Below are positions 1 to 64,000 of a DNA stretch of 64,000 bases, piece after piece. Location: NCBI RefSeq assembly GCF_001011155.1, contig NZ_CP011479.1:3552501-3616500 (forward strand), written 5' to 3'. The DNA comes from Hoeflea sp. IMCC20628 (GTDB lineage Bacteria > Pseudomonadota > Alphaproteobacteria > Rhizobiales > Rhizobiaceae). The notes beneath the pieces are model-generated. The model was given only the letters and a program-made list of their open reading frames with translations. It did not search any database and was not told the DNA's origin. A program made the position numbers and the translations under genes. Position 1 is the stretch's first letter. Each line of letters begins with the position of its first letter.

Positions 1-1158
1 AAAATCGATCTGCGAGGTGGAGAAATCGTCGATCGTCATGCCTGCCGAGCCGGTGCCGACAAACGGATTGAACTGCTTGTCCTTGAACCACATCGAAGTG
101 CCGCCGGTCATCTGGTAGGAATAGTTGCGACCAATCACGCCCTCTCCGGTGACAGGATCATAGGGCTGGCCGATACCCGACAGCAGCAGCAGATGAACAT
201 TGTGCAGCGAGTAGGCACACACCAGAACCAGATCGGCGGGCTGGAACACCTGCTCGCCGGTGCGCTCGTCGAAATAGGTGACGCCCGTGGCTGTCTTGCC
301 ATCGGCCGCCTTTTCGATCTGCAGCACTTCGCTGCGTGTCTTGTAACTGAAATTCGGCTTGCGCTTCAAAGCATCGAGGATGCAGACATGCGGCGATGAT
401 TTCGAATAGTTGTTGCAGCCGAAGCGTTCGCAGAAGCCGCAGTAATTGCAGGGGCCAAGCTGCATGCCGTAGTCGTTGACATAGGCAGTGCTGGCATGGC
501 CGGAGGGACGCGGGAAAGGGTGATAGCCCATGTTGCGGGCAGCCTCGGCGAAGAGTTCGGAATCCCAGGTATTCTTTAGCGGCGGCATCGGATAGTCGGC
601 CGAGCGCGGTGCCTCGAACGGGTTTCCGCCCTCCTGGATTTTGCCGTTGATATTGCCCGCCAGGCCGGAGATGCCGGCCACGTTCTCGAACTTCGTATGG
701 AAAGGTTCCAGTTCCTCGGCGGTGACATCCCAATCCTGGAGCTGCATGCCCTCAGGAATGATGTCGGCACCGAAGGTTTCCTCGACATAGCTGCGCAGGC
801 GGTATTCAACAGCCTGCGGGCGCCACGTCTGACCGTTCCAGTGCGAGCCCGCTCCGCCGACACCATCGCCTGGCAGGAAAGAGCCGAGATGGCGTTGCGG
901 CAGTGCGGTTTCCTCCAGATTGCGGCGGATGGTCAGCGTCGATTTGGCCGGCTTTTGCATCAGGCCGTAGCGGATGCCGTATTTCAGTTCGTCAAACATT
1001 TCGGGATACTGGAAATCCGGAACAGTATCGCGGTCTTCGCCACGCTCGAGCGCAAGAATTTCAAGTCCTTCCTGCGCCAGTTCCATGCCCATAATGGCCC
1101 CGGTCCAACCGAGACCGATGATGACGACGTCTTTCTTGGGATCTGTTCTTGTCGCCAT
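1..1158 (-). CDS. GMC-family FAD oxidoreductase (gluconate 2-dehydrogenase-like large subunit), C-terminus cut by window edge
   Basis: This is the catalytic flavoprotein of a membrane-associated sugar or alcohol dehydrogenase, expected to act in the periplasm with a small subunit and a cytochrome. Translation from the ATG at 1158 gives 386 residues without a stop up to the window edge. The N-terminus has a dinucleotide-binding motif (VVIIGLGWTGAIMG, residues 10-23), and GDGVGGAGSHWNG near residue 100 is the typical GMC FAD-site segment. A cysteine-rich stretch, CNYCGFCERFGC, lies near residue 235; related FAD dehydrogenases carry an iron-sulfur cluster, so it may be a cluster site. The small-subunit gene lies immediately upstream, stop at 1162, so the pair is cotranscribed. 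No signal peptide is visible, so export probably depends on the Tat signal of the partner. The substrate cannot be told from the sequence. Confidence 0.85.
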   Translation of the reverse strand, partial: MATRTDPKKDVVIIGLGWTGAIMGMELAQEGLEILALERGEDRDTVPDFQYPEMFDELKYGIRYGLMQKPAKSTLTIRRNLEETALPQRHLGSFLPGDGVGGAGSHWNGQTWRPQAVEYRLRSYVEETFGADIIPEGMQLQDWDVTAEELEPFHTKFENVAGISGLAGNINGKIQEGGNPFEAPRSADYPMPPLKNTWDSELFAEAARNMGYHPFPRPSGHASTAYVNDYGMQLGPCNYCGFCERFGCNNYSKSSPHVCILDALKRKPNFSYKTRSEVLQIEKAADGKTATGVTYFDERTGEQVFQPADLVLVCAYSLHNVHLLLLSGIGQPYDPVTGEGVIGRNYSYQMTGGTSMWFKDKQFNPFVGTGSAGMTIDDFSTSQIDF

Positions 1159-1161
1159 GGT

Positions 1162-1863
1162 TCAGCTCCTGTCTCCGTTAAGTGCAACAGGACCCAGTGG
1201 ATACTTTGCGTTTTCACGGCCGACCCACTCGGCATAGGCGCCGCGGGCGCCGGGGAAGCCGATATAGGCCCAGGATTGCATCTGGTAATTGCCACCATGA
1301 CTTGGATCGGCGAAGTAGCCTTCCTTGGTGTTGGCCAACAGGAAGGCGAAGAAATCGCGCAGCTCCGGCGGAAGATTGACTTCGCCCTTCTGCAAGGCGG
1401 TCAGCGCGGAGTTTTGCGTGGCCACATCCAGGTTCTCGAAGCTTTCACCATGGGATTTTCGGCACCATTCCTGAAACAATGGAATTGCCTGCCGGTAGAT
1501 TTCTGCCGGGGCGAGCGGGCTCTGGAACCCGAGATTGGGATCGGCCGCCGGAGCGTACGGGCCTTTCATGTACCAGGTTTCGGCCTTGCCGAATTCACCT
1601 GCAAGCTGCCGATCTATGAAGACCGGCACCCGACAGTCTATCGCACCCGGGCCGTCGCCGTCGGACGGAATAAGCCGGTCACAGGCGGCCATGACGAAAC
1701 TCCACTCGTCGGCAGTCAGATAGACCGGTTCGTACTGATCAAGCGGTGGCGCTTCCTCTTTGGTCTGTGCGGCAGCCTGAGCGGCCAAGGGCAACAAGGC
1801 CGCGCCGGCAACGGATCCCTTAAGGAATCCGCGCCTGGACGGACGTCCGGGCATATCTCTCAT
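1162..1863 (-). CDS. Gluconate 2-dehydrogenase subunit 3 family protein with Tat signal
   Basis: A 233-residue small subunit paired with the following GMC oxidoreductase. The N-terminus reads MRDMPGRPSRRGFLKG and then a hydrophobic Ala/Leu-rich segment ending AQAAAQ, a twin-arginine export signal. The mature part (LTADEWSFVMAACDRLIPSDGDGPGAIDCRVPVFI) matches the pattern of gluconate 2-dehydrogenase subunit 3 proteins, which assist folding and export of the flavoprotein. The reading frame extends upstream to 2130, but the Tat signal fixes the start at the ATG ending at 1863. Only 3 bases separate its stop from the ATG of the flavoprotein gene. A cytochrome c subunit would be expected beyond the left edge of the window. 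Confidence 0.85.
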   Translation of the reverse strand: MRDMPGRPSRRGFLKGSVAGAALLPLAAQAAAQTKEEAPPLDQYEPVYLTADEWSFVMAACDRLIPSDGDGPGAIDCRVPVFIDRQLAGEFGKAETWYMKGPYAPAADPNLGFQSPLAPAEIYRQAIPLFQEWCRKSHGESFENLDVATQNSALTALQKGEVNLPPELRDFFAFLLANTKEGYFADPSHGGNYQMQSWAYIGFPGARGAYAEWVGRENAKYPLGPVALNGDRS

Positions 1864-2247
1864 AATCGTGTCCTTTTGTTTTTCGCAAGCAGAGCCCGCC
1901 GGTCGTCGATGACGGCGATCGCTTCTCCCGCGCTTCGGAGACGGGCAGTTTGAAAATCGACTGCCGAGTCCACGCAACGCCGTCAGTGAGACCTCACTTC
2001 CCGCACATGTCAAACCGACACCCGCAAAGTCACCGGCTTGTGAACGGACGTGATCGGGCGTTTGCAACCCAAGCCGGTTCGGCTCGACAAAGCCGGTCTC
2101 GGGGCGCGTTGCAGACGGGGGCGAGTGCAAGGGCCTGACTTTAATGCAGGCCTCTTTCCAAGGAATCCAGTCGAACGATTCCGTAGCGGCACCCGTTCAA
2201 GGGGCTGCATCGGCCTTAGCGCAGTTGATCCAATTCGAGGCGGTCGC
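1864..2247. other. Intergenic region upstream of the dehydrogenase operon
   Basis: About 380 bases between the start of the small-subunit gene and the stop of acetoacetyl-CoA synthetase. It should hold the promoter of the dehydrogenase operon and the terminator of aacS. I see no strong hairpin with a T-run and no convincing gene; short open frames here have no recognisable domain or ribosome-binding site. Confidence 0.5.
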
Positions 2248-4200
<1,953 letters not shown>

Positions 4201-4399
4201 ATCATGCTCCTGCAGGGTATCGCAGCCGGTTACTGCAGCACCGCAGCATTCCACCGGATACACAACGACACTGCAATTGACCAGAAGGACGCATGCACAT
4301 GATCGTGCAAACAACGGTCTGGATGCGACCTGCATTACCATTGGAGCTGCAGGTTGCAAACACAAGATGGGATAGCCACCAGCCAAAATCAGCCGAAAC

Positions 4400-6349
4400 A
4401 TGGTCTTCAATTGCATTCGCCCCCGGCAAGCTTTAACCAGAGCATGGGGACAGTGGCTCGGGAGCTTGGGTTTGAATTTCAACATTGCGCAATGGCCAGT
4501 TGGACGCATGGTGATCGCGAGCGTCATCGCGGTGGTGAGCGTCATTCTGATCGTTTTCGCTTGCCTGCCGCTGGCTGTATCAAGCGGCGTAGTCCGGGAC
4601 CGGCTGGAGCGTGACATCAGTGCATGGGCCGGTCATACGGTGTCGCTTGGCGATGCGCCTTCGCTGGATTTCTGGCCAACGCCGACGATCAAGCTCGACA
4701 ATGTCGAAATCCGGCCGGGCACGTTCGCCGAGGGTGATCCAATCCTGCGTGCCGACAGCATCGTCGCCAATTTCAATCTTTTCTCGGCAGTTCGGGGCGC
4801 CCCCAGTTTTTCCGAATTCAGGCTGATCCGGCCAACATTCAATGTGGAACTGTATCCGGACGCAACGTCGAACTGGTCCTCGTCGTCCGGCGATCTCGCC
4901 GAGGGCGTTGCCGCGGCGGTGGCACGGGATCTGGCGCTGCAAGCGGGCAATGATATCCCGGCGTCAGCCGTCATTCCGAATTCTGCTGCACTTGGCACCG
5001 TGATGATCGAAGACGGCACCATCAAATGGATCAGCGATCCGGGAGCGGAAGCCGAAAAGCTGACATCCATCAACGGCACTCTGTCCTGGACCGCACCCAC
5101 AGCCATAGCCCGCGCCAACATCGTTGCAATTTTCCGCGGAGAACAGCTGACGGTGACCGGGTCCACCTCGGCACCGTTGCTGCTGCTCGGTCAGCGCACG
5201 GCGCCGCTCGAAATCAAGGTGGCGTCAGCGCCGCTGAACCTCGACTTCAAGGGATCGGCAAGTCTGGGGGCGAACATGTTTGTCTCCGGCGCGCTGCAAC
5301 TCAAAAGCGCATCTGTGCGACGGGCTCTGGAATGGTCCGGCACCGACATCAAGCCGGGCGAAGCGCTCGGCGCTCTTGAGCTGTCAGCCAAGATTACCGC
5401 CGAACAATCCAAGGCCAAGCTGGATGACCTGATCATTCTTGTCGATCATAACCGCGGGATCGGGGTGCTCGATATTACCATTCGCGACGAAGCGCCGCCT
5501 CTGGTTGCCGGCACGCTGGCGTTCAGCACGCTGGATATCGCCTCGTTCCTGCAGGCGTTCACGCCGCTGCCCGTGGCCGGCAAGGACATAGCCTCGACAA
5601 TCGACACCCGCTTCCTGCGCGAGATCGGTCTTGACCTGCGACTGTCAGCCCAGTCGGCAAGTTTTGGCCCGGTGGCGTTGACCAATCTGGCGGCCGCCGC
5701 ACGGGTGGAACAGGGGCGGGCGAATTTCGATGTCGGCGATGCCACCGCCTATGGCGGCAACCTGATTGGCCGCGTCGCGCTTTCGGAGAAGGGGGTTGAT
5801 GGTGGGGTGAAAGTGCAGCTGTCGGCGCGCAGGACCGATTTTGGCCAGCTTTACGACGCTCTCGGCTTGACTGGTCCGCTGCCGCGCGGCATCGGCTCTC
5901 TCGACGTCGAAGTGACATCACCCTATCCGACCTGGGCCACGGCGATGTCGGATCTGACCGGCAAGATCGATCTGGCCGTGGGCAAAGGTACAGTGCCCAG
6001 TCTGAACCTTCCAAAATTCCGGGAATTGGCCAAGACCGAACGGTTTTTCGATCTGGAACAACTGGGTGAAGGCTCCAGTTTCGCTTTCGACAGCGCACGG
6101 TTCGAAGCCTCGATCTCCGATGGCGAGGCCAAGTTGACGACCGCTGAACTGATCGGACCGCAGCAGATGATTTCGCTTTCCGGGGTGATCCCCTATTCGC
6201 GCTCGAGCCTGGCCATCGCCGGGGTTCTCGGACCAAAGCCACTGCCTGCAGATGCGACTGCAGTCAACACCGATGCGGCCCTGCCCCCGCTTCGGTTCTT
6301 CGTCGGCGGCTCCTGGCCGCAACCGGTGTTCTCGCCGGTGACACCATAG
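4400..6349 (+). CDS. AsmA-family protein
   Basis: A 649-residue envelope protein. One hydrophobic segment near residues 37-60 (MVIASVIAVVSVILIVFACL) is followed by a long periplasmic region with the AsmA N-terminal pattern (AGHTVSLGDAPSLDFWPTPTIKLDNVEI), and the C-terminal part has the AsmA-like repeat with LTGKIDLAVGKGTVPSLNLPKFR. AsmA proteins belong to the bridge-like lipid-transfer group and influence outer-membrane lipid balance; the cargo is unknown here. The start is uncertain: ATG at 4400 is used, but the ATG at 4508 just before the membrane segment is an alternative and neither has a strong ribosome-binding site. It is followed by a small membrane-protein gene. Confidence 0.8.
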   Translation: MVFNCIRPRQALTRAWGQWLGSLGLNFNIAQWPVGRMVIASVIAVVSVILIVFACLPLAVSSGVVRDRLERDISAWAGHTVSLGDAPSLDFWPTPTIKLDNVEIRPGTFAEGDPILRADSIVANFNLFSAVRGAPSFSEFRLIRPTFNVELYPDATSNWSSSSGDLAEGVAAAVARDLALQAGNDIPASAVIPNSAALGTVMIEDGTIKWISDPGAEAEKLTSINGTLSWTAPTAIARANIVAIFRGEQLTVTGSTSAPLLLLGQRTAPLEIKVASAPLNLDFKGSASLGANMFVSGALQLKSASVRRALEWSGTDIKPGEALGALELSAKITAEQSKAKLDDLIILVDHNRGIGVLDITIRDEAPPLVAGTLAFSTLDIASFLQAFTPLPVAGKDIASTIDTRFLREIGLDLRLSAQSASFGPVALTNLAAAARVEQGRANFDVGDATAYGGNLIGRVALSEKGVDGGVKVQLSARRTDFGQLYDALGLTGPLPRGIGSLDVEVTSPYPTWATAMSDLTGKIDLAVGKGTVPSLNLPKFRELAKTERFFDLEQLGEGSSFAFDSARFEASISDGEAKLTTAELIGPQQMISLSGVIPYSRSSLAIAGVLGPKPLPADATAVNTDAALPPLRFFVGGSWPQPVFSPVTP

Positions 6350-6459
6350 AGCCGGTTGCAAAAAATGCGATACTTGCGAAATCGCGCATATTTGACGACA
6401 ATCCACCAAATTCGGTGCTTCGGACAAATCGGCGGCACTGAAACGGATAAGGGCGCAAC

Positions 6460-6702
6460 ATGCTGCGGGTGATTTCGGCACTTGTCAAAATCGGATTGGC
6501 TTCGCTGGTAACTGGCGCGGTGCTGTCGGCGCTCAACCTTTCCGCCGCCGAATTGCTGCTCGAGATCGGGCTGACGCCGGAGCGGGTTTTCGCAGCTCTG
6601 CAGGATGGCGCAGCCTGGGCGATCCCGAATATTGTGCTCGGATCGCTGGTGATCGTGCCGATCTGGTTTGTCACCTATCTGTTGCGCCCGCCGCGGAACT
6701 GA
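6460..6702 (+). CDS. Small two-helix membrane protein, DUF6460-like
   Basis: An 80-residue protein with two hydrophobic segments (about residues 10-30 and 52-74) separated by a short polar part (LTPERVFAALQDGAAW), ending in basic and proline residues (LLRPPRN). It resembles the small alphaproteobacterial membrane proteins grouped as DUF6460; that assignment is from memory of the family pattern. No function is known. It lies 110 bases after the AsmA-like gene on the same strand and converges on the putrescine transporter operon. Confidence 0.65.
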   Translation: MLRVISALVKIGLASLVTGAVLSALNLSAAELLLEIGLTPERVFAALQDGAAWAIPNIVLGSLVIVPIWFVTYLLRPPRN

Positions 6703-6729
6703 ACCCAAATGCATATCTAGCAGGCGCGT

Positions 6730-7551
6730 TCAGATACCGGCGAAAGCAGCCTGTTCGTCACGCTGGCGTTTGACCTCGCGGCTTTTGTTGAGAACCGAGG
6801 CGATGATAACGCCTATCGCGACAGCACCAATCAGCAGTGTGCAGACTGCGTTGATCTCGGGTGTCACTCCAAGCCGCACCTGGCTGTAGATTTTCATCGG
6901 CAACGTGGTGGCGCCGGGCCCGGAGGTAAAGCTGGCGATCACCAGATCATCCAGCGACAGCGTGAAAGCCAGCATCCAGCCGGAGATCACCGCGGGCAGG
7001 ATCACCGGCAGGGTGATCTGCATGAAAGTGGTGACCGGACCTGCCCCAAGATCCATCGCGGCTTCTTCCAGCGACCGGTCAAAGCTCATCAGCCTTGACT
7101 GAACCACCACTGCGACGAAACACATGGTGAAGGTGATGTGCGCCAAGGTCACGGTCCAGAACCCGCGGCCAAAATCCACCGCCACGAACAACAGCAGCAG
7201 CGACAATCCGGTGATCACTTCAGGCATCACCAACGGCGCGAAAACCATTCCGGAAAACAGGATGCGGCCATTGAAGCGCGTGTAACGGGTCAGCGCCAGG
7301 GCTGCGAGCGTGCCAAGAACCGTGGCGAATGTGGCCGACACAAGCCCCACTCTGACAGTCACCCAGGCAGCATCCATCAGTCCCTGATTGTTGAACAACT
7401 CCCCATACCATTTGGTGGAAAAGCCGGACCAGACGGTGACCAGCCGGGATTCGTTGAAGGAGTAGACCACCAGAATCACGATCGGCAGATAGAGAAAGGC
7501 AAAGCCGAAGACGACCGAGGCAATATTAAAGCGCGACCAGTTCGTGTTCAT
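6730..7551 (-). CDS. potI: Putrescine-type ABC transporter permease PotI
   Basis: A 273-residue inner-membrane permease. It has six expected hydrophobic segments starting with IASVVFGFAFLYLPIVILVVYSF and the coupling motif EAAMDLGAGPVTTFMQITLPVILPAV, the EAA loop that contacts the ATPase. With PotH it forms the channel of a spermidine/putrescine-type importer. Its ATG at 7551 overlaps the potH stop by four bases (ATGA), so the two are translationally coupled. A start further upstream at 7653 is in frame but lacks family similarity. It is the last gene of the operon. Confidence 0.9.
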   Translation of the reverse strand: MNTNWSRFNIASVVFGFAFLYLPIVILVVYSFNESRLVTVWSGFSTKWYGELFNNQGLMDAAWVTVRVGLVSATFATVLGTLAALALTRYTRFNGRILFSGMVFAPLVMPEVITGLSLLLLFVAVDFGRGFWTVTLAHITFTMCFVAVVVQSRLMSFDRSLEEAAMDLGAGPVTTFMQITLPVILPAVISGWMLAFTLSLDDLVIASFTSGPGATTLPMKIYSQVRLGVTPEINAVCTLLIGAVAIGVIIASVLNKSREVKRQRDEQAAFAGI

Positions 7552-8456
7552 CGTCCACTCTCCTGGGATTTGGCCTGCGCCTGCTGGAAGAACATGATCG
7601 GCACCACCAGGATCAACAACAAAAGCACGGCCACCGCAGAGGACACCGGCCAATCCCGGTTGTTGAAGAATTCACTCCACAGGGTCTTGCCGATCATCAA
7701 GGTACGCGAGCCGCCGAGCAGGTCGGGGATGACGAATTCACCGACCGCCGGGATGAAGACAAGCAGGCAACCGGCGATGATGCCGGGGATGGCGAGCGGA
7801 AAGGTGATTTTCCAGAATGCTGTTATCTGCGGACAGCCAAGGTCCTGCGCCGCCTCGATCAAGGTGTAGTCCATCTTTTCCAGCGCCGAGTAAATCGGCA
7901 GCACCATGAACGGCAGATAGGAATAGACGATACCGATATAGACGGCGGTGTCGGTGTTGAGGATGATCAGCGGCTCGTCGATCAGGCCGATGGCCAGCAG
8001 CAATTGATTGAGCAGGCCCTCGGGTTTGAGAATGCCAATCCAGGCATAAACGCGGATCAGAAAGCTGGTCCAGAACGGCAGGATCACCAGCATCAACAGT
8101 GTCGGGCGCAACGAGGTTGGCGCGCGCGCCATGCCATAGGCCAGCGGGAAGCCGATCAGCAATGTCAGCACTGTCGAGATGAATGCGATGGTGATGCTGG
8201 AGATATAGGCGTTGATATAAAGCGAATCCTCGGTCAGCCAAAGGTAGTTGGAAAAGCTGAACTGCTTGAAGGCAGCAATGATGCCCGAAATGCCATCGGC
8301 CAGATCAATGGTCGGCGCGTAGGGCGGCATCGCCATCATCGGTTCGGAAAACGAGATTTTCAGAACAATACCGAAGGGCACCAGGAAGAAAATCAGCAGC
8401 CAGGCATAAGGAACGATGATGACCAGGCGGCGGGTGATGGCAGAGAAGAGCTTCAT
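7548..8456 (-). CDS. potH: Putrescine-type ABC transporter permease PotH
   Basis: A 302-residue integral membrane permease. The N-terminus (VIIVPYAWLLIFFLVPFGIVLKISFSEP) is typical of PotH/PotB proteins, and the coupling loop is EAAQDLGCPQITAFWKITFPLAIPGI. It pairs with PotI, overlapping it by four bases. Start chosen at the ATG at 8456 because it aligns with family N-termini and lies ten bases after the upstream small gene; the open frame itself continues to 8498. Confidence 0.9.
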   Translation of the reverse strand: MKLFSAITRRLVIIVPYAWLLIFFLVPFGIVLKISFSEPMMAMPPYAPTIDLADGISGIIAAFKQFSFSNYLWLTEDSLYINAYISSITIAFISTVLTLLIGFPLAYGMARAPTSLRPTLLMLVILPFWTSFLIRVYAWIGILKPEGLLNQLLLAIGLIDEPLIILNTDTAVYIGIVYSYLPFMVLPIYSALEKMDYTLIEAAQDLGCPQITAFWKITFPLAIPGIIAGCLLVFIPAVGEFVIPDLLGGSRTLMIGKTLWSEFFNNRDWPVSSAVAVLLLLILVVPIMFFQQAQAKSQESGR

Positions 8457-8466
8457 TGGACAGTCC

Positions 8467-8835
8467 TCACTTCCGGTCAATAATCGCATACAGAACAAGG
8501 ATCGCCATCACGATGGCGACAAGGACGAAAATCATGCTGCCAAAAAGTTCGATCATTTGCGGGGCGCCGAACAGCGTGGCGATAAACCCGATGGTCGAAA
8601 TTGACACATAGGCGGCAAAATTCTGCTCGATCACCGGGCGCCGCTGTCCGAGAAGACCGTAGGTTCTGGCAAGGCTCAGAGAGAAGACCGACATTCCCAC
8701 ATAGGCGATAAACACCAGAAATAGCTCGGGACGCAGCACCAACAGGGTTGCAGCGGTCGCCAACGTCATGCCAATCGCCGCGATGCTGTTTACCTTGAAA
8801 GCTTGAGCCGGGTCAGCCTGCTCAGTGCGGTTCAT
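8467..8835 (-). CDS. Small polytopic membrane protein inside the pot operon, unknown function
   Basis: A 122-residue protein with four predicted hydrophobic segments, the last one very hydrophobic (MIFVLVAIVMAILVLYAII). I do not recognise the family. It sits between the ATPase gene potG (9 bases away) and the permease gene potH (10 bases away), so it is certainly in the same transcript. The start at 8835 is preferred over the ATG at 8841 because the GAGGA ribosome-binding sequence abuts the latter. It could be an accessory or stability subunit of the transporter, but that is inference from position only. Confidence 0.75.
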   Translation of the reverse strand: MNRTEQADPAQAFKVNSIAAIGMTLATAATLLVLRPELFLVFIAYVGMSVFSLSLARTYGLLGQRRPVIEQNFAAYVSISTIGFIATLFGAPQMIELFGSMIFVLVAIVMAILVLYAIIDRK

Positions 8836-8844
8836 GATCATTCC

Positions 8845-9984
8845 TCACTTGCCCAGCACAACGCCGCCGTCGGTATTGAAGCAAACCCAGATCTCTTCGT
8901 CATAACCGATCGGGTCTTCAACCGTGCGGACCGCGTTGAGCAGGGAAGCTTTGACCACATCCCCGTTCTTGAGCTTGACATGGAACACCGTCATGTCACC
9001 GAGATAACCGATGTCCCAGACTTCGCCCGAGGCGGCATTGATCCCGCCCTCGGGTTTGGTGCGGGAGACACGGAGTTTTTCCGGCCGAATGGCAAAACTG
9101 GCTTTCTGTCCCGGTTTCATCGCTTGCATGGATTCGGATCGAATGATCATCCCATCGGGGGTTTCGATGTCGACGACACCAGCGTTTGAAGCTGTGACCT
9201 CGCCACGGAATATATTGATGTCGCCAATAAAACTGGCAACGAATTCGGAGTTGGGTGCTTCATAGGTTTCCACCGGCGTGCCGATCTGGACGATGCGGCC
9301 AACATCCATTACCGCGATCCGGTCAGCCATGGTCATGGCTTCTTCCTGGTCATGGGTGACGACCAGGAAAGTCAATCCCAGATCCTGCTGCAGATCCATC
9401 AATTCGAACTGGGTTTCCTCGCGCAGCTTCTTGTCGAGCGCGCCGAGCGGCTCATCCAGCAAAAGCACTTTCGGGCGTTTTGCAATGGAGCGGGCAAGGG
9501 CCACGCGCTGACGCTGGCCGCCTGACAGCTGGTGCGGCTTGCGTTTGCCGAACTGGTCGAGCTTGACCAGCTTGAGCATGTTGTTGACGCGATCATCGAT
9601 TTCGGACTTGGCCATGCCGTCCTGCTTGAGGCCGAACGCAATGTTCTTCTCAACGCTCATATGCGGGAACAGCGCATAGGACTGGAACATCATGTTGACC
9701 GGCCGCTTGTAGGGCGGAACGCCAGCCATGTTCTCGCCATCGAGCAGAATCTGCCCTTCGGTGGCGTTTTCAAACCCGGCCAGCATGCGCAAAAGCGTTG
9801 ACTTGCCGCAGCCGGAGCCGCCGAGCAGTGCAAAAAATTCCTTTTGAAAAATGTGCAGCGTCAGGTCTTTGACCGCAACAAAGTCACCAAATTTCTTGGT
9901 GATGTTTTCAAAGGCGATGTAGGGGCGCTGGTCCGGATCATTCCATGGTTCGAAGCTGCGCCTGATGCTGCCCAGAGATTTCAT
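8845..9984 (-). CDS. potG: Putrescine-type ABC transporter ATP-binding protein PotG
   Basis: A 379-residue cytosolic ATPase that powers polyamine uptake. Visible motifs are Walker A GGSGCGKST (about residues 55-63), Q-loop MMFQSYALFPHMSV, signature LSGGQRQRVALARS, Walker B VLLLDEPLGALD and switch histidine VVTHDQEEA. The C-terminal third (FRGEVTASNAGVVDIETPDGM and later) is the TOBE regulatory domain usual for this subfamily. The gene starts just after the hairpin terminator that follows potF, so it is probably transcribed by read-through at a lower level than potF. Confidence 0.93.
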   Translation of the reverse strand: MKSLGSIRRSFEPWNDPDQRPYIAFENITKKFGDFVAVKDLTLHIFQKEFFALLGGSGCGKSTLLRMLAGFENATEGQILLDGENMAGVPPYKRPVNMMFQSYALFPHMSVEKNIAFGLKQDGMAKSEIDDRVNNMLKLVKLDQFGKRKPHQLSGGQRQRVALARSIAKRPKVLLLDEPLGALDKKLREETQFELMDLQQDLGLTFLVVTHDQEEAMTMADRIAVMDVGRIVQIGTPVETYEAPNSEFVASFIGDINIFRGEVTASNAGVVDIETPDGMIIRSESMQAMKPGQKASFAIRPEKLRVSRTKPEGGINAASGEVWDIGYLGDMTVFHVKLKNGDVVKASLLNAVRTVEDPIGYDEEIWVCFNTDGGVVLGK

Positions 9985-10013
9985 GCCCGATTGTCCCCGT
10001 GATCAACTGATGA

Positions 10014-10045
10014 AAAACCCCCGGCTCGTTGCCGGGCCGGGGGTT
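10014..10045 (-). terminator. Intrinsic terminator or attenuator between potF and potG
   Basis: Perfect ten-base stem AACCCCCGGC (10016-10025) with GCCGGGGGTT (10036-10045) and a ten-base loop. Read on the minus strand the stem ends in GGGGGTTTTT, an intrinsic terminator shape. It lies directly after potF and before potG, which fits partial termination giving an excess of the binding protein over the membrane components. Confidence 0.85.
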
Positions 10046-10056
10046 GAGGTCTTGGG

Positions 10057-11151
10057 TTACTGACCGGTGACGATCTTGGTCCAGGTCCGGGTCATGACAC
10101 GCTGGGTGCGCTGATCCTTGGGCGAGGTGGAATAGAGGCGACCAATTGTTTCCTCGTCGGGATAGATGGCGGTGTCACCAATTACATCCTCGTTGAGCAG
10201 CGGCTTGGAAGCCTCATTGCCGTTGGCGTAGTAGACGTAGTTGGACGCCTTTGCCGCGACTTCCGGCTTCATGATGAAGTTGAGAAACTCGTGTGCCTCT
10301 TCGACATGGGCAGCATCGCCGGGGATAGCCATGTTGTCGAACCACATCAGCGCGCCTTCCTTGGGGATGATGTATTCGATGGTGACGCCCTGATCGGCTT
10401 CGGCGGCACGGTCACGCGCCTGCAGCACGTCGCCGGACCAACCGACAGCCAGACAGATGTCGCCATTGGCAAGCGCGTTGATGTATTCTGACGAGTGGAA
10501 TTTCTTCACGCTCGGACGAACGGTGAGCAAGAGCTCTTCGGCCTTGGCGATATCGTCGGCAGAATTCGAATCCGGATCAAGCCCGAGATAGTTGAGCGCC
10601 GCAGGAATGATCTCCTCGGAAGTGTCGAGCATGTAGACGCCGCAATCAGCCAGCTTGGCGAGGTTTGCAGGATCGAAAACAATGTTCCAGGAGTTGAGCG
10701 GCGTGTCGCCGAGCCGTTCCTTGACCTTGTCGACATTGATGCCAAGACCGGTGGTGCCCCACATGTAGTTGATAGCATGCTCATTGCCCGGATCGTATTT
10801 TTCCAGCCGCTTGGCAATGGCCGGATCCATGTTGGCAAGATTGGGAAGCTTAGACTTGTCGAGTTTCTGGAACACACCGGCAGTGATCTGGCGGGCCAGG
10901 AAGGTGCCGGTCGGCACCACGACATCATAACCGGTCGAGCCGGCGAGCAATTTGGTTTCCAGCACCTCGTTGGAATCAAACACGTCGTAGACGACCTTGA
11001 TGCCGGTTTCCTTGGTGAAATCCTCGAGAATGGACTCATCAATGTAATCGGACCAATTGTAGACGTTGACAACGCGTTCCTGTGCGGTTGCGAGCACTGT
11101 CGATGCGGCAAGCATGACGGCTGCAGAAAATAGACGGGTCTTCAAAGGCAT
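10057..11151 (-). CDS. potF: Putrescine-type ABC transporter substrate-binding protein PotF
   Basis: A 364-residue periplasmic binding protein. A signal peptide (MPLKTRLFSAAVMLAASTVL then ATA-Q) is followed by VVNVYNWSDYIDESILEDFTKETGIKVVYDVFDSNE, the hallmark start of PotD/PotF proteins, where the NWSDYI segment helps form the polyamine pocket. Further family segments are YDVVVPTGTFLARQI and INYMWGTTGLGINVDKV. The start at 11151 has a GAGGAA ribosome-binding sequence; the longer open frame to 11355 is not part of the protein. First gene of the operon; a puuA/puuB-like catabolic pair lies about 12 kb away and suggests putrescine is the substrate. Confidence 0.92.
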   Translation of the reverse strand: MPLKTRLFSAAVMLAASTVLATAQERVVNVYNWSDYIDESILEDFTKETGIKVVYDVFDSNEVLETKLLAGSTGYDVVVPTGTFLARQITAGVFQKLDKSKLPNLANMDPAIAKRLEKYDPGNEHAINYMWGTTGLGINVDKVKERLGDTPLNSWNIVFDPANLAKLADCGVYMLDTSEEIIPAALNYLGLDPDSNSADDIAKAEELLLTVRPSVKKFHSSEYINALANGDICLAVGWSGDVLQARDRAAEADQGVTIEYIIPKEGALMWFDNMAIPGDAAHVEEAHEFLNFIMKPEVAAKASNYVYYANGNEASKPLLNEDVIGDTAIYPDEETIGRLYSTSPKDQRTQRVMTRTWTKIVTGQ

Positions 11152-11398
11152 TCGTGTTCCTCTCGTTTTCTGATCTGGACACCTGCAAGGCTGCAGAGCC
11201 GCTGAGGTGGACGACCGCGCCCCCGCCTTTTGGCGGCAGGGTGCGGCGGATGAAATAACTTTAGGTGGAATCTCGTCTCGCACAAGAGGCCAACAAGTCA
11301 TTTCCTGATTATGGTGCGCGCAAAATGTTCCGCCCCACTGAGGGCGTGCTGCCACCCGACCATTCTCGCCTCACAGATGAGCCCAATTACCGCTGGGA

Positions 11399-12838
11399 TC
11401 ACTGAAAATCGAAGGCCGAAAGCCCGGTTACCATCTCGTCCAGACCCAGCGGGCGCGTGATCGGCGGCTCGGCGCGAGCCAGGCAGCCGACGCGTTCGCA
11501 CAGCCGGCAGGCCGGCCCTACCGGAATCGACACCGGTTGCGATGCCTTGCCACTGCTCATCGGCAAGGCTTCGCCATAGACCAGTTCATCGCGAAAGCCA
11601 ATGTCGCAGCCGAGCAGGATCGCAGTGCGGCGCGGCCGTTCGGAAAACGCCCCCTGCGGCCCTTCCAGCGTCCGCGATATCGTCAGGAATTCAGCGCCTC
11701 CGGGCAGTTCCACCGCCTCCACGAGCACCTGCGAAGGCTGGGAAAACGCCGCGTGGATCGACAGTTTCGGGCAGTTGCCGCCAAAACGCTGTTGCGGAAA
11801 CCCCTGCGCACCGGCGCGGCGAAAGCGATGCCCCGCCACGTCGACCTCAAGCATGAAGAACGGCACGCCCTCGAGGCTGGGCCGGCACAGAGTGGTCAAC
11901 CGGTTGGCCGCCTGCTCGAACGAAACGCCGAAACGCGATTTCAGCACATCGATATCATAGCGGGCGCGCTGGGCCGCGGCATGGAACGGTTGATAGGGCA
12001 TCATCAGTGCGTGAGCGGCGTAGCGGGCGAGTTCGAAGCGGGCGATGCGGCGGGCCTCGTCGCTCGACAGCTTGAGTTCGTTGATGCCTGCGCCGACGGC
12101 GACATTCATGCGGATCAGCGATGCCTCCATGGCGACCTCACGCAACTGATCGAACGGCGACAACCGCTCTGACAGGAACAGGCGCTGCGAATGGCGGTCA
12201 TAGCGGCGGCGCCAGTTGGGCATGGTGGCGACCGGCAGCAAGCGGACGACGACGCCGTGCTCGGTCTTCAGCCAGGCCTTGAGCGCGCCCATCAGATCAT
12301 CGCCGGGCTTGAGCAACTGGTGAAAGGCTTCCGCCTCCTCTTCAAGCGCCGGATGATGATTGGGACGGGTTTCGAGCATCTCGCGGACCTCGTCCATCGG
12401 CAGCCGCGCACCCGACAGCGCCGGGCTGTGGCCGTCGCGGGCAAGCATGGCCGAGAGATCCGACAGGCGCGCCGCCTGCTCACGATAGGCGCGATGCAGC
12501 TTGAGGATGGCGGCACTTGCATTGGGCGCAGCTTCGGCGATCTCGACCACTTCCTGGTCGCCCGGAAGTTCGCCGATCAGCAACGGGTCGGCGAAGACCT
12601 CCTTGAGGCTTGCCAGCGTGGTGCCGCCGCCCTCGCCCTGGAGTTCCTCGACATCGACCTTATAGACAGAAGAGAGTTTAAGGATCAGCTGCACCGTCAA
12701 GGGCCGCTGGTTGCGCTCGATCAGATTGAGATAGGACGGCGATATGCCCAGCGCCTCGGCCATCGCCGTCTGGGTCAGGCCCTTGGCGTTGCGGATGCGG
12801 CGGATGCGCGGCCCGGCGAATATCTTCTGTTCAGCCAT
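11399..12838 (-). CDS. XRE-type transcriptional regulator of the ScfR/RamB family
   Basis: A 479-residue regulator of short-chain acyl or acetate metabolism genes. The N-terminal HTH (GPRIRRIRNAKGLTQTAMAEALGISPSYLNLIERNQRPLTVQLILKLS, about residues 8-57) is followed by the long domain found in RamB/ScfR proteins. The region where related IrrE-like proteins carry HExxH reads RFELARYAAHALMM, so no zinc protease site is seen. The C-terminus holds a conserved cysteine group, CRLCERVGC, near residue 450. It is divergent from aceA, and RamB-type proteins are known to control acetate and glyoxylate genes, so it very likely regulates isocitrate lyase and itself. Confidence 0.85.
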   Translation of the reverse strand: MAEQKIFAGPRIRRIRNAKGLTQTAMAEALGISPSYLNLIERNQRPLTVQLILKLSSVYKVDVEELQGEGGGTTLASLKEVFADPLLIGELPGDQEVVEIAEAAPNASAAILKLHRAYREQAARLSDLSAMLARDGHSPALSGARLPMDEVREMLETRPNHHPALEEEAEAFHQLLKPGDDLMGALKAWLKTEHGVVVRLLPVATMPNWRRRYDRHSQRLFLSERLSPFDQLREVAMEASLIRMNVAVGAGINELKLSSDEARRIARFELARYAAHALMMPYQPFHAAAQRARYDIDVLKSRFGVSFEQAANRLTTLCRPSLEGVPFFMLEVDVAGHRFRRAGAQGFPQQRFGGNCPKLSIHAAFSQPSQVLVEAVELPGGAEFLTISRTLEGPQGAFSERPRRTAILLGCDIGFRDELVYGEALPMSSGKASQPVSIPVGPACRLCERVGCLARAEPPITRPLGLDEMVTGLSAFDFQ

Positions 12839-12894
12839 TTTGTCTATCTTTACAGGTTTTGACAGATTTCAGACACCAGCCGAAGACCTGCGTC

Positions 12895-12934
12895 TTTTAC
12901 AATTGTGACAAATTTACAGATGGATTTTGTAAAA
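12895..12934. promoter_or_regulatory. Inverted repeat, candidate operator for the ScfR/RamB-like regulator
   Basis: The arms TTTTACAA (12895-12902) and TTGTAAAA (12927-12934) are a perfect inverted repeat in the divergent scfR-like/aceA promoter region, with further related half-sites between and beside them (TTTACAG at 12849-12855 and again at 12913-12919). The TTTACA-type repetition next to an HTH gene and its presumed target suggests the regulator's binding region. Binding itself is inference. Confidence 0.5.
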
Positions 12935-13085
12935 CACAAGACAGCGTGACTTCAATTATCGGCTGAAAACGTGGATTTATCTGGCCTAGTGTGCGGCGCA
13001 ATGTAAATTCAGTCACATCGAGGGCGACCAAACAGCTCCCAAGCTGGCCCGCCCGAACCTGACACTTGCAGACCGGAGAGACATC

Positions 13086-14375
<1,290 letters not shown>

Positions 14376-14383
14376 ACCAACTC

Positions 14384-14409
14384 CCCTCACCCGTTCCGGC
14401 GGGTGAGGG
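14384..14409 (+). terminator. Strong hairpin after aceA
   Basis: Perfect ten-base stem CCCTCACCCG (14384-14393) and CGGGTGAGGG (14400-14409) with a six-base loop, eight bases after the aceA stop. No T-run follows, so it is more likely an RNA-stabilising or partial termination element between aceA and the small downstream gene than a full terminator. Confidence 0.6.
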
Positions 14410-14459
14410 TCCCGGACGACCCCATTCTACATCACAAACCCCGTTAGAGGAGAAATGCC

Positions 14460-14696
14460 ATGACAGCCCAGACCAGAGTCAAGGAACGCGCAGAAGAGCA
14501 GTCTTCCGCCATGGATGCCGACCAGCAGGCCGCAATCCGCAGCCTCGCCAATGATCTGCATCGCCTCAACCATTCGGTCATGAAGGCCGTGGATGCCGGT
14601 GTCTCGGTGGAGCTGGTCCGCTCCGCCCGCCACCATGGCGGCGATGGCAACTGGGGCGATTTGCTGATCCCGGTGATCGTCACGCAAGGACGCTGA
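14460..14696 (+). CDS. Small soluble protein downstream of aceA, unknown function
   Basis: A 78-residue protein with no membrane segment. The centre is predicted helical (QQAAIRSLANDLHRLNHSVMKAVDAGVSVEL) and the end reads GGDGNWGDLLIPVIV. The ATG at 14460 has a clear GAGGAGAAA ribosome-binding sequence, and a textbook terminator follows at 14759-14790, which argues that it is a real gene. I do not recognise the family. Its position, about 85 bases after aceA with only a hairpin between, suggests it is coexpressed with isocitrate lyase. Confidence 0.7.
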   Translation: MTAQTRVKERAEEQSSAMDADQQAAIRSLANDLHRLNHSVMKAVDAGVSVELVRSARHHGGDGNWGDLLIPVIVTQGR

Positions 14697-14758
14697 GCCT
14701 GGCTTCATTGCCATCCCGGGACTTTGCCTTGGTCCCGGTTTGCCTCCAGGCAAAGCAA

Positions 14759-14790
14759 CCCGTCGCGGGTCAGACCGCGACGGGATTTTT
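14759..14790 (+). terminator. Intrinsic terminator of the aceA unit
   Basis: Perfect ten-base stem CCCGTCGCGG (14759-14768) and CCGCGACGGG (14775-14784), followed by ATTTTT. It ends the aceA and small-gene transcript just before the convergent MFS gene. Confidence 0.9.
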
Positions 14791-14803
14791 GTTTGCCTGA
14801 TGC

Positions 14804-16006
14804 CTATTCAGCCGCAACCAGACGGCGGTTGCGGGCAGCACCGGTGATGCGCATTGCGGTGAACGACAACACCGCGGCGAGCGCGATCGCCGCCACCATC
14901 GGCAGCGGCGTGCCGTCGAAAAACGGGCCGGCGAGCATGGTCATGATGCCGCCCGCCAGCATCTGCAGCATGCCGCCGAGCGACGAGGCCAGACCGGCGA
15001 TATCGCCATGATCATCAAGCGCCATCACCATGGCCGTTGGGATGACCAGACCGAGGCAGAAATTGGCGCAGATCAGCATGGCGACCAGCAGCGCGAAATA
15101 ATCGACGCCGAGCCAGACCAAACCCAGCAGCGCCAGCGTGACCAGCAGGAAACCGCTGACCGCCCAGGCGACAACGCGCTCAGGCCCAAATTTATCGCCC
15201 AGGTTTGCCGCCAGCTGCGTGGCCGAGAAAAAGCCCGCGGCATTGGCGGCAAAGGCGGGGCTGAAGCCGGTCGGCGTCAAGCCGTAATGGCCGGTATAGA
15301 CGAAGGATGCGCTGGCCAGAAAGACGAAGAAGCTGGCCATGCCGAAGCCGCCGACGAACGTGAGCCCCATGAACACCGGATCGCGCAGCAGGGTCCTGAT
15401 GCCGGCCATGAGCGCCGACAGCCGCACCGGGGCCCGGTATTCGGGCTTGAGCGTCTCTGGCTGCAGCGTCAGCGTGATCAGGATCGAGACGCCGGCAGCG
15501 GCGGCCAGAATGGCAAAGATCGTCCGCCAGCCGGAGACCGCAATGATGCCGGAGCCGGCCAGCGGCGCCAGCATCGGCGAGACCGAGATGATCAGCATCA
15601 CCAGCGCCATCAGCCGGGTGGCCTGCGTGCCGGTGTGCATGTCGCGGATGATGGCGCGCGGAATGACCATTGCCGCCGCCCCGCCGAGCGCCTGGACAAC
15701 ACGGGCGGCGACCAGCCAGTTCATGTCGGGGGCCACGGCGCAGCCAATGGAACCGATGGCAAACAGCGTCAGGCCGGCAATCAGCGGCGGCTTGCGGCCG
15801 ACCACATCGGCCATCGGGCCATAGACCATCTGGGCCAGGCCAAAGGCGATGAAATAGGCGGTGATGGTCAGTTGCGCGCCTGAAATGGTGCCGCCGAGAT
15901 TGGCGGCGATGGTCGGCAGCGCCGGCAGGAACATGTCGATGGCCAGCGGACCGGTGGCGCTGACCAGACCGAGCACGATGGCGGAACGAACGAAGGGAGA
16001 CAACAT
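14804..16006 (-). CDS. Bcr/CflA-family multidrug MFS exporter
   Basis: A 400-residue inner-membrane transporter with about twelve hydrophobic segments. The N-terminus (VLGLVSATGPLAIDMFLPALPTIAANL) and the motif A loop (GPMADVVGRKPPL, about residues 63-75) are characteristic of the Bcr/CflA drug:proton antiporters, and RIIRDM-type sequence (PRAIIRDMHTGTQATR) follows. Likely substrates are drugs such as bicyclomycin or sulfonamides, known for the family only. It is a single gene converging on the aceA terminator. Confidence 0.88.
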   Translation of the reverse strand: MLSPFVRSAIVLGLVSATGPLAIDMFLPALPTIAANLGGTISGAQLTITAYFIAFGLAQMVYGPMADVVGRKPPLIAGLTLFAIGSIGCAVAPDMNWLVAARVVQALGGAAAMVIPRAIIRDMHTGTQATRLMALVMLIISVSPMLAPLAGSGIIAVSGWRTIFAILAAAAGVSILITLTLQPETLKPEYRAPVRLSALMAGIRTLLRDPVFMGLTFVGGFGMASFFVFLASASFVYTGHYGLTPTGFSPAFAANAAGFFSATQLAANLGDKFGPERVVAWAVSGFLLVTLALLGLVWLGVDYFALLVAMLICANFCLGLVIPTAMVMALDDHGDIAGLASSLGGMLQMLAGGIMTMLAGPFFDGTPLPMVAAIALAAVLSFTAMRITGAARNRRLVAAE

Positions 16007-17247
16007 GAGAATAGCCTTGTCATGAATGATACGCGGGCATCGGCACTGCGGCCGGAGCTCTCGTGGTAGGGAAAATCTCTGACAGATTTTGTCAGCAGTC
16101 GCTTACGACGTGAAGCTGCGGCGCGGATCTCCGCACGGCAGCCCTGACTGCTAGAGCAGCGTTTGATTGCCGAGACGCATTCTGCCGCGCTAGCGGGTGA
16201 TTGGAAAAGTGTTCATGTGACCTGCTCCCGAAACTGGGTTTGCGGAATCCTGTGTAGCCCGCGGGTTTGCGTCTGCCCAGAAAAACCTGATGGCCGGCAG
16301 AGCGTTTTGGAGGGATCTGTTGCGGCTTTGCCGCAGGGTCTTCGCGGGCACGGCAATATCCCCGCCCGGCCCCATGTGCCGTCGGGTTGATGAAATTTGC
16401 GAGTCCGGAGGGCCGCGCGCGGGCGTCGCCTCTGAATAATTTGTAGTGGGTGGCGCAACCCGCGCGCAGACCCGAAGCACGCCGGATGATGTCCGCATCC
16501 GACAGGCAGCATCCTGCCAGCTTGTCCCGCTTGAGGGTTTGCCCGACGCGGGACTGTCCGGGTTGCCCCGGGCCGCAGCCCTGGACGATGGGCCGTGGCG
16601 CAGGCGTTCGGCGTGGTTTCCGGCACGAAGCTTGTCCCCGGTCACGGGAAACAACTCCGCCACAGGCCCGGTCCGCTGTCTGATCCCGTCCCCGCCAGAT
16701 TGGCAGGGGCAAAACCCGAGGTCGTCCCGGTGGCCGGCTGAATTTGCTTGCCCCTAGGCACGCCAAATCCGCCGACGGAGCCACGCTGGTCACCGCCTCC
16801 CCTCGTCCATTGCCGCACGTTACGGCAACGACCAAGGGGCCTTCCTCCCGCCTGGTCCGATACGTTCGCGTTCCATCCGGCAGCGGGAGCAACATGAGTA
16901 TCGCATGGGGGTGGTGGGTGGGGAAAAGATTGGGGGAGATTTTTGTTTGTTTGGTGCAAGTTTGTGCACGGCACTCGCGGGATTGCGCGGCCTATATTCC
17001 TTCCGTCATGCCGGACCCCGATCCGGCATCCAGCGGGCGAGCGTCCGCGAGCCGGAGGGCTCTGTGCCTGGGTTTTCGATAGGGTCTCTCACCGCGTGGA
17101 CACGCGGTGGCTGGACCCCGGCTCGGTGGCCGGGGTGACGGGGTTGAGGGATTGCGCAATTATGCTAGTTGAGCAGTGTCCGTGCATTCCCCTCGAGGTG
17201 GCAGAGGAAAGCTGGTTCAACGGAAGCAGGAACTTTCCGGGGGAATC
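16007..17247. other. Gene-free stretch of about 1.2 kb
   Basis: No convincing gene was found. Several open frames cross this region on both strands, but they are rich in Arg, Pro and Gly, lack ribosome-binding sites, and match no family. The right part (17004-17140) is a palindromic repeat described separately. The region borders the restriction-gene remnants and IS3 element, so it may be decayed accessory DNA. Confidence 0.5.
17004..17140. repeat. Imperfect palindromic repeat element, REP/RPE-like
   Basis: The two ends are an imperfect inverted repeat: the left end starts CGTCATGCCGGA and reaches TCCAGC, and the right end read backwards starts CGTCACCCCGGC and also reaches TCCAGC, matching at most positions over about 30 bases. 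Each end carries its own smaller palindrome (for example ATGCCGGA and TCCGGCAT), and an inner palindrome ACCGCGTGGACACGCGGTGG lies near the right. This build is typical of dispersed palindromic repeats in alphaproteobacterial intergenic DNA. Confidence 0.6.
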
Positions 17248-17658
17248 ATGAGCCAGCAGCTTGTCCAGCATTTTCTGAATGATCTTGACCGGCTGAAGAA
17301 GCTATCCGGTTCGCTGAACGAACAAACAGTGCGTGAGGCTTTCAAGGATTTGTTGAAGGCCTGGGCGCGGCAGAACAACCTGCTGTTTGTCGCCGAACTG
17401 GACTACGCCACCGGGCAGAAAACCAAGGTCTATCCCGACGGCACCATCCTGCATGATCTACGCGTTCCGCTCGGCTACTGGGAAGCCAAGGACACCAAGG
17501 ACGACCTGGACGAGGAAATCCGCAAGAAGTTTGCGCGCGGCTATCCGCAGGACAACATCATCTTCGAAAACACCGAAGAGGCTGTGCTGATCCAGCACCG
17601 GCAGGAAGCGTTCCGCTGCAAGATGGCGGCGAATACACTGTTATGCGGCTGCCCTAAT
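17248..17658 (+). pseudogene. N-terminal fragment of a large restriction/methylation-type protein, cut by IS3
   Basis: The first 137 codons of a protein from the ATG at 17248, which has GGGGGAA just upstream. The sequence contains a PD-(D/E)XK-like nuclease pattern (YPDGTILHDLRVPLGYWEAKD, acidic residue then E-A-K) and the surrounding segments NEQTVREAFKDLLKAWARQNNL and ARGYPQDNIIFENT, which are usual at the N-terminus of type ISP or related restriction-methylation proteins. Such proteins are many hundred residues long, so nearly all of this gene is gone. At 17659 the reading frame enters the IS3 terminal repeat and stops at 17727. The assignment to the type ISP group is from family pattern and moderately sure. 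Confidence 0.65.
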
Positions 17659-17731
17659 TGTCCGTCGTCAGATAAAATGGGACATCAGAGCGGCTTGAGT
17701 ATTGGAGGCTCTGGTTCGTTTGTGTGACTGA

Positions 17732-18784
17732 TTATGCCGCTTGTTTTTGATGGTGCAAGCGACGTTGGCGGATTGTCAGCTTCTTGATCTCTTTCCTTTC
17801 TCTCAAGATGGCTTTGTCGCGCCCAAAGTAGACGTCGGCGGGTGTGACGTTCTTCAAGCTCTCGTGGTAGCGCCTGTTGTTATAGTAGTCGACGAAGGCC
17901 TCGATCTGGCGTTCAAGATCGCCTGGCAGATAGTAATTTTCCAGCAGGACCCGGTTCTTCATCGTCTGATGCCATCGCTCGATCTTTCCCTGGGTTTGCG
18001 GGTGGAACGGGGCTCCACGAACGTGATCCATCTTCTTGTCCTCCAGCCATTCAGCCAAATCGCCAGAGATGTAACATGACCCGTTATCGCTGAGCAGGCG
18101 CGGTTTGTGGCGCACGACGGCCTGGTCGCAGCCCGATGCCTGAAGCGCCAGTTCAATGGTGTCTGTCACGTCCTCGGCCCGCATGTTTGTGCAAAGCTTC
18201 CAGGCGATGATGTAGCGGCTGTAATCGTCCAGGATCGTGCTGAGGTAATACCAGCCCCACCCGATGATCTTGAAGTAGGTGAAGTCGGTCTGCCACATCT
18301 CATTGATGGCGATAGTTTTGTCTTTGAACTCATTGGCTGCCTTGATCACCACATAGGCCGGTGCGGTGATTAAATCGGCTTCCTTCAGGATACGATAAGC
18401 CGATGATTCAGAGACAAAATACCGCTTCTCATCAGTGTATTTGACTGCCAGCTCCCGGGTCGTCAGCGCCTCGTGTTCCAGCGCGAACTCAATCAGGTCA
18501 TCACGCCGGTCTTGGGGGATACGGTTCCAGACCGACTTCGGCCGTGGAGACCGATCATCCAAGGCAACAACCCCACCGTCGAGGTAAAGATCATACCATC
18601 TGTAAAAAGTGGTGCGCGGTATGCCCAGCATATCGAGGGTCTGCTTGGTTGGCAGGTGCGATCCTTCGACCGTGCGAATGATCTCAAGCTTCTCGGTCGC
18701 AGGGTATCTCATGCCTCGTCCTCCCCAGCACCTGTCATGCTTTTTTTGAGCAGGCGGTTCTCCAGGGTCAGATCGGCGACGCAT
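17732..18784 (-). CDS. IS3-family transposase OrfB (DDE integrase domain)
   Basis: The catalytic part of the transposase, read either after -1 frameshifting from OrfA or from the ATG overlapping the OrfA stop (MRYPATEKLEII, near 18712). It has an HTH-like segment (MLGIPRTTFYRWYDLYLDG) and the DDE residues: Asp in MWQTDFTYF, Asp in LLSDNGSCY and Glu in GKIERWHQTMK, followed by YNNRRYHESLKNVTPADVY, the usual IS3 C-terminal motif. All catalytic residues are present, so the element could be active. Confidence 0.92.
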   Translation of the reverse strand: MRRRSDPGEPPAQKKHDRCWGGRGMRYPATEKLEIIRTVEGSHLPTKQTLDMLGIPRTTFYRWYDLYLDGGVVALDDRSPRPKSVWNRIPQDRRDDLIEFALEHEALTTRELAVKYTDEKRYFVSESSAYRILKEADLITAPAYVVIKAANEFKDKTIAINEMWQTDFTYFKIIGWGWYYLSTILDDYSRYIIAWKLCTNMRAEDVTDTIELALQASGCDQAVVRHKPRLLSDNGSCYISGDLAEWLEDKKMDHVRGAPFHPQTQGKIERWHQTMKNRVLLENYYLPGDLERQIEAFVDYYNNRRYHESLKNVTPADVYFGRDKAILRERKEIKKLTIRQRRLHHQKQAA

Positions 18785-19131
18785 TCCTTCAACGCCAAGG
18801 CTTCAGAGCGAAGGTCCTTTACTTCCGGCGACGTCGCTTGCCGTGCTGTGTCACCCGAGAGCCGGCGCTTGCCTGCTTCCAGGAACTCCTTCGACCAGCT
18901 GTAATACAGGCTTTCGGCGATACCTTCGCGGCGGCACAGCACCGAGATGCTTTCCTCTCCACGCAAACCCGCCAAAACGATACGGATTTTTTCCTCCGCT
19001 GAATAGGTCTGGCGGGTCTTGCGGCGGATGTTCTTGACCAGCTTGTCAGCTGCGTTCTTCGATGTTTCAGGCTTCTGTCTCATCTCGATCTCCCAATCGG
19101 TAAGATGAACCAGAAATCCTCCGTTGTTCAA
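18709..19131 (-). CDS. IS3-family OrfA (HTH and leucine-zipper protein)
   Basis: A DNA-binding regulatory part of the transposase. It carries the HTH region TYSAEEKIRIVLAGLRGEESISVLCRREGIAESLYYSW and a C-terminal coiled coil (LRSEALALKECVADLTLENRLLKKS). The true start may be the internal Met of MRQKPETSKN (near 19083) rather than 19131. Before its stop the RNA has seven A residues then G (complement of 18740-18747), the expected -1 slippage site giving an OrfAB fusion. Confidence 0.88.
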   Translation of the reverse strand: MNNGGFLVHLTDWEIEMRQKPETSKNAADKLVKNIRRKTRQTYSAEEKIRIVLAGLRGEESISVLCRREGIAESLYYSWSKEFLEAGKRRLSGDTARQATSPEVKDLRSEALALKECVADLTLENRLLKKSMTGAGEDEA

Positions 19132-19168
19132 ATCCTCAAATCTGTCCCACGGGCGCTGACGTCAGACA

Positions 19169-19802
19169 ACTCTATACCCATGTTCTTACCCGAGAAGTAG
19201 ACGGCCTGGACCTCTACCGCCACCCAATCCATCGGGCTTCCGGGTGCTCCATTTGACTTGACTAGGATCATATCTATCCGGCCCACATCCTCGCCGGGGT
19301 CACTATCAAGATTTCCGGTAGATTCGAGGAATCCCACTTCTCCGGCCTGAATAGGGTTCGGGTCGCCAAGCATCCTTTCGCTCACCCTCTTGAAGGCCGT
19401 TCCGTCTTGGTGGAAACGCCACGGACATAGGGAGCGCAACCGACCGCGTTCGCCGCCAAGCGGCTCGATACCTGCAGCCCCCTCAGTATATAGCCTGATT
19501 GAGCAGACCCCGCCGGGTTTGGTACAGGTCGGGTGCACCTTATCTGTCTTGAACGGACAGGGCAGTTCTTCCTGGAATTGGCGGGCAAGTTTTCCCCGCA
19601 AATCTTCAAGACGCCTGTCTTCGCGCGGTCGCAGCGGACCAAAAGCGGCCTTCTCTTCAAGAGCCGCAAGCCGGTTAATCTCAGCCTTGGTCATCGCGGC
19701 GCCGCCAACCTCATGGCGTGCCAGCCGCACCCGATCCCAGTCTCGGATCTTGTGGAACGGGTGACCGTACCATTCAGCGATGTGAAAGCGCTCTTCTGAC
19801 AA
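19169..19802 (-). pseudogene. NotI-family restriction endonuclease, C-terminus removed at the IS3 border
   Basis: About 211 native residues from a TTG at 19802 (GGAGGG upstream). The start RFHIAEWYGHPF and the cysteine set CPF, CTKPGGVCS and LCPWRF match the NotI family, in which four cysteines bind iron. The nuclease core is visible as an aspartate in GRIDMILVK and then VAVEVQAVYFSG, an E-x-Q form of the PD-(D/E)XK site. The native sequence ends at residue MGIE at 19169, after which the frame runs through the IS3 end and stops at 19128. The C-terminal part is lost, so the enzyme is probably inactive. Confidence 0.72.
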
Positions 19803-19965
19803 ATTATTACCCCGTTCCCTCCGGACTTACAGGTCTGATTCTCACTCCGTGAGTCAATCGTTATCGCTACACCAAAGACGGCGAGAAGATCGACAACATC
19901 ACCGATTGAACGCTGAAGCAGTTCCGGGCGGCTTATGGGAGGAGCGGAACAGAGCCCTTCCCCAA

Positions 19966-19988
19966 CCCCTCCCCACAGGTGGGAGGGG
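19966..19988. repeat. Hairpin downstream of the chemoreceptor gene
   Basis: CCCCTCC and GGAGGGG form the arms of a GC-rich stem (with CCAC/GTGG at the loop side) about 60 bases after the chemoreceptor stop on its strand. There is no T-run, so termination is uncertain. The rest of 19803-20051 shows no gene. Confidence 0.4.
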
Positions 19989-20051
19989 CTATCAGGGTTC
20001 ACCGTTAGCTAGAGAGCCGAAGAACGCCAGCGGAATCATACGAAAACCGGG

Positions 20052-22580
20052 TCAGGCGGCTCTGCTGTCGTGGCTGTAGCCTTGCTCGAGTTCGAGGCGG
20101 AAATTGGCGACGAGCTGGCTGAGGACTGCTGCTTCCTGGGCCAGGGTGTGGCTGGCGGCGGTGGTTTGCTCGACCATTGCCGCGTTCTGCTGGGTCATCT
20201 GATCCATATGGTTGACCGCGGTATTGACCTCCGCCAGGCCCGCCGCCTGTTCATGGCTGGCCGCAGCCATGGCGCCGACATGGCCTGAAATTTCCTCGAC
20301 GCTGGAGATGATCCGGGTGATGGTTTCGCCGGCCTTGCCAACCAGGGTGACGCCGGAGCGGACCTCCGCGCCCGAAGCTGCAATGAGCTGCTTGATTTCC
20401 CTGGCGGCGGTGGCGGAGCGACCTGCCAGTTCACGGACCTCCTGGGCGACGACGGCAAAGCCGCGGCCGGCATCGCCGGCGCGTGCTGCCTCGACGCCGG
20501 CATTGAGCGCCAGCAGATTGGTCTGGAAAGCGATCTCGTCAATGACGCCGATGATCTGGCTGATCTTGCCGGAGGCATCATCAATGCGGCCCATGGCTTG
20601 TACGGCATGGGTGACCACCTCGCCCGAGGCACGGGCATCACGAGCGGCCTCGCTGGCGAGCTTGTCGGTGTCGGTGGCCCGTCCGGAGGAGGAGCGGACG
20701 GTGGCGGATATCTGGTTGACGGCAGCGGCGGTCTCTTCAAGCGAGGCCGCCTGCTGCGCGGTGCGGCTGGCGAGATCGTCTGCGGCAGCGCGAAGCTGGT
20801 CGGAATTGCAGCTGATCGAGCCGGCGTTGTCGCGGATATACTGCATGGCCTCGCGCATGCGCTCGACCGATTCATTGAAATCGGTGCGCAGGCTGTCGAG
20901 CCTTTCGGCGAACGGAGTGTCGATGGTAGCAACCAGATCGCCCTGCGACAGGTTGCGCAGTGCTGCGCCAAGCGAGCGGACGGCAAAACCCAATTCGGCA
21001 TCGGCCTGGGCCTTTTCCGCATCAGACTGCGCACGGGCTTGCTCAGCCATGTCGCGGGTATTGGCGCTTTCGTCCTCGACACGGATCTTGTCGATGGCAT
21101 TGAGCTTGAAGACATCGAGCGCCCGGGCCATTTCGCCGATTTCGTCGGCGCGGGTGTTGTCGGCGATGTCGACATCGAGATTGCCGGCGGCGACATCACG
21201 CATGTTGTGGACGAGGCGGCGGATCGGGCCCTTGAGCGTGGCGATCAGAAGGAAGGCCGCGATGAGGCCGAATATTCCGCCCGTCACCGCTGCCGACAGG
21301 GTGATGCCATTGGCGCGGCTCTTGACCGCTTCGGCGCCGCGCTGCTGGCTGCTGGTGAAACTCAGCACTTCGCTCCAGGCGTTGTTGATGCGGGCCGAAG
21401 CCTGTTTGAACAGGGCGGCCCGTTGTTTTTCCTGTGCAATGAGTTTGACTATCAGGGACGGAATGGTGGCCGACAGGTCGCTCCATCTTGGACCAATCGC
21501 CCCGAGAATTTCTTCTCCGGCGGTCGAAAACGCAATCAACTGAAGGCTTTGATCAACCCGGCTCAATTTGGCTGCCACGGCTTCTCCGGATGTCTTGCCC
21601 GGCCGTCCGGTGAAATCAACCAGCGCCAGTTCCAGCGCCGACAACCGCGCCAGGAAATCGCGCGCCCCCGTCACGAACTGCTGCCCTTCAAGGATCTGGT
21701 CGTCCAGTTCGCCAAATTTTTCCGTGGCCGCGCGCGACACCTGAGCGGCCAGGCCCTGCAGCATGATACCGGCGGGGCGGAGCGCGTTGGCATGCTTCTG
21801 CAACTCGTTCATGCCAGCCTCGTTGACGGCGCCGACCTTCAAGGCAGCAAGCAATCCTTCGATATTGTAACTGATCAAGCTTCCGACCGCCGCCTTGTCT
21901 TCGGGGATTATCGGCGGCAGCACACGGGCGAGAGAGCGGATCTGCTTTTGCTGCTCTTCCGCGGCCGCAAAAGCTGTTTCGGGCGTCGCGGCACGGGAAA
22001 TCGAACTCGAGATCTCGACCACGGACAGCGCGCCGCTTCCAAGCTTCTGCGCCACGCGCAATTGCGATTTGGTTTCGTTCTCAGCGTCCGCCAGCTCTTG
22101 GGAGACGATATCGATCTTGAGATTGAGACGGTTACGGACATCGCCCAGTTCGGAAAGGGTGTGGCTGAAGACGGCGCGGGTTGCGGTTTCCGCGCCGTGC
22201 AGACTCCACAGCCGGTCGACATCGCCGCGAAGATCCTCGGCGAGCGCCCGCGAACCACCGAGCGCATCGGTTTCGAGCTGGTTTTCCGCAAGCGCCAGCA
22301 TCGTTTCCATGCGGCTCAACTGCGAATCCAGGCTCTCCATGACGGCGGCGCGCTTTTCCTCATTCTGATCGTGCAGGAAATTGGTCATGCCGGCATAGGC
22401 TTCCTTGAACCCGCTCAGGGTTTCGATGCTGGCGCTGGTGCCGGTCAGGCGGCTGCCGAGCATGGAGCCGGTGTAAAGATTGATCGCGGCCAGGCCCGCT
22501 ATTCCCGCAATCAGCGGAATGACAAGAACCACGACCTTGGTCTGGATGGAGAAGCTTGCGAGCAGCTTGTCGATATTCAT
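20052..22580 (-). CDS. Methyl-accepting chemotaxis protein with helical-bundle sensor
   Basis: An 842-residue inner-membrane chemoreceptor. A first membrane helix lies near residues 15-37 ([21 protein letters not shown]), then a large periplasmic helical region of about 390 residues, a second membrane helix near 427-447, a HAMP domain ([25 protein letters not shown]) and a second HAMP-like segment. The signalling tip reads [37 protein letters not shown] near 678-715, so it couples to CheA/CheW. No NWETF-type pentapeptide for CheR is seen at the C-terminus. Start at 22580 has AGGA upstream; the longer frame to 22688 is unlikely. The ligand is unknown. Confidence 0.92.
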
Positions 22581-22898
22581 GATGCAGTTCCTGGGGTAAA
22601 TGGTCGAACATGCGGCTGATCCGCTGAGCAAGGGCTGCATCATGCAAAGCGCCAATGCTTCCGCACGGCGCATCTCTCCCGCTGTCATGACAGATCATGG
22701 CACTCGCTGGTTAACGCGCCCTGAATAATCTCCGGTGATTTTTAAGGATGCGTCGTGCCGGCGAGCGGACTTCAGGCGCAGGATTTGTTGCAGCTGCATT
22801 GCCTTCTCCGGCAGCGCGAGGACGCACACACACGGTGGCTGGCGCGTCGGGAAAAAACCTTTATGATCACACCACTCTCAGCAAACCGATGGTGATTT

Positions 22899-24332
22899 AT
22901 GGCATCCCGAAAGTCCGGCAAACCGGCTTCATCCAAACCGGCGCAGCCGGCTGCCCCCAAATATCTTGACGCCAAGCGCGGTGTCGCCAACTGGACCCAG
23001 GCCACCGAATGGCTCAGAGTCCGTGGCATCGAAGACATCGAGTGCATCACCCCGGATTTTGCCGGTGTGGCGCGCGGCAAGATGATGCCGTCATCGAAAT
23101 TCACCTCCAACACCTCGCTGTCGCTGCCGTCTGCGGTGTTCCGGCACACGATTTCCGGCGAGTACCCGGAAGAAACCGGCGATTTCCGTTATGACCCGCT
23201 CGACGGCGATCTCAAGCTGGTACCGGATTTGTCGACCTTGTCGGTGGTTCCCTGGGAGAGCGACCCGACGGCGCAGGTGATCTGCGACATGGTCACCACC
23301 AAGGGCGAACCAGTCTCCTATACGCCGCGCAACGTGCTCAGGCGGGTGGTCGAGCTCTATACCGCGCGCGGCTGGAAGCCGGTGGTGGCGCCGGAAATCG
23401 AATTCTATCTGGTGGCACAGCACGAAGACCCGGATTACCCACTGAAGCCGCCACGCGGTCGCTCCGGCCGGACAATCACCGGCGGACAGTCCTATTCCAT
23501 CGCCGGCGTCAACGAGTTCGACGAACTGGTAGACGACATTTATGATTTCTCCGACAAGCAGGGTCTGGAGATCGATACGCTGATCCATGAGGAAGGCCCG
23601 GCGCAGCTGGAGATCAACCTGCGCCATGGCGACCCGATCGAATTGGCCGACCAGGTGTTCATGTTCAAGCGCACCATCCGCGAGGCGGCGCTGAAGCACG
23701 GCATGTACGCCACCTTCATGGCCAAGCCGATGCAGCAATATGCCGGGTCGGCAATGCACATCCACCAGTCTGTGGTTGACGCCAAATCCGGCAAGAACGT
23801 GTTTTCCAAACCGGACGGCGAGCCGAGCGAGGCATTTTTCAACTTCATCGGCGGCATGCAGCATTATGTGCCCAGGGCGCTGGTGATGATGGCACCTTAC
23901 GTCAATTCCTACCGGCGGCTGACGCCGGACATGGCCTGTCCGGTCAACAATGCCTGGGGCTATGACAACCGCACCACGGCGTTCCGGGTGCCGCATTCCG
24001 AACCGGTGGCGCGGCGGGTGGAAAACCGGCTACCGTCCTCGGACGCCAATTCCTATCTGGCACTGGCAGCGTCGCTGGCCTGCGGCTATCTCGGCATGAT
24101 CAACAAGCTCTCGCCGAGCGAACCGGCCTACAAGACGGTCAATGAAGGCTCGGTCGATCTGCCGCGCGGCCTGCTCGAGGCGCTGTCGCTGCTCGAAAGC
24201 GAGCCGGCATTCGCCGAGATGTTCGGGCAGGAATTCATCAACACCTATGTCGGGGTCAAGCGCGGCGAGTTCGAAACCTTCATGCAGGTGATCAGCCCCT
24301 GGGAACGTGAATTCCTGCTGCTTAACGTTTGA
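22899..24332 (+). CDS. puuA: Glutamine-synthetase-family ligase, gamma-glutamylputrescine synthetase-like
   Basis: A 477-residue cytosolic ATP-dependent ligase that joins glutamate to an amine, most likely putrescine. The metal and substrate motifs of the GS fold are present: PEIEFYL, GPAQLEINL, and the ATP-site segment FMAKPMQQYAGSAMHIHQS. The N-terminus has a Lys/Pro/Ala-rich extension of about 25 residues. The next gene is a FAD oxidase of the PuuB type starting 12 bases later, which fits the gamma-glutamylated putrescine pathway, and a putrescine importer lies elsewhere in the window. Exact amine preference is inferred. Confidence 0.82.
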   Translation: MASRKSGKPASSKPAQPAAPKYLDAKRGVANWTQATEWLRVRGIEDIECITPDFAGVARGKMMPSSKFTSNTSLSLPSAVFRHTISGEYPEETGDFRYDPLDGDLKLVPDLSTLSVVPWESDPTAQVICDMVTTKGEPVSYTPRNVLRRVVELYTARGWKPVVAPEIEFYLVAQHEDPDYPLKPPRGRSGRTITGGQSYSIAGVNEFDELVDDIYDFSDKQGLEIDTLIHEEGPAQLEINLRHGDPIELADQVFMFKRTIREAALKHGMYATFMAKPMQQYAGSAMHIHQSVVDAKSGKNVFSKPDGEPSEAFFNFIGGMQHYVPRALVMMAPYVNSYRRLTPDMACPVNNAWGYDNRTTAFRVPHSEPVARRVENRLPSSDANSYLALAASLACGYLGMINKLSPSEPAYKTVNEGSVDLPRGLLEALSLLESEPAFAEMFGQEFINTYVGVKRGEFETFMQVISPWEREFLLLNV

Positions 24333-24344
24333 GAATTGTGATCC

Positions 24345-25631
24345 ATGACTTACCAAAGCCCCATCTCCCCGGGTATCTCGTTCTATGAGGCGACCATTGG
24401 GGACCGCCCCACCTATGCCGCGCTGACGGGTCCCACCACCGCCGATGTGGTTATCATCGGCGGCGGGTTTACCGGCCTTCAGGCAGCACATCATCTGGCC
24501 GCGAGCGGAAAGGACGTCGTGCTGATCGAGGACGCCCGCTTTGGTGATGGCGCTTCGGGCCGCAATGGCGGTCAGCTCGGAACCGGCCAGCGGGCCTGGG
24601 TGGAAGAGAGCGAAGCCGATTTTGGCCGCGACAACGCCAAGGCGCAGTTCGCTGTGGCGGAGCGAGCCAAGGCGCATCTCTTAGATTTCGCCACGGCGCA
24701 CGGGATCGAGGCGGACTACAGGCCAGGGCAGATCTCGGCGGCGCACAAGCAAAGCTACGTCAAGGATTACCGCGATCACGTCCGCATCATGGCCGACGAC
24801 TATGGCTATGATCATCTGAGCTTTCTCGACAGGGAGCAGATGGCGCAAAAGCTCGGCTCGACGCGCTACCATGGCGGCACCTATGATGCCGGTACGGGGC
24901 ACATCAACCCGCTGAAATACCTGGTCGGGCTGGCGGGCGCGGCGGCGAAAGCCGGTGCACGACTGCATGAAAACAGCCGGGCACACGGCATTTCCAGCTC
25001 TGGCGGCAAGGTGACGGTCAAGACCGATTACGGCGACATTGTCGCCGGCAAAGCGCTGATTGCCTGCAATGCCTTCATCGAGGGGCTGGAGCCGGTGACA
25101 AGCGCGCATGTGATGCCGATCCGCTCGTTCATTGGCGCCACCGTGCCGCTGGGTGACGACAGCCCGGTGATCCCGGGCGGTGAATCGGTCGATGATTCCC
25201 GCTTCGTGGTGCGCTATTTCCGCAAGAGCGCCGATGGACGGCTGCTGTTTGGCGGGCGCGAGGCCTATACGTCGGACAATCCGAGCGACATTTCCAGCCA
25301 TATCAGGCGGCAGATCGCCGAGATCTACCCGGCTCTCGAAAATGTCGAAATCAGCCATTCCTGGGGCGGCTCGGTCGGCATCACGCTGTCGCGTCGGCCC
25401 TTCGTGCGCGAAGTCATGCCGAATGTCACCTCGATCGGCGGGTTTTCCGGCCACGGGGTGATGCTGTCGAACTATTGCGGCAAGCTTTATGCCGACATGA
25501 TCAATGGTGGATCAGATGATCTCGAAGTGATGCGCAACCTCAAGGTTGGCCCCTTCCCCGGCGGCGACAAGCTCCGCAAACCGCTGCTGTTTCTGGCGCT
25601 GACCTGGTTTTCGTTGCGGGACAAGTTTTAA
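24345..25631 (+). CDS. puuB: FAD-dependent amine oxidase, gamma-glutamylputrescine oxidase-like
   Basis: A 428-residue flavoprotein of the DAO fold. The FAD-binding motif TADVVIIGGGFTGLQAAHHL lies near residues 32-51 and is followed by GDGASGRNGGQLGTGQRAW, a segment typical of PuuB-like oxidases. The C-terminal WGGSVGITLSRRPFVREV and GGFSGHGVMLSNYCGKLYADMI complete the FAD site. It oxidises gamma-glutamylputrescine to the aldehyde, hydrogen peroxide and ammonia in the known pathway. It follows the puuA-like gene by 12 bases and is surely in the same operon. Confidence 0.85.
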   Translation: MTYQSPISPGISFYEATIGDRPTYAALTGPTTADVVIIGGGFTGLQAAHHLAASGKDVVLIEDARFGDGASGRNGGQLGTGQRAWVEESEADFGRDNAKAQFAVAERAKAHLLDFATAHGIEADYRPGQISAAHKQSYVKDYRDHVRIMADDYGYDHLSFLDREQMAQKLGSTRYHGGTYDAGTGHINPLKYLVGLAGAAAKAGARLHENSRAHGISSSGGKVTVKTDYGDIVAGKALIACNAFIEGLEPVTSAHVMPIRSFIGATVPLGDDSPVIPGGESVDDSRFVVRYFRKSADGRLLFGGREAYTSDNPSDISSHIRRQIAEIYPALENVEISHSWGGSVGITLSRRPFVREVMPNVTSIGGFSGHGVMLSNYCGKLYADMINGGSDDLEVMRNLKVGPFPGGDKLRKPLLFLALTWFSLRDKF

Positions 25632-25746
25632 GGGGGACTTGAAGCGCGTCACATCATTCCGAGTTTTGATGACGCGCTCATGCCTTGCCCTTGCCACTGA
25701 CCGAAATTCCAATCGGAAATGCCTACTGCCTTTCCACGCGCCCCAT

Positions 25747-25773
25747 ATGGTACATATTGGACAAATGGCACAT
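25747..25773. promoter_or_regulatory. Three tandem 9-mers, candidate operator of the toxin-antitoxin pair
   Basis: Three adjacent similar 9-mers lie about 45 bases before the antitoxin start: ATGGTACAT, ATTGGACAA and ATGGCACAT. Antitoxins of the Xre/MbcA type usually repress their own promoter, so these repeats are a plausible binding site. This is an inference from position and repetition only. Confidence 0.4.
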
Positions 25774-25815
25774 AAGCTCCTATATTGATGGGATATCAGT
25801 TGTGGAGGTCCTGTG

Positions 25816-26535
25816 ATGACCAGTTCAAACACTCAGACCGGGCGCACTGTCAGCACCAAGATTGCCGATCGTGTCGCACTGAAGGTTTCAGACGCGCTTA
25901 AATCAGAAGGTCTTGCCGGGCTGACGGTTCCGGCGCTGCCGGCACTCATTGCTGGCGAAGTGGCTGAAGTCCTTGCCGGGTTGTCTGCCGAACGGCGCCA
26001 GGAACTCAACAGCCACAGTGCTGAACTCAAGCAACGGGTTCGCGGTGTCTTTGAAGGTTTCGGGCGGCAGAGTTCCGACAAAATCAGGCTGGATATGCCA
26101 GCGGAGATCGAACCCTCAAACGGCGAAGGCCTTGGCGCAATCGTCTCATCAGAGCAAGGAGAACGGGACCTCGACACAATCACCGTTTCGCGGAAGCTGG
26201 AGGACTGGGCCGGAACCGTGGCCGGCGCCACAGAGCTAAACCGCCAATACGGGGTCGCCCGGTCATCGCTGAACAGATGGCAACATGTGAATGATGTCAT
26301 CGGGCTGCTCAAAGGCACACGGAAACATGTCTACCCGGTCGAACAATTTGTAGATGGCCGGCCCGCGCGCGGACTTCGGGATGTCATCCGGCTTGCCGGA
26401 AGCCACCGCGTTGCCTGGCTCTGGCTCATTCAGCACAACCCGGCTCTGGGCGATCGCAGTCCCATTGATCTGTTGAAGAAGGATCGCGTCAAAGAGGTCG
26501 TCGACGCCGCCCGGTCCTATTTTCTGCCACAATGA
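25816..26535 (+). CDS. Xre/MbcA/ParS-type antitoxin with a long N-terminal extension
   Basis: A 239-residue protein whose C-terminal half resembles the antitoxins of RES toxins: a helix-turn-helix-like segment (AGATELNRQYGVARSSLNRWQHVNDVIGLLKG) and then the DUF2384-type tail HNPALGDRSPIDLLKKDRVKEVVDAARSYF. The N-terminal 100 residues (DALKSEGLAGLTVPALPALIAGEVAEVL and later) are helical and not part of the usual antitoxin. The start is the ATG at 25816 with TGGAGG upstream; GTG at 25813 is possible. It overlaps the toxin gene by four bases (ATGA), the common toxin-antitoxin arrangement. Confidence 0.8.
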   Translation: MTSSNTQTGRTVSTKIADRVALKVSDALKSEGLAGLTVPALPALIAGEVAEVLAGLSAERRQELNSHSAELKQRVRGVFEGFGRQSSDKIRLDMPAEIEPSNGEGLGAIVSSEQGERDLDTITVSRKLEDWAGTVAGATELNRQYGVARSSLNRWQHVNDVIGLLKGTRKHVYPVEQFVDGRPARGLRDVIRLAGSHRVAWLWLIQHNPALGDRSPIDLLKKDRVKEVVDAARSYFLPQ

Positions 26536-27119
26536 AACTCGACCAGGCGGTTTTGCAGAAACTCGCGGTTCGGCTTCGTGCTGACGATTATGTGCGTGTC
26601 CTTTTAAGAACGCATGCAGCAACGCCGCTTGGCATGGGGTTCGGAAAGACACGTTTCTCGAGTCCCCGAGACAGGTTCAAACTGCTCTACCTTGCTCAGG
26701 ATGCGAAAACTGCGGTCGCTGAAGCCATCATTCGCGACCGTTTTGAAGGCACTTCCGAGCGCGTCATCCTGCGCGAAGAACTGGACCGCTACTCCGTTAC
26801 CAGTGTGCGCACGAGGCGGCCGCTCCTTCTGCTCGACCTGCGGCACGAGGGAGCCAGCCTGCTTGGAATTTCGACCGATGCCGTCCGCGCCAAGGCACAG
26901 GTCGCAGGCAGACGCCTGAGCCAGAAACTGTATGACCAGACTGACCTTGACGGGATCGTCTACATGTCGCGCATCACCAACAAACAGTGCCTTGCTGTTT
27001 ACGATCGCGCCGTTGCGGTCAGCCTTGATGCGGATAGTCCGGCAAAGGCCCTTTCTCAACTCGGCTGCCTCGTTTCCGTGATCAGGGACCTCCATCTCAC
27101 GATCGTGAAAACATCATAG
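26532..27119 (+). CDS. RES-domain toxin, probable NAD-degrading
   Basis: A 195-residue cytosolic toxin. The RES pattern is visible as GKTRFSSPRDRFKLLYLAQDAKTAVAEAIIRDRFEG (about residues 36-72), containing the conserved Arg, Glu and later Ser positions. Known RES toxins remove NAD by phosphorolysis or hydrolysis, stopping growth when the antitoxin is lost. Translation is coupled to the antitoxin through an ATGA overlap. At 195 residues it is longer than many RES toxins (about 150), but the domain looks complete. Confidence 0.82.
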   Translation: MKLDQAVLQKLAVRLRADDYVRVLLRTHAATPLGMGFGKTRFSSPRDRFKLLYLAQDAKTAVAEAIIRDRFEGTSERVILREELDRYSVTSVRTRRPLLLLDLRHEGASLLGISTDAVRAKAQVAGRRLSQKLYDQTDLDGIVYMSRITNKQCLAVYDRAVAVSLDADSPAKALSQLGCLVSVIRDLHLTIVKTS

Positions 27120-27256
27120 CCGGTTGCTTTCATCTCACGCCTTGGTGTCATGGCAAGCTGGAGGCGTTGAAAAGGACCGGAAATCCAATCTGGTCGGGTG
27201 ACCCCCGCCACTTTCCGCGCCAAATTCACGTCATCGTGACTCAGGGGTCTAGCTTT

Positions 27257-27272
27257 ATCTAATCGATTAGAT
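27257..27272. promoter_or_regulatory. Perfect 16-base palindrome upstream of zwf
   Basis: ATCTAATCGATTAGAT is a perfect palindrome whose right end lies 38 bases before the zwf start. Such symmetry in a promoter region usually marks the operator of a dimeric repressor; HexR/RpiR or LacI-type proteins control zwf-edd genes in other proteobacteria. No regulator gene is adjacent in this window, so the identity is open. Confidence 0.55.
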
Positions 27273-27310
27273 TATGAGTTCGGCACCGTTCACGGACAGG
27301 ATGCCAACCC

Positions 27311-28786
27311 ATGAGCCAGATCATTATCCCGGTCGACCCGTTTGACTATGTCGTTTTTGGCGGCACCGGCGACCTTGCCGAGCGCAAGCTGCTGCCGGCG
27401 CTGTTTCACCGTCAACTCGCCGGGCAATTGACCGAGCCGACCCGGATCATCGGCGCGTCGCGCTCGGAGATGGATCACGAGGGCTACCGCAATTTTGCGC
27501 GCGAGGCGCTGAAAGAGCATCTTCCGGACGACGAGTATCAAGAAGAAGACGTTGAGCAATTTCTGGCGCGGCTGTTTTATGTTGCGGTTGATGCCAAGTC
27601 CGACAAGGGCTGGTCCGAGCTCAAGGCGCTTCTGGACGAAGCCCCTGAACGGGTCCGGGCATTCTATCTGGCGGTCGGACCGGCGCTGTTTGGCGACATT
27701 TCCGAGAGGATCCAGTCGCACGGACTGATCACCGAGCAGACCCGCATCGTGGTTGAAAAGCCCATTGGTCGGGATTTGCAATCGGCACGGACGCTGAACA
27801 AGACCATCGGCGAGGTGTTCGAGGAAGAACAGATCTTCCGCATCGACCATTATCTGGGCAAGGAAACGGTACAGAACCTGATGGCGCTGAGGTTTGCCAA
27901 TGCGCTGTATGAACCATTGTGGAACTCGGCCCATATCGACCATGTGCAGATCACCGTGGCCGAGTCCGTCGGGCTCGAAAGCCGCGCAGGCTATTACGAC
28001 AAGGCCGGTGCGCTGAGAGACATGGTGCAGAACCATCTGGTGCAGCTGTTGTGTCTGGTGGCCATGGAGCCGCCGTCTTCAATGGAGGCGGAAGCGGTGC
28101 GCGACGAGAAGCTGAAAGTGTTGCGCTCGCTCAAGCCGATTACCGAGAACAATGCCGATGCCGTAACCGTGCGCGGCCAGTACAAGGCCGGCGCCTCGGC
28201 GGGCGGCCCGGTAAAAGGCTATCTGCAGGAGCTTGAAGGCGGGGTTTCCAACACCGAGACCTTTGTCGCCATCAAGGCAGAAATCGACAACTGGCGCTGG
28301 TCCGGCGTGCCGTTCTATCTTCGGACCGGCAAGCGGATGAGCGAGCGAATTTCGGAGATCGTGGTAGCGTTCAAGCCGATCCCGCATTCGATCTTCGGCC
28401 CCGGCGCTGGCCGGATCACCGCCAACAAGCTGGTGATGCGGCTGCAGCCCGATGAGGGCGTCAAGCAATGGATCATGATCAAGGAACCCGGCCCCGGCGG
28501 CATGCGGCTGAAGCATGTGTCGCTCGACATGAGCTTCGCCGACCGGTTCGAGGAGCGCAATCCGGACGCCTATGAACGGCTGCTGCTGGATGTGATCCGC
28601 TGCAACCAGACGCTGTTCATGCGCCGCGACGAGGTTGAGGCGGCCTGGAGCTGGGTCGACCCGATGCTGACGGCGTGGGAAGAGACCGGCCAACCTGTGC
28701 AGCCCTATACGGCGGGCACCTGGGGACCGAGCCAGGCCATTGCGCTGATCGAACGCGACGGCAGGACCTGGCATGAGACCGACTGA
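27311..28786 (+). CDS. zwf: Glucose-6-phosphate 1-dehydrogenase
   Basis: Oxidises glucose-6-phosphate to 6-phosphogluconolactone with NAD(P)+, the entry into the Entner-Doudoroff and pentose phosphate routes. The 491-residue length is usual. The cofactor motif FGGTGDLAERKLLPALF (about residues 15-31) and the substrate signature RIDHYLGKETVQNLMALRFAN (about 177-197) are intact. It is the first gene of zwf-pgl-edd; pgl begins one base after its stop. Confidence 0.96.
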   Translation: MSQIIIPVDPFDYVVFGGTGDLAERKLLPALFHRQLAGQLTEPTRIIGASRSEMDHEGYRNFAREALKEHLPDDEYQEEDVEQFLARLFYVAVDAKSDKGWSELKALLDEAPERVRAFYLAVGPALFGDISERIQSHGLITEQTRIVVEKPIGRDLQSARTLNKTIGEVFEEEQIFRIDHYLGKETVQNLMALRFANALYEPLWNSAHIDHVQITVAESVGLESRAGYYDKAGALRDMVQNHLVQLLCLVAMEPPSSMEAEAVRDEKLKVLRSLKPITENNADAVTVRGQYKAGASAGGPVKGYLQELEGGVSNTETFVAIKAEIDNWRWSGVPFYLRTGKRMSERISEIVVAFKPIPHSIFGPGAGRITANKLVMRLQPDEGVKQWIMIKEPGPGGMRLKHVSLDMSFADRFEERNPDAYERLLLDVIRCNQTLFMRRDEVEAAWSWVDPMLTAWEETGQPVQPYTAGTWGPSQAIALIERDGRTWHETD

Positions 28787-28787
28787 T

Positions 28788-29495
28788 ATGGCGCAAGCCA
28801 ACATCCGGCAAACAGATTTCGGCAGCGGTGCGGAACTGGCCGAGGCGCTGGCGAAAAAAATTGCCGATCGGCTGAGCGCGGCAATCGCTGGGCGCGGACA
28901 GGCAACGCTTGCCGTGTCCGGCGGATCGACGCCGAAGGCGCTGTTTGTGGCACTGTCCAAACTGGACATTAAATGGTCAAAAGTAACCGTGACACTGGTT
29001 GACGAGCGTATGGTCGGTCCGGATCACGAGCGTTCCAACCATCGGCTGGCGAGCCTGTATCTGCTGCAAAACCGTGCCGCCGAAGCCAGGTTCCTGCCGC
29101 TGTTCAACAGGGCCGGCGATGCGGACGCGGTTGCTGCAGCCGCGGCGCAAAAGATCGACGCGCTGGCGCTGCCCTTTGACGTGGTGGTGCTGGGCATGGG
29201 AACCGACGGGCACACGGCCTCGTTCTTTCCCGGCGGCTCGACGCTGGCAGACGTCACCGATCCGGCCTGCCCGCAAAGCGTGATGGCGATCGAAGCACCG
29301 GGTGCGGGCGAGCCGCGGCTGACACTGACCTTGCCGCGCATCGTGGACGCGGGCCTGATCGTGCTCCATATAGAAGGAGACGAGAAGCAATCCGTGCTGG
29401 CCAGGGCGCTGGCAGACGGGCCGGTTGCCCAGATGCCGGTGCGCGCCGTGTTGCGTCAGGCCAAGACACAAGTCGAGATTTACTGGGCGCCCTGA
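28788..29495 (+). CDS. pgl: 6-phosphogluconolactonase
   Basis: Hydrolyses the lactone made by Zwf to 6-phosphogluconate. A 235-residue protein of the NagB/SugarP isomerase fold with the motifs ATLAVSGGSTPKALF, VTLVDERMVGPDHERSNHRL and VVLGMGTDGHTASFFPG. The ATG at 28788 is one base after the zwf stop; an in-frame ATG at 28773 overlapping zwf is an alternative. Translation is probably coupled to zwf. Confidence 0.93.
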   Translation: MAQANIRQTDFGSGAELAEALAKKIADRLSAAIAGRGQATLAVSGGSTPKALFVALSKLDIKWSKVTVTLVDERMVGPDHERSNHRLASLYLLQNRAAEARFLPLFNRAGDADAVAAAAAQKIDALALPFDVVVLGMGTDGHTASFFPGGSTLADVTDPACPQSVMAIEAPGAGEPRLTLTLPRIVDAGLIVLHIEGDEKQSVLARALADGPVAQMPVRAVLRQAKTQVEIYWAP

Positions 29496-29703
29496 CTGAC
29501 GCGGGCGCCATTCCGGGTTTGCGACCCGCTACCTACCAGGACGTTTTTGCCGTGTTTCGTTTTCTGGAACGCCCTGTCTGTCAAAATGCAGTTTCTGACC
29601 GTCTCCCGGTCGAGGGAATTGCATTTCTGTTTGCCAACGCAGCCCGGATGAAAACCGTCTCCCCGGTTACCCGGAACTGCTCTGAACCAAAAGGATGTCA
29701 GAC

Positions 29704-31521
29704 ATGACTGTCGATCCCCGCATTGCCTTTGTCACCAACCGGATTGTCGAACGCTCCAAACCGAGCCGTGAAGTCTATCTGCAGCGGTTGCGCGAGATGG
29801 CCGAGAAGGGCCCGTTCCGCTCTTCCCTGTCATGCGGCAACCTGGCCCACGGCTTTGCTGCCTGCGGCCCCGATGACAAGGCGAGCCTCGCCGGCGACGT
29901 GGCGCCCAATCTCGGCATCATCACCTCTTACAATGACATGCTCTCGGCGCATCAACCGTTCGAGACCTATCCGGCGCAGATCCGTGCTGCGGCGCGCGAC
30001 GCCGGCGGCGTGGCACAGGTGGCGGGCTCGGTGCCTGCGATGTGCGACGGGGTCACCCAGGGCCAGCCGGGCATGGAGCTATCGCTGTTTTCGCGCGACG
30101 TGATCGCGCTGTCGGCGGCTGTCGGTCTGTCGCACAACATGTTTGATGCGGCGGTCTATCTGGGCGTCTGCGACAAGATCGTGCCGGGTCTGGTGATCGC
30201 GGCGCTGAGTTTCGGCCATCTGCCGGCGGTGTTCATTCCGGCCGGACCGATGACGACGGGCCTGCCCAATGACGAGAAGGTGCGGATCCGCCAGCTCTAT
30301 GCCGAGGGCAAGGTCGGCCGCACGGAACTGCTTGCGGCTGAATCCCAATCCTACCATGGCCCGGGCACCTGCACGTTTTACGGCACAGCCAATTCGAACC
30401 AGATGCTGATGGAAATCATGGGCCTGCACACGCCCGGATCGTCCTTCATCAATCCGGGCACGCCGCTCAGGCAAGCGCTGACATCGGAAGCGACCAGACG
30501 GGCGCTGGCAATCACTGCACTCGGCAACGAGTTCACCCCGGTGGGCGAGATGATCGACGAGCGCTCGGTGGTCAATGGCGTCGTTGGCCTGCATGCCACC
30601 GGGGGGTCGACCAACCACACGCTGCATCTGGTGGCGATGGCGCGTGCAGCCGGCATTCGCCTGACCTGGGAAGACATTTCCGACCTGTCGGACGCGGTGC
30701 CGCTGCTGGCGCGGGTCTATCCGAACGGGCCTGCGGATGTGAACCATTTCAATGCAGCCGGTGGTCTGGGCTTCATGATCGACCAGCTGCTGTCCATCGG
30801 GCTGCTGCATGAGGATGTGCGCACGGTCTGGGGCAAGGGGCTGTCAGCTTACGCTGTGGAAGCCAAGCTCGGCGCCAACGGCACGGTGGTGCGCGAGCCG
30901 ATTTCCAAGATCAGCGGTGACGCCAAGGTGGTGACGACGGCCGACAAGCCGTTCCAGCCAACCGGCGGACTGAAGATGCTTTCGGGCAATCTCGGCAAGG
31001 CGGTGATCAAGACTTCCGCGGTCAAGCCGGAGCGGCACATCATCGAGGCGCCAGCGCGGGTGTTCCACGATCAATCGGGATTGCATGCGGCATTCCAGGC
31101 CGGAACGCTGACCGGCGACTTTATCGCCGTGGTGCGCTTCCAGGGACCAAAGGCCAACGGCATGCCGGAACTGCACAAGATGACGCCGCCGCTGGGCGTG
31201 TTGCAGGATCGCGGCCAGACGGTGGCGCTGGTGACTGACGGCCGCATGTCGGGTGCCTCGGGCAAGGTGCCCGCCGCCATTCATGTGACGCCGGAAGCCA
31301 AGGACGGCGGACCGATCTCCAGGATCCGCGATGGCGACATGATCCGGCTCGATGCCGTCACCGGCAAACTCGACGTGCTGGTAGACGCCGCCGAATTCGC
31401 CGCTCGCGAACCGGCGCAAGCGGATCTGAGCCACAATGAATGGGGCATTGGCCGCGAATTGTTCGCCCGCTTCCGTGAAAATGCCGGAACCGCCGACGAA
31501 GGCGCCAGCGTTTTGTATTAA
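29704..31521 (+). CDS. edd: Phosphogluconate dehydratase
   Basis: Converts 6-phosphogluconate to 2-keto-3-deoxy-6-phosphogluconate, the first reaction specific to the Entner-Doudoroff pathway. A 605-residue cytosolic iron-sulfur enzyme of the IlvD/Edd family. Visible family segments are [31 protein letters not shown], the cysteine in [14 protein letters not shown], and [15 protein letters not shown]. The start at 29704 has AAAAGGA nine bases upstream; the ATG at 29695 is less well placed. A gap of about 200 bases separates it from pgl, so it may also have its own promoter. The aldolase gene eda is not in the window. Confidence 0.95.
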
Positions 31522-31553
31522 AACCCGGCTGCATTTCTGTGTGATGAACCAAA

Positions 31554-31586
31554 GGCCCCGGCGGCTAGCGCTTCCGGGGCCGTTTT
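31554..31586 (+). terminator. Intrinsic terminator of edd
   Basis: Eight-base stem GGCCCCGG (31554-31561) and CCGGGGCC (31574-31581) followed by GTTTT, 33 bases after the edd stop. It closes the zwf-pgl-edd unit. Confidence 0.85.
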
Positions 31587-32073
31587 GTGTGCGCGATTCA
31601 GGGTCGCCACCCCAATTTGGCTCGAAATTCAATCACATCGGGTAAGCGCTGATCACGTAACGCGTGATTACCTGTGAGAATTGCCGCAAATGACATCACA
31701 AGCTGCCGACGGGATGACATTTCAGGACTTATTTTGCGGCGCAAAAACCCGGATTTCGTCTTTTTCACCAATCAGATGTCGCCGATTGTGAACAGTGCAG
31801 GGCGCACAGCGTTGACGAAAAAGCACCCGGTGACGCGCCGATTCCCCTTTTAACCTATTGATTATGCTAATTTTAAAGAACCTCGTCGCTCAACATGATG
31901 TCGGCATTTCACGCCGGGCGCACGCTCTGTTCACATCCATGTGGCTGGCAAGTCATCTGCGCCAGGCCCATCTTCAGGTCATCGGAACGGCGCGGCCCGA
32001 ACGAAACAAAACTACGGACCGCACGCTCCAAACCAAATCGCAGACGACGCAAACATATTAAAGGAAAAACACC
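31587..32073. other. Intergenic region upstream of the small-protein array
   Basis: Nearly 490 bases without a convincing gene and visibly richer in A and T than its surroundings. It contains an inverted repeat ATCACG-TAACG-CGTGAT at 31652-31668, a possible operator. The bases just before the first small gene give an AAAGGAAAAACACC leader with a ribosome-binding sequence. It should hold the promoter of the array, but I cannot fix the -35 and -10 elements. Confidence 0.5.
31652..31668. promoter_or_regulatory. Inverted repeat, candidate operator
   Basis: Six-base arms ATCACG and CGTGAT around a five-base centre. It lies about 70 bases after the edd terminator and about 400 bases before the first gene of the small-protein array. 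Function is unproven. Confidence 0.35.
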
Positions 32074-32394
32074 ATGAACAAGCTCATCATCGCCCTCGGC
32101 CTGACACTCGCAACAGCCACCGGCGCATTCGCCGATTCCTCCGCACTCGACGCATTTGTGCCGCAAGCTCCGAGCACTTCGACCATTGATTACACTGCAA
32201 CGGCTTCGGTCGGCGACGTCGCAAACGACCAGATCGTCTACAACCGTGCAGGCAATGACGGCTCGCCAACATTCGTAGCTCCGCAGGGCAACGTTGACTA
32301 CACAGCAACCGCATCGATCGGCGGCGGCGTCTCCAACGAGCAGGTCACCTACAACCGCGCCGATAATGACGGCTCGCCGACGTTTGTTCGCTAA
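32074..32394 (+). CDS. Small exported acidic repeat protein, paralogue 1 of 5
   Basis: A 106-residue protein of unknown function. A signal peptide (MNKLIIALGLTLATATGAFA) is followed by a mature chain of 86 residues without cysteine, built of two similar repeats: one from IDYTATASVGDV to YNRAGNDGSPTF and one from VDYTATASIGGG to YNRADNDGSPTF. It is the most divergent of the five paralogues, and its two repeats are more alike than in the others, so it may be closest to the ancestral form. AAAGGA lies ahead of the ATG. Location is expected to be the periplasm or the outside; I recognise no family. Confidence 0.85.
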   Translation: MNKLIIALGLTLATATGAFADSSALDAFVPQAPSTSTIDYTATASVGDVANDQIVYNRAGNDGSPTFVAPQGNVDYTATASIGGGVSNEQVTYNRADNDGSPTFVR

Positions 32395-32489
32395 GACTTG
32401 CCTGATTGCGGGGCCGGCTTTCCTCCCGGCCGGTCCTGCACCCCACCCGATCACAACATCACATTTCATCCCATCAAAGGATCACCATC

Positions 32490-32789
32490 ATGAACAAGCT
32501 CATCATCGCACTCGGCCTCACCCTCGCAACGTCGACCGGCGCATTTGCCGCTTCCACCGCCATGGACGCCTATGACCTGCCTGCCGCACAGGGCACCGCA
32601 CACTACGCTGTCGGCGTTAGCAACGATCTGGTCAGCTATGACCGCGCCGGCAATGACGGCTCGCCAACATTCGTGGCTCCGCAGGGCAACATCGATTACA
32701 CCGCGACGGCTTCGATCGGAGACGTGTCCAACGATCAGGTCATCTATGACCGCGCCGGAAACGACGGTTCGCCGCACTTCGCGCGCTAA
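32490..32789 (+). CDS. Small exported acidic repeat protein, paralogue 2 of 5
   Basis: A 99-residue protein with signal peptide MNKLIIALGLTLATSTGAFA and a mature part ASTAMDAYDLPAAQ, then two repeats that each end in YDRAGNDGSP. The first repeat has degenerated to HYAVGVSNDLVSYDRAGNDGSPTF, while the second keeps IDYTATASIGDVSNDQVIYDRAGNDGSP. It ends in HFAR as in copies 3 and 4. The open frame reaches upstream to 32406, but the signal peptide and AAAGGATCACC before 32490 fix the start. Function unknown. Confidence 0.87.
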   Translation: MNKLIIALGLTLATSTGAFAASTAMDAYDLPAAQGTAHYAVGVSNDLVSYDRAGNDGSPTFVAPQGNIDYTATASIGDVSNDQVIYDRAGNDGSPHFAR

Positions 32790-32977
32790 GACTTGCCTGA
32801 TTGCGGGGCCGGTCTCCTCCCGGCCGGTCCTGCACCCCTCTCCGCCAATCACGCAGCCGTGAACGCGGCACAATGGATCTCCCGGAACCTTTCTCGGGCC
32901 CGGCCATTGTCACCCCGAACGACACAGAAACAGACGCTGTCCTCCCAAGACATGCATTCATTCAAAGGACCTATATT

Positions 32978-33277
32978 ATGAACAAGCTCATTATCGCACT
33001 CGGCCTGACACTCGCAACTTCGACCGGCGCATTTGCCGCTTCCACCGCCATGGACGCCTATGACGTGCCTGCCGCACAGGGTTCAGCCAACTACGCTGTC
33101 GGCGTGTCCAACGACCTGGTCAGCTATGACCGTGCCGGCATGGACGGCTCGCCAAGCTTTGAGGCCCCACAGGGCGGCATCGACTACACAGCAACCGCTT
33201 CTGTCGGTGAAGCATCCAACGAGCAGGTCACCTATGACCGCGCCGGCAACGATGGTTCGCCGCACTTCGCGCGCTAA
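32978..33277 (+). CDS. Small exported acidic repeat protein, paralogue 3 of 5
   Basis: A 99-residue protein almost identical to copy 4 and close to copy 5. Same signal peptide, then ASTAMDAYDVPAAQ and two repeats; the first repeat reads YDRAGMDGSPSFEAPQG, with Met for Asn. The leader ATTCAAAGGACCTATATT before the ATG is shared by copies 3-5 with one base change. It lies 488 bases after the start of copy 2, and that spacing recurs to copies 4 and 5, so copies 2-5 are tandem duplicates of a unit of about 488 bases including the intergenic part. Confidence 0.87.
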   Translation: MNKLIIALGLTLATSTGAFAASTAMDAYDVPAAQGSANYAVGVSNDLVSYDRAGMDGSPSFEAPQGGIDYTATASVGEASNEQVTYDRAGNDGSPHFAR

Positions 33278-33466
33278 GGTTTTCCTGATTGCGGGGCCGG
33301 TTTCCTCCCGGCCGGCCCTGCACCCCTCTCCGCCTGATCACGCAGCCGTGAACGCGGCACAGTGGATCTCCCGGAACCTTTCTCGGGCCCGGCCATTGTC
33401 ACCCCGAACCACACAGAAACAGACGCTGTCCTCCCAAGACATGCATTCATTCAAAGGACCTCTATT

Positions 33467-33766
33467 ATGAACAAGCTCATTATCGCACTCGGCCTGACAC
33501 TCGCAACTTCGACCGGCGCATTTGCCGCTTCCACCGCCATGGACGCCTATGACGTTCCTGCCGCACAGAGTTCAGTCAACTACGCAGTTGGCGTGTCCAA
33601 TGACCTGGTCAGCTATGACCGTGCCGGCAATGACGGTTCGCCAAGCTTTGAAGCCCCACAGGGCGGCATCGACTACACAGCAACCGCTTCGGTCGGTGAA
33701 GCATCCAACGAGCAGGTCACCTATGACCGCGCCGGAAACGATGGTTCGCCGCACTTCGCTCGCTAA
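33467..33766 (+). CDS. Small exported acidic repeat protein, paralogue 4 of 5
   Basis: A 99-residue protein differing from copy 3 only in a few mature residues (SSVNYAV for GSANYAV, and GNDGSP for GMDGSP in the first repeat). The signal peptide and second repeat are unchanged, as expected for a recent duplication or for gene conversion. The mature chain has about 11 acidic and 3 basic residues, so it is strongly acidic. Function unknown. Confidence 0.87.
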   Translation: MNKLIIALGLTLATSTGAFAASTAMDAYDVPAAQSSVNYAVGVSNDLVSYDRAGNDGSPSFEAPQGGIDYTATASVGEASNEQVTYDRAGNDGSPHFAR

Positions 33767-33953
33767 GACTTGCCTGATTGCAGGGCCGGTTTCCTCCCGG
33801 CCGGTCCTGCCCCCCTCTCCGCCAATCACGCAGCCATGAACGCGGCACAGTAATTCCCCGGAACCTTTCCCAGGCCCGGCCATTGTCACCCCGAACGACA
33901 CAGAAACAGACGCTGTCCTCCCAAGACACGCATTCATTCAAAGGACCTCTATT

Positions 33954-34250
33954 ATGAACAAGCTCATTATCGCACTCGGCCTGACACTCGCAACTTCGAC
34001 CGGCGCATTTGCCGCTTCCACCGCCATGGACGCCTATGACGTTCCTGCCGCACAGGGTTCAGCCAACTACGCAATTGGCGTGTCCAACGACCTGGTCAGC
34101 TATGACCGTGCCGGCATGGACGGCTCGCCAAGCTTTGAAGCCCCACAGGGCAGCATCGACTACACAGCAACCGCTTCGGTCGGTGAAGCATCCAACGAGC
34201 AGATCACCTATGACCGCGCCGGAAACGACGGTTCGCCGCGCTACAACTAA
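33954..34250 (+). CDS. Small exported acidic repeat protein, paralogue 5 of 5
   Basis: A 98-residue protein, last of the array. It matches copies 3 and 4 except near the ends: the C-terminus is GSPRYN instead of GSPHFAR. The downstream intergenic repeat seen after copies 2-4 is replaced here by a strong terminator at 34289-34330, so this copy closes the array. Function unknown. Confidence 0.87.
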   Translation: MNKLIIALGLTLATSTGAFAASTAMDAYDVPAAQGSANYAIGVSNDLVSYDRAGMDGSPSFEAPQGSIDYTATASVGEASNEQITYDRAGNDGSPRYN

Positions 34251-34288
34251 GCCCTCCCAAGGCTCGGGGCATGTCCCCAAACTCCCGC

Positions 34289-34330
34289 AAAGGCGGGACC
34301 GGTGCCTCCTCCAGGCCGGTCCCGCCTTTT
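34289..34330 (+). terminator. Intrinsic terminator at the end of the small-protein array
   Basis: A perfect 14-base stem, AAAGGCGGGACCGG (34289-34302) with CCGGTCCCGCCTTT (34316-34329), followed by T and GC. It has A-rich and T-rich ends on both strands, so it probably terminates both the array and the convergent aglK transcript. Confidence 0.92.
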
Positions 34331-34365
34331 GCTTGTCTGGAGCATCGCGTGACGCACAGGGCGCC

Positions 34366-35454
34366 TCAGGTGCGGTAGGTGTTTCCGTCCGCGTCAAACA
34401 GATGCAGCTTGGCCTTGTCTGCGGTGAAGCGCAGCCTGTCACCGCGTTTGACCGGCTGGTGGCCGGGCATCTTGGCGATGATCGGGTCGCTTTCGGTCAG
34501 GTCTTCGACATAGAGCAGCGTCACCTCCCCCAGCGCCTCGACAACAGATACCGTTCCCTCAAACAGGAAGTCGTCGCCGGTGGTGGCCAACAGGTCTTCG
34601 GGCCTGACGCCAAAGGAGGCTTTCTTGCCCTTGTCGCTGTCGGGAACAGAGATACCGGTGTCGACCGACTTGTCGCCCGAAAACGAGATGACGGCGCTGG
34701 CCCCGGCCTTTTCGATGATGCCGGGAATGATGTTCATGGCCGGCGAGCCGATGAACTGGGCGACGAACAGGTTCTTCGGCCGGTCATAGAGCTCCATCGG
34801 CGGGCCGACCTGCTCGAGATAACCACCGGCCAGCACCACGATCCTGTCGGCCAGCGTCATCGCCTCGACCTGGTCGTGGGTGACATAGATCATCGTGGTA
34901 TCAGGCATGGATTCATTGAGCTTGGCGATCTCGAGCCGGGTGGCGACGCGCAGCGCCGCGTCGAGATTGGACAAGGGCTCATCAAACAGGAACACTTTTG
35001 GGTCGCGGCAAATAGCCCTGCCGATGGCAACGCGCTGGCGCTGGCCGCCCGAGAGCGCCTTGGGCAACCGGTCGAGAAAGGGACCCAGCTGCAGGATGTC
35101 GGCTGCGGCGCGCACCCTTCGGTCAATCTCCTCGGTGGTCTCGCGGGCGATGCGCATGCCGAAGGCCATGTTGTCGTAGACCGTCATGTGCGGATAGAGC
35201 GCATAGGACTGGAACACCATGGCAATGCCGCGCTTGGAGGGCGGCACGTCGTTGACCACCATGCCATCGATTTCCAGCGTGCCGGCGGAAATCTCCTCCA
35301 GCCCGGCAATCATCCTGAGCAGCGTGGACTTGCCGCAGCCGGACGGGCCGACAAAGACGATGAATTCGCCCTGGGCAATTTCCAGGTCGACGCCGTGAAG
35401 CACTTCGACAGCGCCGTAGGACTTCTTGAGGCCCTTCAATTTCAAGCCGGCCAT
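34366..35454 (-). CDS. aglK: Alpha-glucoside ABC transporter ATP-binding protein AglK
   Basis: A 362-residue ATPase of the MalK/UgpC type, powering uptake through AglF and AglG. It has Walker A GPSGCGKST (about residues 37-45), Q-loop MVFQSYALYPHMTV, signature LSGGQRQRVAIGRA, Walker B VFLFDEPLSNLD and VTHDQVEAM, then a C-terminal TOBE/regulatory part ending near TADKAKLHLFDADGNTYRT. The start at 35454 has GGGAGGAAA just upstream. It is the last gene of aglE-F-G-A-K. Confidence 0.92.
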   Translation of the reverse strand: MAGLKLKGLKKSYGAVEVLHGVDLEIAQGEFIVFVGPSGCGKSTLLRMIAGLEEISAGTLEIDGMVVNDVPPSKRGIAMVFQSYALYPHMTVYDNMAFGMRIARETTEEIDRRVRAAADILQLGPFLDRLPKALSGGQRQRVAIGRAICRDPKVFLFDEPLSNLDAALRVATRLEIAKLNESMPDTTMIYVTHDQVEAMTLADRIVVLAGGYLEQVGPPMELYDRPKNLFVAQFIGSPAMNIIPGIIEKAGASAVISFSGDKSVDTGISVPDSDKGKKASFGVRPEDLLATTGDDFLFEGTVSVVEALGEVTLLYVEDLTESDPIIAKMPGHQPVKRGDRLRFTADKAKLHLFDADGNTYRT

Positions 35455-35486
35455 GGTTTCCTCCCAATAGAGCTCTTGATGTGTCT

Positions 35487-37163
35487 TCACCCCAGCCTGG
35501 CGAAGAAGGCATCATAAGGCGAAATTTCAATTGTATCGGGCCGCAGAAACCCGGAAAAGCCATGTCCATCAAGCGATTCGACAATGCCCGGAGGCCGATC
35601 GATGACCTGTATTTCCTCACTCAGATTGAACGCACAGAAAATCACGTCGTTACCATCACGGCGGATCATCGACAGCACATGGTCGCCTGACTCATGAAAC
35701 TCGAGACTGCCCTTGATCAATGGCCGGTGCGCACGGCGGAAAGCCAGCATTCTCCGGTAGTGATTGAGCATAGAGGCCTGGACAAGCTCCTGCGCATCGA
35801 CCGCGAGGTGCCGGTGTTCCGGCGGGACCGGCAACCATGGCTGGCCCATGGTGAAGCCGGCCGATTGCTCATGCTCGGACCACACCATCGGGGTGCGGCA
35901 GCCGTCACGGCCCTTGAAGTCAGGCCAGAACTGGATGCCATAGGGATCCTGAAGATCCTCAAAGGCCAGATCGGCTTCGGTCAGTCCCAGTTCTTCGCCC
36001 TGGTAAAGGCAGATCGAGCCTCTGAGCGACATGATCAGGCCGGCCAACAGCCGCAAATAGTGGTCAAGATTAGTGACATCTGCGCCCCAGCGGGTGGCGT
36101 GACGGACGACATCGTGATTTGAGAAAGCCCAGCAAGCCCAGCCCTCAGGCGCTGCAGTCATGAAATCGGTCATGACATTGCGGACACGGGCGACCGTGAT
36201 CTTCTCCTTGGCGAGAAACTCGAAGGCGTAGCACATGTGCATCTTGTCGTGGCCGGAGGTGTAGTCGGCAACGATCTGCAGGCCTATCTGTGCGTCGCCG
36301 ACTTCGCCAACGGCAGTGGTGCCGGGATATTCGTCGAGCAGGGTCCGGAAGCGCTTGAGAAACGCGATATTTTCCGGGCGGTTCTTGTCGTAGACGTGAA
36401 GCTGATGATTGTAGGGATTGACCGCCGGCGCGATGGAGTCGTTGCGCAATTCCTTGGCCAGAGGCGGGTTGTCGCGCAACTGCTCGTCGTGGAAGTAGAA
36501 ATTGATGGTGTCGAGCCGGAAGCCGTCGACACCGCGATCAAGCCAGAAGCGCACGACGTCGAGCAGTGCGGCCTCAACTTCCTCGTTGTGCAGATTGAGA
36601 TCCGGCTGCGAGGTGAGGAAATTGTGCATGAAATACTGTTCACGCGTGCCATCCCACTGCCAGGCCGAGCCGCCGAAAATCGACATCCAGTTGTTGGGCG
36701 GCGTGCCATCGGGTTTGGGCTCGGCCCAGACATACCAGTCGGCCTTGGGATTGTCCCTGTCGGCCCGGCTCTCGATGAACCATGGATGCTGGTCGGAGGA
36801 GTGCGAAAGCACCAGATCGATGATGACCCGGATGCCATGTTCATGGGCCACCTTGACCAGATAGTCGAAGTCGCCGAGCGTGCCGAACATCGGATCGACA
36901 TTGGTGTAGTCGGAGACATCGTAGCCGAAGTCCTTCATCGGCGAGGTGAAGAAGGGCGAGATCCAGATTGCATCAACACCCAGGGAGGCGATGTAGCCGA
37001 TCCGCTCGGCGATGCCGATCAGATCGCCGATGCCATCACCGCTGGTGTCCTGAAACGAGCGCGGATAGACCTGATAGATCACCCCGCCGCGCCACCAGTC
37101 TGCGTCCGGTATCAATTCAACCCCGGTCTGCAGTCTCTTGCCGGCGAGTGTCATGGTCTTCAT
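35487..37163 (-). CDS. aglA: Alpha-glucosidase AglA (GH13)
   Basis: A 558-residue cytosolic hydrolase that splits imported alpha-glucosides such as sucrose, maltose or trehalose. It shows the GH13 core: WWRGGVIYQVYPRSFQDTSGDGIGDL at the N-terminus, DLVLSHSSDQHPWF, nucleophile region DGFRLDTINFYFHD (Asp of RLD), acid/base region TTAVGEVGD and the third acidic residue in FSNHDVVR. No signal peptide is present, in line with an internal enzyme. It lies within the transporter operon between aglG and aglK. Which disaccharide is preferred cannot be read from the sequence. Confidence 0.93.
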   Translation of the reverse strand: MKTMTLAGKRLQTGVELIPDADWWRGGVIYQVYPRSFQDTSGDGIGDLIGIAERIGYIASLGVDAIWISPFFTSPMKDFGYDVSDYTNVDPMFGTLGDFDYLVKVAHEHGIRVIIDLVLSHSSDQHPWFIESRADRDNPKADWYVWAEPKPDGTPPNNWMSIFGGSAWQWDGTREQYFMHNFLTSQPDLNLHNEEVEAALLDVVRFWLDRGVDGFRLDTINFYFHDEQLRDNPPLAKELRNDSIAPAVNPYNHQLHVYDKNRPENIAFLKRFRTLLDEYPGTTAVGEVGDAQIGLQIVADYTSGHDKMHMCYAFEFLAKEKITVARVRNVMTDFMTAAPEGWACWAFSNHDVVRHATRWGADVTNLDHYLRLLAGLIMSLRGSICLYQGEELGLTEADLAFEDLQDPYGIQFWPDFKGRDGCRTPMVWSEHEQSAGFTMGQPWLPVPPEHRHLAVDAQELVQASMLNHYRRMLAFRRAHRPLIKGSLEFHESGDHVLSMIRRDGNDVIFCAFNLSEEIQVIDRPPGIVESLDGHGFSGFLRPDTIEISPYDAFFARLG

Positions 37164-37173
37164 GTAAACCTCA

Positions 37174-38313
37174 TTACTTCACGGAACCGGCCAGCAGGCC
37201 GCGAACCAGATATTTCTGCATGGCGAAGAAGACCGCCAGCGGCACGGCGATCGACACAAAGGCCGAGGTCGCCAGAATTTCCCAATTGCCGCCACGGGTG
37301 CCGAGCAGTTCGACAATCTGCTTGGTCATGACCGTGGTTTCGCCGGTGGAATCAATCAGGAAGACGAGGGCAACGAGAAGGTCGTTCCAGGTCCAGAGAA
37401 ACTGGAAAATGGCGAAGGACGCAAGTGCCGGAAACGACAATGGCAGGATAATCTTGACGAAAATCTGGAAATCGGTGGCGCCGTCAACGCGGGCGTTTTC
37501 GATGATGTCGCGCGGCAGGCCGACCATGTAGTTGCGCAACAGATAGATCGCCAGCGGCAGACCGAAGCCGGTATGAGCCAGCCAGGCGCCGAGATACCCC
37601 TTGCCGATGCCGATGTCATTGTGCAGCCTGAGAAGCGGTATCAGCGCCAGTTGCAACGGCACGACCAACAAGCCGACCACGGCGGCTATCAGCAGCGAGC
37701 GTCCCGGAAACCGCATCCAGGCCAGCGCGTAGGCGGCAAAGGCGGCGATGACGATCGGGATGATGGTGGCGGGGATGGTCACGGTCAGGGTGTTGAAAAA
37801 GGCCTTGGCCATGCCTTCGCGGTTGTTCGGATCAAACAGCACGAAACGGTAGTTGTCGAAGGTGAATTCCGGGGGCGCCTCCGCCGTGGTGAAAACCCGC
37901 GGCAGCCGGCTGTCGCCAAAGCTGTCGGGCCCGGACAGGCGGAACGTTCCGTCAACGGCAACCGTCAGCTTTTCGCCGTCGCCGAGATCCGCCACGTCGC
38001 CCGGGACATAGGCCTTGGGCTCGCGGGAACTGGTTCCCCAGCGGCTGATTTCGACATTGTCAGCGGCGTAGAGACCGCCTTTGATGACATATTCACCGTC
38101 TTCCCGGGTTTCGTCACCGGAAATGCGGATCGCCGGGCGCTGGCGTTCCTGGGTGAACAGCGCATTCCACCAGCCGGTGTTGGCGATCTGGTCAGCAGTG
38201 CGGAAGGAGGACACGAACAGGCCAACCGTCGGAAACAGCCACAGCGCCACCAGCAGAACGACCGAGATGTGAACGGCCCAGACGAGAGGCGATTTTTTCG
38301 ATGATGAGTGCAT
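37174..38313 (-). CDS. aglG: Alpha-glucoside ABC transporter permease AglG
   Basis: A 379-residue MalG-type permease. A first membrane helix (residues 11-33, VWAVHISVVLLVALWLFPTVGLF) is followed by a long periplasmic stretch of about 125 residues (RISGDETREDGEYVIKGGLYAADNVEISRWG and later) before the next helix (about residue 165), longer than in most MalG proteins. The coupling loop is ENARVDGATDFQIFVKIILPLSFPAL. It forms the channel with AglF. Confidence 0.9.
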   Translation of the reverse strand: MHSSSKKSPLVWAVHISVVLLVALWLFPTVGLFVSSFRTADQIANTGWWNALFTQERQRPAIRISGDETREDGEYVIKGGLYAADNVEISRWGTSSREPKAYVPGDVADLGDGEKLTVAVDGTFRLSGPDSFGDSRLPRVFTTAEAPPEFTFDNYRFVLFDPNNREGMAKAFFNTLTVTIPATIIPIVIAAFAAYALAWMRFPGRSLLIAAVVGLLVVPLQLALIPLLRLHNDIGIGKGYLGAWLAHTGFGLPLAIYLLRNYMVGLPRDIIENARVDGATDFQIFVKIILPLSFPALASFAIFQFLWTWNDLLVALVFLIDSTGETTVMTKQIVELLGTRGGNWEILATSAFVSIAVPLAVFFAMQKYLVRGLLAGSVK

Positions 38314-38324
38314 CTCCGCCTCCC

Positions 38325-39566
38325 TCAGCGTGTTTCTTTGCGGGCGTTGTAGACGTTCCAGATCAGGATCGGCGTCACCAGCAACATGATGATCATGGCG
38401 CTGGCCGAGCCGACGCCCCAGTCATTGGCGCGAAACAGCTTGTCATACATGTAGTTGGCCAGAACCTGGGTCTGCCATTGACCATTGGTCATGGCAAAGA
38501 CGATGTCGAAGACCTTGAGCACCACGATGGTGATGGTGGTCCAGACCACGACGATGGTCCCCATGATCTGCGGCACCTTGATCTTGAAGAAGATCTGGAA
38601 CGGATTGGCGCCATCGATGACAGCGGCCTCGATGGTTTCCTCGGGGATGCCGCGAATGGCGGCCGACAGGATCACCATGGCAAAGCCGGTCTGGATCCAG
38701 ACCAGCACCGCCATCAGAAAGATGGAATTCCAGAAGGGAATGGTCAGCCAGGTCTGCGGTTCGCCATAGGGCAGCGTGGCCGACAGCAGCGAAACGGTGG
38801 AGCGCAACGAAAGCCAGACGAGCACCACGGCGACAACAGCAAACAGGCCGCGCAGCACGAGCCCCCACCACGGGGTTGCGGAGTGGCTCTGGCCACCACG
38901 GGTGAGCGAGCGGACGATCTGATAGACGCTGTAGGCCAGAAAGGCAGCGAAAACGATCAGCACCAGCGCAGGCACGAGTTTGAGCACCACGACCGACATG
39001 AAACCGCCATCGAATCCGAGCCAGATCGCATTGAGCACGCCGATCTGGTCCTGATCGACGGGCCTTGTGTCATAGACCAGCTTCCAGATCACGGCGGCGC
39101 CGACAAAGGAAATCGCCATCGGCATGAAGATCAGCGATTTGGCGATATTGCCCCAGGAAATGCGATCGGTCAGCTGGGCGGCCAACAGGCCGAAGCCGGT
39201 GGAGAAGGCCGGCACGATGATCAGCCAGAGCATGTTGTTGCTCATGGCTTCCCAGAATTTCGGCTCGTCGAACATCTGCCGGTAGTTGGCCAGCCCGACA
39301 AAGGCGCCGCCGGCATCGCGGTCGGTCACTGACAGCCACAGCGTGGCGACGACGGGATAGGCCAGATAGAGGCCGAGGGCGAAAAGTGCCGGGAACAGAA
39401 ACAGCCAGGGCCGGATCTGGTTGGCCCGGTTGATGTTGCGGCCGGCATTCTTGCCGGTGGCCGGGAACAGCACCTTGTCGAGGAACTGATTGGAAAAATA
39501 GAAGTAGCCTACGCATCCGCCGACGCCGACGATGATGGTGATCAATCCCTGAAGTGCCGGATGCAT
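38325..39566 (-). CDS. aglF: Alpha-glucoside ABC transporter permease AglF
   Basis: A 413-residue MalF-type permease with eight or so hydrophobic segments. The N-terminal membrane segment is LQGLITIIVGVGGCVGYFYFS, and the coupling loop is EAAVIDGANPFQIFFKIKVPQIMGTI. It lies just downstream of aglE, separated by a hairpin at 39594-39622. Confidence 0.9.
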   Translation of the reverse strand: MHPALQGLITIIVGVGGCVGYFYFSNQFLDKVLFPATGKNAGRNINRANQIRPWLFLFPALFALGLYLAYPVVATLWLSVTDRDAGGAFVGLANYRQMFDEPKFWEAMSNNMLWLIIVPAFSTGFGLLAAQLTDRISWGNIAKSLIFMPMAISFVGAAVIWKLVYDTRPVDQDQIGVLNAIWLGFDGGFMSVVVLKLVPALVLIVFAAFLAYSVYQIVRSLTRGGQSHSATPWWGLVLRGLFAVVAVVLVWLSLRSTVSLLSATLPYGEPQTWLTIPFWNSIFLMAVLVWIQTGFAMVILSAAIRGIPEETIEAAVIDGANPFQIFFKIKVPQIMGTIVVVWTTITIVVLKVFDIVFAMTNGQWQTQVLANYMYDKLFRANDWGVGSASAMIIMLLVTPILIWNVYNARKETR

Positions 39567-39593
39567 GCTACTCCCCCCAATATCGCCGCTGAA

Positions 39594-39622
39594 GGAGACC
39601 CCGGCAGAGCGCCGGGATCTCC
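39594..39622 (-). terminator. RNA hairpin between aglE and aglF
   Basis: Twelve-base arms at 39594-39605 and 39611-39622 with a five-base loop. On the minus-strand RNA the single mismatch becomes a G-U pair, so the stem is continuous in the agl transcript only. There is no T-run, so it is more likely an RNA-stabilising or partial termination element that favours aglE, as often seen for binding-protein genes. Confidence 0.6.
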
Positions 39623-39644
39623 CGATTTGGCATGCGTGTCCGGT

Positions 39645-40994
39645 TTACTTGAGCGCGTCCCAGGACTTCTGGATGGCCTCGGCGACGTCTTCGGCCGAGC
39701 GGCCGCCGGCGTAATCGACCATGCCGGTCCAGAACGAGCCTGCGCCAACACCGCCGGGCATCAGGTCGGAACCGTCGAAGCGGAATGTGGTGGCGCCGAG
39801 CAGGACGTCGTTCATCTTCTTCAGCGTCGGATCGGAGAACACATCGGTGTTGACTGCCTTGTATGGCGTCAGGAAGCCCTTCTGGGCCATCCAGATTTCA
39901 TGGGCGATCGGTGACTGCAGGAACTTGATCAGTGCCTGGGCGCCGGTGCTGTCCTTGGTAATGGCCCAAACGGTGCCTGCACCGAGGACCGGCTTGCCGA
40001 GATCCTTGCTTGCATAGGCGGGCATGTAGAAGAAATCAGCGTCGGTGCCGACCTTGGTGCCTTCCGGGAAGAACGCCGGAATGAACGAGGCCTGATGGTG
40101 CAGGTAGCACTGCGGCGGTGACGAGAACAGGCCCTTGGGGCTGTCGCGGAAATCAGTGGTGGCAACAGCGCCGGCGCCACCGGCAACAAAGGCGTCATTG
40201 CGGGCGAACCAGCCGAATTCCTCGATCGCGCCGATGACGGCCGGATCAGTGAACTTGACCTCGTTGGAGACCCACTTGTCATAGACATCCGGCGCCTGGG
40301 TGCGCAGCATCATGTCCTCGACCCAGTCTGTCGCCGGCCACCCGGTGGCGCCGCCTGAACCCAGACCGATGCACCAGGGTGTGCCACCGTCATCGACGAT
40401 CTTCTGGGTCAGCGCCTTGAGGTCTTCCATGGTTTCGGGGATCTCGTAGCCGGCATCCTCGAAATTTTCCGGGATGTACCAGACCAGCGATTTGACATCG
40501 ACCTTGTAGAAGAAGCCATAGAGGTTGTCGCTGCCGTCCTTGCCTGCATAGGTGCCGAGATCGACCCAGGACTGGCCGGCGGCGTAATTTTCCTTGACCC
40601 AATCGCCAGTGCCTTCAGCCAGCGGGGTGAGGAAGCCGCGCTTGGCCATATCGGCGGCAAGACCGGGCTGCGGGAAAACCGCGATATTGGGCGCGGAACC
40701 GGCTTCGGCATCGATCATGATCTGCTGCTCGAAACTGTCGGAGCCGACATATTTGACGTCGGCGCCGGTGGCTTCGGCGAAATAGGCCAAGACGGCTTCG
40801 GCATTCTCCTGGTCAGGTCCGAGCCAGGGACCGAACACGGTCACTTCCTCGCCGTTGAGCTGCGTGGCTTTGAGCGCCTCGTAGCTCTCCCAGTTGAAAT
40901 CGCCCTCACCAGGCGTGAACTTGAGGTCCGCGGCCTGTGCCGACCCCAAAGTCAGCGCAGCGGCTGCGACGCTCATCAGAAACAGTTTCTTCAT
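39645..40994 (-). CDS. aglE: Alpha-glucoside-binding periplasmic protein AglE
   Basis: A 449-residue periplasmic binding protein that delivers alpha-glucosides to AglFG. A signal peptide (MKKLFLMSVAAAALTLGSAQ then A-A) is followed by the family-1 binding fold (ATQLNGEEVTVFGPWLGPDQENAEAVLAYFAEATG). Start at 40994 is fixed by the signal peptide and GAGAGGAGAAA upstream, not by the longer frame to 41066. It is the first gene of the agl operon, and an AglR-type operator lies upstream at 41071-41082. Confidence 0.92.
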   Translation of the reverse strand: MKKLFLMSVAAAALTLGSAQAADLKFTPGEGDFNWESYEALKATQLNGEEVTVFGPWLGPDQENAEAVLAYFAEATGADVKYVGSDSFEQQIMIDAEAGSAPNIAVFPQPGLAADMAKRGFLTPLAEGTGDWVKENYAAGQSWVDLGTYAGKDGSDNLYGFFYKVDVKSLVWYIPENFEDAGYEIPETMEDLKALTQKIVDDGGTPWCIGLGSGGATGWPATDWVEDMMLRTQAPDVYDKWVSNEVKFTDPAVIGAIEEFGWFARNDAFVAGGAGAVATTDFRDSPKGLFSSPPQCYLHHQASFIPAFFPEGTKVGTDADFFYMPAYASKDLGKPVLGAGTVWAITKDSTGAQALIKFLQSPIAHEIWMAQKGFLTPYKAVNTDVFSDPTLKKMNDVLLGATTFRFDGSDLMPGGVGAGSFWTGMVDYAGGRSAEDVAEAIQKSWDALK

Positions 40995-41070
40995 CGATTT
41001 CTCCTCTCGGCCAATATCTGGCCTCCACTTGAAGCTTTCCACATTCCCACAGCCATGGCCGTGCAAAATC

Positions 41071-41082
41071 CAAAGCGCTTTG
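41071..41082. promoter_or_regulatory. LacI-family operator, aglE-proximal
   Basis: CAAAGCGCTTTG, a 12-base palindrome with central CG (extended to CCAAAGCGCTTTGG), the form bound by LacI/GalR-type repressors. It lies 77 bases before the aglE start, and an identical core occurs 210 bases away next to aglR. Confidence 0.8.
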
Positions 41083-41280
41083 GCTTGCCTTCAGAGGATT
41101 ACGGGAGCAGGTTCGAGTCAAGCTCAAAGTTTCAACATCTGGTTGGAGCAGGCGGCTTTTGCTGCGTTGCAACAGATTTTTGCGTTGCGTTATCGGCTCT
41201 TTTCGCTTTTCTTGCGATCCAAGATACGGCTTACTAGGCGGCCCCCGACAACCGGGAGAGACACGCCCGCCGCATATTTC

Positions 41281-41292
41281 CAAAGCGCTTTG
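41281..41292. promoter_or_regulatory. LacI-family operator, aglR-proximal
   Basis: The same CAAAGCGCTTTG core as at 41071-41082, lying 20 bases before the aglR start codon. Spacing between the two cores is exactly 210 bases, about twenty helical turns, which would put both sites on the same face of the DNA. Binding by AglR is inferred. Confidence 0.8.
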
Positions 41293-41312
41293 AAAGAACT
41301 GGATCGCATGAC

Positions 41313-42386
41313 GTGAACCTCAAGCAGTTGTCAGAGCTACTCGAACTGTCGCAAACCACCATTTCGCGGGCGCTCAACGGCTATCCCGAAGTCGGCGAAC
41401 GGACCCGCCGGCGGGTTCTCGAGGCGGCGCACCGGCATGGCTACAAGCCGAATTCCAATGCGCGCAAGCTGGCGACCGGCCGGGCCGGCTCTATCGGCTA
41501 CGTGCTTCCCGTGGGGCGCAATGTCGATCTCGATCCGCATTTCGTCGAGTTCCTGTCGGGGCTTGGCGAGCATGCGCTGTCGCGCGACGTCGATCTTTCA
41601 CTGACGCCAGCAGTGCTGGAACGCGAGAGCGAGGCCTATCGGCGGATTGCCTCGAGCCGCTCGGTGGACGGGGTCTATCTGTCCTCGATGCGCAATGACG
41701 AACAGCGCATCGCACTGGTGCGCAGCCTCGGCATTCCGTTCCTGGCCCATGGCCGGGCGCTGCAGCCCACTGTCGGATACGCCTTTCTCGACATTGACAA
41801 CGAAGGCGCGTTTTACAACGCCACGCGGCTGCTGTTGCAACTGGGGCACAAGCGGCTGGCCTTCATCAATGGCGACACCGATTTCAGCTTCGCGGTTCAC
41901 CGGCTCGACGGCGTGCGCCGGGCGTTGCGGGAGCACGGCCTGCCGGACTCGGCGCTGGTGCAGCATTCCGCAGCGATGAACGAGGAGAACGGCTACCGGC
42001 TGGCGATGGCGCTGTTCCGCGATGCCGATCCCGACACCCGGCCGACCGGCGTGCTCAGCGCCTCGATGTTCACCACACTGGGGATCGTCCGCGCCTTCAA
42101 CCAGCTTGGACTGCGAATGCCCGACGATGTCTCGATCATCACCCATGATGATGTGTTTCCGTTCCTCAAGCCCGAAAGCTTCACCGTGCCGCTGACCACA
42201 ACCCGCTCGTCGATCCGGGCGGCCGGTGCGCGGGTGTGCGAGCGGCTTGTCGACATCATCTCGGGGGTGGAAACCGGGGCAGTGCAAGAGGTCTGGCCGG
42301 TGGAACTGATCGTGCGCGCCTCAACCGGCCCTGCCCCGGCGGCGAAAAATCCGACGCGCAAGCGACCGGCGGAAGCGGCGGAGTAG
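41313..42386 (+). CDS. aglR: LacI-family regulator of alpha-glucoside use, AglR
   Basis: A 357-residue repressor. The N-terminal HTH and hinge (NLKQLSELLELSQTTISRALNGYPEVGERTRRRVLEAA, residues 2-39) contact the operator; the rest is the sugar-binding periplasmic-like domain (IGYVLPVGRNVDLDPHFVEFL, and GDTDFSFAVHRLDGVRRAL). The start is a GTG at 41313, since the upstream ATG meets a stop after two codons. It is divergent from aglE and has two identical LacI-type operators in the gap, so it most likely represses the agl operon and itself until an alpha-glucoside binds. Confidence 0.9.
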   Translation: MNLKQLSELLELSQTTISRALNGYPEVGERTRRRVLEAAHRHGYKPNSNARKLATGRAGSIGYVLPVGRNVDLDPHFVEFLSGLGEHALSRDVDLSLTPAVLERESEAYRRIASSRSVDGVYLSSMRNDEQRIALVRSLGIPFLAHGRALQPTVGYAFLDIDNEGAFYNATRLLLQLGHKRLAFINGDTDFSFAVHRLDGVRRALREHGLPDSALVQHSAAMNEENGYRLAMALFRDADPDTRPTGVLSASMFTTLGIVRAFNQLGLRMPDDVSIITHDDVFPFLKPESFTVPLTTTRSSIRAAGARVCERLVDIISGVETGAVQEVWPVELIVRASTGPAPAAKNPTRKRPAEAAE

Positions 42387-42641
42387 GGGGCGGGACCGGG
42401 TGAGAGACAGACAAGCTGATTATGCGACGCGGCGATACTGCTAGCAGGCTTGCGCAGGACGGTAGACCTTGGTCACAAAGGGCGGGGAGCGGACTTTCGC
42501 TTCTAGAAGAATAAACGGCAGCTGCGCGAACAAAGTGGCCTTATTTTGATCTTCAAAAGGTTGTTAGCATCGATTCTCACAACCTATTTTCTTCCTGCAT
42601 CTGATGTTATTGATGGCTGCATTCATCTGGCCAAAATTCTA

Positions 42642-43797
42642 ATGGAGATACTTTTGAAACTTTTGCCGCCTGAGCCAAAAATTGATTTGTATAATGAGGG
42701 TTTTGAAACACCCGATATTCTTCAACGAAAGAAAGTGAGCGCGGCGCTTTCTGATCTATTAGGTCGAATTGAGGATCCCATTGTTGTTGCTCTCGATGGG
42801 AAGTGGGGGACCGGAAAATCCTACTTTCTCAAACGCTGGGTGGCTGCGAATAATATCGAATACGGCAGCTCTGCAACCACCGTCTATTTTGATGCCTTTG
42901 CACACGACTACCATAGCGACCCTCTCCCGGCATTGGTTTCTGCATTGGCAGATCGACTACCGAAAGAGAAATTGGGTCAAATACAGAAGGTAAAAACAGC
43001 GGCATTTAAATTAGCCAAGCCGCTCGCACGTATTGGTTTGGCAGTAGCAACCTACGGTGCAACAGAAGCTGCAAGTGGTATAGGAGACACCGTTGTTGAA
43101 GCGGTTAGCAAAGAGGCTGCATCTGGTATGCAAGCATATTGGGCGCAAGAGAAAGCGCGAGGTATCGCCATAGCTGAATTTAGGAATGCAATTGAATCAC
43201 TCGCCACCCCAAAGGATAGCGATAGCGTTGGAGCATCCGTAATAATTGTAGTCGACGAACTAGATCGGTGTCGCCCAGATTATGCTTTAGAGGTTTTAGA
43301 AGTAATAAAGCATTTCTTCTCTGTTCCACATCTGCATTTTGTCCTTGGTGTAAATTTAAAGGCGCTTGAAAACAGTGTGCGGGCTCGGTATGGGGAGCAT
43401 ATTGATGCGCATGCATATCTGAAGAAATTTATACACCTGTCACTTAAGCTGCCGGAGAATTTTGGCACTGACTATGATAAAAAGAGCGCTTCTCTAATAT
43501 ATATGGGACATTTAGTTAGTGAGATGGGCATCCCGGAGCACATTGGAGGACGCCTTCAGAACCGATTGGATATTGTTTCAAGATCGAACGATATTTCTTT
43601 GCGGAATATTGGGAAAATTGCGATGTCTGTAAACATTTCCAGCGGTGACGTTTTGGAGCCAAAAAACTTCTATGCTGGCTGGATAGAGGTATTTGTCGAT
43701 TTGATCATTTCGAAAATTGTTCGCCCTGATCTTTATCCAAAATTTTTGGACGCTTCTATTAGCAAAGAAGAGTTACTGTCTTACCTAGGCGCTACCG
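42642..43797 (+). pseudogene. KAP-type P-loop NTPase, N-terminal part, interrupted by IS66
   Basis: About 385 residues of a cytosolic or membrane-associated P-loop NTPase. Walker A is GKWGTGKSYF (about residues 53-62) and Walker B is IIVVDELDRC, both typical of the KAP family; other family segments are PPEPKIDLYNEGFETPDILQRKKVSAAL and VPHLHFVLGVNLKALENSV. Between them the chain has an Ala/Gly-rich segment (ARIGLAVATYGATEAASGIG), a possible membrane insertion as in many KAP proteins. The DNA is clearly richer in A and T than its neighbours, a sign of transfer. The frame also opens upstream from TTG 42546, so the start is uncertain. It breaks at 43797 where an IS66 element begins. Confidence 0.8.
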
Positions 43798-43848
43798 GTA
43801 ATTACCCACCCCCTTGCCATGCACCACAATGTCTGAATCCATGATGAT

Positions 43849-45126
43849 ATGGATCGGACTGATTTGCAGCAGCTGAGCAAGGACGAATTGATCGAGATGG
43901 TGCTTCGGCTCCAACGGCCTGCCAAGGATTCTCGGACGTCTTCCAAGCCGCCCTCTACGGACAAGAAAGAGAAACGCGTCAACTCACGACCGGGTGGAGC
44001 CAAGCCCGGGCATGAACCCCACAATAGGGTGCTGGCGGATTTTGCCGACATGTTTCGCGATCATGAACCGACCGCCTGCAAGAGATGCGGCCATGCGTTT
44101 TCCGGTGATGATACGATGGTGCTGGCCGGGGCCTATGACGAGATCGATATTCCTGCGATCCGTCCTCATGTCACCCGGCATCGGCGTTTTTCCTGTCATT
44201 GCCCGCAATGCGGCACGACGACAAAAGCCACCGCACCTGCCGTGGCAACCGCAACGCCGTTCGGGCCAGGCATTCACGCGCTGGCGATCTACCTCAAGAG
44301 TTTCCATGCATTGTCTTACGAACGCCTGAGCGGTGTGTTCATGGATATCTTCGGCCTCCATGCGAGCGAGGGCGCGATCATGAACATGTTTGCCCGCTCC
44401 CGTCCGAGCTTCCAGGCCACAGCACAGGCCGCCAAGGCCAGCCTTCGAGCCGCCCGCGTTGTCGCCAGCGACGAAACCGGTGTGCGTATTGAGGGCACAA
44501 ATGCCCAACACTGGGTTTTTCATTGCAAGGATGCCGTTGTCCACCAGCCCGATTACTCCCGTGCAGCACGGGTCGTTCACGAGACCATGGGCGGCCATGT
44601 CCCCGAGGTATGGATATCTGATCGGTATTCAGCCCAGCAATCTCACGGCCATCGACATCAAACCTGCCTTGCACATTTGGCGCGTGATACAGCCTTTGCG
44701 CTGGAACATGGCGAGGATGATCTCCCTCTTCGCTTCCAGCTTTGGTTTGGCCGTGTGTTTGATTTCGCCAGAGCCATAAGCACATTCGCTGCGTCTACCG
44801 TCGCAAGCAAGAAGCGCAAATTCGATAAACAGCTTGCCGGGCTTCTATGCGCCCCGACTTCATGCGACCTGGCCCAAAAGCTCCAGGCCAAGATCGGGCG
44901 GGCCCGCGATCAGCTGCTGACGTTTTGCGACTATCCCGGAGAAGTCGATGTCACCAACAACACATCTGAGCGAAAGCTCCGTCCATGGGTCATTCAGCGA
45001 AAGGTGACAAACGGATATCGCGCCATGTGGGCCGCCCAAGCCGAAGCGAACATACGCACGACAGTCGATACCGCACGCCTCAAAGGCGCAAACCCCTTCC
45101 AGGTCATCGCATCCGTCCTGGCATAG
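43849..45126 (+). CDS. IS66-family transposase (TnpC type), full length
   Basis: A 425-residue transposase. The N-terminal half has LQQLSKDELIEMVLRLQ, a zinc-finger-like CKRCGHAFSG and CHCPQCGTTTKA, and the catalytic region shows DETGVRIEG, then SDRYSAQQSH and the conserved C-terminal VTNNTSERKLRPWVIQRKVTNG with its glutamate, so the DDE triad appears intact. It ends with NPFQVIASVLA. It is probably functional. Confidence 0.92.
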   Translation: MDRTDLQQLSKDELIEMVLRLQRPAKDSRTSSKPPSTDKKEKRVNSRPGGAKPGHEPHNRVLADFADMFRDHEPTACKRCGHAFSGDDTMVLAGAYDEIDIPAIRPHVTRHRRFSCHCPQCGTTTKATAPAVATATPFGPGIHALAIYLKSFHALSYERLSGVFMDIFGLHASEGAIMNMFARSRPSFQATAQAAKASLRAARVVASDETGVRIEGTNAQHWVFHCKDAVVHQPDYSRAARVVHETMGGHVPEVWISDRYSAQQSHGHRHQTCLAHLARDTAFALEHGEDDLPLRFQLWFGRVFDFARAISTFAASTVASKKRKFDKQLAGLLCAPTSCDLAQKLQAKIGRARDQLLTFCDYPGEVDVTNNTSERKLRPWVIQRKVTNGYRAMWAAQAEANIRTTVDTARLKGANPFQVIASVLA

Positions 45127-45172
45127 GCCGGTAGAAGAACCGGAAATCACGAATTCAGGGGTGGGTAATTAC

Positions 45173-45964
45173 TGAACATGTTTGCCCGCTCCCGTCCGAG
45201 CTTCCAGGCCACAGCACAGGCCGCCAAGGCCAGCCTTCGAGCCGCCCGCGTTGTCGCCAGCGACGAAACCGGTGTGCGTATTGAGGGCACAAATGCCCAA
45301 CACTGGGTTTTTCATTGCAAGGATGCCGTTGTCCACCAGCCCGATTACTCCCGTGCAGCACGGGTCGTTCACGAGACCATGGGCGGCCATGTCCCCGAGG
45401 TATGGATATCTGATCGGTATTCAGCCCAGCAATCTCACGGCCACCGACATCAAACCTGCCTTGCACATTTGGCGCGTGATACAGCCTTTGCGCTGGAACA
45501 TGGCGAGGATGATCTCCCTCTTCGCTTCCAGCTTTGGTTTGGCCGTGTGTTTGATTTCGCCAGAGCCATAAGCACATTCGCTGCGTCTACCGTCGCAAGC
45601 AAGAAGCGCAAATTCGATAAACAGCTTGCCGGGCTTCTATGCGCCCCGACTTCATGCGACCTGGCCCAAAAGCTCCAGGCCAAGATCGGGCGGGCCCGCG
45701 ATCAGCTGCTGACGTTTTGCGACTATCCCGGAGAAGTCGATGTCACCAACAACACATCTGAGCGAAAGCTCCGTCCATGGGTCATTCAGAGAAAGGTGAC
45801 AAACGGATATCGCGCCATGTGGGCCGCCCAAGCCGAGGCGGATGTACGCACAACCGTCGATACCGCCCGCCTTAAAGGCGCAAATCCCTTCCAGGTTATC
45901 GCATCCGTCTTGGCGTAGGCCGACATCAAGGCCCGAAATCATAAATTCAGGGGTGGGTAATTAC
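45173..45964 (+). repeat. Partial second copy of the IS66 element
   Basis: These 792 bases match 44381-45172 in order. The first 660 or so bases differ at only two positions (44652/45444 and 44998/45790), but in the next 110 bases before the common end there are roughly 20 differences. It begins exactly after the right terminal repeat of the complete copy, at TGAACATG. The change in similarity shows that the two copies are not a simple recent duplication but a mosaic of two IS variants. Confidence 0.85.
45178..45918 (+). pseudogene. IS66 transposase, C-terminal fragment of 246 residues
   Basis: Equivalent to residues 180-425 of the complete transposase, with a few changes near the end (EADVRTTVDT for EANIRTTVDT). 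It lacks the N-terminal zinc-binding half, so it should be inactive. The ATG at 45178 is an internal codon of the original gene and has no proper ribosome-binding site. Confidence 0.85.
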
Positions 45965-46217
45965 CGCTACCGAGCAAACGCTTGTTAGAGAAGTTGGTGG
46001 GGAGCGTAATCCAATTTATGAACACAATATCTATTGGATATTTAACACCTGGCTTTACTTATGTCAGAATGGTCGTCTTGACACAGATGACAGCGGTGCT
46101 CAGTCAGCCATTGGACAACAATTTGATCAGTTTGGTCTTAGAGAAGAGGGCCGTAAGTTCCCGATGAAAGTTCATCGACGTTGGCTTGATCAATTCAGCT
46201 TCTATGCGGCTGATTAG
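45965..46217 (+). pseudogene. KAP-type P-loop NTPase, C-terminal remnant after the IS66 insertion
   Basis: After the second copy of the target duplication the KAP reading frame continues: joining 43797 to 45973 keeps frame and gives ATEQTLVREVGGERNP, then WIFNTWLYLCQNGRLDTDD and MKVHRRWLDQFSFYAAD before TAG at 46215-46217. The joined gene would encode about 466 residues from 42642. Nothing else seems wrong with it, so precise loss of the IS would restore the gene. Confidence 0.82.
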
Positions 46218-46355
46218 AGCCTGCGAGGCAGTCATTTCAAACCTCGCATAAGGGCTCAAACTGCTTTCACTGCTAATGCATCCAAGGTCAGCAATGGGCC
46301 GGAAGCATCAATCGCTCCTGAAATCCAAACCACTCAAGATCGTGGAAACACCCGC

Positions 46356-47255
46356 TCAGAACGATGGTGGTTTCATGCCGTTGGCGCGCATGGCGGCGGT
46401 GACGGTGTTGGCCATCAGCATGGCGATTGTCATCGGGCCGACGCCGCCGGGGACCGGGGTGATGACAGCGGCGACTTCGGCGCATTCGTCAAAGGCGACA
46501 TCGCCGACGAGACGGGTCTTGCCCTCGCCCCGCTCGGGCGCGTCGATGCGGTTGATGCCAACATCAATCACCGTAGCGCCGGGCTTGACCCAGTCAGCCT
46601 TGACCATGCGTGGGCGACCGACGGCAGCAACCAGGATATCGGCATTGCGGCAGACGCCAGCTAGATCCTTGGTGCGGGAATGCGCAGTGGTGACGGTGGC
46701 ATTGGCGGCCAGCAACAGCGCCGACATCGGCTTGCCGAACAGGTTGGAGCGGCCGATGACCACGGCATTGAGGCCGGACAGGTCAGCACCATGGGTCTGG
46801 CGGACAAACAGCATGGCGCCGGCAGGGGTGCAGGAAATCAGACCGCCTTCGAGGTCGCCGGTCATCAGCTTGCCGGCGTTGACGACATGCAGGCCGTCGA
46901 CATCCTTTTCCGGACGGATCGACTGGATCACCGCGTCAGAGTCAAAATGATGCGGCAGCGGCAGTTGCACCAGAATGCCGTGGATCTCGGCATCGGCATT
47001 GAGCGAAGCGACAAGCGCCTCGAGCTCGGCCTGGGTGGTATCGTCCGGCAAGGTGTGCTGGACCGACTTGAAGCCGCACTGCTTGGCCATGCGGCTCTTG
47101 GACGAGACATAGACATGCGAGGCCGGGTCATCGCCGACGATGACCACGGCGAGACCTGGCCGAACGCCGGTGGCGGCCTCAAGGGCGGCGCTGGCCGCGG
47201 TGACCTGTTCGACAACGCCTGCAGCGACAGCCTTGCCGTCAATTACCTTGGCCAT
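46356..47255 (-). CDS. folD: Bifunctional methylenetetrahydrofolate dehydrogenase/cyclohydrolase
   Basis: A 299-residue cytosolic enzyme interconverting 5,10-methylene- and 10-formyl-tetrahydrofolate with NADP+. Key segments are present: [16 protein letters not shown] with the catalytic lysine, [28 protein letters not shown], the cofactor loop [17 protein letters not shown], and [15 protein letters not shown] near the C-terminus. The ATG at 47255 has GAGGG at proper distance; 47261 is too close to it. It is a single gene. Confidence 0.95.
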
Positions 47256-47401
47256 GTTCATCCCTCTTCGATTTCCTGTCCCGCGCCGTCAGGATTTTGG
47301 TCCGCTGCGTGGTCTTGTGTGTGACCCTACGCAACCGGACGCAAGGGCTGATCGCCTCTTTGCGTCCTCTGGTGTCGAAAAACAAGGCCGGATGGGCCGC
47401 G

Positions 47402-50400
47402 TCAGCTGCCTGTTCTTGCTGATCCGTAACCCACGATACGCGATTTCAGCATGTCCATATTGCGCCGGATCTGGTCGACCGACGGATTGGCGGCGGGCTG
47501 CGGCTGAACGGGTGCTGCAGAAACCGGTGCAGGACTAACGGGTGACGGGGTTGGGAACGGCGCCGCGACGGACGCGGGCTGAGACCAGACCGGCGCAGGT
47601 TGTGGCGGCGCCACCGGATACTGAGCCTGCGGCTGCGCCGCGAGCCAGGGTTGGTCCTGCGGCGATTGCGCCGGATAGGGCTGCGGGGTCTGCTGATGCA
47701 ACGCCTGTGTCTGGTAGTGCGAGGCCTGGGCCTGCGGTGGCGCGGGTTGGTAGTGTGGCTGTGGCTGATACTGCGCCGGCTGCAACTCGGGTTGCCGTGG
47801 TTGATAGTGCGGCGACTGCCACTGAGGCTCCCGGTGCTGATGCTGCGGGACCTGTGGCTGCGCAGGCTGGTAGGGTGATGCCTGATAGAGCGCTGGCTGA
47901 GGCTGCACGGGCTGGTACTGCGGCGCTTGCTGCTGGACCTGGCCGGCTGCACCATGGCGGGCGTCGTACTGCGGTTGTCCCGCCTGATGAGCTGCCGCAT
48001 AGGGATCGGACGCCGGGCCGGACGGGTAAGCCGGCTGAGTATGTGTCTGGTGCTGGGCCGGATGGACAGTCCAGACCGGCTGAACCAGCCGCAGACCATC
48101 GCCGCCAGACTGAGGGGCTTGTGATGCCGGGTTCGGCTGCTGACGCAGCGGGGCTTGCTGCCAGTAACCGGGCTGGGTCAGATCGGACGGCTGACGGAAC
48201 AGGCTGTCGTCCTCATGGTGCTGCTGCCCGGACTGATCGGGGCGTGCCGACTGTTGGTGCTTCCATTGCTGGCGCACAGGCGTTGACCCGAGAACATCAG
48301 GAGATGACGGTGCTGCTTGCGGATGAGCCGGTTCCGGGCGGGACGGCTCCGCCGCAGGGCGCTGACCGGCAGCCCGAGCCCGAATACTGGCATAGGCCTT
48401 GGTCGCGGCTTCAAGCGCGCTGGTGTCTTCGTCGGCCGCGGCTTGCAGCGCATCGGCGTCTTCGTCCCGGCGGGTCCAGGTTCGGCGCGAGGGGCCGCCT
48501 GGAGGGGTCCGTGGGCCGGGATCGGGAGCTTGCGGATAGGCGCCAAAGGGCGGGGCCTGAAATCGTGCCTGCACCGGGCCGCTGTTGTAGGAGCGGAAGC
48601 TCTCCACGGCGCCTGCCAGAAGCGCCAGGCCGAAGCCCGCGAAAAAGCCTGCGAACATTCCACCGATCGCAATCAGTTTGCGCGATGGACCCATGTTGCG
48701 CAGCGGCGCTTCAGCCGCCGAAATGACGCGAATATTACGGGTCGACAGGTTGGAGCGTTCGCTGGTTTCGCGCGAGCGCGTCAGGAAAGCCTCATAAATG
48801 CCGCGGGTCGCGGTGGCCTTGCGCTCCAGTTCGCGCAGGGTGACGAGTTCCACCGACTGATCCAAAGAGCGGTTCTTGGCCACCGCCATTTGACTGGCCA
48901 GTTCCTGCTCGGTCTCGACGGCGCGCTGCAGTTCAGTCTGGGAACTGGCGACAATGCGGCGCAGTTCGGCGCTGATTTCTGCGCTGATCGTGTTCAGCGC
49001 AGATTTTGCGGCGATGTATTGCGGGTGCTTCGGGCCTAACCGGGTTGCCAGCGTTTCAGCGCTTGACCTGGTATCTGTGTATTGCTTGCGCAAGGCGGTG
49101 AGATTGGCCGACAGCAGTTCCTCGGGAAACGCGCCCGACAGCACATCATCAGGCTTGACCCGGGCGAGATTGTCCGCCTTGACCTTGATGCCGACCTTCA
49201 TGGCGCGCGCCGTGGCCAGTTGATCGCTGAGTGCGAGGATCACCTTGTCATCAATATACTGGCCGCCGACGCCAACGAGCCCGTTTTCGGCCTTGAACCG
49301 TTCCACTTCGCGCTCGGCAGCATTGAGATCGGAGCGCAGCGCGTTGAGCCGGGTGTCGATCGACTCCGAGGTGCGTTCGAGAAGGCTGGACTGGGCCTGG
49401 CCTTCGGCATCCAGATAGGTCTCAACGATTTGATTGGCGATCAACGCCGATTTTTCTGCATCACGGGTCTGAACACCAATGATGATCACGAAGGTTTTTG
49501 CATCGCGCGAGACGCTCAGCGCATCGCGCAGTTTCTCAAGTGATTTCTGTTCGGCTTCGGAGGAGCCGCTCTTGCCGGTGAAAATTTCCTTGATCAGGGT
49601 GATCCCGCCGCCAATCCCGCCAACGGAGAGAGAGCCGTTGAATTCCGGATCGCGCTCCAGCCCGAGATCTTGAACGACCTTCTCCAGAACACCGGTGGAG
49701 GCCAGGATCTGCAATTGGCTGTCGGTGATTGCCAACATGGCTTCGGTGGAAAGCTGCTGGTTGCGGATGTCGTCTTCGGTCACGCGGATTTCACGCGGGT
49801 CAATGAACAGCCGGCTCTCCGCATAATATTTGTGCGGCGTCGACAAGGCCACCAGAACTCCCAGCACCGCGCCGGCCACTGTGGTGGCTGCGATCTGGCG
49901 CCGATAGCCCCATACGGAGGAAATCAGGATCGAGGCATCCAGCAGAGGACGCGATCCGGCATCGCCGTCTGCATGAGAGGGAGAATGCCAGTGGTAATGA
50001 TCATCGTGGCCAGACCGGGTCGGGTTGGCAGGCCTCCACTCGCCGCGCGGCGGCGCCTGCTCCAAATCAGCGGGATCCGCCTCAGCTTCGTCCCGACGCG
50101 GCTGCTCCGCTGCAGACACTGGCGGGATCTCAGGCTCCCGCGGTTCGGTCCGTGGCTTGCCTTCCGGGGTGATGGTGCCGATCAGGCGCGAGATCCTGTC
50201 GCCGAATTTTTCGCCGCCTGCCGCTGCCGGTTCCTGTTCCTGTTCCTGTTCCTGATTATGGGGCAATGATGGCGCCGAGATCTGCGTGGGTGAGACCACA
50301 GGGCTGCTGTTTCTTGCGAAACTGGCGGTCGAAACCCGTGCGGAGCGCGGCGACGCCGCAAGCAGTGACGGCGCTGCGCGTGAAGGTGCCCGCAGCGACT

Positions 50401-50497
50401 CACGCGGCGGCAGCGGCGCGGAAGGCGCAACGCCGGCATGGTCAAGCAGAGACCCGCGCCGGGAACGCTGTCGTGGATATTTGGTGGAATCGCTCAT
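47402..50497 (-). CDS. Wzz/GumC-like polysaccharide chain-length protein with a long Pro/Gln-rich tail
   Basis: A 1031-residue inner-membrane protein for exopolysaccharide or O-chain export. An N-terminal disordered region of about 190 residues with an EQEQEQE run precedes the first membrane helix (about residues 197-219, GYRRQIAATTVAGAVLGVLVAL). The Wzz domain (STPHKYYAESRLFIDPREIRVTEDDIRN) and long coiled coils follow, then the second helix near 604-632 (KLIAIGGMFAGFFAGFGLALLAGAV). The final 400 residues are low-complexity, made of YQPAQPQ-like Pro/Gln repeats. No Wzc-type kinase domain follows. Start at 50497 (MSDSTKYPRQ) is preferred over 50536. Confidence 0.82.
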   Translation of the reverse strand: MSDSTKYPRQRSRRGSLLDHAGVAPSAPLPPRESLRAPSRAAPSLLAASPRSARVSTASFARNSSPVVSPTQISAPSLPHNQEQEQEQEPAAAGGEKFGDRISRLIGTITPEGKPRTEPREPEIPPVSAAEQPRRDEAEADPADLEQAPPRGEWRPANPTRSGHDDHYHWHSPSHADGDAGSRPLLDASILISSVWGYRRQIAATTVAGAVLGVLVALSTPHKYYAESRLFIDPREIRVTEDDIRNQQLSTEAMLAITDSQLQILASTGVLEKVVQDLGLERDPEFNGSLSVGGIGGGITLIKEIFTGKSGSSEAEQKSLEKLRDALSVSRDAKTFVIIIGVQTRDAEKSALIANQIVETYLDAEGQAQSSLLERTSESIDTRLNALRSDLNAAEREVERFKAENGLVGVGGQYIDDKVILALSDQLATARAMKVGIKVKADNLARVKPDDVLSGAFPEELLSANLTALRKQYTDTRSSAETLATRLGPKHPQYIAAKSALNTISAEISAELRRIVASSQTELQRAVETEQELASQMAVAKNRSLDQSVELVTLRELERKATATRGIYEAFLTRSRETSERSNLSTRNIRVISAAEAPLRNMGPSRKLIAIGGMFAGFFAGFGLALLAGAVESFRSYNSGPVQARFQAPPFGAYPQAPDPGPRTPPGGPSRRTWTRRDEDADALQAAADEDTSALEAATKAYASIRARAAGQRPAAEPSRPEPAHPQAAPSSPDVLGSTPVRQQWKHQQSARPDQSGQQHHEDDSLFRQPSDLTQPGYWQQAPLRQQPNPASQAPQSGGDGLRLVQPVWTVHPAQHQTHTQPAYPSGPASDPYAAAHQAGQPQYDARHGAAGQVQQQAPQYQPVQPQPALYQASPYQPAQPQVPQHQHREPQWQSPHYQPRQPELQPAQYQPQPHYQPAPPQAQASHYQTQALHQQTPQPYPAQSPQDQPWLAAQPQAQYPVAPPQPAPVWSQPASVAAPFPTPSPVSPAPVSAAPVQPQPAANPSVDQIRRNMDMLKSRIVGYGSARTGS

Positions 50498-50761
50498 ATC
50501 CGGCTGCAGCCATTTTGTTTGTGGAAATCTTCGCAAATTCGTTAAGGCAAGCTATAAATTCATGGGTAATAAATGGTTAATTTCCGGCGGATACCCGGAA
50601 TATTCTCAATAAAAACGCATGTCCGGCCGGATACGGTCCTTCTGCAGTGCCATTCGGAATTTCGACTGTCGCCCGATCCAAACGTCGAATTAACAAATTC
50701 CCCGTATTCATTACCCGGACATAGCGACGAACGCTGAAACGTTTCCCGATTCCGGTACCAA
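50498..50761. other. Divergent promoter region of the polysaccharide locus
   Basis: 264 bases between the Wzz-like gene (minus) and the flippase gene (plus), less GC-rich than the genes. It should contain both promoters. GGCGGATACCCGG and GGCCGGATACGG are similar short elements near 50587 and 50625 that may be regulatory. I see no small gene here. Confidence 0.45.
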
Positions 50762-52027
50762 ATGATTGCTCGTCTGAAGGATTTTGCCAGTACAAACAAA
50801 AGTTCGATCAACGCTTATCTCTCCATGATCGGGGGATCGGCTGGCCGGCTGGTCATTTCGCTTGTCTACTTCATTGCAATCGCCAACACCCTGACGATCA
50901 GCGATTTCGGGCTGTTTGCGACGGCGTCAGCCTGCGGAATCATGTTGTCGCGGCTATTGGCCTTCGGTTTCGTCTCACCGCTCTACAGGATCGCCACCGT
51001 CAAGCCCCGCCTGCTCGGCGTCTACACCGCGGGCTTTCTCGGCGGCATGGTGCTGTCGGCGCCGCTGATCGCCGGCGCGGCATGGATCACCTATGAACTG
51101 ATCTTCGCCGGGCAGATGCAGATCGGCACTTTCGTCAAGATTATGCTGGCTGAGGTACTGTGCTGGCGGATCATGGAGATTGCCGTCATTGTCAGTTACG
51201 GCATCAACCGGTTTACGGCCGGTGCAATGCTGGTGGTTATCGCCACCACATTCAAAACCATTGCCGCTGTGCTGTTCGCCTGGCTGACCGATGGATCGCT
51301 GGATGTCTGGTCGACCTATTACATCCTGACAAATGATCTGGCCGCTCTGGCCGCCGTCATCTTTTTTTATCCAAAGGTCCGGCTTCGCTGGAAACCGGCA
51401 CTGTATATCCGTCGCTGGCTTGATGCCGTGTCAGTGGCGGGCGCGGAGGTGTTGTTTTATGTCCAGTCCGAGCTCGACAAGGTGCTGGTATTATCACTGG
51501 GTGGACCAGAGACGGCAGGCATCTATGCGATCCTGATGCGGCTGGTTGATCTGACCGCACTGCCGGTTCGCGCCTTCCTTACGGTGCTGGTGCAACGGTT
51601 GATGCGCGATGCGAAAATGCTTGCAGATATCAAGACGAGGATCATGCTCGAGGGCGCCGTGGCCGCCGTTTCAACCGCCGGGCTTCTGGGCATGGCCGGG
51701 TTCTTGTGGTTCTTTCCCGAAGCCCTGGGCAAGAATGTTGCCGAGGCGGCGCCACTGTTGATTCTGGTGGTGCTGGTGCCTGCCTTCCGCAATCTCATCG
51801 AGTATCACTCGGAGCTGTTATACGCCACCGGCCGGACGGTGATCCGCATGTTGACGCTGGCTTCGCTTGCCGCGATGAAAGCCCTGTTGCTGGCCTATGT
51901 TCTGGGTTTGCATGCGGAAGTGGAGATATGGGTCGAGTTGCTCAATGTCGCATTCTTCGTGCTCTACCTGCAATCAGCACTGCTGACTTACCGGGCGCTA
52001 CGCTCGATTGCGAAACGGCCAATCTGA
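50762..52027 (+). CDS. Polysaccharide flippase-like membrane protein (MATE/Wzx fold)
   Basis: A 421-residue protein with about twelve hydrophobic segments, the first being LVISLVYFIAIANTLTI, followed by DFGLFATASACGIMLSRLLAFGF, a common start of Wzx-type lipid-linked sugar flippases. It lies between a chain-length protein and glycosyltransferases, so it likely flips lipid-linked repeat units of a surface polysaccharide across the inner membrane. It lacks strong catalytic motifs, as expected. Confidence 0.75.
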   Translation: MIARLKDFASTNKSSINAYLSMIGGSAGRLVISLVYFIAIANTLTISDFGLFATASACGIMLSRLLAFGFVSPLYRIATVKPRLLGVYTAGFLGGMVLSAPLIAGAAWITYELIFAGQMQIGTFVKIMLAEVLCWRIMEIAVIVSYGINRFTAGAMLVVIATTFKTIAAVLFAWLTDGSLDVWSTYYILTNDLAALAAVIFFYPKVRLRWKPALYIRRWLDAVSVAGAEVLFYVQSELDKVLVLSLGGPETAGIYAILMRLVDLTALPVRAFLTVLVQRLMRDAKMLADIKTRIMLEGAVAAVSTAGLLGMAGFLWFFPEALGKNVAEAAPLLILVVLVPAFRNLIEYHSELLYATGRTVIRMLTLASLAAMKALLLAYVLGLHAEVEIWVELLNVAFFVLYLQSALLTYRALRSIAKRPI

Positions 52028-52036
52028 CGCACTGGC

Positions 52037-52915
52037 TCAGTCAGCTGTGATGGAGAATGCCGCGCGCCGGATTTCCGATAGCGGGTGATCGACGAAAGAC
52101 TGCACCCCGATGGCAAACTGATCAGGCTGCAGACCACGCATGAACTCGGCCAGGCCTTCGGGGGTTTGCGCGAAGGTTTCCTTGAACCACAGAACATGGG
52201 ACAGCGAGCGCGGGTCCGGCGTGTGGCCAGCCCCGCCCAGAACTTCATCGACAAAACGGCCATAGATCATGCATTCGGAAATATCGCGCGACGAGATGAC
52301 CGCGCGAAGCCAGCTCTTTTCGTTGTGCTTTTCAAGGTGATCGAGCAGCGCCCGTGCTGTGTCCACCCGCCAGGGCACCATATTGGATATGTAATCATGC
52401 GCCGGATCCGGCCGGCGCGGCAGACCGAGAATACCGCCTGCATGGGCAAGCCAGTCCAGGTGGCCCGGTGTTGCATTGATCGCGCCATTATCGGCGCGAA
52501 ACATCCGCATCCGGTCACCGGTCCAAAGACTGGCGGGATCGAAGGGGCGCACGAGCACAACATCGGAATCAATCGACAACAGCATGTCGGCTTCGACATG
52601 GCGGGCCATGGCCAGGCGGCGAAGCTGCTGCGCATGCCAGCCGCGCATTGGCCACGAGAACGGGCTCAGCCAGAGCCGGCGCCGACCAAGAGTCAGGGGA
52701 TCGGGAAATGATCGCAGCCAGAAAGGAAACAGGTCTGCCTCACTGACCACGGTGCGCTTCGGGCCAGCAAGCTTGCCGAACAGCTTGACGTCAGCGCGAT
52801 CCACCAGCAGGTAGTGATGCCACTGCCCCTGCATGAACCGGTCCATGCTTTCGCACAGAAGCGCACAACGGTCGAAATCGCCGATATAGGAAGCGGTCAT
52901 TACGGCGGTTTTCAT
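52037..52915 (-). CDS. DUF6492-like glycosyltransferase-fold protein
   Basis: A 292-residue cytosolic protein starting MKTAVMTASYIGDFDRCALLCESMDRF, with a DxD-type segment LLSIDSDVVLVRPFD near residue 118 that suggests a GT-A fold nucleotide-sugar transferase. The pattern matches the DUF6492 proteins of rhizobial polysaccharide loci, a recollection of the family rather than a search. It converges on the flippase gene. The sugar is unknown. Confidence 0.65.
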   Translation of the reverse strand: MKTAVMTASYIGDFDRCALLCESMDRFMQGQWHHYLLVDRADVKLFGKLAGPKRTVVSEADLFPFWLRSFPDPLTLGRRRLWLSPFSWPMRGWHAQQLRRLAMARHVEADMLLSIDSDVVLVRPFDPASLWTGDRMRMFRADNGAINATPGHLDWLAHAGGILGLPRRPDPAHDYISNMVPWRVDTARALLDHLEKHNEKSWLRAVISSRDISECMIYGRFVDEVLGGAGHTPDPRSLSHVLWFKETFAQTPEGLAEFMRGLQPDQFAIGVQSFVDHPLSEIRRAAFSITAD

Positions 52916-52957
52916 GGCGGCTCCGGCGGGGTCCTGAGTGCGTCAGCGAAAAGACTT

Positions 52958-53731
52958 TCAGGCAGGAACCTGAGGGGTTCGGCCAGCGCCCAGCAGCTTG
53001 TAGCGAAACACGTGGTACAGGAAAAGCGGGTTACCGACAATGTAACGGTACCACAGACGGGACGGCTCCTGAACAAGCCGCCAGACCCATTCGAGCCTCA
53101 GGTCGCGAATAAGCTGCGGCGCGCGCGGCACTGCGCCGGAGACGAAATCGAACAGCGCGCCGACGCCAAACACGACGCGACCGTGGCCCTGCCGGATGTT
53201 GCTATCAATCCAGATTTCCTGCCAAGGACTGCCCATCGCCACCAGGGTGATGTCGGGATCGATTGCTGCCAGCCGGTCAAGAATTTTCGAAGTGTCAGAT
53301 TTGTCAAAAAACCCGTCAGATACGGTGTGGAACTCATGCCAAGGTGTTGAAAGCCTGAATTTGGCCACAGCGCTTTCGAGAATTTCGGGTCGCGCGCCGA
53401 TCAGCGCGATTTTCAGCGGACGCTCGGAATGCACCAGCAGCGCCGGGATGAAATCGGTTCCATTCAGATTGGCTGGAAATGCCGTGCCGTGCAGCGCGCG
53501 CGAGGCGATGTCGACACCAATGCCATCGGGCAGCACTTCGCATCGGGCAAGGCCCTTCCGGTAACCGGGATCGCGCATGGCCAGATTGGCATTGTTGGCG
53601 TTGAGAAAATTGAAGATGCGTTGCGGACCATCGCCATTGAGCGCGCGTTGCAGCTCGGCCAATGCCTGACGCCAGCCAAACGCTGCGACCCGGATACCCA
53701 AAATATCCCGATGCTGATCCATTTCCGGCAT
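52958..53731 (-). CDS. WecG/TagA/CpsF-family glycosyltransferase
   Basis: A 257-residue glycosyltransferase (GT26). Characteristic segments are FNFLNANNANLAMRDPGYRKGL and ARCEVLPDGIGVDIASRALHG, followed by IALIGARPEILESAVAKFR and VAMGSPWQEIWI. These enzymes add a sugar to lipid-linked intermediates. The start at 53731 has GGAG six bases upstream; the frame extends to 53830 without similarity. Member of the polysaccharide cluster. Confidence 0.85.
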   Translation of the reverse strand: MPEMDQHRDILGIRVAAFGWRQALAELQRALNGDGPQRIFNFLNANNANLAMRDPGYRKGLARCEVLPDGIGVDIASRALHGTAFPANLNGTDFIPALLVHSERPLKIALIGARPEILESAVAKFRLSTPWHEFHTVSDGFFDKSDTSKILDRLAAIDPDITLVAMGSPWQEIWIDSNIRQGHGRVVFGVGALFDFVSGAVPRAPQLIRDLRLEWVWRLVQEPSRLWYRYIVGNPLFLYHVFRYKLLGAGRTPQVPA

Positions 53732-53858
53732 AACAACTCCGAACACTTCCAACGCGGAATTCCCGTCATGGGCCGCCGCTTGAACCAGTGTTATCACTTT
53801 CTTAATATCCCCGCACCGCCATTCCGGCAACGCGGTTAAGGTCAGATTTTACAATCTG

Positions 53859-55022
53859 TTAACCATCCCGCCCGAGACCAATTTCCAAGGCACGTTTCAA
53901 ACCGTCGAGCTGGAGCGAATGAAATGTGCGTCCGTCGCAATCGAGCTGTTCTCCGGCGCGGGACCGGCCAACCATATCGTCGAGGGCAGCAGCAAACGCG
54001 ACGGGGTCATCCGCGACGGTGCAATTGGCAGGCGGGGTGGTGATTCCACGCAAGGCATTATCCGTCGCCACCGATGGCAGACCCATCTCGAAGGTCTCGA
54101 TGGTCTTGAGCTGGACACCGGTGCCTGTGCGCGAAATCAGCGGAATGACCCGGCACGACCGGACAAAGTCGCGGGCATCGGCGACGCGGCCGAGAAAGGT
54201 CACATTGGCCGGCGCCGGTGGTGGCGACGCACCCAGGCCGCCGGCAATCGCTATCGAAAAATCCGACGGCAAGCGCGGTACGATTTCGGCCAGAAACCAG
54301 TCAAGGCCGGCGCGGTTGGCGGCCCATGTCCAGGATCCGATCATTCCCGCATCATAAAGTGGCGCGCGCGCAACCGAACCTTCGGGCGGCGTTACGGACG
54401 TGACCAGCGGCAAGACGGTGGAGCGATCCCCCTGCCCGACGCCAAGCTCCAGCCGATCAGCCTCGGCAAGGGTAAATACGTGGCTGGATGTCCTGCACAG
54501 ATCGCTTTCAAGCGAGGCGAGCAGGCGGGCGTCACGGTAAAACAAATGCCGGGTAAACCAGTTTCCGGCGTTGGCGGCATTGTCGGCGGCGCTGCGCGCT
54601 TCAACATTGTGGGCGACAAAGGTGCATGGCCACGCCTCAAACACATCGAGGAATGCGCCGGGCAGTTGCACGGAATTGAGGATCAATCCGTCAATCGAGC
54701 CGAAGCCGGACAGCGCCGTGCGAATATCGTCCGGCGTCACCGCGTGCATCTTTGCAACGGACACCGGTTCGCCATGAAAAAACGCGTCCTTGAGCCACAG
54801 CGCCTTTTGCAGTTTGCCAACCCGGGCGTTGGTGACTTCCAACTCTCCCAGAACCCTGGTGTGTTCAGGCGTGGCGGGCTGGTGGCCGGGCTGCAGGAAG
54901 CCGAGCACGGACACCTGATGGCCGATCAGCCGGATGGCATCGACAATCACCCGGTTGGCGATGTCATAGCCCGAAGCGGGCGCTGCCACCGGGACCAGCG
55001 ATGAAATGAAGACAAAATGCAT
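53859..55022 (-). CDS. Glycosyltransferase family 4-type protein
   Basis: A 387-residue GT-B enzyme. The N-terminus is MHFVFISSLVPVAAPASGYDIANRVIVDAIR, and the C-terminal domain contains FLGRVADARDFVRSCRVIPLISRTGTGVQLKTIETFEMGLPSVAT, where the glutamates of the ETFEMG segment fit the E-x7-E motif of GT4 enzymes. Start chosen at the ATG at 55022 (MHFVF). Position between WecG-like and GT2 genes indicates a role in assembling the surface polysaccharide. Confidence 0.83.
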   Translation of the reverse strand: MHFVFISSLVPVAAPASGYDIANRVIVDAIRLIGHQVSVLGFLQPGHQPATPEHTRVLGELEVTNARVGKLQKALWLKDAFFHGEPVSVAKMHAVTPDDIRTALSGFGSIDGLILNSVQLPGAFLDVFEAWPCTFVAHNVEARSAADNAANAGNWFTRHLFYRDARLLASLESDLCRTSSHVFTLAEADRLELGVGQGDRSTVLPLVTSVTPPEGSVARAPLYDAGMIGSWTWAANRAGLDWFLAEIVPRLPSDFSIAIAGGLGASPPPAPANVTFLGRVADARDFVRSCRVIPLISRTGTGVQLKTIETFEMGLPSVATDNALRGITTPPANCTVADDPVAFAAALDDMVGRSRAGEQLDCDGRTFHSLQLDGLKRALEIGLGRDG

Positions 55023-55167
55023 GGGGCTCGGTTCCGATTTCACGGGCAACCATAACCCAGCGGTTTTACCGGTGCATTAAAGCCACGTTTCAAATGCCGC
55101 ATGACAGCTTCAGGCAATTTTCAGATTCCTGTGGTTGTATGGCAACTTATCAATTGGACGCACCGCC

Positions 55168-56157
55168 ATGACGCCAGATCGCATTTTCATCACCGAGCAT
55201 GCCCGTTCCCGCGCTCTGAAGCCCGAGGCCATCCGTGTCGTCGTGACGCTGCCGACATTCCGCAGGCCGGATCATCTGATCACGACGCTGGACTCGCTGC
55301 AGGCGCAGGGACTGGGGCCGGATACAGCTGTTGTGATCATGGACAATGACGCCGAGGGGCTCGAAGGAGCCATGGCGGCAGCGGACTGGCTGGAAACATC
55401 GTCTGTCAAGGGCATCGTCATCGTCGCGCATCAGCGCGGCAACTGCCATGCCTACAATGCCGGCTGGGAAACAGCCCTGGCTGAATTCCCAAAACTCACC
55501 CACATTGCCGTGATCGACGATGACGAGATCGCCGGACCCGGATGGCTGTCGGGCCTGCTGACCACCGCGCGGAAAACCGGTGCCGACCTGGTTGGCGGAC
55601 CGCAAATTCCGGTGTTCGCCGACAAGTCGCTCAACGGCTGGCGCAGGCACCCGGTCTTCACCCCGCACTATACCGTTACCGGCCCGGTACCGATCCTCTA
55701 CTCCTCGGGCAATGTGCTGATATCGAGGTCGGTCCTCGACATGATGCCGCGACCGTATCTCGATCCGGCCTTCAATTTCATTGGCGGCGGAGACAGCGAC
55801 TTTTACCGCCGGGCAAAGGCACGCGGTTTCGGCTTCGGCTGGAGCGCGGATGCTGCCGTGATGGAAACCCTGCCGTCGCGCCGGGCCGAATTTTCCTGGC
55901 TCAATGCGCGGTCGCTGCGCAACGGCGCGATTTCCTCGATCCTTGAAAAGCGCCAGAGGCCGGGTATTCCCGGACGGGTCCGCACCATCGTCAAATCCCT
56001 TGCCCTGCTGGCGGCGGCGCCGTGGCGCGGCCTGCGGCTCGGGGTTCAAACCGGCTCCGCAGTGATCGGGCTCTATCACATCCAGGTGGCGCTCGGGCGG
56101 CTGATGGAAGAGTTCGGCATGGTCAACGAGCAATACCGGAACCCGGAAAGCAACTGA
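55168..56157 (+). CDS. Glycosyltransferase family 2
   Basis: A 329-residue GT-A enzyme. Visible are VVVTLPTFRRPDHLITTLDSL at the N-terminus, the nucleotide-binding DDD in IAVIDDDEIAGPGWLSGLL (about residue 107), and GGGDSDFYRRAKARGF, the usual acceptor-side ED-like motif. C-terminal hydrophobic segments may attach it to the membrane. It is divergent from the GT4 gene and converges on the flagellar cluster. ATG at 55168 is preferred to 55135. Confidence 0.85.
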   Translation: MTPDRIFITEHARSRALKPEAIRVVVTLPTFRRPDHLITTLDSLQAQGLGPDTAVVIMDNDAEGLEGAMAAADWLETSSVKGIVIVAHQRGNCHAYNAGWETALAEFPKLTHIAVIDDDEIAGPGWLSGLLTTARKTGADLVGGPQIPVFADKSLNGWRRHPVFTPHYTVTGPVPILYSSGNVLISRSVLDMMPRPYLDPAFNFIGGGDSDFYRRAKARGFGFGWSADAAVMETLPSRRAEFSWLNARSLRNGAISSILEKRQRPGIPGRVRTIVKSLALLAAAPWRGLRLGVQTGSAVIGLYHIQVALGRLMEEFGMVNEQYRNPESN

Positions 56158-56247
56158 CTTTCTGTCATGCTGCTGCATAGCCGCGCGGAACACCCAAAGC
56201 GGTGATCACGCGGTCCTTTCCCGTTTGCTGATGATATTGCGATAGCT

Positions 56248-56787
56248 TCAGTGGCTCGGGGCTGACGCACCGGGCGCCGGATCGACCTCACCAATGGGGT
56301 CGCCTGCTTTCATGGTAAAGCGACCCTGGCGCATATTCGACCGGATATCCGACTTGGACAGGAAATCGATCTGCTCGACGATAATGTCGTGAAACACCTT
56401 CTCTCCGACCCGTTCGTTGAGCGACTCGCGGATAAGGACCTTGAAGGCCTCGAGATCGAATTTTTTCAAGGAGGGGAAATCGATGACCTGTTCCCCGACA
56501 AGCGCAGTGTAGAGCTGGTCCATCACCAGAACCGGCAACGGGATTGTCAGCAGATCGGCCTTTGCCGGATCGACCGTGTAGGAAATCCGGGTCAGAAAAT
56601 AGCCTTGTACCGCACCATCGCTGATCACCGGGATCGAGGTGACTTCGCCGCGGATTGTTTCGAGCCCGCCGAACATCTCTGCTTCGGGTTCAACGCTTTC
56701 CTTGGTGTTGGTGGCCTGGATTGAAAAATAGACCGAGGCAAGCGCCACGACAGTGATCCAGACGCCCGTGACCAGCAGTTTGATCAT
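56248..56787 (-). CDS. Membrane-anchored protein of the flagellar cluster, unknown
   Basis: A 179-residue protein with one N-terminal membrane segment (LLVTGVWITVVALASVYFSI) and a periplasmic part of about 155 residues ending in a Pro/Ala-rich tail. The build is FliL-like, but I do not see decisive FliL sequence. It overlaps the preceding gene (ATG at 56787, stop of that gene at 56784) by four bases, so it is in the flagellar operon. Possibly a motor-associated factor. Confidence 0.65.
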   Translation of the reverse strand: MIKLLVTGVWITVVALASVYFSIQATNTKESVEPEAEMFGGLETIRGEVTSIPVISDGAVQGYFLTRISYTVDPAKADLLTIPLPVLVMDQLYTALVGEQVIDFPSLKKFDLEAFKVLIRESLNERVGEKVFHDIIVEQIDFLSKSDIRSNMRQGRFTMKAGDPIGEVDPAPGASAPSH

Positions 56788-57155
56788 GACAGATCATAGG
56801 CCCTGAACTGGTCAGCCGAATAGGTGCCGTCCGCTTCGGACTCGGTGACTGTACCCTTGATCAATTCGGCGATATCACGCACCGCCTCCATATGTGCCCC
56901 GACCTTCAGACTGTTGACGTCCAGCTTGGCCTTGACTGTCTTGAGATGGTCCAGATGCGCATGATCCAGCCGGTCCGGATTGATGCCCTTGAACAACATC
57001 GTCATGTCGTAGAGGCAACGGCTTTTCACCGCATTCGACTGTCTGAGGTCGAATTTCGGATCTGAACCTATGGCCGCATTTTCGGCGTCGACAATCGCTT
57101 CGAGGCGAAGCAATACGGCCTCGACACGGTGATCACGGTGAGTGTGTTCGTTCAT
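56784..57155 (-). CDS. FlgN-like flagellar chaperone candidate
   Basis: A 123-residue, largely helical soluble protein (RVEAVLLRLEAIVDAENAAIG... NAVKSRCLYDMTMLFKGI). In size and cluster position it resembles the proteins annotated as FlgN, chaperones for FlgK and FlgL, which lie in this cluster. The sequence similarity is weak, so the call is tentative. It overlaps the next gene by four bases and lies five bases after the rod-binding gene. Confidence 0.55.
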   Translation of the reverse strand: MNEHTHRDHRVEAVLLRLEAIVDAENAAIGSDPKFDLRQSNAVKSRCLYDMTMLFKGINPDRLDHAHLDHLKTVKAKLDVNSLKVGAHMEAVRDIAELIKGTVTESEADGTYSADQFRAYDLS

Positions 57156-57160
57156 CTTGG

Positions 57161-57733
57161 TCAGGCCCTCCGGCCGGTGTCTTGGTTGGAATCTGCTGGT
57201 TCACCGGTTGCGGTGATGTCCGCAAGGATGTGTTTTTGAACTTCATTGACCAGGCTGGTGGCGCGATTGGAAACGTTGGAGCCGACAGTGTCGGCGGCTT
57301 CGGGCGTCAGGCCCGACGTGAAGCGGTCAGCCAGCATGCGCTCTGCAATTCCAATACCGCCACCCTTGGCCAGAACCGCACCCAACTGCTCGGCCATCAT
57401 GGATTTCCAGATTTCGCCGGCTGTGCCCTTGCCATAGAGCTCTTCGCTGTCGGCGGGCAGCATGCTGCCAATGAAGTTCTGCAGAACCATGGCCTCAAAG
57501 CGCTGGTAGGATTCGGCATTCTTGTCGGGCGCGGCGTTGGGTTGTTCGGGGTTCACCGAAGCCAAGGGCTCGGCAGAGGCCAGCAGTTGATGCTCGAACG
57601 CCGGCGTTCCGGCAGCCTGTGCGGATTTGCGAACCGACGCCGCTTCCAGCATGGCTTCCGCCCTCTGGGCGATGGCGGGATCGGCAGCCTTGACCACATC
57701 AAGAATGAGATCGGTTGCTATTTGTATGGACAA
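57161..57733 (-). CDS. FlgJ-like rod-binding protein without muramidase domain
   Basis: A 190-residue protein with the rod-binding core FEAMVLQNFIGSMLPADSEELYGKGTAGEIWKSMMAEQLGAVLAKGGGIGIAERML (about residues 80-133). It lacks the C-terminal peptidoglycan hydrolase found in enterobacterial FlgJ, as common in alphaproteobacteria. The start is a TTG at 57733 (MSIQIATDLI) with GAGGGG upstream. It helps flagellar rod assembly in the periplasm. Confidence 0.8.
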   Translation of the reverse strand: MSIQIATDLILDVVKAADPAIAQRAEAMLEAASVRKSAQAAGTPAFEHQLLASAEPLASVNPEQPNAAPDKNAESYQRFEAMVLQNFIGSMLPADSEELYGKGTAGEIWKSMMAEQLGAVLAKGGGIGIAERMLADRFTSGLTPEAADTVGSNVSNRATSLVNEVQKHILADITATGEPADSNQDTGRRA

Positions 57734-57791
57734 AGAGCGCCCCTCGTAAAAAGTGACCGGAAATGATCACTGTCATTGTGGCTGACGAAGC

Positions 57792-58199
57792 TTACGCTGG
57801 CCTTGTGCCGTTGACCCGAGCACCGAGCGAGATTTCCAACAGGTCCAGCAAGGCTTCATCGTCGGCCGTGCGTTCCTCGTCTTCGGTCGCCTCCGCCGCC
57901 TGATCATCGAGCCGGTCGGCTTTGGTTTTTTCGGTCAATACCCGCCGTTCCTGCATCGCCTTGATTCCGGTGAGTTGCTGGGCGCGGGCAGAGAGCCGTT
58001 GAAACCGCAGGGCATATTGGTGCGACATCGCAGCATGGACCGGATCGAAGGAGCCGACCGCGTCGACCAGAGCCGCCTGAGTCTCCTCTGTGGCAGCCTG
58101 GGCCCGCAATGTATGGGACAGTTCATCTTCGGCCATCCGCTCTATCTGCCGTTGGACACGGACAAGGCGGGCGAGTTTTTCAGCACGTGACGCCGCCAT
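57792..58199 (-). CDS. Coiled-coil flagellar-cluster protein, FliJ-like
   Basis: A 135-residue hydrophilic helical protein (RVQRQIERMAEDELSHTLRAQAATEETQAALVDA). Small coiled-coil proteins next to fliR in this position may act like FliJ, the ATPase-coupling export factor, but similarity is too low to be sure. The gene begins one base after the fliR stop, so translation is probably coupled to it. Confidence 0.6.
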   Translation of the reverse strand: MAASRAEKLARLVRVQRQIERMAEDELSHTLRAQAATEETQAALVDAVGSFDPVHAAMSHQYALRFQRLSARAQQLTGIKAMQERRVLTEKTKADRLDDQAAEATEDEERTADDEALLDLLEISLGARVNGTRPA

Positions 58200-58200
58200 G

Positions 58201-58956
58201 TCAGGGTAACCCCGTAAACAGCGGCTCGAACCCGGCGAGATACAGAGAAAACAACGTGGTGGAGCCGAAATAGAACAGGATCAACCCACCAAACAGGATG
58301 AACGGTATCGAGATGAAGTAGACCGGAATCTGCGGCGCCAGCTTGTTGACCATGCCGATAGACAGGTTGAATATCAGCCCGTAGACGAGGAACGGGCTGG
58401 CAAGCCTGAGCACCAGCATGAAAGCGCCCGTCAGCGTGTCGGTGAGCGTCAAGAGCGCCATCCTGGGTTCAAAACCGGAACCAAGCGGCATGAAAGAGTA
58501 GGACCGGACCAGCGACGCGATCACCAGATGGTGGAAATCGCCCAGAAACAGCACCAAGAGCCCTGTCAGGGTGATTACCGCCGTGATGTGCCCCTCCGGT
58601 TCATTCTCCAGGATGCCGTTGGCAGGTGCCGCATTGAAACCGATCGCCATCGACATGGCGGTACCGGCAAACTGCAGAGCCAGCACAATGTATCGTGCGA
58701 TCAGACCCAGCGTGACGCCGATCAGCATTTCCGAGCCAACCAGAAAAATGTAGATGCTGTCTCCACCCTGGACTTTGGGATAGACCGTGTCCCAGAGAAT
58801 TGGGAGTAACGCCATCGAAATGGCGACGGCGAGCAGCAGACGGAACTGCACCGGAATCCGGAAGCTGGCAAAACCCGGCAACACCATGAAGCAGCCGCCG
58901 ATCCGGCAGAACGTCGCGAACAGCGCGAGGACCGTTCCTTCCGGATCGTCGATCAC
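58201..58956 (-). CDS. fliR: Flagellar export gate protein FliR
   Basis: A 251-residue membrane protein of the flagellar type III export gate. The N-terminus [42 protein letters not shown] and the segment [14 protein letters not shown] are typical. It overlaps the flhA stop by four bases (ATGA at 58953-58956). Confidence 0.92.
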
Positions 58957-61040
58957 GAGATCGAACCGAGTAGCTTGATCTCGATGCCCCTCGCGATTTC
59001 CACATGGGACAGCACTGGCAGGGTGGCGAAGATCCGTTCGACAATCATGCGGACATAGGGCCGCGAATCCGGCGACGTGACCAGCACAAAGGGCACACCC
59101 TTGTCCATGTGTTCGCGGATCACCTTGGTGGCTTCTTCGGAAAACTCCTCAAGCATCCGCGGATCGATGTCGAATTCGATGACTTCGCCCTTCGGATCGC
59201 GCTTGAGCGCCTGGTGGAAGGCCAGATCCCAGCGGCTGCCGAGCCTGAGCACGTTGAGCTGCCCGTTGCGGGCGATATCGCCGCACAGTTGCTGGGCCAT
59301 GCGGATGCGCACATGCTCGACGATCTGCTCGGTCTTGCGCACATGCGGCGCGAGTTCGGCAACCGCCTCGAGAATGAGATGCAGGTTGCGGATCGAGACG
59401 CGTTCGGCGAGCAACAGCTTGAGCACCGCCTGGAAGCCGGAATAGGACATATGCGAGGTGCAGATTTCGTCCGCCAGCTTGCGATATTCCGGGTCCAGCC
59501 TGTCGATGAGGATCTTCATGTCCTTGTAGGACAGCAATTGCGGCAGGTTGTTGCGGATGACTTCGGAAAGATGGGTCAACACCACCGAGACATTGTCGAT
59601 CGGCTGGAAGCCTTCGCGCTTGAGATCCTCGGCAAAGTTTTCCGGAATGGACAGGGCGGGCAGGCCAAAAGCTGGCTCGCGGATCTCGTCACCCGGCAAG
59701 GACGGACGACGCGACCCCGACAGCACCACCAGCAGTTCGCCGACCCTGAGATCATTGGCGGCAACGGTGGTTCCGTGAATGCGGATCTGGTAGCTCTTGT
59801 CCTTGATCGAGATGTCGTCGGAGACCTTGATCTCTGGAACGACGAACCCGTATTGGGTGGCGAATTTCTTGCGCATCTTGGATACGCGAAAAGCCAGTTC
59901 CTCATGCGACCCCAGCAGCTTGGTCGCAACCTGCTTGCCCAGCACCAGTTCGATCTCGGCGGTCTTGAGGATCGATTTGACTGAATCCTTTTCCTTGTCT
60001 TTTTCGTCCTGCTCGCCACGGTGAATCACCTGCGCCTCGGCGCGGGCTTTCTCATCGCGCTGACGCGGAATGATCCAGCTGGCAAAAGCCATGCCCGAAC
60101 CCAGAAGCATGAATGGCAGGAAGGGCAAACCAGGCATGACCGCCAGCAGGAACAACAGGCCAGAAGACGCAAAGAGCGCCCGTGGATAACCACCCAGCTG
60201 GTCGATCACCGCTTCGTCGGTGGAACCAAGCTGGCCACCGCGCGACACCAACAGGCCGGCTGCGAGCGACACGATCAGGGCGGGGATCTGGCTGACCAGT
60301 CCGTCGCCGACCGACAGCCGGACAAAGACATCCGCCGCCTCGCCGATCTGCATGTCGTGGCGGGCATAACCGATGATGATACCGCCGAACATGTTGATGC
60401 CGGTGATCAACAGTCCGGCAATGGCGTCGCCGCGAACGAATTTTGACGCACCGTCCATGGAGCCGAAGAACGAGCTTTCCAGCTCCAGTTCCTTGCGACG
60501 GAGTTGGGCCTGCTTGTCGTCAATCATGCCGGCGGAGAGATCGGCATCGATGGCCATCTGCTTGCCCGGAATGGCGTCAAGGGTGAAGCGGGCGCCCACC
60601 TCGGCGATGCGGGTGGCGCCCTTGGTGATGACGATGAAATTCACCGTGACCAGAATCAGAAAGACAATAAGTCCGATGACGAAATCGCCGGACATGACCA
60701 TCTGCGAAAACCCGCCGATCACCTTACCGGCTGCGTCAGAACCAAGGTGGCCTTCGGACAGGATGACACGGGTGGTGGCGATGTTGAGCGACAGCCGCAT
60801 CATCGTCGCGATCAGCAGAATGGTTGGAAAGGACGAGAAATCGAGCGGCCGCTGGATCCACAGCGCCACCATCAGGATAAGAACCGAAAAGGCGATCGAA
60901 AACGCCAGACCGATATCGATGAGAAAGGCCGGGATCGGCAAGAACAAAATGGACAGGATGACGACAATGCCGAAGGCAAAGCCCATGTCCTTGCCCTGGA
61001 AGTTGGACTTCTGAATCGCCAGCGCCTGCGGATCGGCCAT
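58953..61040 (-). CDS. flhA: Flagellar export protein FlhA
   Basis: A 695-residue export gate component, the usual length. N-terminal part with eight membrane segments ([36 protein letters not shown]), the conserved cytoplasmic loop [34 protein letters not shown], and a C-terminal cytosolic domain of about 350 residues that docks chaperone-substrate complexes. Start chosen at 61040 (MADPQALA). Confidence 0.95.
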
Positions 61041-61207
61041 ATATGCGAAGCTCCGGATCACGGCGCCGGCATCATGCCCGCGCAATTGGTCCCGTCGACC
61101 CTAGTGGTTGAAGCTTGCGCGAAGGTGGCAGGTGTGTTGCCGGAGACCCAGCGTCAAAACAGCATGTGGATGCTGCTCCGTCCGCGAGCGATCCAGACTC
61201 AGCCGGA

Positions 61208-61474
61208 TCAGAACCCGGATTCGATGCGCTGGAAGACGATGTTGGTAAAAGTCGATATCTGCGCGCCGACAAAAGGCGCCGAAACGGCGACAGTGATCAA
61301 GATGGCGACGATCTTGGGAACGAAGGTCAGGGTGATTTCCTGAACCTGGGTCAGCGCCTGAATGAAGGCGATGCCGACCCCGACAAACATCGCCACAAAG
61401 ACCGCCGGACCCGAGCAGATCAGCACGGTCCAGATCATGGTCTGGACGATATCAAGAGCGTCAGCTTCGTTCAT
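61208..61474 (-). CDS. fliQ: Flagellar export protein FliQ
   Basis: An 88-residue protein with two membrane helices (IVQTMIWTVLICSGPAVFVAMFVGVGIAFIQALTQVQEITL), which is the full FliQ pattern. It belongs to the FliPQR core of the export gate. A gap of about 167 bases separates it from flhA. Confidence 0.93.
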   Translation of the reverse strand: MNEADALDIVQTMIWTVLICSGPAVFVAMFVGVGIAFIQALTQVQEITLTFVPKIVAILITVAVSAPFVGAQISTFTNIVFQRIESGF

Positions 61475-61640
61475 CTCGAACGGTATCCCTCATGGATGGG
61501 CTCTGTGTGCAAAGCAGGCCGGAGCCTGCTGCTTTATCCGGAACTGTACCGGCCAGGCAGCGCCAGCCGATTTGTTCCAATTTTCATTCCGCCGGCATTC
61601 CGGACGGAGACCCAGCCGGGTCGATCCACCTGAGTATACC

Positions 61641-62039
61641 TTACCTGATCGACACGCCCGATGTCACGGCAAGTTCCTGGCCGCTGGCGAGAATTGCAGT
61701 CAAGCCTGCGGTCGTCACGCGAACTTCATCCACCACTCCGGTAACCGTGCCGTCAGCGTTGGTCAGTTCGCGTCCGATGATGGCCCCTGCCTGGCTAAGA
61801 TTGGAGGACTGCAGCAGCAATTCCAGATTCTTGTTGGTCTGGATCGTCTGCTCGACCTGACTGAAGGTGGCAAGCTGGGCGATCTGGTCGGTTGCATCCA
61901 TCGGATCGGTGGGGTCCTGGCTCTTCATCTGCTGCACCAGTAGCGTCAGAAAGGTGTCATAATCCAGTGCGGTCTTTTTGGCTGCGGTCGCCGCAGCCGA
62001 CGTTCCGGATGTTATGGCGTTTACTGCGCTTACGTCCAT
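61641..62039 (-). CDS. flgD: Flagellar hook-capping protein FlgD, short form
   Basis: A 132-residue protein with the FlgD N-terminal core ([52 protein letters not shown]), which caps the growing hook. It lacks the C-terminal FlgD fold seen in longer versions, as is usual in the Rhizobiaceae. It overlaps flbT by ten bases. Confidence 0.9.
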
Positions 62040-62479
62040 GGGGCCAGCTCCTTGCGGATTTTGTCGATGGTGCCTGCAGGCATCGCCGATGAGTTGAGGA
62101 TTTGCTCTTCCACCGGATAGAGCGCACGGATTGCCTTGAGCGCCTCGAAGGCGCGGCCCTGGGTTACCATGCCGTCGATGTGCTTGAGCTCGATCTGCAC
62201 TTCATCATTGGTAAAGCAGGTCAGCAGCATGACCACGGATTTGCGGAACATCACCATGGACTGCTCGGCGCCTTCGGGATTGATCAGCATCATCTGAACG
62301 ATGAAGTAGAGCTGCCTGAGCGGCGTTGTCGCCTGCTCCGGCTGCAGCACGTGGTTCTCGAGCAGAAACGTCACATCATTGAGAAACTCAAGCGCGACTT
62401 TGCGATCGACCCGAAGCACCGCTCCATTGATGAAGATGCGTTCGCCGGCCTTGAGCGAAATGCGAAGTGAACTTTTCAT
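62030..62479 (-). CDS. flbT: Flagellin synthesis repressor FlbT
   Basis: A 149-residue RNA-binding post-transcriptional regulator that limits flagellin translation in alphaproteobacteria. The start [42 protein letters not shown] is characteristic. Its ATG overlaps the flaF stop by four bases, so expression is coupled to its antagonist. Confidence 0.92.
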
Positions 62480-62823
62480 TTCAGCCCGTCCCTGATGATG
62501 ATCGAGATATCGATGATGCCCTGAAAGTTGTCCGACTGACGCTGCCTGATGCGTTCGGCTTCCTTGATGACCCAGATCCCGATCGAGATGAGATTGGCTC
62601 GAAGCTCTTCGGCCAATTCATTGTCAGGTGATGCCAGATCTTCGACAAACCGCACCCAGAGGCGGCTGACGAAGTAAACCGCCTCGATGGCATCGCGCGA
62701 TTCGAGGCCGTTGGCTTTCGCTGCAGTCAACAGGGATATGGAATGATTGATCGCCTCACGCTCGCGTTCACGCGCTTCGGCAACACCATCCTGCTGAACA
62801 TCCGCATAGGAAAACTGGTACAT
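62476..62823 (-). CDS. flaF: Flagellar biosynthesis regulator FlaF
   Basis: A 115-residue protein matching FlaF ([27 protein letters not shown] and [23 protein letters not shown]). FlaF promotes flagellin translation or secretion and counteracts FlbT. Lies between flgL and flbT in the usual order. Confidence 0.92.
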
Positions 62824-62875
62824 TCAGACGCCCTTCATGTTTGTCGGCTTTACCCGGTTACTCCGGGAGACACAG

Positions 62876-63928
62876 TTACAGGTAATTCATAAGATTCAAT
62901 TGCTGGATCCGGGCCGTCAGCGCATATGACATCTCAACCTGGGTCAACAAGGCTTGCATGCGTGTGGAGGCCTCGTAGGCATCCACTCCTTCGATATCGA
63001 CCACATGCAGGGTCAATATCTCGATCTGCGAGCTCAGCGAGTCATTGGCTTTGGTCACGCGGTTTTCGGACAGTCCGAGACTTCCGCGCTGATTGTCGAT
63101 CCCGGTTATCGCCTGACCGGCATATTCCATGGCGCGGGTGTTGACGGCGACACGAACTTCGCTGGATATCGGCGAACCGAGCAATTCCAGACCGATCACC
63201 GCAGCCAGCGCGAATTTGCGCATGCCGTCCGCATTTGCATTGACCCCAGAATCGACCACTTCATTGGTCAGGATGCGACTTGAAATGTTGGTGTCGTTCG
63301 CACTCGACCAGTTGGTGTTCCAATCGGGACCGCTGAACGCCGGTTCAAGCACATTGGTGATGAAATCATCCATCTGGGTGACGGTGATGTTGACGGCCTG
63401 CGGGTCGTCCTGTGTATAGCCAAAATGAGCGAGGAAAGTCGTGTCGAATGCCGCCTTCGCGGCAGACCCCGCGCCGAAATAATCATCAAGCGGCTTTTCG
63501 CTGGAATTGATACCGGCAAACAGGTACTCGCCATTGGACGACGTATTGGCGGCCACCGTGAACGCACCCAGCGCGGCTTCGACGTCGCGAACGGCAACCC
63601 CCAACCGGTTGGCATCGTCTGCACCGCTGACGGAGATGAATGCCTCAAGCATCTGTTGCGCACTGTCGGCCATCAGGTTGAGGGACAACTGGGATGCCGA
63701 AAGCCTCTGGGTGACCAGCGAGTTGGAAGCCTGCATGCTCTTGAGACGGGTGACGTCGTTGTTCAAGGTAATGCTGTTGGAGGTTTGCGCGCCCAACGCA
63801 AGACCGATATCGGCGTACCGTCCGGTGACGATTTCCTTCTGCAGTGTCTGCACTTCAGTCTGGCCGCGACTGATCGTCAATCGCATGGCGTTCTGCATGG
63901 CCTGGTTGGAAATGAAGCTGGTTTTCAT
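62876..63928 (-). CDS. flgL: Flagellar hook-filament junction protein FlgL
   Basis: A 350-residue exported protein with flagellin-type N- and C-terminal helices (MKTSFISNQAMQNAMRLTISRGQTEVQTLQKEI... and LLTQVEMSYALTARIQQLNLMNYL). It follows flgK by four bases and, with it, links hook and filament. Confidence 0.92.
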   Translation of the reverse strand: MKTSFISNQAMQNAMRLTISRGQTEVQTLQKEIVTGRYADIGLALGAQTSNSITLNNDVTRLKSMQASNSLVTQRLSASQLSLNLMADSAQQMLEAFISVSGADDANRLGVAVRDVEAALGAFTVAANTSSNGEYLFAGINSSEKPLDDYFGAGSAAKAAFDTTFLAHFGYTQDDPQAVNITVTQMDDFITNVLEPAFSGPDWNTNWSSANDTNISSRILTNEVVDSGVNANADGMRKFALAAVIGLELLGSPISSEVRVAVNTRAMEYAGQAITGIDNQRGSLGLSENRVTKANDSLSSQIEILTLHVVDIEGVDAYEASTRMQALLTQVEMSYALTARIQQLNLMNYL

Positions 63929-63932
63929 GATC

Positions 63933-64000
63933 CTATCCCACCGACGCCATTAGCGCTTGCAGCATTTCATCAACAACCGAAATGATCCGCGCAGAAGCCT
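63933..64000 (-). CDS. flgK: Flagellar hook-associated protein FlgK, C-terminal end only
   Basis: The last 22 codons before the window edge read ASARIISVVDEMLQALMASVG and a TAG at 63933-63935, the conserved C-terminal helix of FlgK. The gene continues beyond the right edge. Its position directly before flgL is as expected. Confidence 0.8.
   Translation of the reverse strand, partial: ASARIISVVDEMLQALMASVG

Follow-up and report, generated by a model that had tools for sequence, protein, structure and literature searches.

Tandem genes for an undescribed, predicted exported protein in Hoeflea, each followed by a hairpin with an anti-Shine-Dalgarno loop

Why a bacterium should retain five near-identical copies of a small gene side by side is the question raised by a locus of Hoeflea sp. 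IMCC20628, considered here within a window of 64,000 nucleotides (the whole stretch of DNA that was analysed, C1:3552501-3616500 of a 5.12-Mb genome of three contigs). As had been proposed in an earlier note on this DNA, an ORF check confirmed five tandem plus-strand genes, each also recovered by copy search, for predicted exported proteins of 98-106 residues, namely gene 1 (32074..32394, 106 aa), gene 2 (32490..32789, 99 aa), gene 3 (32978..33277, 99 aa), gene 4 (33467..33766, 99 aa) and gene 5 (33954..34250, 98 aa), the repeat unit of copies 2-5 measuring 487-489 nt. Their signal peptides, described as nearly identical, differ at a single position among residues 1-20, and the mature parts are indeed acidic and free of cysteine (pI 4.05-4.08, net charge about -7 to -8), each comprising an imperfect internal repeat with the cores G[IV]DYTATAS and YDRAGNDGSPxF. 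The mature protein is probably disordered, AlphaFold2 having returned a mean pLDDT of 54.5 and a pTM of 0.17, values that a shallow alignment could also give. The span considered in the earlier note, 32074..34250, corresponds to the genes; the promoter-like region (from about 31932) and the last hairpin (34289-34329) fall outside it, and that note mentioned neither the three further arrays, nor the common promoter-like region, nor the anti-Shine-Dalgarno hairpins that follow each gene. Judged from sequence, the array consists of tandem copies of an undescribed exported protein together with an array-specific RNA element.

Within the array, dN/dS amounts to 0.04 for the signal peptide and 0.32 for the mature part (10 pairs), and a mature value of about 0.3 is also obtained between species of one protein type. 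Codon adaptation averages 0.71 over the 14 copies of the genome (mechanically called ORFs), the three copies of slot D (see below) scoring lower at 0.62-0.66; a ribosomal-protein region spans 0.59-0.82 (16 ORFs, which also set the weights), and the 47 other ORFs of the window have a median of 0.61, with 42 of them below the array-copy mean. From the purifying selection and the ribosomal-like codon usage, the array proteins look real and well expressed, and since such selection is combined with 14 intact copies in one genome, chance ORFs are excluded. It had been suggested that amplification reflects selection either for high dosage or for variation at the surface; the former fits the codon adaptation, whereas selection for variation inside the array is unsupported, because mature dN/dS is about 0.3.

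The 14 copies are distributed over four arrays: slot A, the window array, with five copies between EDD-type dehydratase and MalK-type ATPase genes; slot B, with three beside mfd; slot C, with three between ABC-2 transporter and Peptidase_C93 (BTLCP) genes, its placement across genomes resting on the anchors ABC2b, BTLCP and sulfatase-like; and slot D, with three on a 123-kb contig, next to genes for a cupredoxin and CusF (the neighbours of slots A, C and D are named after Pfam). A role in copper, considered in view of the slot D neighbours, was dropped because slots A-C have different ones. The slots are syntenic between species, and a block of 1345 bp on the plus strand of the window (31919..33263) recurs without gaps at the mfd locus of slot B with 99.1% identity, from which it appears that array DNA is carried, or converted, from one locus to another. 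At a threshold of E 0.001, 17 of the 18 genus genomes and one of 43 others gave matches to the array protein, five of the 17 giving a short or weak match because the mature part differs. A wider search found matches, several of them weak, in 20 of 297 genomes of the taxonomic family, and at class level (289 genomes) the own genome alone matched, so that the array family extends over the genus and a few neighbouring genera. Comparison of copy number between related strains, which the earlier note had recommended, gave 1 to 7 copies at slot A across species, the numbers being lower bounds wherever a draft assembly is broken within an array (several matches lie at contig ends). Three observations concern individual copies: the last copy of the slot D array at L052 (8222-8503) has an altered C-terminus, AISPRAL as against GSPTFAR in its neighbours; the slot A array of G017 (L058 8002-10953) contains a block of about 2.2 kb that is repeated; and two slot A genes of that genome have near-identical copies at another chromosomal place (L056).

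The impression that the protein belongs to no recognised family survived the profile searches, no match over the cut-off being obtained in Pfam (five window proteins and 49 members) or NCBIfam (five window proteins). PHROGs yielded nothing convincing for four proteins, a PDB profile search with the array protein reached a best E of 0.046 with weaker values for the rest, and neither the array protein in the viral contigs searched nor the slot D protein in the plasmids searched was found; among the matches listed in the open-licence literature, there was no description of the array or of an association between protein and hairpin. The nearest candidate is DUF680 (PF05079), for which gene 1 scores 17.9 bits, under the gathering score of 24, and which reaches a best E of 0.005 in one of 49 members, the other 48 giving nothing at E 0.01; the DUF680 profile had no match at E 0.01 over 18 genomes of the genus. 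Comparison of the mature parts by hhalign scored above all 200 column-shuffled controls, and the profile-profile probability was about 15%, over 14-15 columns. DUF680 proteins resemble the array proteins in being short, exported and likewise encoded in tandem, in other genera of the same taxonomic family, and in having a VDxxxTxSI-like motif in common with them; they differ in that the seven DUF680 loci scanned were found to be without CCUCC hairpins. Homology between the two is thus suggestive only. Further genera have tandem genes for short exported proteins at loci L082, L083, L091 and L085, comprising DUF680 arrays and an array of GDYYxG type; a VDxxxTxSI-like motif is shared, and a single superfamily is possible.

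Behind every one of the five array genes of the window stands a GC-rich hairpin whose loop contains CCUCC, an anti-Shine-Dalgarno motif. Hairpin 1 (32407..32440) has the loop UUCCUCCC, hairpin 2 (32802..32834) the full CUCCUCCC in its loop region, and hairpins 3 (33290..33322) and 4 (33780..33810) the loop UCCUCCC, all four on the plus strand and identified by hairpin scan, covariation and covariance model. The fifth (34289..34329, plus strand; hairpin scan and covariance model) carries CCUCCUCC in its loop and a short U run, and it is named here the terminal hairpin because a terminator scan did not flag it. Neighbouring hairpins are separated by about 400-490 nt, genes lying in between, and folding gave a modest z of -2.1 in the first internal region and a better one, -3.3, in the terminal region. 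When at least eight pairs and CCTCC in a loop no longer than 14 nt are demanded, the window contains five such places, one per array gene, and none among the 66 CCTCC occurrences outside 32001-34400; allowing loops of up to 16 nt adds one weak hairpin (19956-19988). When the five regions behind the genes were dinucleotide-shuffled 1000 times, the mean was 0.067 and the maximum 2, five never being reached.

A test that made no use of the motif took the best hairpin within 95 nt after each gene. At slots A and B, 30 of the 42 distinct cases had CCTCC in the loop of that hairpin (A 25/37, B 5/5, two of the latter being weak hairpins), as compared with 5 of 581 mechanically called ORF ends (Fisher p 3e-36, the cases not being independent). 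Five identical downstream regions were dropped beforehand, and window copies 1 and 2, being identical to slot B copies, were counted as B. The same test gave 0 of 19 at slot C, 0 of 5 at slot D, where three loops read UUCUCCC, and 1 of 8 at other loci. By a stricter rule that includes the motif, 34 of 78 listed array genes qualify, a further 41 hairpins lying elsewhere in 547 kb, two of which also stand behind array genes outside the gene list. The full CUCCUCCC occurs in 7 of these 34 hairpins and, within the window, in copy 2 only. An alignment of 27 of the 31 distinct hairpins from several species (four weaker ones, two of L054, that of L060 and one of L063, being omitted and a few ends trimmed) was picked by motif, so that loop conservation is partly due to selection; in its stems pairing holds for 97.5% of cells, double changes are seen at 10 of 15 pairs, and none of 500 shuffles reaches its covariation score.

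A covariance model, R1, found nine matches of E 2e-6 or better in the own genome, all of them in arrays (five in A, two in B, two in D and none in C), and the next stood at E 0.225. Over 37 genomes, with, as in the own genome, at most 150 of up to several thousand first-look candidates per genome scored, every match below 1e-5 lay at an array, in 13 of the 18 genus genomes, no array hairpins being found by it in G003, G005, G006, G008 and G014; weaker matches (1.6e-5 to 0.01) occur outside known arrays in G004, G006, G008, G012, G019, G038, G049 and G050. In genus g123, a hairpin with a CCUCCCC loop stands 27 nt after the last gene of a divergent array (L126 795-829).

The motif is likewise frequent when whole intercistronic regions are considered. 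These were taken from 45 of 48 neighbour pairs (three being omitted by a rule on length and N), 42 of them distinct; sense CCTCC is present in 33 of the 35 distinct regions of slots A-C and in 34 of all 42, mononucleotide shuffles giving a mean of 12 and a maximum of 21. In addition, a 16-nt element, GCTGTCCTCCCAAGAC, was found by motif search on the plus strand before gene 3 (32936..32951), gene 4 (33425..33440) and gene 5 (33912..33927), about 42 nt upstream of the internal start codons, where folding is no better than in shuffles. Its 14-nt core has six places in the own genome, all within arrays, and was found in three of the 11 genus relatives searched; an exact core, TGTCCTCCCAAGAC, lies outside known arrays at G005:C34:39742-39755.

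Upstream of the first gene, a promoter-like pair CTGGCA-N17-CCATCT (31945..31973, plus strand) was recognised by motif comparison, and a palindrome, CACATCCATGTG (31932..31943, plus strand, letters checked), a possible operator, stands just 5' of the -35-like box. It is called promoter-like because a sigma-70 scan found no plus-strand site. A TTNGCA-N17-CCATNT-like pair precedes every one of the 22 first genes, in slots A to C and in L056, whose array starts inside a contig; of these, 15 have a CACA-N2..5-TGTG palindrome, which always starts 13 nt before the -35-like box. The pair was looked for and not found in slot D (0/2) and in G008 (0/3). The first genes of slots A-C also have a conserved block TGTGAAC-GCTG more than 200 nt before the ATG, upstream of the pair. 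Presence of the 34-nt promoter pattern in the arrays follows by construction, the pattern having been derived from them, and its absence elsewhere is the result: in the own genome the exact pattern has three places, which are the three chromosomal arrays, and with one mismatch two further places elsewhere. This array-specific common signature makes the chromosomal arrays, slots A-C, look co-regulated by a dedicated factor. The pair has an RpoH-like look. The strings CCATAT, CTTGAA and CTATAT are absent from the main text of PMC3616915.

Hairpins of this appearance are familiar from another setting. Alphaproteobacterial anti-Shine-Dalgarno hairpin RNAs have been described as compact small RNAs, notably adjoining DUF1127 genes; the cuckoo and CcsR types are defined as stress-induced, processed by RNase E and silencing mRNAs. 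It has been described that SmelA075/SmelA099 and NfeR1 are marked by anti-Shine-Dalgarno loops on variable stems (PMC3927594, PMC10746234), that NfeR1 carries CCUCCUCCC loops with which mRNAs are silenced at the ribosome-binding site (PMC10746234, PMC3927594), that ccaF1 of Rhodobacter is cotranscribed with CcsR1-4 (PMC10253847), and that CcsR RNAs, cotranscribed with a small-protein gene, are processed by RNase E (PMC10253847, PMC8625941, PMC7866481). The likeness to CcsR1-4 lies in a small-protein gene followed by several homologous CCUCCUCCC-motif RNAs in one transcript (Rfam RF02791 title; PMC10253847) and in the alignment of the terminal hairpin with the CcsR1 model; the differences are that the array protein is predicted to be exported and of no established family, ccaF1 being a DUF1127 gene, and that the array hairpins are interleaved one per gene, the CcsR RNAs clustered after one. 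With the alpha-r14/NfeR1 or 'cuckoo' RNAs (PMC10746234, PMC3927594), the array shares a kept anti-Shine-Dalgarno loop, variable stems and several hairpins per locus, but those are compact small RNAs with CCUCCUCCC in each loop, and the array loops mostly read UCCUCCC with genes between them. A conserved loop on variable, covarying stems is found in the array too (in motif-picked hairpins, with the motif-free check alongside), the window counting five CCUCC-loop hairpins of which one has the full CUCCUCCC; unlike cuckoo CIN1, the window array adjoins the dehydratase and ATPase genes instead of DUF1127.

As regards formal assignment, the Rfam CcsR1 model (RF02791) matches 34261-34330 with E 0.0076 and 23.8 bits against a gathering threshold of 65.3, and since the same stretch weakly matches a miRNA model (E 0.078), weak Rfam scores there mean little. 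Eight related loci had no Rfam match at threshold, no CcsR1 match above threshold occurred among the candidates scored over 21 genomes, and weak CcsR1 matches appeared also in 4 of 14 unrelated control genomes. Because both the CcsR1 threshold and the DUF1127 neighbourhood fail, the array hairpins are not filed as members of these families; they look like a looser version of anti-Shine-Dalgarno RNAs, one per gene. Cuckoo-type loci proper were found in relatives (L177, L179, L181 and L184, about 1480-1600), where DUF1127 genes, by Pfam, are followed by three CCUCCUCCC-loop hairpins, L177 and L181 folding with z about -8. In such loci the last of the three hairpins has a U run; L178 is one on the minus strand, and L180 (1482-1620) has four CCUCCUCCC motifs, no DUF1127 gene being found there by motif. 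In the own genome a cuckoo locus was not found, and the best CcsR1 match outside the array is of another type.

Since the hairpin tips are like those of gene-silencing small RNAs, the array may make regulatory RNA besides protein. The explanation that we prefer, tentatively and at slightly less than an even chance, is that the arrays are co-regulated operons whose products are an exported protein and, besides it, anti-Shine-Dalgarno hairpin RNAs. One array-specific promoter would transcribe the five near-identical genes, the product would be an abundant, exported, probably disordered acidic protein, and after each cistron the mRNA would fold a stable hairpin displaying a CCUCC(C) loop. By analogy with Rhodobacter ccaF1-CcsR1-4, these hairpins would probably be excised by RNase E, or be active while still on the mRNA, their loops pairing with ribosome-binding sites of target mRNAs. 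As there is one hairpin per gene, amplification would multiply protein dose and hairpin dose together. We consider it doubtful, if conceivable, that this amounts to a distinct type of dual-output operon, in which tandem exported-protein genes, each with its own anti-Shine-Dalgarno small RNA, lie in dispersed arrays under one dedicated regulator, copy number setting both doses in a joint envelope or stress response.

A real possibility, if not a probable one, is that the hairpins act purely in cis, as 3'-end processing or stability elements or partial terminators which protect the cistrons and raise protein yield, CCUCC having been passed on through gene conversion or retained because of a local use, for instance to insulate the following ribosome-binding site or keep it sequestered. 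A strong hairpin does stand behind nearly all genes of slots A-D, with or without CCUCC (two slot A genes are exceptions), it begins 9-16 nt past the stop codon in 26 of 34 motif-picked cases, and the codon usage agrees with high protein output; moreover, in a FastTree tree (six genomes left out, no support values) copies from one array of one genome often cluster together, as expected of gene conversion. However, stem sequence has been widely turned over between species with CCUCC kept (in the motif-selected set and also by the motif-free check), CCTCC in the intercistronic regions is biased 48 to 1 towards the sense strand, and slot C keeps CCUCC outside hairpin loops, its regions containing the 16-nt element in 9 of 10 cases.

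It is improbable that the array simply raises the dosage of a periplasmic or secreted protein and that the intercistronic DNA represents decayed, functionless copies of a terminator. The similarity of the terminal hairpin to the internal ones (repeat family D7), the range of 1 to 7 copies at one locus and the ribosomal-like codon adaptation would agree with it, but decayed terminators are unlikely to hold paired stems through compensatory change, and the motif in 33 of 35 regions would be unexpected of them. That the proteins are variable surface or secreted antigens, recombination shuffling mature parts behind a fixed signal peptide, is very improbable: slot A genes of five genomes (G002, G007, G009, G011 and G013) do keep the signal peptide with a largely different mature part in which mainly GxDYTATAS is retained, pN between the long and short types is 0.53 for the mature part (on an uncertain alignment) and 0.06 for the signal peptide, which marks the latter as the most constrained part, and an array block is found at two loci with 99% identity, but dN/dS of the mature part stands at about 0.3, whether within the array or between one-type species, a repeat search gave weak inverted repeats and no obvious switch, and the protein is predicted to be disordered.

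If the combined output of protein and anti-Shine-Dalgarno hairpins is borne out, such loops would be known from a second kind of locus, an unrelated array of exported-protein genes, and this could explain why so many near-identical copies of such small genes are retained.
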